Shown: one piece after another, positions 1 through 36,908 of the stretch
How the letters are laid out: each line of letters begins with the position of its first letter
Numbering within the stretch: position 1 is the stretch's first letter
Assembly (NCBI GenBank): GCA_003228125.1
Contig: QGNP01000010.1
Location: forward strand, 1-36,908
Length of the DNA stretch: 36,908 bases
Direction: 5' to 3'
From: Chloroflexota bacterium
GTDB lineage: Bacteria; Chloroflexota; Dehalococcoidia; UBA2979
The notes under the pieces: generated by a model
The model's input: the letters and a program-made list of their open reading frames with translations, nothing else
Told to the model about the DNA's origin: nothing
The model's database searches: none
Program-made: the position numbers and the translations under genes

Positions 1-267
1 GAGAAGCGCAGGTGCTTTTTTTGCAAACAATAGATCTTTATCTTGTTTTGGATCTAATACAACTTTTGTAAAAAAAATAGGCACTGATTGATTTCTGCAT
101 TGAATTAATAACTTTTCAGTGTTATTAATTGCAGCATTAATATTACCACCACCAAGAATTTTTGGATCTGCAAAACTATTTGTGAAATCTACTATAAGTA
201 GGCATGGTTGTTTACCAAACCCTAGCTCGTTTCCAAAATTTTGTTGAGAAAAAATTTCTCTATTCAT
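1..267 (-). CDS. Isochorismatase-family amidase (partial, N-terminal 89 residues)
   Basis: The reading frame is open from an ATG at 267 to the window edge, so only the N-terminal 89 residues are visible. The segment GFGKQPCLLIVDFTNSFADP (residues 16-35) is the typical first strand of the cysteine-hydrolase family of isochorismatase, N-carbamoylsarcosine amidase and maleamate amidase, with Asp27 as the expected catalytic acid. The catalytic Lys and Cys would lie outside the window. It starts 15 bases after the stop of the flavin monooxygenase, with AGGAT between them, so the two are probably co-transcribed. That pairing (ring hydroxylation, then amide hydrolysis) recalls degradation of N-containing ring compounds, but the substrate cannot be read from this fragment. 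Confidence 0.85.
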   Translation of the reverse strand, partial: MNREIFSQQNFGNELGFGKQPCLLIVDFTNSFADPKILGGGNINAAINNTEKLLIQCRNQSVPIFFTKVVLDPKQDKDLLFAKKAPALL

Positions 268-282
268 TATATATTATCCTAA

Positions 283-1476
283 TTATTTAATCTCTCGAGC
301 TCGTTTAAGTGCATTAAACATTGATGACTCTAATAGATATTCTCTTGTTTTATTTGGATTTTTAATAATTTCGAGCCACTCGATATTTCTGTTAACTTGG
401 TCTGAAGCTTTTGTTGCCATAAGCATCTTTCTGTTACGTTCAGTACTTTTTTGCACATATTCAACTGCAATGGTCTTACGCTGTCTTTCATAAAGATCAA
501 ATAGTTCTGTGTCGTTAGTCTTATTACTTATAATAATTTTTTCAGCAAGATTCCATGCATCATGAATACCACCATTCATCCCCATTCCACCTAAGGGATT
601 ATTAATATGAGCAGCATCACCAGCAAGAAAAATATTTCCATGCCTATATCTCGCTGCTACGCGTTGATGAACTCTATATATGGACTTATGAAGAATTTCA
701 TAATCATCGTCTTGGTGTAATAATTTTTGTAACTGCGTATTTGCTGCAATATCTGACATAAGTTCTTGATCAGATCTATCTTCATACATTGGAAATAATA
801 CTCTCCAATAATTTTTGTTACGTAATAACACTAACCATTCGGATGGATCGCTTACATAGTTAATTTCACTAAGATTTTCCATGTGGTTTTCAAAATGGAA
901 TGGAGTTGTGATGACCCAAAATTTTTCAGGAATTGTGAATCCCTCAAATTCAATAGCCAATGATTTTCTGATTACGCTGTCAGCACCATCAGAAGCGATT
1001 AAAAATTTTCCTTCTAAAGTTTTTTCACCTTCTGGTCCCCATGTCAAGACCTTGACAATGTCATCATCTTGCCTTGCTCCAATAACTTGATGTTCAAATA
1101 AAACATTTACATTTGAATAATTTGTAAATTTAGCATAAATTTTTTCAACTAATTGCCATTGTTCAATTTGCACGCGAAATGGAAAAGGAGTTATGTCGCT
1201 TAATATAGATAAATCAAATACAGCAATTGGACCTTTAGTTCTATCTCGAAATTGCCAAAAAGGTGCAACAAGACCATCCTTAATAAGTTCATCTGTCATT
1301 CCTAATTCATCAAGCATTTCAAGAGTTGGAGGATGAAAAGTAGAGGCTCGTAAATCTCTTGGAAATGTTTTTCCTTTTTCTAATACTGTGACATTAACTC
1401 CATTTTGTGCAAGTTTTAGAGCAGCAACCATTCCAACTGGACCAGCACCTGCAATAATAACATTTTCATTTTTCAT
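283..1476 (-). CDS. FAD-dependent aromatic-ring monooxygenase (PHBH/MhpA-like, class A)
   Basis: 397 residues. The N-terminal dinucleotide-binding motif GAGPVG (10-15) is followed by Glu33 at the end of the second strand. The DG motif (Asp163-Gly164) and the second FAD motif GDAAH (286-290), followed by NNPLGGMGMNGG, complete the fingerprint of single-component flavin hydroxylases. Members use NAD(P)H and O2 to hydroxylate phenolic or heteroaromatic rings in the cytoplasm. The protein lacks the C-terminal thioredoxin-like extension of the roughly 500-600-residue MhpA or phenol hydroxylases, so it is a short form nearer the salicylate or 6-hydroxynicotinate hydroxylase size. It is first in a minus-strand unit with the amidase and divergent from a CoA-transferase/thiolase operon. 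The substrate is not determined. Confidence 0.9.
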   Translation of the reverse strand: MKNENVIIAGAGPVGMVAALKLAQNGVNVTVLEKGKTFPRDLRASTFHPPTLEMLDELGMTDELIKDGLVAPFWQFRDRTKGPIAVFDLSILSDITPFPFRVQIEQWQLVEKIYAKFTNYSNVNVLFEHQVIGARQDDDIVKVLTWGPEGEKTLEGKFLIASDGADSVIRKSLAIEFEGFTIPEKFWVITTPFHFENHMENLSEINYVSDPSEWLVLLRNKNYWRVLFPMYEDRSDQELMSDIAANTQLQKLLHQDDDYEILHKSIYRVHQRVAARYRHGNIFLAGDAAHINNPLGGMGMNGGIHDAWNLAEKIIISNKTNDTELFDLYERQRKTIAVEYVQKSTERNRKMLMATKASDQVNRNIEWLEIIKNPNKTREYLLESSMFNALKRAREIK

Positions 1477-1527
1477 ATACTAATCGTTCACTGGCTATAT
1501 ATTTTTTACATGTTCTATATTAGCTTA

Positions 1528-1562
1528 ATTATACGCAATATTTAATTTATTGCATGTATAAT
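1528..1562. promoter_or_regulatory. Divergent promoter region with TATAAT boxes on both strands
   Basis: The 108-base gap between the divergent monooxygenase and deacetylase-like genes has a TATAAT on the plus strand at 1557-1562 and one on the minus strand (read at 1533-1528). No convincing -35 box is seen for either. The plus-strand box would start transcripts about 15 bases before the start codon at 1585, next to the AGAAGGGG ribosome-binding site at 1571-1578. A shared regulator site is possible but none is recognised. Confidence 0.4.
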
Positions 1563-1584
1563 ATTTATTGAGAAGGGGTTTTCT

Positions 1585-2490
1585 ATGAGTTACATATATT
1601 CACCAATTTCTGAAAGACAACCACTAGTATTGCCAAACAATAACTCTCTTGCATTAATTATTACTTTTAATTTAGAACATTGGGATATGACGAAAGACTC
1701 TGATGAACCTTATTATGCAGGTGGACCACCCGTAATTCCTGATTCACTTCCAGGTAGAGTACTCGATGTTCCTAATTATAGCTGGAGAGAATATGGTCAA
1801 CGCGTAGGTATTTGGCGAATGATTGATGTGATGGATGAACTTAAGGCACCAGCGAGTTGTACTATGAATGCAAAAACTGCTCTTGTCAGAAAACAGATGG
1901 TCGACGCAGCTAAAAAACGTAATTGGGAATTAGTTGCTCATAATTATGAACAAGGTGACTTACTTCCAAATTATTTTAATGACATCGATTCTGAACGTAA
2001 ATTAATAAAAGAAACACTTGCAGTATATAAGGATGCAGTAGGACGCCCGGCAAAAGGATGGCTATCTTCTTCACTACGTAGTACGGAAAATACTCCAGAT
2101 ATACTTGCTGAAGAAGGTCTTTTATTTCTAACTGATTATATGAATGATGATCAGCCATATTTAATGCAAACGAAATCTAAGCCTCTTGTAAGTATCCCTT
2201 ACTCAGTTGAAATGAACGATTTTACTTTATTTCATAGAAGAGGCATGACTACTTCTGAAGTGCTGAGTTCTTACAAAGAACAGTTTGATGTATTACTTGA
2301 AGAAGGAAAATCTTCGGGGAGAATTATGAATATTGGAATGCACCCACATATATCTGGTCATCCATATCGTATTAGAGCACTAAGAGAATTTATTAAATAT
2401 GCGCAGCAAGCAACTGGAGTATGGTGGACTACTAGAGAAGAAATTGCAGAATGGTATATTAATATTGCGCAAGATCATTTTAAGCAATAA
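1585..2490 (+). CDS. Polysaccharide deacetylase (NodB-fold) family hydrolase, PuuE/allantoinase-like
   Basis: 301 residues, ATG preceded by AGAAGGGG at good spacing. The overall pattern fits the PuuE/allantoinase-like branch of the NodB-fold family: an early strand ending in FNLEHWD, then the WREYGQRVGIWRMIDVMDEL helix, then ELVAHNYEQGDLL, and late IMNIGMHPHISGHPYR and a closing WWTTREEIAEWY. His residues in AHNYEQ and MHPHISGH are candidate metal ligands; the first acidic ligand motif differs from classical chitin deacetylases. Members cleave C-N bonds in small amides or cyclic amides as well as N-acetyl sugars. No signal peptide is seen, so a cytoplasmic small-molecule amide is more likely than a cell-wall polymer. 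It heads an operon with CoA-transferase genes 17 bases downstream. Confidence 0.82.
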   Translation: MSYIYSPISERQPLVLPNNNSLALIITFNLEHWDMTKDSDEPYYAGGPPVIPDSLPGRVLDVPNYSWREYGQRVGIWRMIDVMDELKAPASCTMNAKTALVRKQMVDAAKKRNWELVAHNYEQGDLLPNYFNDIDSERKLIKETLAVYKDAVGRPAKGWLSSSLRSTENTPDILAEEGLLFLTDYMNDDQPYLMQTKSKPLVSIPYSVEMNDFTLFHRRGMTTSEVLSSYKEQFDVLLEEGKSSGRIMNIGMHPHISGHPYRIRALREFIKYAQQATGVWWTTREEIAEWYINIAQDHFKQ

Positions 2491-2507
2491 TTAGGATTAT
2501 TATAGTC

Positions 2508-3200
2508 ATGGTAGTTGAGATATTTTCCAATTCTAAACAAGCTATTTCAGTCGTGAATAGCAATTCTTCAATAATGTTTGGTGGGTTTGTTTCTGCTGGT
2601 TCGCCAAGTAATCTCATAATAGCTTTACATAATGATGGAATACAAAATCTCACTGCTATTGCAAATAATATTGGCCTAGGTGATAAATTAGATATGCTTT
2701 GTGAGCATAAACAAATTGCAAAAGTGATAGCAACTTTTGCAATACGTGCCTCTGGTGACAGAAAAAGTAATTTTGAAGAACAATATCATAGAGGAGAAGT
2801 GGAATTAGAGTTAATACCACAGGGAACATTTGCTGAACGTATTCGTGCAGGCGGAGCTGGCATCGGTGGTTTTTTGACACCTACAGGAGTAGGCACAGTA
2901 GTTGCAGAGAATAAAGAAGTTATAAGGCATAATGAAAAAGATTATTTATTAGAACTTCCTCTTCGTGCTGATTTTGCATTTATAAAAGCATACAAAGCTG
3001 ACAAATTAGGAAATTTAATTTATCGAGGCGCAAGTAAAAATTTCAATGAAATTATGGCTACTGCTGCAGATTGCGTTATTGCCGAGGTAGAAGAAATTGT
3101 CGAAGTAGGTGAATTAGAACCTGATAGAATTGATACTCCTGGAATTTTTATTGATCGACTGGTTCAATGTAAGCCAATTGAGATTAGGTGGACATCATGA
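2508..3200 (+). CDS. CoA-transferase subunit A (family I, 3-oxoacid type)
   Basis: 230 residues, the usual length for the alpha subunit of heterodimeric succinyl-CoA:3-oxoacid, acetate or 3-oxoadipate CoA-transferases. The glycine-rich stretch MFGGFVSAGSPSNLI, the NNIGLGDKL segment and the sequence RIRAGGAGIGGFLTPTGVGT (about 109-128) are hallmarks of the subunit. It pairs with the next gene, sharing an ATGA overlap, so the two are translationally coupled. The complex moves CoA from an acyl-CoA donor to a free acid. With a thiolase directly downstream, a 3-oxoacid such as 3-oxoadipate or acetoacetate is the plausible substrate. Confidence 0.92.
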   Translation: MVVEIFSNSKQAISVVNSNSSIMFGGFVSAGSPSNLIIALHNDGIQNLTAIANNIGLGDKLDMLCEHKQIAKVIATFAIRASGDRKSNFEEQYHRGEVELELIPQGTFAERIRAGGAGIGGFLTPTGVGTVVAENKEVIRHNEKDYLLELPLRADFAFIKAYKADKLGNLIYRGASKNFNEIMATAADCVIAEVEEIVEVGELEPDRIDTPGIFIDRLVQCKPIEIRWTS

Positions 3201-3853
3201 ACCAGGGCCTTTCTCGTGAACTTATTGCCTTACGTGCATCTAAAGAATTACATGATGGCATGTATGTTAATTTAGGAATTGGCTTGCCTACATTAGTATC
3301 TAATTTTATTGATGATCTTGATATTACTTTACAATCTGAAAATGGTATTTTAGGGTACGGGAATATACTTGAAAAGGATTTTGATCCAGATTTTATTAAT
3401 GCAGGAGGACAACCTGTAGAAATTTTACCAGAAGCTTCTTTTTTTAATAGTGCAGAATCTTTTGCTATGATTCGTGGTGGCCATATTGATGTTGCAATAC
3501 TTGGCGGATTGCAGGTAGCAGCTAATGGTGATTTAGCAAATTGGTTTGTACCTGAGCGCGGAGGAGGCAGTATCGGTGGTGCCATGGATATTGCTGTAGG
3601 AGCTAAGCGGTTGATAATTACTATGGCGCACACTACAAAAGATGGAAAACCAAGAATCTTAGATAGATGTTTGTATCCACTTACGGCCGAAACTTGCGTT
3701 GATTTAATTATTACAGATCTTGCTGTTATAGAAATTGTAGATAATCAACTCATATTATTAGAAACAGCACCGGGCATTACAGTTGATGAAGTATTATCAC
3801 TCACAGAAGCTGATATGATTATTGGAACGAGTATTAGAGAAATGAGTTTATAG
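3197..3853 (+). CDS. CoA-transferase subunit B (family I, 3-oxoacid type)
   Basis: 218 residues from the ATG at 3197. An in-frame GTG at 3188 exists, but AGGTGG at 3186-3191 is a ribosome-binding site five bases before the ATG and overlaps that GTG, so 3197 is preferred. This gives an ATGA overlap with the stop of subunit A. SENGILGYG contains the glutamate that forms the glutamyl-CoA intermediate in the family. The glycine-rich GGHIDVAILGGLQV and the RGGGSIGGAMDI stretches are also typical. Together with subunit A it forms the working enzyme. The stop is three bases before the thiolase start. Confidence 0.92.
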   Translation: MNQGLSRELIALRASKELHDGMYVNLGIGLPTLVSNFIDDLDITLQSENGILGYGNILEKDFDPDFINAGGQPVEILPEASFFNSAESFAMIRGGHIDVAILGGLQVAANGDLANWFVPERGGGSIGGAMDIAVGAKRLIITMAHTTKDGKPRILDRCLYPLTAETCVDLIITDLAVIEIVDNQLILLETAPGITVDEVLSLTEADMIIGTSIREMSL

Positions 3854-3856
3854 CTA

Positions 3857-5047
3857 ATGAATAATGTCAAAGAACAAGCAGTCTTACTAGAAAGTGTCCG
3901 AACCCCTATTGGTGGCTTTGGAGGTTCATTGAGTCAAATTGCAGCTTCTGATTTAGCAGCAATTGTTTTACGTGAATCAGCAAAGCGTTCAAAAGTAGAC
4001 ATGGGTGTAATTGATCAGATTATATTAGGGTGCGTTGGTCAAGTAGCAGAAGATGGGTATATTGCACGTCACGCAGCAATTAAAGCAGGTGCTGCGATAA
4101 ATTCTACTGCTTATACTGTGAATAGAATTTGTGGTTCAGGCTTAGAAGCCATTAACACTGCAGCACGATGGATTGAATTGGGAGAAGCACAATACATTTT
4201 GGCTGGTGGTGTTGAAAATATGAGCCTCATGCCTTATTACATCAGAAAAGGACGATATGGATATAAGTATGGTGATGGTGCACTCGAAGATGGCACATTG
4301 GATTTATTAACAGATCCTTTTGAGGGATATCCAATGGGTATCACTGCTGAAAATGTAGTTAGTAAATATAATATTTCTCGAGAACAACAAGATGAATTTG
4401 CTTTTTACTCACATGAAAGAGCAATTAGCGCACAAAAAAATCATTATTTTGATTCACAAATTATTCAGGTTGATACTGGAGGTAGAGATAACAAAATTTT
4501 TACAACTGACGAACATGTGCGAGAAACAAATATTAAAAAATTAAGCCAATTACGACCGGCGTTTAAAACTGATGGTTCTGTGACTGCTGGAAATGCATCA
4601 GGTATTAATGATGGAGCAGCAGCCGTTGTTGTAACGTCTGAAAGTAATGCAAAATCTATCAAAGCAGAAACATATTTTCGTATTATTAGCAGAGCTGTTT
4701 GTGGAGTCGATCATACAATTATGGGCACTGGACCAATACCCTCTGTGCAACAAGCATTGCATGCTGCTGGCCTGTCTATTAATGACATGGACGTGATTGA
4801 GTTAAATGAAGCATTTGCTGCAATTGCTTTAGCTTGTGCATCAGAATTGAAAATTGACTTGAAGAGAATGAATCCTAATGGAGGCGCTATTGCACTAGGA
4901 CATCCCATTGGTGCTACTGGTGTTATTTTAACGACGAAATTAATGCATGAAATGAATAGAATTAAAGGAAAATATGGCTTAGTTACTTTATGCATTGGTG
5001 GGGGGCAAGGAATTGCCACAATTTTTGAGCGAGTAGCAAAGGATTAA
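3857..5047 (+). CDS. Thiolase (acetyl-CoA C-acyltransferase)
   Basis: 396 residues, standard biosynthetic/degradative thiolase length. The acylated cysteine lies in NRICGSGLEA (Cys92), the NEAFA motif is near 316-320, the histidine is in GHPIGATG (His349), and the second cysteine is in CIGGGQG (Cys379). All catalytic groups are intact. Thiolases cleave 3-oxoacyl-CoA to acetyl-CoA plus a shortened acyl-CoA. Directly after a 3-oxoacid CoA-transferase the simplest reading is activation followed by thiolysis, as PcaIJ-PcaF do in the 3-oxoadipate pathway; acetoacetate use is the main alternative. Confidence 0.93.
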   Translation: MNNVKEQAVLLESVRTPIGGFGGSLSQIAASDLAAIVLRESAKRSKVDMGVIDQIILGCVGQVAEDGYIARHAAIKAGAAINSTAYTVNRICGSGLEAINTAARWIELGEAQYILAGGVENMSLMPYYIRKGRYGYKYGDGALEDGTLDLLTDPFEGYPMGITAENVVSKYNISREQQDEFAFYSHERAISAQKNHYFDSQIIQVDTGGRDNKIFTTDEHVRETNIKKLSQLRPAFKTDGSVTAGNASGINDGAAAVVVTSESNAKSIKAETYFRIISRAVCGVDHTIMGTGPIPSVQQALHAAGLSINDMDVIELNEAFAAIALACASELKIDLKRMNPNGGAIALGHPIGATGVILTTKLMHEMNRIKGKYGLVTLCIGGGQGIATIFERVAKD

Positions 5048-5049
5048 TT

Positions 5050-6450
5050 ATGACTATTAGCCAAGAGCTCGCATTGTTTGTTCATGATATTCGTTATGAT
5101 AAATTACCTGCGGAAGTAGTTGATAAAGTTAAAGCAATGTTACTCCATGGAATTTTTATTGGCTTATCAAGTTCTACTGAAGAAGATGCAGTTCTTGCTG
5201 GAAATCTTGCTATTGCTATGAATGATAACAATATTGGGAATGCACATGTTTTTTCTAATTCTAATACAACGAACAGGTTAAATGCTGCATATGCAAATTC
5301 TGTCTTAATTCATATGAGAGGTCAAGATGATTCATATCGTATGTTAACGCACCCAGGATGCTGTATATTGCCAGCAATTTTTGCAGAATCTGAAAACTGT
5401 ACTATTTCAGGAAAGCGTTTTATTGAAGCGCTTGCAGGATCGTATGAAGTTCATTGTCGTTTGAGTAAAGACATTGTTCCATCTGTACAAAATCAAGGAT
5501 TTCGTTCATCTGCCTTATTTGGTATTTTCGGTCCTGCAGTTGGAAGTGCTTTAATTCAAAATCTTAATAAAAAACAAATTGCTAATGCACTTTCTTTAGC
5601 GGTGAGTTTTGCTTCTGGGAATTTACAGACAAGCCATGAAGGTACAAAAGAAATGACATTCCAAGAAGCTATTTCTACGCAAAATGGCATGATGGCAGCA
5701 CGTATTGCAAAACTTGATGTCCAGGGAGCAAGTGAATGTTTTGAAGGACCAGCAGGTTTTTTTAGAATATTTGCAGGAATTGAAAATAATACATTAAACG
5801 GAAGTTTTTCAAATCAAACAATTTTTCGTCCTAGCAGTGTTATTAATAAACTTGGCATAGAATGGGAATTACATGATGTGACAATGAAAATATATTCTGG
5901 TGCTGGCTTTGTTCAACCTGTGATTGAAGGATGTGCGCAATTAGCAAATGAATTTAGTATTGATCCTTCTAAAATTGCAGCAATTAATATTCAAATGAAT
6001 GAATGGGAAACAGTTTATCCTTCTCCTAAGTTTCCTAGGCCAGATTGGGGAGGAACTGATGAATGGAAAAATGCTCATTTTGCAGCATCAGCAATAATTA
6101 ATAGGGGATATAAATCGACTGGTAGGAGATTATCATATGGAGATAGATCTGAGTTTCAAGAACTGCCAGAAGTACAACAATTAACCAAGTTAGTACATGT
6201 AACTAAATCAGACAGGGTTCAATATGGTCCATATATAGAAATTGTACTTAATGATGGCCAAGTGCATTCTATTGAAATGACAGGCGATGAATTTAAATGG
6301 GATTTTGAAACAGAAAAAAATAGAATTAGATCTGTGTATTCAGCATTGCCGTTTAATACAAAAAATGCGGAAGCAATAGTAGACATTGTTGAAAATCTAG
6401 AAAATTTGAAGAATATAGACTACCTAATATCTTTAATGGTCGGACATTAA
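5050..6450 (+). CDS. MmgE/PrpD family protein (2-methylcitrate dehydratase-like)
   Basis: 466 residues. The start is supported by AAAGGA six bases before the ATG, just inside the 3' end of the thiolase gene. The N-terminal helical domain shows the family pattern (LPAEVVDKVKAMLLHGIFIGL, then NAAYANSVLIHMRGQDDSY and HPGCCILPAIFAESE), followed by KEMTFQEAISTQNGMMAARIAK and the small C-terminal alpha/beta domain. Members include 2-methylcitrate dehydratase, cis-aconitate decarboxylase and several isomerases of small dicarboxylic acids. The operon context suggests processing of a ring-cleavage or branched acid. Its stop abuts the stop of the convergent class III CoA-transferase with no gap. Confidence 0.88.
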   Translation: MTISQELALFVHDIRYDKLPAEVVDKVKAMLLHGIFIGLSSSTEEDAVLAGNLAIAMNDNNIGNAHVFSNSNTTNRLNAAYANSVLIHMRGQDDSYRMLTHPGCCILPAIFAESENCTISGKRFIEALAGSYEVHCRLSKDIVPSVQNQGFRSSALFGIFGPAVGSALIQNLNKKQIANALSLAVSFASGNLQTSHEGTKEMTFQEAISTQNGMMAARIAKLDVQGASECFEGPAGFFRIFAGIENNTLNGSFSNQTIFRPSSVINKLGIEWELHDVTMKIYSGAGFVQPVIEGCAQLANEFSIDPSKIAAINIQMNEWETVYPSPKFPRPDWGGTDEWKNAHFAASAIINRGYKSTGRRLSYGDRSEFQELPEVQQLTKLVHVTKSDRVQYGPYIEIVLNDGQVHSIEMTGDEFKWDFETEKNRIRSVYSALPFNTKNAEAIVDIVENLENLKNIDYLISLMVGH

Positions 6451-7647
6451 TCAGCCAATAACTTTATCTTCTTTCATTTGATTAATTTCATCCCATGAAT
6501 ATCCAGCCTGTTCAAGGTATAGCTCTGTAAAATCTCCAAGTTCTGGCGGTGGACCTGTAAGTTTAGTTGGTTTGCCACCAAATTGTATTGGACAACCAAC
6601 TGTCGTTACTTCACCATAAAATGGATGATCAATTGTTGTAATATAACCATTATCTTTTGCATGATCATCGTTTAAAATGTCATCATAATCTTGTACTCGA
6701 GCATAAATTGTATCTTGTTCATCAAATATATTACTAATTTCTATATAAGTGTATTTTGCAAATTCTAATTCTAATCGAGCATTAATTTCATCTAATCCGG
6801 CACGTCGACGCTCATCATCAGGAAATTTATCGGATAGTTCTGGAATATTAAGTGCATGGCATAGTCGTTTGAATCGGAACATATCTACTGAGCCAATAAC
6901 AAACCAATCATCTTTACAAGCAAACACTCGCCAAATACCATTTTTACTTGCAACTGGATGCCCTCCACCACCTCTGCCACTTTTTATTCCTGTCATTGCG
7001 TAAGTAGTTAATTCCCATGTTTGCAATGCCAGCTGACCTCCATATAACGAAACATCAACTTGATCGCCTTCACCAGTTTTTTCCTTTTTTACTAAAGCAG
7101 CTAACACGCCTGCGCACAATAACATTGCGCCAGTTTGATCAGCTATAGAGGCGGCAGCAGGAGTAGGAGGGCTTCCTTCAAATCCTGTCTTACCCATAAT
7201 TCCACCCATTGCTTGGCCCATGATATCAACTCCTGGTTTACCAGCATATTTTCCTAATGGCCCAAAACCAGTTGCGCTTGCATAAACAATACTAGGATTA
7301 ATTTTTTTTAACGAAGCATAATCTAAATTGAATTTATCCATTACACCTGAACGGAAATTATTAATAACAACATCAACTGTTTTAACTAATCTATGTATGA
7401 TTTCTTCTGCGCCTGGTTTTTTAAGATCAATAACTACGCTACGTTTTCCTCTATTGTGTGCAACAAAATAACCTAATGGATATGCATCTGCTTCACCTGG
7501 GGGGAATATATGCCTACCTCGTTCACCGCCTGGAGCCTCAATTTTTATAATTTCTGCTCCCATATCTGCCATCAGCGTGGTGGCATATGGACCTTGTTGC
7601 GCCCATGTAAAATCTAAAATTCGAATACCTTCTAATGGTTTAGACAT
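6451..7647 (-). CDS. CaiB/BaiF family class III CoA-transferase
   Basis: 398 residues, the normal family length. The family pattern is clear: LDFTWAQQGPYATTLMADMG, then EIIKIEAPGGERGR, NNFRSGVMDKF, and ASATGFGPLGKYAGKPGVD with Asp141 at the position of the catalytic aspartate of formyl-CoA transferase. The ATG at 7647 has AAGGAG six bases upstream. Such enzymes move CoA between organic acids such as oxalate, carnitine, benzylsuccinate or mesaconate. It stands convergent to the upstream catabolic operon but under its own control, with a structured leader that carries a predicted 13-residue peptide (separate entries). The substrate is unknown. Confidence 0.92.
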   Translation of the reverse strand: MSKPLEGIRILDFTWAQQGPYATTLMADMGAEIIKIEAPGGERGRHIFPPGEADAYPLGYFVAHNRGKRSVVIDLKKPGAEEIIHRLVKTVDVVINNFRSGVMDKFNLDYASLKKINPSIVYASATGFGPLGKYAGKPGVDIMGQAMGGIMGKTGFEGSPPTPAAASIADQTGAMLLCAGVLAALVKKEKTGEGDQVDVSLYGGQLALQTWELTTYAMTGIKSGRGGGGHPVASKNGIWRVFACKDDWFVIGSVDMFRFKRLCHALNIPELSDKFPDDERRRAGLDEINARLELEFAKYTYIEISNIFDEQDTIYARVQDYDDILNDDHAKDNGYITTIDHPFYGEVTTVGCPIQFGGKPTKLTGPPPELGDFTELYLEQAGYSWDEINQMKEDKVIG

Positions 7648-7679
7648 TGATTACTCCTTATTATTTTTTTAAATAAGAT

Positions 7680-7709
7680 CTCAGATCTAGAAATATTTCT
7701 AGATCTGAG
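7680..7709. repeat. Perfect 14-bp inverted repeat in the leader of the CoA-transferase
   Basis: The arms at 7680-7693 and 7696-7709 are perfectly complementary (CTCAGATCTAGAAA and its reverse complement) with only TA between them. It lies 33 bases upstream of the CoA-transferase start codon. No run of T follows in either direction, so it does not look like an intrinsic terminator. It could be an RNA hairpin in the leader or a dimeric repressor operator on DNA. Confidence 0.75.
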
Positions 7710-7724
7710 TAATAAATATGATAA

Positions 7725-7765
7725 AGCCTCTATCAAAGATTATTTTACAACCTACGATAGAGGCT
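7725..7765 (-). promoter_or_regulatory. 10-bp leader hairpin overlapping a leader peptide
   Basis: Complementary arms AGCCTCTATC/GATAGAGGCT sit at 7725-7734 and 7756-7765 with a 21-base loop. On the minus-strand RNA the 5' arm covers codons in the second half of the predicted leader peptide and its stop codon falls in the loop. A ribosome on the short ORF would therefore decide whether the hairpin forms. The sequence after the 3' arm has only a weak T stretch. Confidence 0.5.
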
Positions 7766-7786
7766 GCATATTACACTAGATAACAT
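7745..7786 (-). CDS. Predicted 13-residue leader peptide upstream of the CaiB-type CoA-transferase
   Basis: On the minus strand an ATG at 7786 opens a 13-codon frame, MLSSVICSLYRRL, ending in TAA at 7745. It is preceded by the best ribosome-binding site in the window: GGAGGTGAT at 7797-7789, nine bases matching the consensus anti-Shine-Dalgarno tail, with six bases between the GGAGG core and the ATG. The ORF lies about 100 bases upstream of the CoA-transferase start, and its coding region forms one arm of a hairpin. This is the arrangement of attenuation or translation-coupling leaders. The peptide has no run of one amino acid, so the sensed signal is not obvious. Expression is inferred, not shown. 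Confidence 0.5.
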   Translation of the reverse strand: MLSSVICSLYRRL

Positions 7787-7951
7787 GAATCACCTCCCTT
7801 TGTTGAATCAATTCTTGATAGCTCTACAATAACAACCTGTAAGTTTTTTTGCAACAATGCTACTTTCATTGAACTGTAACAAAGTACGTTAATTAATACA
7901 TTTTAGATTGGAATATGTAGAGCAATTTTAAGATATGATGTATAAATAGTT

Positions 7952-8542
7952 ATGGGAATACAATCTTCAATTAATGTACTAATAGAAGGAAACAAACGTT
8001 TCACTTCACAACAACAACAAAAAAGAGATATTTTTAGAGAAATAAAAGAATCTGCAGAAGGAGTCAGGCCTTATGCAGCTATTGTAAGTTGCATGGATGC
8101 ACGTGTTACTCCAGAAAATATCTTTGATACAAAAATTGGTGAAATTTTTAGTCTGCGTGTTGGCGGCAATGTAGTAGGTTCTGATATTTTAGATTCTTTA
8201 GAAATTGCAGTAAATATTTCTGACATTACTATTATTTTGGTTTTAGGTCATACAAAGTGTGGTGCAATTATGAATGCAAGTAATAATATGCACTCCGATA
8301 ATGTTTCAGGGTTAATTACAAAAGTGAAACCAGCAATCGTAGCAACATTAAAAGAATATGAAAAAGTAACTATTGTTAAAGAGTTACTTATTGAAAAATC
8401 TGAAGAAAAAAATGTTTTTCTTTCAATCGATGCCATAAGAACAAATGCCATAATTAGTACTTTAGAATCATCTGGAAAATTAGCTGTTGTTGGTGCTATG
8501 TATGACGTAGCAACTGGCGATGTTTCTATTTTAAATGAATAG
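7952..8542 (+). CDS. Beta-class carbonic anhydrase
   Basis: 196 residues. Zinc ligands and catalytic dyad are in the expected places: Cys47 and Asp49-Arg51 in SCMDARVTPE, then His100 and Cys103 in VLGHTKCGAIMNA. The LRVGGNVVGSDILDSLEIAV segment lies between them. The enzyme interconverts CO2 and bicarbonate in the cytoplasm, supplying bicarbonate for carboxylases. No Shine-Dalgarno sequence is seen before the ATG at 7952, while TATGAT lies at 7934-7939, so a nearly leaderless transcript is possible. The gene is convergent with the PPOX-type gene, 15 bases away. Confidence 0.9.
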   Translation: MGIQSSINVLIEGNKRFTSQQQQKRDIFREIKESAEGVRPYAAIVSCMDARVTPENIFDTKIGEIFSLRVGGNVVGSDILDSLEIAVNISDITIILVLGHTKCGAIMNASNNMHSDNVSGLITKVKPAIVATLKEYEKVTIVKELLIEKSEEKNVFLSIDAIRTNAIISTLESSGKLAVVGAMYDVATGDVSILNE

Positions 8543-8557
8543 AGCTATTACTTTATT

Positions 8558-9076
8558 TTAAAATTCTTTATAAACAATAGCACTTCGACCATGCCATCCC
8601 TCAGCTCTTACATATTGCGGCGTTGTTTTTATTAAATAAAGTATCTCGTTAGGAGGATGGGCGCGGCCTCTGCCATATTTTTCTTCACGCATTTTATAAA
8701 ACAAGTCAACTTCTGATTGATCTTGAATTAAATCAGCAGTACCTTGCATCCACACAACTTTTGGATTCCATTTATCTGGATAACTATAAAGTCCTTCATC
8801 TCTTGTTTCATGCCCTACCCATAAATAACCAACTATTGGATCGTTTTCTACGTGTTTTGTTTTTGGCTGAACATCTTGTGTCATTGTATGTACGATCCAA
8901 TTATCAATGATTGTTGAAACTGGACGCATGATTTCTCTACCATCTTTTCTGCGTGACATAAAATAAGCCATGCATTTAGTTCTATCGCTAATAAAATCAT
9001 GGATTGACTGTTTATACTGCGCTGCAGTTGTTCCTGCAATACCTTTTTCTTCATCCCAATTTGTTTGTTTTTTCAT
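8558..9076 (-). CDS. Pyridoxamine 5'-phosphate oxidase-like flavin/F420-binding split-barrel protein
   Basis: 172 residues. The pattern CMAYFMSRRKDGREIMRPVST, a central WIVHTMTQDVQPKTKHVENDPIVGYLWV stretch, and VVWMQGTADLIQD, with RGRAHPPNEILYLIKTTPQYVR near the end, match the PPOX split barrel that binds FMN or F420. The ATG has GGAG eight bases upstream. No catalytic assignment is possible; members are oxidases, reductases or haem-handling proteins. It lies 93 bases downstream of the alpha/beta hydrolase on the same strand, with its own AT-rich upstream region, so co-transcription is possible but not required. Confidence 0.8.
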   Translation of the reverse strand: MKKQTNWDEEKGIAGTTAAQYKQSIHDFISDRTKCMAYFMSRRKDGREIMRPVSTIIDNWIVHTMTQDVQPKTKHVENDPIVGYLWVGHETRDEGLYSYPDKWNPKVVWMQGTADLIQDQSEVDLFYKMREEKYGRGRAHPPNEILYLIKTTPQYVRAEGWHGRSAIVYKEF

Positions 9077-9169
9077 GTGTTCTCCATTGAATTGTTATAT
9101 TTATAATATTATGTAATTTTTTTAGTAATAAAAATCTATACTTAGTTTCAATAATGGAAGTCGAACTAT

Positions 9170-9976
9170 TTATTTTTTTTCATTAGTTAAAAAATTCAAT
9201 ATGACATTTGCAAATATGTCAGGATTTTGCTCTGCTATAAAATCAGTAGCATTTTTTAGAAAAATTGTTGATGCATCTGGAAATAGCTTTACTGCGCGTT
9301 CGTGCATAAAACCTATTCTGTCTTTTTCACCAGCAATTAGCAATGTACGATTAGGTAATTTACCGTATTCATTGACACGTATAGGCATATCATATCTCCA
9401 TATAGATCTATAAGATGCGGCAAAATCTGGGCCTGAATTTAAAAAATCTTTTAGGTTATTCGTGGCTAATTCTGCATCAATCCAAGGATATTCATCATGT
9501 ATCCGTGACCAAATCCATTCTAAATGATTTCCATCATTTGTTATTTTGAATGGCGGTGCAAAATCTACTAATCTCTGCTTTCTTTCTTCGGGTGAATATA
9601 CAGGAATACCATGTATAATAAGATTTTTAATTCTGTCTGAGTTCATTAACGAAGCTTCAAGTGCAAAAACAGATCCAGTTGCTCGTCCAAACAGATTAAA
9701 TGTAGAAACATTAAAGTGATCTGCGCAATCAAAAACCATTTTGGCGTAATCATTAACTTCCCAGTCTACTGATAAACGATCAGATGAACCAAATCCTGGT
9801 GTATCAATTGCTACTACTCTTAATTTTTTTGATAGGTAAGGTAATAATTTTTCATAATTTCGTGATGAAAGAGGAGATTGATGTAGCATAATAAGCATTG
9901 GAAGGTCTGTATCAATATTAATGGATCGATAATGCAATTGTCCCCATGCAAAATTGATGTACCCCCGTTGTGCCAT
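9170..9976 (-). CDS. Alpha/beta hydrolase-fold protein lacking canonical Ser and His
   Basis: 268 residues; ATG preceded by AAAGGA. The fold is clear: MLIMLHQSPLSSRNYEKLLP gives the oxyanion-loop strand, VVAIDTPGFGSSD the next strand, then the elbow strand, and TLLIAGEKDRIGFM the acid strand. At the nucleophile elbow, where GxSxG is expected, the sequence is GRATG (97-101), so Ala99 replaces Ser. Near the C-terminus, where a GHF motif is usual, the sequence is NATDFIAEQNP with Asp245 in the His position. Classical ester hydrolysis is therefore unlikely. It may be a binding protein, a lyase or an enzyme of altered chemistry. A second protein with the same HQ(S/T)P loop and a different substitution is encoded at 21692-22525. 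Confidence 0.85.
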   Translation of the reverse strand: MAQRGYINFAWGQLHYRSINIDTDLPMLIMLHQSPLSSRNYEKLLPYLSKKLRVVAIDTPGFGSSDRLSVDWEVNDYAKMVFDCADHFNVSTFNLFGRATGSVFALEASLMNSDRIKNLIIHGIPVYSPEERKQRLVDFAPPFKITNDGNHLEWIWSRIHDEYPWIDAELATNNLKDFLNSGPDFAASYRSIWRYDMPIRVNEYGKLPNRTLLIAGEKDRIGFMHERAVKLFPDASTIFLKNATDFIAEQNPDIFANVILNFLTNEKK

Positions 9977-10060
9977 GTGAATAGTCCTTTATCTATTGGA
10001 ATATTTAAAATTATATAACAATTTGTAAAAATATACATAGGTAATGCATATTTTTATTAT

Positions 10061-10090
10061 TTGACAATTATGAATTAACATAGGTACGAT
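10061..10090 (+). promoter_or_regulatory. Sigma70-like promoter for the four-cysteine protein gene
   Basis: A perfect -35 box TTGACA (10061-10066) and a -10 box TACGAT (10085-10090) are separated by 18 bases. The predicted start is near 10097, leaving a short leader with an AGAGGAA ribosome-binding site before the ATG at 10112. This is the best -35 match in the window. Confidence 0.6.
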
Positions 10091-10111
10091 TATTTTCTAG
10101 AGGAATTTACA

Positions 10112-10900
10112 ATGAATGTTTTGCGCCATGATAGCTATGAATTATTTTGGAATGAGGCCAATGGATGGAGTTATTCTGGAATTGGAAAAGAGTTATCAAT
10201 TAATAAATTAGAAAATATGAGAACTGCTCCATTTGAATTAGGAGGCATTATTTCATCAATTAGACACAACTATATAGGAGATAGTGTTATTGAAAAAGAA
10301 TCGTCAATTGATGAATTAATGAAGCGTGCTGTCACTACTCATAATTCTGATGATCCCCAAATAATTACAATGCGTGCGTTATTAGATCAGCGAATGCTAT
10401 GGTGGATGAATAAATATGGGTGCTTAAATACATATGATACAAAGCCTGAATATCGAACCATGACAGTGTTTATTTCTCAAGCTAAAAAATTTGAATGGAT
10501 ATTTGATTATATGACAGAAATTGGTCTGTATGCTGCAGCTTTGCCAGATGGATTATTGCGCATGCGTCCAACAGTAGATATTAATCCACAAACAAAAAGA
10601 TCTTATAGAAAAAATGAAGTGAATGCAGTGTCAAAAGAAGATTTTGCACAATATGTTCAGGAGATGATTATTGCAGGCATGACAAAATTTGTCCATGGAA
10701 CGATAGACGAACCAATACCTACGAATATGCAAGGTGCCCTGTGGTTAATTGCAGATCAAGAACTGCAAAATAAAACATCATTAATACGATGCGCAAATAT
10801 TTCAACTCCATGCATGAGTCTAATAGAATTAAAAAATGAACCTAATCCACAACGAGCATGTAGTTCAAATTGCCAAGCAATTATAAATCTATTGCAGTAA
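10112..10900 (+). CDS. Unknown protein with C-terminal four-cysteine motif (paralogue A)
   Basis: 262 residues; I do not recognise the family. Most of the protein aligns by eye with the product of 11859-12704: a common start (SYE-FW, GW), then PFELG--ISSIR, SIDELM, RMLWWMNKYGC, QAKKFEW, NMQGALWLIA and finally RCAN---PCMSL. The C-terminus has C-x6-C-x15-C-x3-C (Cys227, 234, 250, 254), a layout expected for a zinc-binding knuckle. The RC...C...CS..C pattern after a helix ending LQN loosely recalls CGNR-type zinc fingers, but spacing differs. No signal peptide or membrane segment is seen. It has its own promoter and stands at the edge of a paralogue-rich island. Confidence 0.75.
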   Translation: MNVLRHDSYELFWNEANGWSYSGIGKELSINKLENMRTAPFELGGIISSIRHNYIGDSVIEKESSIDELMKRAVTTHNSDDPQIITMRALLDQRMLWWMNKYGCLNTYDTKPEYRTMTVFISQAKKFEWIFDYMTEIGLYAAALPDGLLRMRPTVDINPQTKRSYRKNEVNAVSKEDFAQYVQEMIIAGMTKFVHGTIDEPIPTNMQGALWLIADQELQNKTSLIRCANISTPCMSLIELKNEPNPQRACSSNCQAIINLLQ

Positions 10901-11043
10901 TGTTGCATATTAGATAATGTTTTTTATAAACGCATCTGAATGGTTATGTTATTTTTGTAACTTTTAGTATTTAATTAATATCTGTAGTAGATAGTTTTTA
11001 AATAATATTTTTTTGTGTTAAAAAATGAGAGTAGGCTTTGTTT

Positions 11044-11319
11044 ATGGCAACAAAAATATTTAATAGCATATATTTTCGTAAGATTGTTTGCAATAGCTAC
11101 TTTTTTTTATATTTGGTTGGCGTGTTGTTATGTTTATTTTTAATGATTATCAGTAATCATCAATCTACTAATTGCATGGAAACAGAAATTAATGGCTATT
11201 GCGGTGATGTAGGTTTTGCTGCGGAAGCCAGCAGTAAATTACTTTTTATTATATCTAGTTGTTTTATAGGGATAAAAATTATCTTTGTAGATATGCTTAC
11301 CATAATACGAAAGAAATAA
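11044..11319 (+). CDS. Small membrane protein, unknown
   Basis: 91 residues from the ATG at 11044; an in-frame TTG lies two codons upstream but has no better ribosome-binding site. Two hydrophobic segments are visible, around residues 17-37 (FFLYLVGVLLCLFLMIIS) and 66-82 (LLFIISSCFIGIKIIFV), joined by a loop with two cysteines (NCMETEINGYCGDV) that could form a disulfide outside the membrane. The final codons fall inside a long inverted repeat. It lies between the two four-cysteine paralogues. No family is recognised, and the weak start signal keeps this tentative. Confidence 0.45.
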   Translation: MATKIFNSIYFRKIVCNSYFFLYLVGVLLCLFLMIISNHQSTNCMETEINGYCGDVGFAAEASSKLLFIISSCFIGIKIIFVDMLTIIRKK

Positions 11320-11346
11320 TTTCTTTTTTTGTATTATGGTAAGCAT
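11293..11346. repeat. 54-bp near-palindrome with 16-bp perfect arms
   Basis: Arms 11293-11308 (ATGCTTACCATAATAC) and 11331-11346 are perfect reverse complements. Within the 22-base interior, AAAGAAA and TTTCTTT can pair as well, so the whole element can fold into one long hairpin. The last codons and the TAA of the small membrane protein (11317-11319) lie inside it. No T-run follows on either strand, which argues against a plain terminator. Confidence 0.8.
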
Positions 11347-11553
11347 GTCTTTCATTATTAACGTCATATAAAACTTCTTGAATTGATATTCCGCAATATT
11401 ATTATGGTCTTGACTTGGGAAGACATGAAAAAAAATTCATATATGGATAAACAGAAATCTTAGAGTAGCTTTAATCTATTTTTACGTTCCATGGATCCCA
11501 AAAAATAATCATTCATCTAGCCTAAAGCCACAAAAAAGGGACTCTTGCAAATT

Positions 11554-11781
11554 ATGTATACTTATTATCAATTGTACCAGAGAAAAATTAGAGTCATGTT
11601 TAATCTCATTATTGACAACCCAGTTATTTATTATTTAACTGCTAGCGTTGTTGCTATAGTTATCGGCATAGTTTTAGGAAATATTTTACTAGTTACTTTA
11701 ATAGTCTTTTGTATTGCAATATTTTATGTAAGGCGTATCAGAAAACCAAAGGTATGCTCTCAATGCAATGAAGTGCATTAA
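11554..11781 (+). CDS. Small membrane protein with C-terminal CxxC, unknown
   Basis: About 75 residues if the ATG at 11554 is used. A TTG at 11545 and an ATG at 11596 are alternatives, and none has a well-spaced Shine-Dalgarno sequence (AAAGGG lies at 11535-11540). From IIDNPVIYYLTASVVAIVIG to LLVTLIVFCIAIFYV two hydrophobic segments form a hairpin, followed by a basic stretch (RRIRKPK) and the end VCSQCNEVH. The C-terminal CxxC with a nearby His is half of a typical zinc ribbon. It precedes the second four-cysteine paralogue by about 75 bases. Not recognised as a known family. Confidence 0.45.
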   Translation: MYTYYQLYQRKIRVMFNLIIDNPVIYYLTASVVAIVIGIVLGNILLVTLIVFCIAIFYVRRIRKPKVCSQCNEVH

Positions 11782-11793
11782 GGATTATAATTC

Positions 11794-11822
11794 TATGCAT
11801 AACTGCTAAATTATTATATGAT
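11794..11822 (+). promoter_or_regulatory. Copy 1 of a shared promoter-like block
   Basis: AAATTATTATATGATTG (11808-11824) contains TATGAT at 11817-11822 as a probable -10 box, 36 bases before the ATG at 11859. TATGCA at 11794-11799 is a weak -35 at 17 bases. The same core, with the same distance to the start codon within a few bases, precedes the genes at 13782 and 14584, although their products are unrelated to this one. Confidence 0.5.
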
Positions 11823-11858
11823 TGTCCCTAAATATAATTCTTTATGATGGAAAGTATA

Positions 11859-12704
11859 ATGACTATTTATAGGAATGAAAGCTATGAAATATTTTGGGAC
11901 AATGAGCTTGGTTGGGCATTTAAGGCTAAAGGAAAAAAATCAGAGATTGATTGGCAATCTTCAGTCATGGACTCATCTCCATTTGAGTTAGGCCATGTTA
12001 TTTCTTCTATTCGATATAAATACCTTCCAAATGAAGTGCCAAACAATGAAGATATTTGGCAAGTAAAAGATGCATCTCAAACTATATATTCTCTTTCTGA
12101 AGCATTAGCAGGGATTCATTTGCAAAATAAATCTATTGATGAACTTATGATTGAGGCAGCAACTTTAAAAGAAGCAAATGATCCCATAATTCTAGCATTG
12201 CAAAAATTATTAACAACACGTTTACTATGGTGGATGAATAAATTTGGCTGCATTGCTACTAAGAGTGAGTACATGACCATGTCTAATATTATTACACAAG
12301 CGAAGTTATTTGAATGGGTCTTTGAATTTCAGATAGCAATACAAACAGAGAGAGATCAGGTCCACATCCGAGGTGGAGCTCCAGTCAAAATAGATTCAAA
12401 TTTTCGTCAGCCCGATGGATCTGGAACAACTTCTTTAGAAGAATTTTCTAGATGGATTAATGACAACATTAATAATGGTAAAATTAAATTTGTGAGGAAT
12501 ATATCTGGCAATAATGAGCCATTAAATATGCAGGGTGCTTTATGGTTAATTGCTGAAAAACAATTACAAAATGGAAAAATTTTTAGACGATGTGGAAATT
12601 CATGGATACCATGCATGAGCTTAGTAGAGATAAAAGATATTGGATTAGAATCAGAATATATTTGTAGTGAGCGATGTAGTAGTTGGAGTACTTATTATGC
12701 CTAA
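11859..12704 (+). CDS. Unknown protein with C-terminal four-cysteine motif (paralogue B)
   Basis: 281 residues from the ATG at 11859. Earlier in-frame ATGs at 11844 and 11847 exist, but GGAAAG at 11849-11854 is a good ribosome-binding site for 11859, and the paralogue at 10112 aligns from exactly this Met. Compared with paralogue A it has an extra block of about 27 residues (around 57-85, including DASQTIYSLSEALAGIHLQN) and a different segment near 160-185. The shared core keeps PFELG--ISSIR, LLWWMNKFGC, QAK-FEW and NMQGALWLIA. The C-terminal cysteines are Cys245, 252, 269 and 273 (C-x6-C-x16-C-x3-C). Divergence is high for a tandem pair, so the duplication is old or the copies diverged under selection. 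Function unknown. Confidence 0.75.
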   Translation: MTIYRNESYEIFWDNELGWAFKAKGKKSEIDWQSSVMDSSPFELGHVISSIRYKYLPNEVPNNEDIWQVKDASQTIYSLSEALAGIHLQNKSIDELMIEAATLKEANDPIILALQKLLTTRLLWWMNKFGCIATKSEYMTMSNIITQAKLFEWVFEFQIAIQTERDQVHIRGGAPVKIDSNFRQPDGSGTTSLEEFSRWINDNINNGKIKFVRNISGNNEPLNMQGALWLIAEKQLQNGKIFRRCGNSWIPCMSLVEIKDIGLESEYICSERCSSWSTYYA

Positions 12705-13028
12705 CATGAAAGGCAATTACAAATTATATATAGATATAAAAAATATTATTAATTTTTCAGGAAGATAGACTATTCGTATTTGAGCCGAGCACTCGGCAAA
12801 GGCTCGACTCGAAACTATTGTACATATATATACAGGTAAACGATATCAGTAATGCATTTATTGCATTCTTAAAATAATTAGAAATCTTACGATAGCTAGG
12901 ATTACTTATTTGGATAACAATTTTCTATTTAATTATTGCCTTAATTTTATATATATTGTTTAATTTAACAATAATGGCAAATTTAAATTTAATTAATAAT
13001 TAATTTTATTAATGTTAGGAGATAAAAT
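12705..13028 (+). other. 324-base intergenic region with a GC-rich imperfect hairpin
   Basis: No convincing ORF or tRNA is present. The notable element is at 12782-12810: GAGCCGAGC and GCTCGACTC pair with a single A-C mismatch around an 11-base loop, and a smaller hairpin (GCCGAG/CTCGGC) is an alternative fold within it. This patch is far richer in G and C than its surroundings. A small AATGCA/TGCATT hairpin follows near 12851. The last 110 bases are very AT-rich and must hold the promoter of the membrane-protein gene at 13029, but no clear -35/-10 pair stands out. Confidence 0.4.
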
Positions 13029-13676
13029 ATGACATCAATGGATATCAAAAAAATGGGCGGTTACTGTATGATGATTGGCCCAGTAATAGCAGTGGCCTGC
13101 TATTTTATTCAACCTGGAGGAGTACTTGGAATTGGTGGCACTGTCGACGGATATGATGCGGCAGGTGTTGTAAGTATACTAGTTGCAAATTCAGTATTAG
13201 GAATTATTACATCCTTACTAATTCCAGTGGGATTATTGCTTACATTAGCTGGCATTATCATTTGGGTACAAGGTTGGAATGGCAGTAATGGATATGGACT
13301 AGGAATGATATCTATCCCTATGGCAACTACAGCAATAGTTGGATGGAGTATTGGCAGTGCATTAAGTATTGTAATCGCTGCTGGCATTGCTTCGAGTACT
13401 GCATTAGTCGAAGCATTTTTTGGAATCAATATTATTAGTACATTTATATTTGGAGCTGGATCAACCTTGCTTGCAATAGGTGCAGCTTCAAGAAGTGAAG
13501 TTAACAGTAATTTTGCTAATGTCGCAATAGTAGCCGGTGCAATTGTAGGTATTTCTTCAGCAATAGCTCCTTTTGCAACAAGCGCAGGAACAGCAATCCA
13601 AATGATTTCTGGACTATGCTTCTTTATTTATACACTCTGGTTTATTGTTCTTGGAAGAGCAATAACTTCAAAATAA
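13029..13676 (+). CDS. Multi-pass membrane protein, unknown (distant relative of the two that follow)
   Basis: 215 residues with about six hydrophobic segments rich in Gly, Ala, Ile and Ser. GGAG seven bases before the ATG supports the start. The N-terminus has a helix running into Pro-Gly (GPVIAVACYFIQPGG), the same layout as APIATIAMWFLTPVG and SPLSLLCWFLTPGS in the next two proteins, suggesting a three-member local family. Loops are short and carry few charges, with no transporter, channel or enzyme motif recognised. There is no lipobox and no large soluble domain. Confidence 0.7.
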   Translation: MTSMDIKKMGGYCMMIGPVIAVACYFIQPGGVLGIGGTVDGYDAAGVVSILVANSVLGIITSLLIPVGLLLTLAGIIIWVQGWNGSNGYGLGMISIPMATTAIVGWSIGSALSIVIAAGIASSTALVEAFFGINIISTFIFGAGSTLLAIGAASRSEVNSNFANVAIVAGAIVGISSAIAPFATSAGTAIQMISGLCFFIYTLWFIVLGRAITSK

Positions 13677-13719
13677 ATAAATATATAATTTTTTTTATTC
13701 AATTTATTGTATGAATTAT

Positions 13720-13748
13720 TAGTCTATTTCATTAAATTATTATATGAT
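13720..13748 (+). promoter_or_regulatory. Copy 2 of a shared promoter-like block
   Basis: AAATTATTATATGATTG recurs at 13734-13750, with TATGAT at 13743-13748 as probable -10 and only a poor -35 (TAGTCT, 13720-13725). The match to copy 1 at 11808 is exact over 17 bases. Downstream it continues as AAATTCTTAATGGAGG, shared with copy 3. The start codon is 33 bases after the -10 box. Confidence 0.5.
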
Positions 13749-13781
13749 TGTTGACAAATAAAATTCTTAATGGAGGTTTTA

Positions 13782-14390
13782 ATGAATACTAAGATAACAG
13801 GATGGGTTCTGACAGTTGCGCCCATTGCTACTATAGCTATGTGGTTTTTGACACCAGTAGGTTCAGAAACAGATAGAGTGGCAAATTTAATGGCAGCAGC
13901 TGCTGATCCAGATGGAATGAAGATATTTGGTTTACTATCTTTGGTCTTTTCAATAGCTTATGTTTCTGCATTCTTGCATTGGGCAAACGATCTCAAGGCA
14001 GGCGCTTTAGGTGTTTTAGCCGTTGTAGGTTCTTTGCATCTTGTAGTAGGTCTTTCGGGTGCTTTAGCAGAAATTGCACTAATGGGTGCCGGTGCTAAGG
14101 CTGCTTCTGCAGGAGCAGCTGGTATGGCGACTGGTATGACTTATTGGGCAGGTGGAATTGCATTTGGCTCAGCAGGCATAGGTCTGATGATGCTTGGTGT
14201 TGCAGTTATTGGTGTGGCCGCTTATTTACAAAAAGCTACTAATCCAATCGTTGCTATTGCACTTACTGTATCCGGCCTCTTAGGTGTATACGGTGCTGCT
14301 TTTGCATATGAGGAAATGTTTATGAGTATTGCTTATATGGCCGTTACTCTTGGGCATGTTGCCCTTGGTGTTACTTTACTTCGAAAGTAG
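13782..14390 (+). CDS. Multi-pass membrane protein, unknown (tandem paralogue 1)
   Basis: 202 residues from the ATG at 13782. An in-frame ATG at 13770 is rejected because its bases run into GGAGG (13772-13776), which is the Shine-Dalgarno sequence five bases before 13782. About six hydrophobic segments are visible. The first loop carries the conserved DPDGMKI motif near residue 45, and a glycine-rich stretch IAFGSAGIGLMMLGVAVIG lies in the second half; both recur in the product of 14584. Very rich in Ala and Gly. No enzymatic motif is seen. Probably an integral inner-membrane protein of unknown role. Confidence 0.75.
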   Translation: MNTKITGWVLTVAPIATIAMWFLTPVGSETDRVANLMAAAADPDGMKIFGLLSLVFSIAYVSAFLHWANDLKAGALGVLAVVGSLHLVVGLSGALAEIALMGAGAKAASAGAAGMATGMTYWAGGIAFGSAGIGLMMLGVAVIGVAAYLQKATNPIVAIALTVSGLLGVYGAAFAYEEMFMSIAYMAVTLGHVALGVTLLRK

Positions 14391-14404
14391 TAAAAACTTT
14401 TAAT

Positions 14405-14448
14405 TATTTAATGGTTGTAATATATATAAATCTTGCAACCATTAAATA
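14405..14448 (+). terminator. Hairpin after tandem paralogue 1
   Basis: Perfect 13-bp arms at 14405-14417 (TATTTAATGGTTG) and 14436-14448 enclose an 18-base loop, starting 15 bases after the stop codon. The following T-rich sequence TATATTTTAATTT is a weak U-tract, so this is a probable rather than certain terminator. Confidence 0.5.
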
Positions 14449-14520
14449 TATTTTAATTTATTCAATTTAAATTTTATCCGTAGTCTAATTTCTCTCTCTT
14501 CTCTTCAATTAGCACATTTA

Positions 14521-14549
14521 TATACAAATTCATCAAATTATTATATAAT
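14521..14549 (+). promoter_or_regulatory. Copy 3 of a shared promoter-like block
   Basis: CAAATTATTATATAATT at 14534-14550 differs from the other copies by a change that makes the -10 a perfect TATAAT (14544-14549). TATACA at 14521-14526 is a plausible -35 with 17-base spacing. The start codon is 34 bases beyond the -10. The adjoining TAAAATTCTTAATGGAGG is shared with copy 2, so this part of the tandem duplication includes regulatory DNA. Confidence 0.6.
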
Positions 14550-14583
14550 TAACTCCTATGTAAAATTCTTAATGGAGGTTTTT

Positions 14584-15201
14584 ATGACAAATAGAAAAAT
14601 AATAGGGTTAATTCTTTTAATTGCGTCTCCTTTGTCCTTGCTTTGCTGGTTCTTGACTCCGGGGTCTAGCGCGGACCAGGCAGACATAATGGCAATGATT
14701 ATGGCTGCTGGGCAAGATCCAGATGGCATGAAGATATGGGGCTTGCTTGCGATGGTATGCACCATTTTTTATGTCACAGCATTTACAAGATGGGCAAAAC
14801 ATTTAGAATCAGAATCTCTAGGTGCTTTAGCTTCAGTTGGTCGTTTACATATGAAAGTTGGTCTTGCAGTTGCAATCGGTCAAGTTGTATTTATGGGCGT
14901 GTCGGCGAAAGCTGCTTCAGAGGGTGCAACTCAAATGGCATCTGCTGCAGAATACTGGGGAGCATCAATTGGCTTTGGTTCAGCAGGATTAGGAATTATG
15001 TTTCTGGGTACCGCTGTTATCAGTATCGTTGCTCTCTTACAAAAAGTAGGTAATCCAATTATCCTAGGTGGCTTAGCAGTTGTTTCCTTGGTTGGAGTTT
15101 ATGGTTGTGCGTTTGATTACTCAGGCGATATAATGATGGTCCCATATATGGGTAGTGTTCTTTTCTTCATGGCTTTGGGCGCTACATTATTGCGAGATTA
15201 G
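14584..15201 (+). CDS. Multi-pass membrane protein, unknown (tandem paralogue 2)
   Basis: 205 residues from the ATG at 14584, with GGAGG at 14574-14578; the upstream ATG at 14572 overlaps that Shine-Dalgarno sequence. It aligns along its whole length with the 13782 product: WFLTPGS, then QDPDGMKIWGLL, SLGALASVGRLHM, AKAASEGATQMA, GFGSAGLGIMFLGTAVI and a final GATLLRD (GVTLLRK in the first copy). About six membrane segments. Tandem duplication with a retained promoter suggests dosage or specialised variants of one membrane component. No known family is recognised. Confidence 0.75.
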   Translation: MTNRKIIGLILLIASPLSLLCWFLTPGSSADQADIMAMIMAAGQDPDGMKIWGLLAMVCTIFYVTAFTRWAKHLESESLGALASVGRLHMKVGLAVAIGQVVFMGVSAKAASEGATQMASAAEYWGASIGFGSAGLGIMFLGTAVISIVALLQKVGNPIILGGLAVVSLVGVYGCAFDYSGDIMMVPYMGSVLFFMALGATLLRD

Positions 15202-15221
15202 TGCTACTATTTAGATGATTT

Positions 15222-15259
15222 AATGACTGCATGGAATGAAAATTCATGCAGTCATTTTT
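15222..15259 (+). terminator. Intrinsic terminator after tandem paralogue 2
   Basis: Perfect 12-bp arms AATGACTGCATG (15222-15233) and its complement (15245-15256) are followed by T residues through 15259. It lies 20 bases after the stop codon and closes the membrane-protein island before the tRNA-Gly unit. Confidence 0.75.
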
Positions 15260-15275
15260 ATGTCTTCTGATTGCC

Positions 15276-15303
15276 TTGTTTATTCATGAAACTAATGTAC
15301 AAT
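15276..15303 (+). promoter_or_regulatory. Promoter of the tRNA-Gly unit
   Basis: TTGTTT (15276-15281) and TACAAT (15298-15303) are spaced by 16 bases, placing the start near 15310, just ahead of the tRNA at 15319. Confidence 0.45.
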
Positions 15304-15318
15304 AAAAATGCTATTCGA

Positions 15319-15393
15319 GCGGGAGTAGCTCAGTGGTAGAGCATCTGTTTTCCAAACAGATGGCCGTGGGTTCGATCCCCATCTCCCGCTCCA
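15319..15393 (+). tRNA. tRNA-Gly (anticodon TCC)
   Basis: The acceptor arms GCGGGAG (15319-15325) and CTCCCGC (15383-15389) pair fully, followed by discriminator T and an encoded CCA (15391-15393). The anticodon stem TCTGT/ACAGA encloses the loop TTTCCAA, giving anticodon TCC at 15351-15353. The T arm contains GGTTCGATCCC. A short protein gene starts 27 bases after the CCA with no terminator between, so the transcript may be tRNA plus mRNA. Confidence 0.95.
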
Positions 15394-15419
15394 TATTTAT
15401 TATTAGCTGAGGAGCAATC

Positions 15420-15707
15420 ATGTACGGTAGTATTTTTTCAATGAAAGTTAAAAATGGACATGAAGAGCAACTGTTATCTCTTTTCAATTCTTATAACGAA
15501 TCAAGGCCTGATGGGGCTGTTGCGTGGTTTGTATTAAATGCAGATGAAAAAGATGAATGGATTGGTGTTTCAGTATTCACAAGCAAAGAAGCATATGTTG
15601 CTAATGCAAATCTACCAGAGCAGCATGATAATTTTGTACAAATGATGGAACATCTTGAATCTGAGCCCCAGTGGACTGATGGTGAATACGTTATTAGCGA
15701 AACCTAA
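15420..15707 (+). CDS. Small dimeric alpha-beta barrel protein (antibiotic biosynthesis monooxygenase-like)
   Basis: 95 residues, ATG preceded by GAGGAG. The pattern MYGSIFSMKVKNGHEEQLLSL, then AVAWFVLNADEKDEWIGVSVFTSKEAY, then QMMEHLESEPQWTDGEY, is the ferredoxin-like fold of ABM and related dimeric barrels: a strand, a helix starting after an NGHEE turn, two strands, a helix and a final strand. Members include small cofactor-less monooxygenases, haem-degrading proteins and proteins of no known activity. No active-site assignment is possible. It follows tRNA-Gly by 27 bases and its 3' end overlaps the lipoprotein gene. Confidence 0.7.
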   Translation: MYGSIFSMKVKNGHEEQLLSLFNSYNESRPDGAVAWFVLNADEKDEWIGVSVFTSKEAYVANANLPEQHDNFVQMMEHLESEPQWTDGEYVISET

Positions 15708-17268
15708 TAACATTAAAAAAAATATTTTCATAACACTTGCTGTTGTAAGTATTATGTTTGGATGTTCATCGGATGATTCTAGTATCTCAGATACTGATGC
15801 AATGAAAACATCTAAGGAGGATGGAGCAGTATACATTCCAAAGCAAAAGTCTATTGAATCAACTATTGAATCACAAAACACAAAAACAACTGTTCAAACA
15901 AAAAAATCTGTAGAACAACCAATAGCGAAGCCAGCACCAGTAAAAAATAATACTACTGTACCTAGGCAAAGCAATGCTGATTCAGTGCCAGTTGTCCAGA
16001 CTACAACTCCTGTAACATCACTTAATAATTCAACGACTTTTGCTTGCAACAGAGAGAGCATAGACGACTCATCTATAGATTTTGCAGTACTTGTTGATAA
16101 TAAAATTGCTATTACACTTGGTACTAGTGCTCGATCTAATGGTTTTCAAGATTTAGCGGTTAATTTTTTACCAAGATCTAATCCACAGATATCAGGCACA
16201 CCTACTAAATATGCTGCATTTAATGAGACAAAAGGCTTTGCGTTGCACGAGTATGCATCTGAAAGCTTGTCTTTAGATAGCACGTTTCATGAAATTGATA
16301 TTCCAGTTGGAAAAACTCCGTTTCAAATGGGATATAAAATTGAACTAATTGCCACTCAAAATACTGGTAATAGTTGTAGCGCAATTATTTTTTCATATTA
16401 TGATCGTCCTGCAGTAATGTTTCCTGTTAGTAATATCGTTGTCCCAGCAAGCATGCAACCAAACTTAAATACTTGGAATAAGTATTCTAACAATATGCCA
16501 ATTTCATCTGCAGAAGCAGTTATTTTAGCAACGCATAGCGGAAGATGGAATAATAATGTTTGGGAAAAAAATGAAGACGGGGTTGAAAAGAAACTATTAA
16601 ATGAAGTCCCTATGCAAGTTGCTTTATATGGCGATGTGTCATTAGAAGATTATGAAACTATACGAGATATCATGGAAGTATATAAAATTATAGCTCCAAC
16701 TAGAGAAATATCTTTTGCGACAGATTTTGACCAAGTATCAGTACCAATTCATCTTGTTGATTGTGGTATTTTGATCAATTCTGAGAAGGAGCATTGTTTT
16801 GTTGATAGACCCTCTGGAGCTATGTCGAGACCAAGTTTTTTCGTTGCGCAAGCAAATGATGGTTCAACTTTTCATCAAAAATTAATTGGAAATTATTATG
16901 GCTATATTAATTTATCTAATCAACGAATCAATCGACATACACTTGGCCATGAGTTCATGCATATAATGGGAGCTAACCATACAAATTGTGAAAATAATTC
17001 GATGGGGCCTGGTTGGGCGCAATCACCTTATCTCGGCCCTCATGATTTAATGACTATTGCAGCAATTCACCATCCTGCTGTAGAGAATGGTGATGGCCCT
17101 GAAGAAATGAGGGAAGCACTTGGTATTCCTAATGATTCTAAGTGGAAATCGCTGTTAAATAATCCTAGTTTAGCTTGCGAAACGCCTGATAATTATTGGG
17201 TTAATTTTTCAGATGATTTAATGCAGCAATGGCTTCCGACGCATGAACTTGCTGAAAGCAAGCTTTAG
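15679..17268 (+). CDS. Lipoprotein with metzincin-type HExxHxxGxxH zinc-protease motif
   Basis: 529 residues from the ATG at 15679; a TTG at 15655 and the GTG at 15682 are alternatives because no strong ribosome-binding site marks the start. The gene overlaps the 3' end of the ABM-like gene by 29 bases in another frame. A signal peptide (basic IKKN, then IFITLAVVSIMFGC) ends at Cys29, a lipobox-like site, so the mature protein is probably membrane-anchored outside the cytoplasm. Residues 30-120 form a Ser/Thr/Lys/Pro-rich linker. HEFMHIMGANH starts at His424 and fits the metzincin zinc site HExxHxxGxxH; NNSMGPG shortly after could supply the Met-turn. Several cysteines may form disulfides. 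No closer family is recognised. A secreted or surface peptidase is the likely role. Confidence 0.75.
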   Translation: MVNTLLAKPNNIKKNIFITLAVVSIMFGCSSDDSSISDTDAMKTSKEDGAVYIPKQKSIESTIESQNTKTTVQTKKSVEQPIAKPAPVKNNTTVPRQSNADSVPVVQTTTPVTSLNNSTTFACNRESIDDSSIDFAVLVDNKIAITLGTSARSNGFQDLAVNFLPRSNPQISGTPTKYAAFNETKGFALHEYASESLSLDSTFHEIDIPVGKTPFQMGYKIELIATQNTGNSCSAIIFSYYDRPAVMFPVSNIVVPASMQPNLNTWNKYSNNMPISSAEAVILATHSGRWNNNVWEKNEDGVEKKLLNEVPMQVALYGDVSLEDYETIRDIMEVYKIIAPTREISFATDFDQVSVPIHLVDCGILINSEKEHCFVDRPSGAMSRPSFFVAQANDGSTFHQKLIGNYYGYINLSNQRINRHTLGHEFMHIMGANHTNCENNSMGPGWAQSPYLGPHDLMTIAAIHHPAVENGDGPEEMREALGIPNDSKWKSLLNNPSLACETPDNYWVNFSDDLMQQWLPTHELAESKL

Positions 17269-17293
17269 AGTAGTAGTTTACTAAGCTTTTTTT
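17260..17293 (+). terminator. Terminator of the lipoprotein gene, overlapping the end of yaaA
   Basis: AAGCTTTAG (17260-17268) pairs with CTAAGCTT (17281-17288) with one bulged T, and TTTTT follows (17289-17293). The 5' arm contains the lipoprotein stop codon and the 3' arm contains the stop of the convergent yaaA, so the two genes share 3' signals. Confidence 0.55.
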
Positions 17294-18069
17294 GCAGCTT
17301 GCTCTGTTCTAGTAAACAAAAGATCGTCATTGGTAGATAATTCATTATTAAATTTATAGCCAGCAATATTAAACTTACGAATATCTTTTACATCAGTGAT
17401 TCTGTTTTTAATGATGAATTGACTCATAAATCCTCGAGCTTTTTTAGCATAAAAGCTAATAATCTTTTGCTTACCATTTTTTGTATCTTTAAATATAGGA
17501 GTAATGATGCGCCCATTGAAAGATGAAGGGCGAAACGCTTTAAAATATTCCATTGATGCAAGATTAACAATCGTGTTACTTTTTAACTTATTTAGTTCAT
17601 CATTGAGCACAGCATTAATTTGCATATCCCAATAATTATATAAATTATTACAGCCATCATGGTTTAATTGAGTACTCATTTCTAATCTGTATGCTTGCAT
17701 GAGATCTAATGGACGCAGGACTCCGTATAAACCTGAAAGAATTCGTAAATGTTTTTGTGCAAATATAATGTCTTGCTTGGAAAATGAACTTGCATTAAGT
17801 CCTTCATAAACATCACCTTGAAAAGCAAAAATAGCTTGTTTTGCATTCTTTAATGTGAAAGGTGTTTTCCAAGATTTGAATCTTTCTGCATTCAAGGTCG
17901 CAATTTTTGGACTAACATTCATTAAACTAGCGATGTCATCAGCGCTTTTGTTTTGTAATGTTTTAATAAGTGCAGTAGATTTTTTTAACATTCTTGGCGT
18001 AGTAAATTTATCAGACATAGAGATATCTGTGAAATTTAAAGTTTTTGAAGGAGAAAGTAAAATCAGCAT
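17281..18069 (-). CDS. yaaA: Peroxide stress protein YaaA (DUF328/UPF0246)
   Basis: 262 residues, near the usual 250-260. The N-terminus MLILLSPSKTL and the internal ILSGLYGVLRPLDLMQAYRLEM and SFYAKKARGFMSQFIIKNRI are strongly conserved family signatures. YaaA in Escherichia coli limits free iron and DNA damage during hydrogen-peroxide stress and binds DNA; that role is assumed here from homology. It lies 19 bases downstream of a NicO-family metal transporter gene on the same strand, which suggests co-transcription and a possible metal-handling link. Confidence 0.93.
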   Translation of the reverse strand: MLILLSPSKTLNFTDISMSDKFTTPRMLKKSTALIKTLQNKSADDIASLMNVSPKIATLNAERFKSWKTPFTLKNAKQAIFAFQGDVYEGLNASSFSKQDIIFAQKHLRILSGLYGVLRPLDLMQAYRLEMSTQLNHDGCNNLYNYWDMQINAVLNDELNKLKSNTIVNLASMEYFKAFRPSSFNGRIITPIFKDTKNGKQKIISFYAKKARGFMSQFIIKNRITDVKDIRKFNIAGYKFNNELSTNDDLLFTRTEQAAKKA

Positions 18070-18088
18070 ATATATATATAATACAATT

Positions 18089-18862
18089 TTAATACCATAT
18101 AAAACTAGTATTGAATAATAAATCAGAACCTAATCCTAGTCCAAGTCCAATACTTAATAAGCCAGCAACAATAGAAATAAAATTACTTGTTAATAGAGAT
18201 GATTGTGATTTAGTAAATGGAATGGCAATAATAATTGTCATAATTCCCATAGATAACATAGTGCCTAATGCAAACATAATTAAAAAGATAAACCCCATAG
18301 TAAATGTCGGTGAAGCTGGCAACATTGCAATAATAACTGCAGCACTACCTGCAAGTCCATGAACTACTCCAATCGCAAATGATTTAAATCTAAAAAATGA
18401 CGACATTAATACAATCTTAGGGTGCGTTTCACTGTAATGAGGATCTGGATCACTGGTTTCTGCATGTATATGTGTTCCATGAACATGCACGTGGTCTTGT
18501 CCGTTATGTTTATGTGTATGACTATGAAAATCTTGTCGATATATTTTCCAAAAAACTTGAATGCCTAATAGTATTAACATCACTGCTACACCAATCTCAA
18601 AATAGTGAGAGATGCCTGCATAAAAATTTATAAATGATTCTTTAATCAATAATATAATTAGACCAAGAATAATTAATGGAGTTGAATGTCCGATGCCCCA
18701 AGAAATTCCAACCCACAATCCTTGTACGATGCTCTTGTAGTCACGAGTAATTGTTGACACAGCAACTATGTGATCTGCATCAGTGGAGTGTCTTAAGCCC
18801 AGAATAAGACCAAAGATTAGTGCTGAAAATGGACCAGTAATGATAAAGCCATCATGTTCCAC
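18089..18862 (-). CDS. NicO/UreH-like nickel-cobalt transporter
   Basis: 257 residues from a GTG at 18862, with AAGG eight bases upstream; nearby ATGs are out of frame. RHSTDADHIVAVSTI (about 24-38) is the metal-binding signature of the first membrane helix in NiCoT/NicO/UreH proteins (usual form HAxDADHI). About six to seven hydrophobic segments are seen. A His-rich loop (HSHTHKHNGQDHVHVHGTHIH, around 117-137) divides the protein, and HGLAGSAAV marks a later helix. Such proteins import or export Ni(II) or Co(II), and the His-rich loop buffers metal. No nickel enzyme is encoded in the window, so the ion cannot be fixed. It probably forms a unit with yaaA. Confidence 0.85.
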   Translation of the reverse strand: MEHDGFIITGPFSALIFGLILGLRHSTDADHIVAVSTITRDYKSIVQGLWVGISWGIGHSTPLIILGLIILLIKESFINFYAGISHYFEIGVAVMLILLGIQVFWKIYRQDFHSHTHKHNGQDHVHVHGTHIHAETSDPDPHYSETHPKIVLMSSFFRFKSFAIGVVHGLAGSAAVIIAMLPASPTFTMGFIFLIMFALGTMLSMGIMTIIIAIPFTKSQSSLLTSNFISIVAGLLSIGLGLGLGSDLLFNTSFIWY

Positions 18863-18982
18863 AATGCATACCTTAATTTTTGTACTTTAATTTTAAATAT
18901 AACAATATTTTTTATTAGTAGATTGAAAAAACATGAATATTTTTGTATCTTTTTCATATACTATATGAATTAGGTTTTGCAC

Positions 18983-19651
18983 ATGTCAATTATAACTTTA
19001 ACAGGGCACCTAGGTTCTATTGGTCGTATTCCAAATTTACTTGCTAAGAGATTAAATTATAAATTATTGGACAGAGAACTTTTAATTGAATCTGCACAAA
19101 TGCTTGGAATGAATCAAAGCGAACTTGAAAAATTTGATGAAAGAACAAATGGTCTTGGTGGACCTTTATCTAAATTTTTAAAATATTTTATAGAAAAAAG
19201 TGCTATGTCTGGCATTGCGGGAATTGATCCCAGTGGACTTGAAGCAACATTTACCTATAGTTATGCTGAAACAGCGCAAGGATTTAAATCAGATGATTTA
19301 CTCTACATAGATACAATGAAACAAATTATGGAAGGCTATGCCGAGCAAGGCAATGTTATTTTTGTTGGTAGAGGAGGTCAGGCAATTTTTAAAAATAACA
19401 AAAATGCTTTTAATTTTAGAATTGTTTGCGATCCAGAAGAAAGAATTAAAAGATTTGCATTAAAAGCAAATATTGATGAAAATGAAGCCAGGAAACGTAT
19501 TGTAGATTCAGATGAACAGCGTGAAATTTGGCATAAAAAATATTTCAGTATTGATTACAGAAGTCCGTATCATTACAACTTGGTTATGAATTCATTGTTA
19601 AGCGATGATGAAAAAACAGTTGATATTATTTCTACGTATCTTGATTTGTAG
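18983..19651 (+). CDS. Cytidylate kinase-like family protein
   Basis: 222 residues from the ATG at 18983, which has AGG eight bases before it; an in-frame TTG at 18977 is less likely. The start MSIITLTGHLGSIGRIPNLL replaces the classical P-loop of short-chain nucleotide kinases by a GHLGSIGR loop. LDRELLIESAQMLGM, then VIFVGRGGQAIFKN and DPEERIKRFALK follow, matching the cytidylate-kinase-like family that lacks a proven substrate. Its 3' end overlaps the convergent hydroxyacid dehydrogenase by 20 bases. Function beyond nucleotide binding is uncertain. Confidence 0.8.
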   Translation: MSIITLTGHLGSIGRIPNLLAKRLNYKLLDRELLIESAQMLGMNQSELEKFDERTNGLGGPLSKFLKYFIEKSAMSGIAGIDPSGLEATFTYSYAETAQGFKSDDLLYIDTMKQIMEGYAEQGNVIFVGRGGQAIFKNNKNAFNFRIVCDPEERIKRFALKANIDENEARKRIVDSDEQREIWHKKYFSIDYRSPYHYNLVMNSLLSDDEKTVDIISTYLDL

Positions 19652-20723
19652 TTTTTCGAATTATTTCTGCAGTTAAATCATTTATATTTTTACATCCAAC
19701 AAGTTGCATAGATTGTTTTAATTCATCTCGTAAAAAATTGATGACATCTTTAATGCCATTTATGCCATCGTCTGCAAGTCCCCAAATTATTGGCCTGCCA
19801 ATAAGAACTGCATCAGCTCCAAGTGCAATAGCTTTCAAAATATCTGAACCTCTTCTAATTCCTCCATCTATAAGAAGAGGAATTTCTTTGTTGATAATTT
19901 TAGCTATGCCAGGCAATGCTTCTATTGTTGAGATTGCAGTATCTAGTTGCCTTCCTCCGTGATTTGATACAATTATTCCAGAAACTTTTGCTTGCAATGC
20001 AAGCTTAGCATCATCTGGATGCAAGATGCCTTTTAATAAAATTGGTAATTTTGTTTGAGATGATAGCCAATCTATGTCTTTCCAGGAAAGGGAATTATCA
20101 AGTTGTTCCTTAAAAAATTGCTCTAAAGATGAAGCAGATTTACGTTGTCCAAGTTCTGCTTCTTGCATATGTTCAGTGAGATTTGCAATCGATAAATGAT
20201 TTGGTAAATGAAATTCATTCCTTATATCCCTTTCTCTTTTTCCAAGAATAGGCGCATCTATTGTAATCACTAAAGCTTTATAGTTGCTACTTTCAGCTTT
20301 TTTTATTAGTTCTAAAGTTATTTTTTTATCTTTAAATATATATAATTGAAACCACATATTTGCATTAGATTGAGCAGCATCTTCGATAGTAGTATTGCTT
20401 AGAGTACTGAGAACCATTGTAGTGTCAGTTTGTTGTGCTGCTTGTGCAGTTGCATTTTCAGCTTTTTTATTTGCTAGACCATGAAAAGCAGTAGGAGCAA
20501 TTATTATTGGGTAAGACATGTCTTGTCCAATAATGTTAATCTTTGTAATTGGATTTGCATTACTAGATAATCTACGTGGCAATAATTGAATTTTTTTGTA
20601 TGCTTCAACATTATTATTTAAGGTAATTTCATCATTTGCTCCGCTGGCAATATAATCAAAAGCGGTTGGCTCAATTTGTTTTTTAGCAAGGTTTTCTAAT
20701 TCTGATAAATTTAGCCAGTTCAT
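19632..20723 (-). CDS. FMN-dependent alpha-hydroxyacid dehydrogenase/oxidase
   Basis: 363 residues from the ATG at 20723, which overlaps the stop of the upstream VOC gene (ATGA) and has AGAAGG nine bases before it. The frame extends further upstream but would run inside the VOC gene, so the short start is chosen; it gives the normal family length. FDYIASGANDEITL, IIIAPTAFHGLA, ALVITIDAPILGKRERDIRN, VSNHGGRQLD (catalytic His in SNHGG) and IPLLIDGGIRRGSDILKAIALGA are the family motifs in order. It oxidises a 2-hydroxyacid such as lactate, glycolate or mandelate to the 2-oxoacid. Coupling to the VOC protein suggests one substrate pathway. Confidence 0.92.
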   Translation of the reverse strand: MNWLNLSELENLAKKQIEPTAFDYIASGANDEITLNNNVEAYKKIQLLPRRLSSNANPITKINIIGQDMSYPIIIAPTAFHGLANKKAENATAQAAQQTDTTMVLSTLSNTTIEDAAQSNANMWFQLYIFKDKKITLELIKKAESSNYKALVITIDAPILGKRERDIRNEFHLPNHLSIANLTEHMQEAELGQRKSASSLEQFFKEQLDNSLSWKDIDWLSSQTKLPILLKGILHPDDAKLALQAKVSGIIVSNHGGRQLDTAISTIEALPGIAKIINKEIPLLIDGGIRRGSDILKAIALGADAVLIGRPIIWGLADDGINGIKDVINFLRDELKQSMQLVGCKNINDLTAEIIRKTTNQDT

Positions 20724-21613
20724 AACCATATACCTTCTTTTTCTTCCCATACTAATTGTACAAGCATTCCAGCAGTGTCTTTTGGATGCAAGAAACATTC
20801 TAAATAGGCTGCTCCATTAATAGAACTTTTATACAAATCAAATGTGTCAATATTATGAAAATAGCAAGCATTCATTGCTTTTTCCCAATTTTCTACAATA
20901 AATGTTACGTGATGAACACCTTCACCACGTTCATTGATAAATTTTTTTATAAATGATTTTTCATTAGTAGGGGAAATTAATTCCCAGTGTATTTCATTTG
21001 TTTGAGTTTGCATGACATTTGTAATAAAGTCACTATTTTTTTTACGCGGACCTTTCATGACTGAATGATATCCAAATAATGCACCATAACGATTTTGGAT
21101 ATCTACTTGATTCATAACAGCTTGCCCAATGTGATGAATTTTTTTTATTCCCAGTGTATTATCAGAATGAGTAAAAGATGGCTCAGGTATGCTTGGATCA
21201 TTCCAAGGATCACCTTCGAACAATTGAAAAAGAAGGCCAGAACCACCTCTCTTTGGATGAATATAAACATTATGATGACTACCATCATTTGTAATTAAAG
21301 GCTCAATACTATTCTCACGTAATATTTTTATTGCTTGCTCTGCGCTATCAATTTGCATTGATACATGGTGAACTCCAACGCCCTTATTTGCTTTTAAAAA
21401 AGTATGTAAATACGATTCGCTGTTATCGGGAACTAGTAATTCCCATCCCACTCGATCTTTTCCAGGAACATCAAAACCTATGCCATTAAAACCTTCTTCG
21501 CTATGCCATTCAGTTCGAATGTTAAAACCAAAAAAATTTGTAAAAAGATTAAGTTCTCTTTTTTGATTTTGAGAAGCTGTAGAAATGTGGTCAAAATGTT
21601 TTATTTTTATCAT
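20720..21613 (-). CDS. Two-domain VOC (glyoxalase/dioxygenase superfamily) protein
   Basis: 297 residues from the ATG at 21613 (MIKIKHFDHIS), the natural VOC start; the longer frame would place 18 odd residues in front. Two vicinal-oxygen-chelate domains are visible: the first with HFDHIST, GVGVHHVSM and GLLFQLFEG, the second with IHHIGQAV, GEGVHHVTFI and AGMLVQLVW. His and Glu of these repeats fit a metal site as in methylmalonyl-CoA epimerase, 4-hydroxyphenylpyruvate dioxygenase or extradiol dioxygenases. No Shine-Dalgarno sequence precedes the start. It is the first gene of a two-gene unit with the hydroxyacid dehydrogenase. Divergent from the alpha/beta hydrolase at 21692. Confidence 0.8.
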   Translation of the reverse strand: MIKIKHFDHISTASQNQKRELNLFTNFFGFNIRTEWHSEEGFNGIGFDVPGKDRVGWELLVPDNSESYLHTFLKANKGVGVHHVSMQIDSAEQAIKILRENSIEPLITNDGSHHNVYIHPKRGGSGLLFQLFEGDPWNDPSIPEPSFTHSDNTLGIKKIHHIGQAVMNQVDIQNRYGALFGYHSVMKGPRKKNSDFITNVMQTQTNEIHWELISPTNEKSFIKKFINERGEGVHHVTFIVENWEKAMNACYFHNIDTFDLYKSSINGAAYLECFLHPKDTAGMLVQLVWEEKEGIWL

Positions 21614-21691
21614 TGTACATATAGAAATTATTAATAGTTTTAGTTTATAATATAATTCGTCGTACAATCAACATGTTTTAAGGAGTCAGTT

Positions 21692-22525
21692 ATGGTTGCT
21701 AGAGTTAATGGTGAAAAAAGAGGATTTGCTAATACTTCATTAGGAAATATTGAATATAGAGAAAGAGGAAGCGGATCTCCGATGGTCATGCTTCATCAAA
21801 CACCTTCTTCGTCAATTAGATACTCGCCATGGATGCCATTACTTGAAAATAATATTCGTTGTATTGCTATGACTACAATTGGATATGGTGAATCAGATAG
21901 GCCTGAAAAACCATTTGTAGATATGCCACAATTTGTAGATGCTGTCATTGCTTTTTTTGATGCAATGGGTTTAGAGAAAGCTCATTTATATGGTGGCTGG
22001 ACTGGTTCACAAGTAGCAATGGCGGTAGCTTCTAAATATCCAGAGAGAATTGATAAACTAATTCTTGAAGAACCATTTAATTGGGGTACTCCAAAAAGAA
22101 GAGCTGTTCATTTAAAATTACATCATTATTGGGAACCAAAATCTGACGGCAGTCATCTTGTTGAATTATGGAGAAAATATGGCGGCGACAAGCCAGGCAA
22201 AGATCTACAGCAATTTTCTAGATTATTTTTGGACTATTTAAAAGTTAATGATAATGACGGCGCAGAACAAGTGTACGAGGATATGGGCTGGGAAGGCGCT
22301 GGTCCAAATGCAATGACGCTGTATGATACATGGGAAGATGTAATTAATATTCAGGCAGAAACTTTAGTTATTCATGGTACGACAAGTGAATTAGGACGTT
22401 CTCATGAGAAATTTTTGGAATTAATTCCAAATGCAACTGGTATTAAATTGCCTTCTGATGGTAATTTTGACATTTACATGGAACCAGAATTATGGGCTAA
22501 AGAAGTTCTAGAATTTTTAAAATAA
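21692..22525 (+). CDS. Alpha/beta hydrolase-fold protein with Trp at the nucleophile position
   Basis: 277 residues; AAGGAG precedes the ATG. The fold signature is clear: MVMLHQTPSSSIRYSPWMPLL, then CIAMTTIGYGESDRP and AHLYGGWTGSQVAMAVASKYP. At the elbow the sequence is GGWTG (101-105), so Trp103 stands where Ser, Asp or Cys is needed. The acid strand reads LVIHGTTSELG rather than GxxD, and near the C-terminus DGNFDIYMEP has Asn258 in place of His. All three triad positions are thus changed. It shares the HQ(S/T)P-SS loop with the protein at 9170-9976. The role may be binding, a non-hydrolytic lyase step or a different active site. Divergent from the VOC/dehydrogenase pair. Confidence 0.85.
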   Translation: MVARVNGEKRGFANTSLGNIEYRERGSGSPMVMLHQTPSSSIRYSPWMPLLENNIRCIAMTTIGYGESDRPEKPFVDMPQFVDAVIAFFDAMGLEKAHLYGGWTGSQVAMAVASKYPERIDKLILEEPFNWGTPKRRAVHLKLHHYWEPKSDGSHLVELWRKYGGDKPGKDLQQFSRLFLDYLKVNDNDGAEQVYEDMGWEGAGPNAMTLYDTWEDVINIQAETLVIHGTTSELGRSHEKFLELIPNATGIKLPSDGNFDIYMEPELWAKEVLEFLK

Positions 22526-22532
22526 ATATTGA

Positions 22533-22910
22533 TTAGACTTCTTCAGGTAAACAAATTATTAACACTTGTCCAAAATTTTTAGATTTTTGGACAAGTGTTA
22601 ATAATATAATTTTTTGATTATTAGTATTATAAGTAAATGTACCCCATGATGTTGAGCCACCTTGCATTCCCATTATCGCTCCATATATTAAATTGTAAAT
22701 CCTTATATTTAGTTCTTCAAAATCATTTGTTTTGACAGATCTATTATAAAAACCATTTGTTATAAATGGCCTTAGGTGTATGTTTTTTTCAAAAAGCAAA
22801 TCACCAGCTATTGAATTTTGAAGATCAAAGTAAATATGTTTTTTTAAAGCATTGTCAAATAAATAATCATCAATCTGGTTATTATTACTAGCTGGAAATT
22901 TATTTGCTAT
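22533..22910 (-). CDS. Hidden 125-residue ORF with probable AUA start, unknown
   Basis: The frame ends at 22533 and is open upstream through 22910 without any ATG or GTG; the only standard start is an internal TTG at 22797-22799. At 22910-22908 an ATA overlaps the stop of the crotonase gene as ATAG, and GGAG (22921-22918) lies seven bases before it. From that ATA the product has 125 residues, with FDLQNSIAGDLLFEKNIHL, RIYNLIYGAIMGMQGGSTSW and NQKIILLTLVQ segments that look like real protein (mixed charge, strand-helix pattern). No family is recognised. The 3' end contains a 21-bp palindrome that also acts as the terminator of the opposite gene. Alternatives: a decayed gene or a TTG start giving 88 residues. 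Confidence 0.45.
   Translation of the reverse strand: MANKFPASNNNQIDDYLFDNALKKHIYFDLQNSIAGDLLFEKNIHLRPFITNGFYNRSVKTNDFEELNIRIYNLIYGAIMGMQGGSTSWGTFTYNTNNQKIILLTLVQKSKNFGQVLIICLPEEV
22555..22605 (+). terminator. 21-bp perfect hairpin, terminator of the alpha/beta hydrolase gene
   Basis: Arms 22555-22575 and 22585-22605 are perfect complements over 21 bases with a nine-base loop. It begins 29 bases after the hydrolase stop codon, and a T6 run follows at 22610-22615. The hairpin also forms the last coding segment of the minus-strand ORF ending at 22533. Confidence 0.7.
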
Positions 22911-23743
22911 GAGAAGTCTCCGGCATTAAATGAGTTAAATGCTTCTTGCATGCCTTTCTCCCGCATATATTTTGTCATTTTTAGAACTGGATTAGAATAA
23001 TGTAACATGGCATCAAATTCCGCACCTGCTCTGATTGCATGTCTAAATCCTTGAGCATCCATTGTTCTATTATTAGCTAATTTTTTAATTTTAAGAATCT
23101 TGCTCGGAACCTTTGCAATTTCAGTAGCCATTTCTCGTACTGTTTCTTCGAGTTGATCTGCAGGTACGGAACGATTTGCATATCCCCAATCAGCAGCGGT
23201 AGTGCCAGAAATTTTACTACCAACAGTAAAAGATAATTCTTTAGCTCTCTTTGGACCGATTAACCAACTCCACATGGGGCTAATATAGCCTCCCCCAACT
23301 GGTATTGATGGAAATCCAATTTTGGCATCATCTGCAACAACTGTAATGTCGCACATAATTGCCATTTGAGTAGCAATTCCTAAACAATATCCATGAATTT
23401 GAGCAATGACAGGCTTAGGAAAATCAAATATTCGTAAATATCTATCTATAGAATCTGTTAATTTTTGATGATCATCGAGTACATCTTCATCTTCCCATCC
23501 TTCTTCTTTTGGTTGCTGAAAATCATTACCTGCTGAAAATGCTCTACCATTTCCTCGAAAAATAATGACTCTTGTATCTTTGTCATTTTGCGCTTTCACA
23601 AAGGCTTCATCTAATTCTTTTAAAGACTGCTTGCTGAATGAATTTAATACTTCAGGTCTATTTAATGTAATGTAACCAATTTTACCTTCAGGTTCATAAA
23701 TGACTACATCAGTTTCATTCTCTGGTACAGGATAAGAATCCAT
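22907..23743 (-). CDS. Crotonase (enoyl-CoA hydratase/isomerase) family protein, atypical active site
   Basis: 278 residues from the ATG at 23743. GGAG at 23753-23750 is six bases before it and overlaps the earlier in-frame ATG at 23755, which is rejected. The crotonase fold is shown by GYITLNRPEVLNSFS, IIFRGNGRAFSAGNDF, IAQIHGYCLGIATQMAIMCDITVVADDA and IGFPSIPVGGGYISPMW. The two glutamates that act in true enoyl-CoA hydratase are missing: Gln126 lies where Glu144 of the rat enzyme should be and Ser146 where Glu164 should be. It is therefore probably another crotonase activity such as isomerase, hydrolase or lyase. A hidden ORF overlaps its stop codon. Confidence 0.88.
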   Translation of the reverse strand: MDSYPVPENETDVVIYEPEGKIGYITLNRPEVLNSFSKQSLKELDEAFVKAQNDKDTRVIIFRGNGRAFSAGNDFQQPKEEGWEDEDVLDDHQKLTDSIDRYLRIFDFPKPVIAQIHGYCLGIATQMAIMCDITVVADDAKIGFPSIPVGGGYISPMWSWLIGPKRAKELSFTVGSKISGTTAADWGYANRSVPADQLEETVREMATEIAKVPSKILKIKKLANNRTMDAQGFRHAIRAGAEFDAMLHYSNPVLKMTKYMREKGMQEAFNSFNAGDFS

Positions 23744-23822
23744 GATTTGCTCCATTGCTATGTTATTTTAATTAACAATAAAATATTTATAGAAAAATAA
23801 CAAGATTTAAAGATATAATTAC

Positions 23823-25163
23823 TTAAGAGCTTTCTTCTAAGTAAGGTAATATTTTTTGTAATAAATCAGTTTTTGAATTTAATAATTTTCCCATTCCAGA
23901 TAATAAACCCATTACCCTAGCTACTAGCAGTACATCCGGAGGTACTTTTATTAAAGGATTATTTTTTAATACTCGACTGAGTCTTACATTAATATTAGCT
24001 AGCATTTTTTGATCAGCAAATGCTTGCCCAGATTTTATAACATCGCCAAGAAATGCATCACCAAGTGCTTCATAAGTTTCATAGTCACGGTTTTTTGTTT
24101 CAAATCCCATTGTTTCCATAGTGTCTGAAATAAGTTCAGGCTGCTCATTTATTATTGCTGAAGTTAATACAATTAATTGTTCTCTAAATTCATTACTTAG
24201 AAATTTTGTTAAACCAAAATCAACTAATCCAATAGTAGGTTGCCCATTATTTTTATCAGGAATAATGAATAAATTTCCTGGATGTGGATCGGCATGAAAA
24301 GCACCAAGCCTTAAAATCATCATATTGTAAAGATCAATAAGTTCTTCGGCAATTTCTTCTGAATTTATTCCATATTTGTTTAATTCATCTAGGTCGGTAA
24401 TTTTAATGCCATCTATGTAGTCCATTGTCAATACTCGTTTTGAGGATAAATTCCAAAAAATATTTGGAATTTTTACATGAGTTCTGCCTTCTTTTATTAG
24501 CAATGCTTTAATTTTTTCAGCTGACTGACCTTCATGAAAATAATCAATTTCTTCGGGACCATTTCTTTTCATTTCCATTACTATTGGCCTAAAGTCAATA
24601 ATAGATTCTATTTTTGACCAGAGGTTTGCAAGGAATTCAATAATTGATATGTCCCAAGAGACAATGTCTTCAATATCTGGATACTGAACTTTTACAGCAA
24701 TATCTTCATTCATAAATGTTTTTGCTCTATAAACTTGAGCTAAAGAAGCAGACGCAACTGGAGTGGTATTAAATTCTTTAAAAGCTACTTTTATTGATAC
24801 TCCCAACTCTTTTTCAATAAATGGCTCTATGTCTTTCCAAGGCCTTGGAGGAACTTTATCTTGTAATAATGAAAGTGAATAAACATATTCTTCAAGCATA
24901 ATATCTGCCCGTGAACCAAAAAATTGTGCTGCTTTAAGTATTAAACCTTGTTGTTTTACAGCAATATTAACTAATTGTTGAGCAGTCTTTTTATGAAAAA
25001 GCGCAGTTGCAGAAGCATCATCTTTTAAGAAGTATTTTCTTTTCAGGAGTAACAAACGCCAGTTAAACCAAATTTTAATTGCAGTTATTGCAACTGGTCC
25101 CCATCTCAGGAACCTGTTTAAAAAATAGAATAAAGACGTAAATTTTTTAAATATTTTTGTCAT
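23823..25163 (-). CDS. UbiB/ABC1/AarF-family atypical kinase
   Basis: 446 residues. Motifs in order: the KxGQ-like element in GLILKAAQFFGSRADIM (KAAQ here, so the signature Gly is Ala), the Ala-rich nucleotide loop in PVASASLAQVYRA, the lysine strand AVKVQYP, ILTM-like VLTMDYIDGIKITD, catalytic HADPHPGN and the DFG motif in GLVDFGLTKF. The family acts in quinone biosynthesis and membrane lipid handling (UbiB/Coq8) with ATPase activity. A basic, hydrophobic N-terminus (FLNRFLRWGPVAITAIKIWF) may bind the membrane. No Shine-Dalgarno sequence is seen before the ATG. Divergent from the P450. Confidence 0.9.
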   Translation of the reverse strand: MTKIFKKFTSLFYFLNRFLRWGPVAITAIKIWFNWRLLLLKRKYFLKDDASATALFHKKTAQQLVNIAVKQQGLILKAAQFFGSRADIMLEEYVYSLSLLQDKVPPRPWKDIEPFIEKELGVSIKVAFKEFNTTPVASASLAQVYRAKTFMNEDIAVKVQYPDIEDIVSWDISIIEFLANLWSKIESIIDFRPIVMEMKRNGPEEIDYFHEGQSAEKIKALLIKEGRTHVKIPNIFWNLSSKRVLTMDYIDGIKITDLDELNKYGINSEEIAEELIDLYNMMILRLGAFHADPHPGNLFIIPDKNNGQPTIGLVDFGLTKFLSNEFREQLIVLTSAIINEQPELISDTMETMGFETKNRDYETYEALGDAFLGDVIKSGQAFADQKMLANINVRLSRVLKNNPLIKVPPDVLLVARVMGLLSGMGKLLNSKTDLLQKILPYLEESS

Positions 25164-25232
25164 GACAAGAATGTGATATCATATTATTACTTTACAGTAA
25201 TAAGGAAATTATTTTTTTTAAAATATAATTTG

Positions 25233-25267
25233 AAATACTAATGGAAAATACTAATGGAAAATACTAA
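25233..25267 (+). repeat. 13-bp tandem duplication at the P450 start, creating a short uORF
   Basis: The sequence has period 13 from 25233 to 25267, so TACTAATGGAAAA occurs twice. It yields two ATGs, at 25241 and 25254, out of frame with each other. The first encodes an eight-residue frame (MENTNGKY, ending 25267) that overlaps the true P450 start at 25254, so it could lower P450 translation. Confidence 0.7.
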
Positions 25268-26480
25268 AAAAACAGTTATATTTAATCCCTTTTTACCTTC
25301 TTATAAAAAAAATCCTTATGATCAATTTAAAAAAATTAGATCTAGTGATCCGCTGCATTTTAGTGAAACCTTACAAGCATGGATTGTGCTGACTTATGAT
25401 GATGCTAATAGTATATTAAGTAATAATCAAATATTTTCATCAAGTCCATTGAATGCAAAAGGTCAAATAGCTGATTTAATTCATGCTCAACAAGCTGACT
25501 CACCTTTAGGATTTGTAGAAACAGTGATAACTTCTGATCCTCCTACTCATACAAGATTAAGGTCCATTGTGAGTAAGGCCTTTGTGCCTAAAAATATAAA
25601 TCTTTTAACTGATTATGCAATTACTATTATAGATGAAATAATTGATAAAGCTGTAGATTCAGGACAGATGGATATAATGGCTGATTTAGCTCAACCAGTT
25701 CCCGTCAAAATAATTGCAAGAATGCTAGGAGTGCCAGTTTCTGATTATAAGATTTTTAAGAATTGGTCAGATAAAATTATTTTAGCTGCAACTAATGTGT
25801 TTCCAAATCAAAATGTCATTGATAATGCAAATCATGCTATTCAAGAATTAAGTGAATATTTTAAATTACAGATTGAAAATAAAAGAGACAATCAAATTAG
25901 TGATGATATTATTTCTCAGCTTATAGCTGCAGAAAATGCCGGTAATCTTTTGATGGAAAAAGAACTAGTAGCATTTATTATTTTATTGCTTGTTGCAGGA
26001 AATGAAACTACAACTAATTTAGTTGGTAATGGCATAGCTACATTATTTAAAGAACAAGATATATTGGCGCGCATAGTTGATAAATCAATTGATATAGATA
26101 AAATAGTTGAAGAAATTTTAAGGGTAAATTCTCCTGTTATTGGAGTTGCTCGATTTGCTAATAAAAATTATGAAATGAATAATAAGCTCATTCAAAAAGG
26201 TGATACATTATTAGTTATGGTAGGAGCTGCAAACCATGATCCAAATAAGTTCACTGAACCTGAGTTATTTGATTTCAATAGAGTATTTAACAAGCACTTG
26301 TCTTTTGGTCACGGTATTCACTATTGCCTTGGAGCTAGTCTGGCTCGAATGGAAACAAGTTTAATTTTAAATAAACTTGTTTCCATTATTAGCAGGGCTG
26401 TTTTAGAAGAAGAGATTGATTTTGAATCGACTTTTTTTTTACGATGGCCAAAAAAAATACAAATAAAATTAAATACATAG
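25254..26480 (+). CDS. Cytochrome P450
   Basis: 408 residues, typical of soluble bacterial P450s. The I-helix oxygen motif is AGNETT (248-253), the ExxR pair is Glu287-Arg290, and the haem loop FGHGIHYCLGASLAR puts the thiolate at Cys358. No membrane anchor is seen. The enzyme hydroxylates or otherwise oxidises an unknown small molecule and needs redox partners encoded elsewhere. A 13-bp duplication at the start gives a decoy upstream ATG, and a 16-bp perfect palindrome lies in the coding region just after the haem motif. The HIT gene follows 10 bases downstream. Confidence 0.95.
   Translation: MENTKKTVIFNPFLPSYKKNPYDQFKKIRSSDPLHFSETLQAWIVLTYDDANSILSNNQIFSSSPLNAKGQIADLIHAQQADSPLGFVETVITSDPPTHTRLRSIVSKAFVPKNINLLTDYAITIIDEIIDKAVDSGQMDIMADLAQPVPVKIIARMLGVPVSDYKIFKNWSDKIILAATNVFPNQNVIDNANHAIQELSEYFKLQIENKRDNQISDDIISQLIAAENAGNLLMEKELVAFIILLLVAGNETTTNLVGNGIATLFKEQDILARIVDKSIDIDKIVEEILRVNSPVIGVARFANKNYEMNNKLIQKGDTLLVMVGAANHDPNKFTEPELFDFNRVFNKHLSFGHGIHYCLGASLARMETSLILNKLVSIISRAVLEEEIDFESTFFLRWPKKIQIKLNT
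26348..26387. repeat. 16-bp perfect palindrome inside the P450 coding sequence
   Basis: Arms 26348-26363 (AATGGAAACAAGTTTA) and 26372-26387 are exact complements with an eight-base loop. They encode residues right after the haem loop (METSLILNKLVSII). A perfect 16-bp palindrome is unlikely by chance at one site in a coding region. Confidence 0.85.
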
Positions 26481-26490
26481 AGAAATAAAA

Positions 26491-26850
26491 ATGCACGAGT
26501 ATGATGATGACAATATTTTTTTAAAGATTATCAACCATGAAATTCCTTGCGATAAAATATTTGAAAATGATGATTTTTTATGTTTTCGTGACATTGCTCC
26601 ACAAGCACCAATACATTTATTACTAGTTTCAAAAAATAAAAAGGTTCCTTCACTTGCTAATGTAGTTAAAGAGGATGCCTCATGGTTAGGTGAAATGATT
26701 GTTTTATCAACTCAAATAGCAAAAGATCAAGGGCTAGATTTGTCTGGTTATAGATTAGTAATAAATTGTGGGCATGAGGCTGGTCAGACTGTTTATCATC
26801 TTCATTTACACATTATAGGTGGAAAAAAGCTAAGTGGCTCAATGACTTAA
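26491..26850 (+). CDS. HIT-family nucleotide hydrolase/transferase (HINT-like)
   Basis: 119 residues. The C-terminal histidine triad reads HLHLH (His103, 105, 107) in QTVYHLHLHIIGG, with INCGHEAGQ before it; the N-terminus NIFLKIINHEIPCDKIFENDDFLCFRDI is the HINT pattern. The histidines act on alpha-phosphates of nucleotides such as AMP-lysine or AMP-NH2. It lies 10 bases after the P450, possibly in the same transcript. A tRNA gene follows 81 bases downstream. Confidence 0.93.
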   Translation: MHEYDDDNIFLKIINHEIPCDKIFENDDFLCFRDIAPQAPIHLLLVSKNKKVPSLANVVKEDASWLGEMIVLSTQIAKDQGLDLSGYRLVINCGHEAGQTVYHLHLHIIGGKKLSGSMT

Positions 26851-26931
26851 ATGGAAATAGTTATTGAATGTTTTTTATAGACTATTTATTTTAGATTTTG
26901 AAAGTATATAATTTAACTTTGTATTCGTGTG

Positions 26932-27008
26932 GGGCCATTAGCTCAGCGGCCTAGAGCAGGATGCTCATAACATCAAGGTCCCTGGTTCGAATCCAGGATG
27001 GCCCACCA
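26932..27008 (+). tRNA. tRNA with CAT anticodon (Ile2 favoured over elongator Met)
   Basis: Acceptor arms GGGCCAT (26932-26938) and ATGGCCC (26998-27004) pair fully, with discriminator A and encoded CCA (27006-27008). The loop CTCATAA gives anticodon CAT at 26966-26968. The pairs C4-G69 and C5-G68, used by TilS to choose tRNA-Ile2 for lysidine in Escherichia coli, are present, and the body resembles Ile2 (GAGCAG, CTCATAA). The anticodon stem has a G27-A43 mismatch. Elongator Met cannot be excluded. TATAAT at 26907-26912 is the likely -10 box. Confidence 0.9.
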
Positions 27009-27028
27009 TATGCAAAGGGATTGTAAAA

Positions 27029-27586
27029 ATGTTAAAAATTATTAAAGAACGAATAAAAAATAATACTCTAAATGAATTATCTTTTGATAAAGATTTAATT
27101 CCAGCGGCAATTTTGATTCTATTATTTCACAATCAACACGGCCAACTATCTACTATTTTTCAAAAAAGATCTCAGCGCGTCCATCATCCTGGAGAAATTA
27201 GTTTTCCGGGTGGAAGATTTGAAAAAGCAGATGTAAATTTAATTAATACTGCATTACGAGAAACCCAAGAAGAGATTGGTATTAATGTCTCTGATATAGA
27301 TATATTAGGACCGTTAAATCCAACAACAACAAGAATGGGATATGTGATGAGTCCTTTTATTGGATATACAGATCAAAAAGATATAGAATTTGTAGCTAAT
27401 GATGAAGAGATAGAAAGATTAATTGAAGTTCCTTTAGATCAATTATTAAATCCGGTTAATCAAGCATGGGTTACATGGCAAGGACAAAATAGTACGTTAA
27501 CTGCATTAGGATTTCGAATTGAAGATGAGATAATTTTTGGAGCAACTGCTAGAGTTGTTTGTGAATTTATTAATTTATTACAATAG
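27029..27586 (+). CDS. CoA-type Nudix hydrolase (NudL-like)
   Basis: 185 residues. FQKRSQRVHHPGEISFPGGRFEKAD is the UPF0035 signature of coenzyme A diphosphatases (only its start and end are needed: SQRVHHPG and FPGGRFEKAD). The Nudix catalytic helix continues as TALRETQEEIGI, with the metal-binding glutamates in REtqEE. The enzyme probably cleaves CoA or acyl-CoA into 4'-phosphopantetheine and 3',5'-ADP. It starts 20 bases after the tRNA CCA and is followed by a histidine phosphatase that begins 10 bases after its stop. Confidence 0.9.
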   Translation: MLKIIKERIKNNTLNELSFDKDLIPAAILILLFHNQHGQLSTIFQKRSQRVHHPGEISFPGGRFEKADVNLINTALRETQEEIGINVSDIDILGPLNPTTTRMGYVMSPFIGYTDQKDIEFVANDEEIERLIEVPLDQLLNPVNQAWVTWQGQNSTLTALGFRIEDEIIFGATARVVCEFINLLQ

Positions 27587-27596
27587 GCATAAAATT

Positions 27597-28184
27597 TTGA
27601 TATATTTTATTAGACATGGTGAATCAGTCGGAAATATTCAAGGGACTATCCAAGGGTCTATAGATTTACCATTAACTGAAACTGGTATTTACCAATCTCA
27701 GTTACTTTCTAATTATTTAAATGTAAAAGATTTAGATTTTTTTTACTCTAGCCCTTTATTACGAGCTAAGCAAACAGCTGAAATTATCAATCAAAAATTT
27801 AATTTAGAAATTAAATTTACTAATAATTTGCGTGAATATAATTATGGTATTGCAGAAGGTAAAAATTGGATGGTTGCTACAACTAAATTTGGCATCCAGT
27901 TAGGTGCATGGGGCTTTGGGAATATAAAAGGAGAAGAAGGACCAATAGAATTTTGTGAAAGAGTTGATACTTTCGTTGACAATTTATTAAATGATTGTAT
28001 AAATAAAAATGTTGTCTGCGTTAGTCACGGTGCTGTTATTAATAGAGTTGCATCTTTTATTTTAGGCCTTGATGTAGAAAACAGACCTAGGATTAAAATT
28101 AATAATACTTCAGTTATGGCAGTTGATAATTCAAAAAATAAACCAACTATAGTTACAATAAATGATTGTATGCACTTGTTATAA
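27597..28184 (+). CDS. Histidine phosphatase superfamily protein (phosphoglycerate mutase-like)
   Basis: 195 residues from a TTG at 27597, preceded by AGG nine bases upstream; longer in-frame starts would lie inside the Nudix gene. IYFIRHGESVGN holds the phosphorylated histidine, YSSPLLRAKQTAEI the second arginine region, REYNYGIAEGKNW the acid region and VVCVSHGAVINRV the second histidine. The family includes small-molecule phosphatases (CobC, PhoE) and cofactor-dependent mutases; the length favours a phosphatase. Its stop is five bases before the convergent mutS2 stop. Confidence 0.88.
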   Translation: MIYFIRHGESVGNIQGTIQGSIDLPLTETGIYQSQLLSNYLNVKDLDFFYSSPLLRAKQTAEIINQKFNLEIKFTNNLREYNYGIAEGKNWMVATTKFGIQLGAWGFGNIKGEEGPIEFCERVDTFVDNLLNDCINKNVVCVSHGAVINRVASFILGLDVENRPRIKINNTSVMAVDNSKNKPTIVTINDCMHLL

Positions 28185-28189
28185 TCTTT

Positions 28190-30568
28190 TCAAATGAGAT
28201 CTTCTAAGTATGCTATAGTAACTCCAGCTCCACCTTCGCCATATGAAGCATTTTCAAATTTTTCCACTAATGGATGATCTGCAAGAATATCTCTGATTAA
28301 TTTTTTAAGTGTACCACTTCCTTTTCCATGAATGATAAGTATTCTTTTGTGACCAAATCTTGTTGCGTGATCTATAAATTTCTCAGCTTCTGCTATTGCT
28401 ATATCTAATGCCTTTCCTCTTATTTCAATTTGTAAACCTGGATCTTGAATAGGACTAATATTGATTGAGTCAGTATAGTTATTTTTAAAATTACTCTTCT
28501 TCTTTTTCAGTTCTGATTGTCTGATTTGGCTCTTATTTATTTTTATTCTTGAAGAACCTATTTTAACTTCAATATAGTTTTTGTCTAGGATTGATAAAAT
28601 TTCTGCGAAGGAGTTCAAGTTATCTATAAAAACATTATCTCCAATTTTATAATTATCTTTTGTATGATTAAAAATATTTTGGATAGAAGAGATATTTTTT
28701 TGATTTTTTAGTATTTCTTCTTTTATTTCTTGAACACTTTGTGTATCTATATTTTTTTCAATATTATTTATTTTTTTATCAATGGAAGTGATATTTTTTT
28801 CAATATTAATTATCTGTTTTTGGCTTTGATTAAGGATTATATCTTTAATTAGCGGTAATTTATTTTCTAGTTTATTCACTAGATTTTTTAATTTTAATTT
28901 GTGTTCTTGTAGTTCTGCTTTATGTTGATCTACTGCAATTAAAGCATTTTGAAGTTTGTCAGTCATTTTGTTATAATTAATTTCTTCAATAGGTGTTAAA
29001 GAATTTGCTTTATTTATAATAGATTCAGGAAGTCCTAATTTCTTTGCAATTGTTATAGCGTTTGATTTTCCTGGAAGTCCAAAAATAATCTTATATGTGG
29101 GCTGTAGTTTAATGACATCAAATTCCATTGAAGCATTTATAATATTTGTTTTATTTATTACGTATTTTTTCACTTCGCCATGATGCGTAGTGATAACAAT
29201 ATGTGCATTGCTTTTAATTAAATAATCTAAAATGGATATTGCTAATCTAGATCCTTCTTCTGGGTCAGTTCCTGCACCTAGTTCGTCTAGTAATATTAAA
29301 CTTTTTTCATCTGCGTAATTAATAGCTTTTAAAATAGACTGTATATGGGCAGAAAAAGTTGATAATGATTGTTGAATAGATTGCTCGTCACCTATGTCAC
29401 AAAATAACCTTGAGTATAAAGGAATTTTTGTCCCATGTGCTGCTGGGATAGGTATGCCAGATAAAGTCATTATAACTAAAAGCCCTATTGTTTTCAATGT
29501 TATTGTCTTGCCTCCAGTATTTGGTCCTGTAATTGCCACAGCGTTATATGCACTTGATATAGTAAAATTTAATGGAATTGGATTATTTATTAATGGATGA
29601 CATGCATTGATTAAAATTAATTCTTTATTGTTCTTATCTACAAGATCGTAGTTTTTTTTATTTGTTAGATAATTCAAATAATTGCAATCTAAGGTATATT
29701 TTGCTATTGCAAATATATGATCTAATTTGTTGTGTTCAGTAAGCTGTTGGCATATTTGTTTTGAGTTATGGCTTATCATTAAGCCAATCATTTTTAATAT
29801 CCTTATTATTTCTTTTTTTATTTCTAATTGGATTTCTTGCTTGTCATTGCCAAGCTTTATAATTTCTATTGGCTCGATAAAAACTGTGTGTCCAGAATCT
29901 GAAGTACTATGAATAATTCCATCTAGAGATTTCTTGTCACTAGCTTTTATTGATAGGCAATGCCTGTCATTTCTTAGAGTTATTATGTTGTCTTGAATAA
30001 TATTTTTTTTGTTATTCTCAATCATGATAGCTTCTAACTTATGATTGATTACACTTATTGTTTTGTCTAGCTGTATATGTAGGGACATTAATTTTTTTGT
30101 ACAGGTGTATTTAATTTGATTGTTATTATCAATATATTCATTTATTTTCTCAGTAAGTTTTTTTGTTTCAATATTATAATTTGTTAATTTATAAATTTCT
30201 GGACTAATAGTTTTTGCTTGTTTTAAAAAATAGATTGTTTTATGGTGATATTTAATAAAATTTACTATTAATACTATTTCTTCAATGCTGAGTATTTTGT
30301 TTTTTGTGCTGTTGAGTACAAGATCATTAATGCCGCCTGTTTCCATAAAAGAAAATGTAGGTTTTTTTTTCATGATTTCAATAGCGTCATTAACATATTG
30401 ATGATGCTTGTTAATAGTATTAATATCCACGAAAGGAACAGTAGATTTAATTTTTTTTTGGTTGCTATGAATATTTGAAAAACTTGCAATTTTCTCTAAT
30501 ATTTTATCAAATTCTAACAATGTTAAAATATTTTTATCAATATCTAAATGATGCATTAAATGATTCAT
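28190..30568 (-). CDS. mutS2: MutS2 ATPase with Smr endonuclease domain
   Basis: 792 residues, usual length. N-terminal helical core and clamp domains lead to the MutS-type ATPase: Walker A GPNTGGKT (348-355), Walker B in ILLDELGAGTDPEEGSRL, and the STFSAHIQ segment. A long coiled-coil (about 525-640, Lys/Glu/Ile/Asn-rich) is followed by a KOW-like stretch and the C-terminal Smr domain, with LEIRG and ILIIHGKGSGTLKK. It lacks the mismatch-recognition domain of MutS1. MutS2 acts on branched DNA or, in Bacillus, splits collided ribosomes. Its ATG overlaps the selA stop by one base (TAATG). Confidence 0.96.
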   Translation of the reverse strand: MNHLMHHLDIDKNILTLLEFDKILEKIASFSNIHSNQKKIKSTVPFVDINTINKHHQYVNDAIEIMKKKPTFSFMETGGINDLVLNSTKNKILSIEEIVLIVNFIKYHHKTIYFLKQAKTISPEIYKLTNYNIETKKLTEKINEYIDNNNQIKYTCTKKLMSLHIQLDKTISVINHKLEAIMIENNKKNIIQDNIITLRNDRHCLSIKASDKKSLDGIIHSTSDSGHTVFIEPIEIIKLGNDKQEIQLEIKKEIIRILKMIGLMISHNSKQICQQLTEHNKLDHIFAIAKYTLDCNYLNYLTNKKNYDLVDKNNKELILINACHPLINNPIPLNFTISSAYNAVAITGPNTGGKTITLKTIGLLVIMTLSGIPIPAAHGTKIPLYSRLFCDIGDEQSIQQSLSTFSAHIQSILKAINYADEKSLILLDELGAGTDPEEGSRLAISILDYLIKSNAHIVITTHHGEVKKYVINKTNIINASMEFDVIKLQPTYKIIFGLPGKSNAITIAKKLGLPESIINKANSLTPIEEINYNKMTDKLQNALIAVDQHKAELQEHKLKLKNLVNKLENKLPLIKDIILNQSQKQIINIEKNITSIDKKINNIEKNIDTQSVQEIKEEILKNQKNISSIQNIFNHTKDNYKIGDNVFIDNLNSFAEILSILDKNYIEVKIGSSRIKINKSQIRQSELKKKKSNFKNNYTDSINISPIQDPGLQIEIRGKALDIAIAEAEKFIDHATRFGHKRILIIHGKGSGTLKKLIRDILADHPLVEKFENASYGEGGAGVTIAYLEDLI

Positions 30569-31962
30569 TAGATGTATTTATTAGCTATATTTAAAATATT
30601 TTTGATTAAATATTGATCTTTTTCTTCTGGGATAGTTCTCGGATCAATAAATACTTGATCACTACTTACCCTTGTTATTATTGGTAAAGCTAGCAATCGA
30701 AGGTCTTTTTGTATAATCTCTGGTGAAATATTTAATATTTTAATTGATAAAACGTAAGTTGGTAATGTTGCTTCAGGCATTGCTCCGCCTCCAATTTTTG
30801 AGTGCTCTTTTTGTTTTTTAATAACTTTATTAATCTGTTTTAATTCACTAAGCCATTTGTCAACTCTTTTGCTTAATTTTGCAGGTTTCAATGCAATCAT
30901 TTGCCATATAGGAATTTTATCAATGGCTTCGTTTTTTAAATAATGATTTAAAGTAGCTATTAATCCAATGAGCGTTGACTTATCTAATCTATTAGCTCTA
31001 GCCATAGGATGCTTAATAATTTTGCGAATATACTTATTTTTACCCACTATTATTCCTGCTTGGGGACCACCTAAAAGCTTGTCTCCAGAAAAAGTAATTA
31101 TATCTACCCCATTTTTAATAGAACTCTGTACTAGAGGTTCATGTGGTAAATTAAACTTTTTTGTATCTATTAATGAACCTGAGCCGAGGTCTTCTATTAA
31201 TGGAATGTTATTCTCTTTAGCAAGTAAGCTTAACTCTTTATTATTAGCTGATTCAGTAAAGCCAGATATAGAGAAATTAGAGTAGTGAATCCTTAGAATA
31301 GCTTTTGTTTTTTTCGTAATAGCTTCTTTATAATCTTTTAGATAAGTCTTGTTTGTCGTTCCTACCTCAATTAATTTTGCACCAGATGCTTTAATAATTT
31401 CTGGTATTCTAAATCCTCCGCCTATCTCAACTAATTCTCCTCTTGAAATTATAACTTCACCTTTGCTTGCTAAGCTTGCTATTGCTAGCATAATGGCAGT
31501 TGCATTATTATTAACTGCAAATCCAGACTCAGCATTTGTTAATAATGAGATGTATTTATTAAGTAGAGCATTTCTATTACCTCTTTTGCCATTTATTAGA
31601 TCGTATTCTAAGTCAGAGTAACTAGTATTAATTGAACTCATTGCTTGAATTGACTCTTTTGATAGTGGGACTCTTCCTAAATTTGTATGAATAATAATGC
31701 CTGTTGCGTTAATAATTTCTTTTTTTTTAAAATCAAATTTTTTTAATTCATTATTTAAGAGCTGTTCAATATTTAATATTTTTATATTTTTTCTTGATAG
31801 ATTTTCATAAAGTTTTTTTTGAACTTCTCTAGCTGCATATATAAAAATTTTTCTACCATATTTTTCAATATGCTTTTCTGATGTTTTTTCAAGAATCATT
31901 TTTTCTACAGAGGGGATAGAATTATTTTTTAATAATCTGTTCATTGGCTCTGACATATTCAT
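30568..31962 (-). CDS. selA: L-seryl-tRNA(Sec) selenium transferase SelA
   Basis: 464 residues, matching bacterial SelA. The PLP lysine is Lys295 in FSGDKLLGGPQAG, the same number as in Escherichia coli SelA. NATGIIIHTNLGRVPLS, EYDLINGKRGNRN and VEIGGGFRIPEII are conserved. It converts Ser-tRNA(Sec) to Sec-tRNA(Sec) using selenophosphate, so the genome should also carry selB, selC and selD and at least one in-frame UGA selenoprotein; none is seen here. It is upstream of mutS2 and divergent from the serine-biosynthesis pair. An alternative start at the Met 3 codons in is possible. Confidence 0.96.
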   Translation of the reverse strand: MNMSEPMNRLLKNNSIPSVEKMILEKTSEKHIEKYGRKIFIYAAREVQKKLYENLSRKNIKILNIEQLLNNELKKFDFKKKEIINATGIIIHTNLGRVPLSKESIQAMSSINTSYSDLEYDLINGKRGNRNALLNKYISLLTNAESGFAVNNNATAIMLAIASLASKGEVIISRGELVEIGGGFRIPEIIKASGAKLIEVGTTNKTYLKDYKEAITKKTKAILRIHYSNFSISGFTESANNKELSLLAKENNIPLIEDLGSGSLIDTKKFNLPHEPLVQSSIKNGVDIITFSGDKLLGGPQAGIIVGKNKYIRKIIKHPMARANRLDKSTLIGLIATLNHYLKNEAIDKIPIWQMIALKPAKLSKRVDKWLSELKQINKVIKKQKEHSKIGGGAMPEATLPTYVLSIKILNISPEIIQKDLRLLALPIITRVSSDQVFIDPRTIPEEKDQYLIKNILNIANKYI

Positions 31963-32056
31963 TAATTACTAATTTATAACCATTACAGGTATACCATATA
32001 TGTATATCTTATAATACTATTGTCCTAATGTTTGATTTATAACTGAGGAGTTCAAA

Positions 32057-33145
32057 TTGAAACTAAGACTACCTGGTCCTACAGAAGTACCTGAACATAT
32101 TGCTTTATCTGGATCAAAAGCAATGATTAATCATAGAGGCCCTGAAATGGCAGAACTTGTAAGTAGTATTAGTAGTGACCTGCAAACTTGTTTTGAAACA
32201 AAAAATGAAGTACATATTTTAACTGCATCAGGGACAGGTGGCTTAGAGGCAGCAATTGTCAATCATATTTCTGCTTCTGATGAAGTACTCGTTATTACTA
32301 TTGGCATCTTTGGAAATAGATTTTTGCAATTGGTTGAAATGACCGGTGCAAAACCAACTGTTTTGAAATATGATTTTGGTCATGCAGCAAATGCAAATGA
32401 TGTGGAAAAGGTATTAAAAGATAATTCTCATATTAAATTTGTAGTTATGACTCATAATGAAACTTCTACAGGTACAACCAACAACCAAATTGCTGATATC
32501 GCAAGCATTGCAAAATCATTTGGATGCTTAGTGATAGTTGATGCAGTATCTTCTTTGACTGCAATGTCTGTTGAAGTAGATAAATGGGGACTTGATGTTG
32601 TTGTTTCTGGATCACAAAAAGGGTGGATGATGGCTCCGGGGCTTGCATTTATTTCCATTAGTGAAGAAGCATGGGATATTCAAAAAAAATGCACTACTCC
32701 AAGATTTTATTTTGATCTTTTAAAACATAAAGCAAGCTTAGCTAATGGACAAACCCCATGGACACCTGCTGTTTCATTATTTTATCAACTTGAGACAGCA
32801 CTTAAAGATATAAAAAAAGAAGGAATGAATAATATATTTGCAAGGCATGCATTCTGTGCAGAAAAAACAAGAAGTTCTATTAAAGAAATGGGATTTGACT
32901 TACTTGCAGATGAAGGCTATGAATCAAATTCTGTGACAGCAATTAAAGCTCCTGATGATTTAAATGTCGCTCAGTTATTAAAAGTTGCTAGGACAAAATA
33001 TAATACTATTTTTGCCGGTGGCCAAGGATCCCTAGGAGGTAAAATTTTTAGATTTGGTCACTTGGGATATGTTAATGAAAATGATATAGACATGGGCTTA
33101 GATGCATTAAAGAGCTCTTTAAATGAAATAGGATTCAGGAAATAG
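32057..33145 (+). CDS. Class V aminotransferase, probable phosphoserine or serine-glyoxylate type
   Basis: 362 residues from a TTG at 32057; GAGGAG six bases upstream makes this start convincing. LPGPTEVPEH, ILTASGTGGLEAA, MTHNETSTGT, VIVDAVSSLTAM and the PLP-lysine motif SGSQKGWM (Lys188) are features of the alanine-glyoxylate / serine-glyoxylate branch. Directly before serA, it most likely does the SerC step (3-phosphohydroxypyruvate to phosphoserine), as such non-orthologous enzymes do in several archaea and bacteria; this is inference from context. TATAAT at 32010-32015 is a likely -10 box. Confidence 0.9.
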   Translation: MKLRLPGPTEVPEHIALSGSKAMINHRGPEMAELVSSISSDLQTCFETKNEVHILTASGTGGLEAAIVNHISASDEVLVITIGIFGNRFLQLVEMTGAKPTVLKYDFGHAANANDVEKVLKDNSHIKFVVMTHNETSTGTTNNQIADIASIAKSFGCLVIVDAVSSLTAMSVEVDKWGLDVVVSGSQKGWMMAPGLAFISISEEAWDIQKKCTTPRFYFDLLKHKASLANGQTPWTPAVSLFYQLETALKDIKKEGMNNIFARHAFCAEKTRSSIKEMGFDLLADEGYESNSVTAIKAPDDLNVAQLLKVARTKYNTIFAGGQGSLGGKIFRFGHLGYVNENDIDMGLDALKSSLNEIGFRK

Positions 33146-33151
33146 ATATTT

Positions 33152-34750
33152 ATGATAAAGATATTAGTTGCTGATAAATTAAGTTTGGCTGGTATTGATT
33201 TGCTTAAAGATCAATATGAAGTTGATATTAAAACCGGCCTTAATGAATTAGATATTTGTTCAATTATTAATGGTTATGAAGCGTTGCTTGTTAGAAGCCA
33301 AACGCAAGTCACGGCTAAAATTATTGATGCAGCTAATAATTTAAAAGTCATAGCTAGGGCAGGAGTTGGTATTGATAATATTGATTTAGCTGCTGCTACG
33401 GAACGAGGCATTATTGTTGTGAATGCTCCTTCTGCAAACACAATTTCTGCTGCAGAACATGCCTTTGGACTAATGCTAGCTGTTGCTAGAAATATTCCTC
33501 AGGGTAATGAATCTTTACATAACGGCAAATGGGATAGAAGTAACTTAATGGGAGTTGAATTGTATGGAAAAACATTAGGCTTGCTAGGGTTAGGAAGAAT
33601 CGGAGCTGAGGTAGCTAAAAGAGCTTTAGCCTTTGAAATGAATGTTTTGGCTCATGATCCATTTGTTTCTGATGAACGCGCAAAAACACTCGGAGTTACT
33701 CTTGTAGATGTAGAAGAGTTATTTTCTAAATCTGATTTTATTTCTTTGCATACTGCTTTAGTTGAAAAAACTAAAGGAATGATTAATAAAGAGCTTTTAA
33801 GTAAAGCAAAGGATAATTTAATTTTAATTAATGCAGCAAGAGGACCCTTAATTAATTCTTTTGACTTGCTCCAAGCTCTTGAAAATAATCAAATAAAAGG
33901 AGCGGCAATTGATGTATTTGATGTAGAGCCTGCAATCGATGATCCATTAACTAAATCTAATAGAATCGTTGTTACTCCTCATCTTGGTGCGTCAACACGT
34001 GAAGCACAAGACAGAGCTGCTATTGTTGTCGCAGAAGAAGTCATGACTATATTAAATGGAGGTTCTGCAAGATATGCTACTAATTTGCCAATGATGAGTC
34101 AGGATGATATTACTTCTACTGGTTTATATACTAGCGCTGCTATGCTTGCAGCATCTGTAGCAAATCAAATATCAACTGGTTCCGTAAAGGAAGTTAAAAT
34201 TGATTACTTTGGACAAATTAGCCACAAAGATTGCTCAATGTTACGTGCATCTGTATTAGCGGGTCTTTTTTATCAAGTTCATGATGTTCCAGTGACTATT
34301 GTTAATGCAGAAAAAGTTGCTGAACAGCACGGGTTAAAAATTACTGAAATTTCAGATATTGATGATGGTGGATCTTATGTAAGCAGCATCGGAGTCACAG
34401 TTATTAATGAGCAGGATGTTTCTAATAAAGTTATTACTACTTTTTCCGGTAATGATTCTCGAATAATTAATGTGAATGATTTTAAATTAGATTTTTCAGC
34501 CTTGCAATCAAATAATATGTTGGTGATAGGTAACAATGATGCCCCTGGTGCCATTGGTGAGGTTGGTAGTTTACTCGCTAAACTTGGTTTGAATATTAAT
34601 TCAATGTTTGTTTCTCCTGGAAAAGATAATGATGCACTTATGGTCGTTGGCTTAGATAGCGGATTGAGTAATAGAGATATTTTAGCAATGCTAGAATTAA
34701 AAAAATATATTTATTCAGTAGAGCAAGCTGACATTATGATTTTTAAATAA
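33152..34750 (+). CDS. serA: D-3-phosphoglycerate dehydrogenase
   Basis: 532 residues, long form. Substrate-domain motifs (ALLVRSQTQVT, ARAGVGIDNIDL), the Rossmann motif GLGRIG (146-151), the arginine in INAARGPLIN, the glutamate in DVFDVEP and the histidine in TPHLGAST are all present. Residues from about 320 form the intervening ASB-type domain and the last 75 an ACT domain (NAPGA-like GNNDAPGAIGEVGSLLAKLG), the usual site of serine feedback. It starts six bases after the aminotransferase. Its last codons overlap the convergent DUF1015 gene by eight bases. Confidence 0.96.
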   Translation: MIKILVADKLSLAGIDLLKDQYEVDIKTGLNELDICSIINGYEALLVRSQTQVTAKIIDAANNLKVIARAGVGIDNIDLAAATERGIIVVNAPSANTISAAEHAFGLMLAVARNIPQGNESLHNGKWDRSNLMGVELYGKTLGLLGLGRIGAEVAKRALAFEMNVLAHDPFVSDERAKTLGVTLVDVEELFSKSDFISLHTALVEKTKGMINKELLSKAKDNLILINAARGPLINSFDLLQALENNQIKGAAIDVFDVEPAIDDPLTKSNRIVVTPHLGASTREAQDRAAIVVAEEVMTILNGGSARYATNLPMMSQDDITSTGLYTSAAMLAASVANQISTGSVKEVKIDYFGQISHKDCSMLRASVLAGLFYQVHDVPVTIVNAEKVAEQHGLKITEISDIDDGGSYVSSIGVTVINEQDVSNKVITTFSGNDSRIINVNDFKLDFSALQSNNMLVIGNNDAPGAIGEVGSLLAKLGLNINSMFVSPGKDNDALMVVGLDSGLSNRDILAMLELKKYIYSVEQADIMIFK

Positions 34751-35993
34751 ATTTATTTAAAACAAAACCAGAGCCAATTTTAGGATACAAGTATGTAGTT
34801 TTATGAGGCATAACCATGTTCTGTTCTGTAAAGTTAATTATTGTTTCAATTGGCAGCGGCTTTACTATAAAACATAAACTCTCATTTGTCTTATCAAACA
34901 TACTTGAAATTTCATCAAAGTCTGTTACAAAGTTAACATTATCTTCAGGAAGGTATTTTTGATTTGTTTCATTCAATATTTTTGCTATTGCAATATGATC
35001 AACGATATATGTATTCAGATTTATATCAAATGATTGAGTGATTAATTGATCAAATTTTTCCTGATTCATTTTACATGAGTAGTATTTTTTGCCATCAGTC
35101 AATAAAAAACCATGATCATTGTCATCTGCTACAAAAATATTATATTGATTGTGTATGGTTGTATTGTTTACATCCAGTTGCTTAATTTCAAAATTATCTT
35201 TCAAAATTTTAACTGCGATATCTATATTTATTTTGCTGTTAAGCATTCTATGAATTGGCAATATCTTTAATCCTGGATCTGAATCAGGCACTAAAGCTGT
35301 TAAAATATAATCATATTTTTTATCATGGTTATTATTTTTATAATTCAAAGCCGTGGTGTATCTATGATGACCATCTAAAATGATAATTTTTTTATTATCA
35401 ATTGAGTTACTAATTTTTTTAATAGATTTAATGTCGTTTATTTTCCATAAATCATGTTGTACGCCAGTTATATCAATTGCCATTAGAGACGAATTAGTTT
35501 CACTGTACTCTTGAAGTAATTGTGAACAACTATTATTGTCATCATGAAACATGCAGAATATTGGGCTAATGTTTGCTTGCGTTGCGTCCAATAGAGAGTA
35601 CCTATCTTTTTTAGGACCTTCCATTGTATTTTCATGTGGAAATATCACTTGGTCTTCAAACGCATGTATTTTTAATAATCCTATTATAGTTTTTCTTTTT
35701 ATTAATTGATCGTCTAATTGAAATGTTTGTTGATACAAATAATAAGTTAATTTGTCTTCTTGTATTAAAACTTCTTTATTGATCCAGTCATTTATCAATT
35801 GTTGGGCATTTTGATATTTTAGATCATTTTTACCTTTTGGAAGTTCTATGTGACAAATGTTATATTCTGAAGAAGAGTACAATATATCTTTTTGTTCTCT
35901 GCTGATTACGTCATATGGAGGCGCAATTATTTTGTCAATATCAACCTTATCATAATTGTATACGTACCCTTTAAGTGGTTTAAAAATTGAAAT
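34743..35993 (-). CDS. DUF1015 family protein, with an apparent AUU start codon
   Basis: 416 residues if translation starts at ATT (35993-35991). The signature IIAPPYDVISREQ near residues 22-34 is the conserved N-terminus of the family, and no ATG, GTG or TTG occurs between the two in-frame TAA stops upstream and this motif; the first standard start (TTG, 35882) would remove it. AAAGGAG at 36006-36000 lies six bases before the ATT. The middle has ILDGHHRYTTALNY and the end MPHKTTYLYPKIGSGFVLNKF, both typical. Activity of DUF1015 is not established (often called SpoIIIE-like or kinase-like without proof). It follows rph by 15 bases, so the two are co-transcribed. Confidence 0.85.
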   Translation of the reverse strand: MSIFKPLKGYVYNYDKVDIDKIIAPPYDVISREQKDILYSSSEYNICHIELPKGKNDLKYQNAQQLINDWINKEVLIQEDKLTYYLYQQTFQLDDQLIKRKTIIGLLKIHAFEDQVIFPHENTMEGPKKDRYSLLDATQANISPIFCMFHDDNNSCSQLLQEYSETNSSLMAIDITGVQHDLWKINDIKSIKKISNSIDNKKIIILDGHHRYTTALNYKNNNHDKKYDYILTALVPDSDPGLKILPIHRMLNSKINIDIAVKILKDNFEIKQLDVNNTTIHNQYNIFVADDNDHGFLLTDGKKYYSCKMNQEKFDQLITQSFDINLNTYIVDHIAIAKILNETNQKYLPEDNVNFVTDFDEISSMFDKTNESLCFIVKPLPIETIINFTEQNMVMPHKTTYLYPKIGSGFVLNKFI

Positions 35994-35999
35994 GTTATT

Positions 36000-36006
36000 C
36001 TCCTTT
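36000..36006 (-). promoter_or_regulatory. Shine-Dalgarno sequence deciding the AUU start of DUF1015
   Basis: AAAGGAG on the minus strand sits between the rph stop codon (36009-36011) and the ATT at 35993-35991, six bases away. It is well formed and has no standard start codon within reach, which is the main evidence for AUU initiation. Confidence 0.7.
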
Positions 36007-36008
36007 TA

Positions 36009-36731
36009 TTAGGTGTCTAAAGCTTCTTTTTGAATAACAAAAATCTCTTCAATAGATTTTATAGATAAATTAATTACTTGATTTAAGAGTTCATTAGAAA
36101 AACTTTTTTGTTCACTGGTTGCTTGTATATCAACGATATTCTTGTTTTCATTTATAACAATATTGCAATCTGCATCAATTGTTGAATCTTCTTCGTAGTC
36201 TAGGTCTATGTAGACATCATTGTTCTTTATTCCTGCTGATATAGCACCTATTTGGTGGATTAACACTTTGTTAAATGAATCAACACCAGTTTCCTTGGCT
36301 AATTTATTAAGTGCCAAAGCTGTTGCTAGCCAAGCTCCATTTATTGCAGTTGTACGTGTTCCGCCATCAGCATCTATAACATCACAGTCTATAGTAATTG
36401 TATATTCACCCAAAAGTGAAAAGTCGATTGCGGTACGTAAGCTTCGACCAATGATTCTTTCAATTTCTTTCCCTCTGCCATCTTGTTTACCAGATTTAAT
36501 TTCTCTTTTTTTTCGAGTATTCGTAGATGCAGGAATCATTGCATATTCTGCTGTTAACCAACCTGTGTTACTATTTTTTAGGAATCGTGGTACAGAGTTT
36601 TCAATTGTTGCTGTACAAATAACACGAGTATTACCCATTGAAGATAATACAGATCCATCAGCATTTACAATGTAATCTGTCAAAATTTCAAATTTACGTT
36701 TTTCGTTTAATTTTCTGCCATTTTTTCTCAT
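36009..36731 (-). CDS. rph: Ribonuclease PH
   Basis: 240 residues, the usual length. MRKNGRKLNEKR is the standard start; GNTRVICTATIE, GWLTAEYAMIPAST, RGKEIERIIGRSLRTAID, TIDCDVIDADGGTRTTAINGAWLA and the later AISAGI stretch are the phosphorolytic core with phosphate-binding residues. It trims tRNA 3' ends with phosphate in a hexameric ring. AAGG lies about ten bases before the ATG. DUF1015 follows in the same transcript. Confidence 0.96.
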   Translation of the reverse strand: MRKNGRKLNEKRKFEILTDYIVNADGSVLSSMGNTRVICTATIENSVPRFLKNSNTGWLTAEYAMIPASTNTRKKREIKSGKQDGRGKEIERIIGRSLRTAIDFSLLGEYTITIDCDVIDADGGTRTTAINGAWLATALALNKLAKETGVDSFNKVLIHQIGAISAGIKNNDVYIDLDYEEDSTIDADCNIVINENKNIVDIQATSEQKSFSNELLNQVINLSIKSIEEIFVIQKEALDT

Positions 36732-36835
36732 ATAATTATTGCCTTATTTAAGATATTTAAGATATTTAAAAACTTTATTTTAATCATAGCCATATAAGAA
36801 TTAAAAAGGTAACCTTATTTAGGCAAAAGTGTTTT

Positions 36836-36908
36836 ATGAAACCCTTTGCTTACTTGAGTAGATTGTTCCTATTCTATTCTTTTTTATTAATCATTAGGTT
36901 TTTATCTA
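36836..36908 (+). CDS. Possible start of a membrane or exported protein (partial)
   Basis: An ATG at 36836 opens a frame to the window end (24 residues: MKPFAYLSRLFLF, then YSFLLIIRFLS). The segment is strongly hydrophobic after a single basic residue, as in a signal sequence or first membrane helix. No good Shine-Dalgarno sequence is close (an AGG lies about 13 bases upstream). Sequence beyond the window is needed; it may be chance. The 104 bases between this and rph hold three partial copies of ATTTAAGAT and no other clear element. Confidence 0.25.
   Translation, partial: MKPFAYLSRLFLFYSFLLIIRFLS

Follow-up and report, generated by a model that had tools for sequence, protein, structure and literature searches.

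Among structurally described proteins, the closest counterparts of the soluble proteins considered here belong to the ABATE-CGNR family (PF07336/PF11706; PMC2954205), whose members combine an N-terminal domain with a treble-clef zinc finger at the C-terminus; two of the finger's cysteines lie in the knuckle, and the other two where the last helix begins. The finger of one member, Jann_2411, is a treble clef that, according to its authors, likely binds DNA (PMC2954205). Two groups of Chloroflexota proteins also invite comparison: an unnamed family (L047, L048, L049, L052 and L064-L066) showing, in order, a YG motif with W-rich helices, an LxxALW helix and a four-cysteine end; and a membrane family (L109, L112 and L115) sharing the N-terminal motif 'GLSLIFGP..A..FFL.PGG', for which—as for the membrane proteins M1 and M2 described below—we found no curated family or function.

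Here, we describe a stretch of 36,908 nucleotides (the window), which is contig 10 of a 1.1-Mb Dehalococcoidia metagenome-assembled genome that is 84% complete. Its CaiB-type CoA transferase, luciferase-like and MFS genes recall SAR202-type Chloroflexota, a likeness by which the lineage may also be called 'marine-type'. An initial annotation had singled out seven genes in the window as an accessory island and a working unit, perhaps in membrane sensing or stress response. Comparison with a sister species (one genome available, 88% complete) and with more distant Chloroflexota suggests that there is probably no dedicated functional island here and that the genes come from two independent families adjoining each other at a variable site.

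Results

In the ORF list of the window, the seven open reading frames span 10112-15201 and all lie on the + strand (Table 1), so that the initial description of seven one-strand genes from two duplicated families was right, as was its remark that none belongs to a known family: the island proteins gave no significant match in Pfam, NCBIfam, PHROGs or PADLOC scans. For several of the seven genes the ORF start had been called too early. The small CxxC gene, called at 11545-11781, was given a new start (its orthologue in the sister species, L015:11448-11633, is of equal length and 56% identical), and for P2 the likelier start is 11859, which brings it into register with P1. In M1 and M2 the second ATG (13782 and 14584) is the probable start codon, since GGAGG, the likely ribosome-binding site, falls within the called ORF.

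Table 1. Features of the seven-gene stretch and of its right-hand border, in window coordinates.
Feature	Position	Strand	Remarks
P1, four-cysteine (treble-clef-like) protein, 262 aa	10112..10900	+	
Small predicted membrane protein, 93 aa	11038..11319	+	ATG at 11044 likelier start
Small membrane protein, C-terminal CxxC, 61 aa	11596..11781	+	Kept in place in sister species
Leader/promoter element, copy 1 of 3, before P2	11808..11858	+	AAATTATTATATGATTGT
P2, four-cysteine protein, 286 aa as called	11844..12704	+	
Multi-pass membrane protein 13029, 215 aa	13029..13676	+	
Leader/promoter element, copy 2 of 3, before M1	13734..13781	+	
M1, multi-pass membrane protein, 206 aa as called	13770..14390	+	
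Leader/promoter element, copy 3 of 3, before M2	14535..14583	+	
M2, paralogue of M1	14572..15201	+	
Terminator-like hairpin 3' of M2	15222..15256	+	
tRNA-Gly(TCC)	15319..15393	+	In place in sister species too
ABM-domain protein gene	15420..15707	+	In place in sister species too

A long AT-rich terminator-like hairpin of 20 pairs follows the 93-aa ORF (11296-11343), and Rfam matches at 11286-11354 were dismissed as chance hits to this hairpin, leaving the tRNA as the only real match in the Rfam scan. A candidate structured RNA in the spacer between P2 and 13029 (12740-12860) was likewise rejected, as its fold was no better than those of shuffled sequences (z -0.36); no convincing second copy of this spacer was found.

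P1 and P2 are 40% identical. They had been described as four-cysteine paralogues, which holds for their kinship and for a C-terminal motif C-x6-C-x15/16-C-x3-C, although each protein has five cysteines, the fifth of which (in NKYGC/NKFGC) is not conserved. Their C-terminal sequences are CSSNCQAIINLLQ (P1) and CSERCSSWSTYYA (P2). An AlphaFold2 model of P1 (pLDDT 83, pTM 0.82) places a strand-strand-helix end around the cysteines, as would be expected of a treble clef. Searched against the PDB with Foldseek, the model found no full-length or meaningful match (best E 0.26), and 3h0n, the structure of Jann_2411, was not among the 50 matches listed, so the search returned no ABATE fold for the N-terminal domain.

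Searches of both genomes recovered seven members of the four-cysteine family in the window genome, spread over three contigs, and five in the sister species, all at scattered positions; a single-protein search with P2 across 60 relatives found no member in other genera. On contig 5 of the window genome, three members lie around typA, two of them directly adjoining it, and in the sister genome the orthologue of P1 (L016:7772-8608) adjoins typA. Four-cysteine genes thus flank typA (BipA) in both species (L019:10877-12685 and L016:8685-10517); they are different paralogues, which reads as a rearrangement that moved typA with, or past, four-cysteine genes.

P1 is 61% identical to this orthologue, with a dN/dS of 0.19 at a dS of 1.6, which is near saturation; no orthologue of P2 was found in the sister genome. 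Across orthologue pairs dN/dS is low (0.15-0.33), with dS near saturation for the four-cysteine genes. In a tree, P1 groups with its sister orthologue and P2 falls outside (support 82/78). Given this moderately supported topology, and 40% identity between P1 and P2 against 61% between orthologues, the split between P1 and P2 appears older than the split between the species. One further pair of orthologues, 59% identical (C5_201, L019:14436-15041; sister C28_246, L018:12042-12782), stops immediately ahead of the finger in each of the two species; because both end at the same place, the finger-less form is maintained and is not a fresh pseudogene.

A second subfamily (L038:2533-3375, L039:6404-7267 and L040:7102-7905), which we term bridging, has the classical spacing C-x4/5-C...C-x3-C, and its profile aligns with that of the main subfamily at an hhalign probability of 96.4%. 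When 393 genomes of the class were searched, the two-subfamily profile retrieved proteins ending in 'LLGAMWLQLA...C..C...CSxxCR', and L052 as a query recovered further proteins of this wider family, which is the unnamed family introduced above. The YG motif, the LxxALW helix and the four cysteines are common to P1/P2 and this family; the match runs over the full length of the bridging subfamily and is mostly C-terminal in the wider family, where significant matches cover model positions 189-275 only. Members of the wider family differ in their knuckles (C-x2-C to C-x5-C) and strongly basic tails, with a net finger charge of +9 to +14, whereas P1 and P2 are divergent and near-neutral at this end (+1 and -1, respectively). 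One wider-family protein (L047:1228-1872) has a C-terminal helix-turn-helix motif after its finger, as a Pfam hit that falls narrowly short of the cut-off. Such basic fingers, together with this one helix-turn-helix member, suggest that the wider family probably comprises nucleic-acid-binding regulators.

The best PDB match of the joint profile was 3h0n (E 0.016), confined to the finger and aligning C-x4-C...C-x3-C; this spacing is present in the bridging copies of L039 and L040, whereas P1 and P2 have C-x6-C, and the profile of the genus subfamily alone did not reach 3h0n. The zinc motif of the wider family may therefore be said to bear a weak sequence resemblance to the treble-clef finger of 3h0n. 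P1 and P2 would share with ABATE-CGNR proteins the order of domains and, by prediction, the placing of the four cysteines, but lack the basic tail; neither has a motif of the CGNR type or the conserved basic residues of the last helix. Neither protein matched PF07336 or PF11706 in Pfam at E<=1; PF11706 had no match in the window genome at E<=10, and the zf-CGNR model gave nothing over its cut-off in related genomes either.

The initial annotation had also grouped three membrane proteins as related. M1 and M2 are clearly paralogous (51% identical), and for them the claim stands as made; 13029 has no BLASTP similarity to either and is their kin at the level of profiles only, where its relatives and the M1/M2 group aligned at an hhalign probability of 95.9% over 201 columns, against 0.2% for an unrelated TauE-type membrane profile with each of them. 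One profile recovers M1, M2 and 13029 over their whole length and finds members, several of them multi-copy, in 38 of 400 Chloroflexota genomes; since the window proteins went into building it, independent support for relatedness comes from the hhalign comparison with its TauE-type controls. By profile evidence, M1, M2 and 13029 fall, as distant relatives, into a single superfamily of small multi-pass membrane proteins in Chloroflexota, which tend to occur in tandem. The L109/L112/L115 proteins are of similar length, and one profile recovers all of them with the three window proteins; M1 and M2 differ in being divergent, with a DPDGMKI loop of their own. An AlphaFold2 model of M1 (pLDDT 90.6) has seven helices and no meaningful match in the PDB (Foldseek).

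A homologue of 13029 (41-42% identical) is found in G048, a genome from a different family of the class, after another membrane gene and before a gene for a NicO-type transporter, a relative of which (53%) also lies downstream of the island in the window. Tandem membrane neighbours in other genera showed weak to moderate similarity to the superfamily (hhalign 4.7% and 35%).

At the syntenic site of the sister species (L015), the carbonic anhydrase gene of the left flank is kept, as are, to the right, the small CxxC gene, M1 (95% identical), M2 (83%), tRNA-Gly, the ABM gene, yaaA and the NicO transporter gene; P1, P2 and 13029 are absent. The term accessory island is hence apt, relative to this one sister, for P1, P2 and 13029, but not for M1, M2, the small CxxC gene, tRNA-Gly and the ABM gene, which form a conserved core.

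HExxH-type motifs recur in the genus in several unrelated-looking secreted or lipoprotein genes (window 15655-17268; L038:1215-2468; L019:16908-19331; L015:6569-8449; L040:10448-11650), one of which has Peptidase_M9/M61 matches; the L038 gene directly adjoins a four-cysteine gene. After the ABM gene of the sister, L015:13691-13831 is a C-terminal remnant of the window's HExxH lipoprotein gene (19/32 residues identical), and so marks a second local gene loss at this site.

A leader element precedes P2, M1 and M2. The window genome has three exact copies of its 16-base core AAATTATTATATRATT, one before each of these genes and none elsewhere, and the sister genome has two, before M1 and M2. Between P2 and M1 the likeness runs through the ribosome-binding site. 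The other four-cysteine genes of both genomes have no such leader, and the region upstream of P1 differs, being sigma70-like. Expression of M1 and of M2 would start from a separate copy of the leader in each case. On the left of the core at sister M1, a flank of 110 bases is 73% identical to the P2 side of the window (z 11.7), compared with z 2.1 for the M1 side; on the right, a flank of 60 bases is 92% identical to the M1 side (z 16.1), compared with 59% (z 4.7) for the P2 side. The sister junction thus lies inside the leader, an arrangement expected where the stretch between two direct repeats has collapsed or has been inserted.

Discussion

Taken together, these comparisons make it reasonably likely that the locus is a meeting place of two independent families. 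P1 and P2 are, judging from profiles and motifs, a genus-level paralogue family derived from the wider unnamed Chloroflexota family, with a helical N-terminal domain and a putative C-terminal treble-clef-like zinc finger; a superfamily of small multi-pass membrane proteins supplies M1, M2 and 13029 alongside; and recombination between repeats of the leader that P2 has in common with M1 and M2 would have deleted P2 and 13029 in the sister species. If the ancestral finger bound nucleic acid, those of P1 and P2 have probably lost that activity and kept the metal site, presumably for zinc; as the basic tail is missing, the finger would here most likely help the protein to fold or to contact other proteins, and a partner or ligand would be bound by the N-terminal domain.

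Junction geometry fits both directions of change, and P2 with 13029 could instead have been inserted in the window lineage, the leader being duplicated as a by-product. We regard such an insertion, which is compatible with the rest of the preferred explanation, as rather unlikely: the divergence of P1 and P2 appears to predate that of the species, and the homologue of 13029 in G048, which also lies near a NicO transporter gene, suggests an old position. With an older P1/P2 split and an old neighbour of 13029, a loss in the sister species is the more economical reading, and recombination between the leader repeats most likely removed P2 and 13029 from that genome. The common leader can, against this account, also be read as deliberate co-regulation, and it may co-regulate P2 with the membrane pair. 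P2, M1 and M2, perhaps with 13029, would then form a small regulon in which one transcription or sigma factor reads the leader and P2 acts as soluble partner or regulator, the sister having lost P2 and kept the membrane half. A core unique in the genome to the three genes, the likeness of P2 and M1 through the ribosome-binding site and the single strand of all genes speak for this regulon; yet leader likeness may merely trace tandem duplication and the recombination event, the sister keeps M1 and M2 without P2, and neither the other four-cysteine genes nor P1, with its sigma70-like upstream region, have the element, so that we think it unlikely.

More specific still, and distinctly improbable in our judgement, is a co-expressed unit in which P2, a zinc-finger protein without DNA binding, is the soluble partner of the tandem membrane pair, as one case of genus-wide adaptor-like zinc-finger paralogues that include conserved finger-less partners. 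Many copies in a small genome, their differing positions in the two species and the turnover of gene content around them might point to a mobile or defence element that expands in the genus, with the four-cysteine genes as its cargo or parts, but this is very improbable given the lack of matches in PADLOC and in phage, plasmid and viral collections, the low dN/dS of orthologue pairs, and the ORFs read at these loci, among which no transposase or integrase was recognised by eye.

The preferred account of two families meeting at a variable spot leaves little of the proposed working unit: the sister's four-cysteine genes lie elsewhere, with the P1 orthologue by typA, and its membrane pair is in place without a four-cysteine neighbour. 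What remains is a weak link between P2 and the membrane genes, in the form of a leader common to P2, M1 and M2 and found nowhere else in the genome. Judged by the refutation test set out in the initial annotation, the working unit mostly fails, the two families being scattered independently. The profile and structure searches yielded a wider family and the weak link to the 3h0n finger, but no PDB structure match for P1 or M1. Nothing that we found points to membrane sensing, and a stress response would be no more than an analogy to the ABATE-CGNR family.

Conclusions

The locus is a warning that adjacency in one genome should not be taken for a functional unit, and it illustrates how short leader repeats allow neighbouring genes to be gained or lost in small genomes. 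The bridging copies offer the first link between an orphan four-cysteine family and a structurally known domain, and that a 1.1-Mb genome keeps at least seven diverged versions of this uncharacterised, zinc-finger-like protein suggests investment in something specific.
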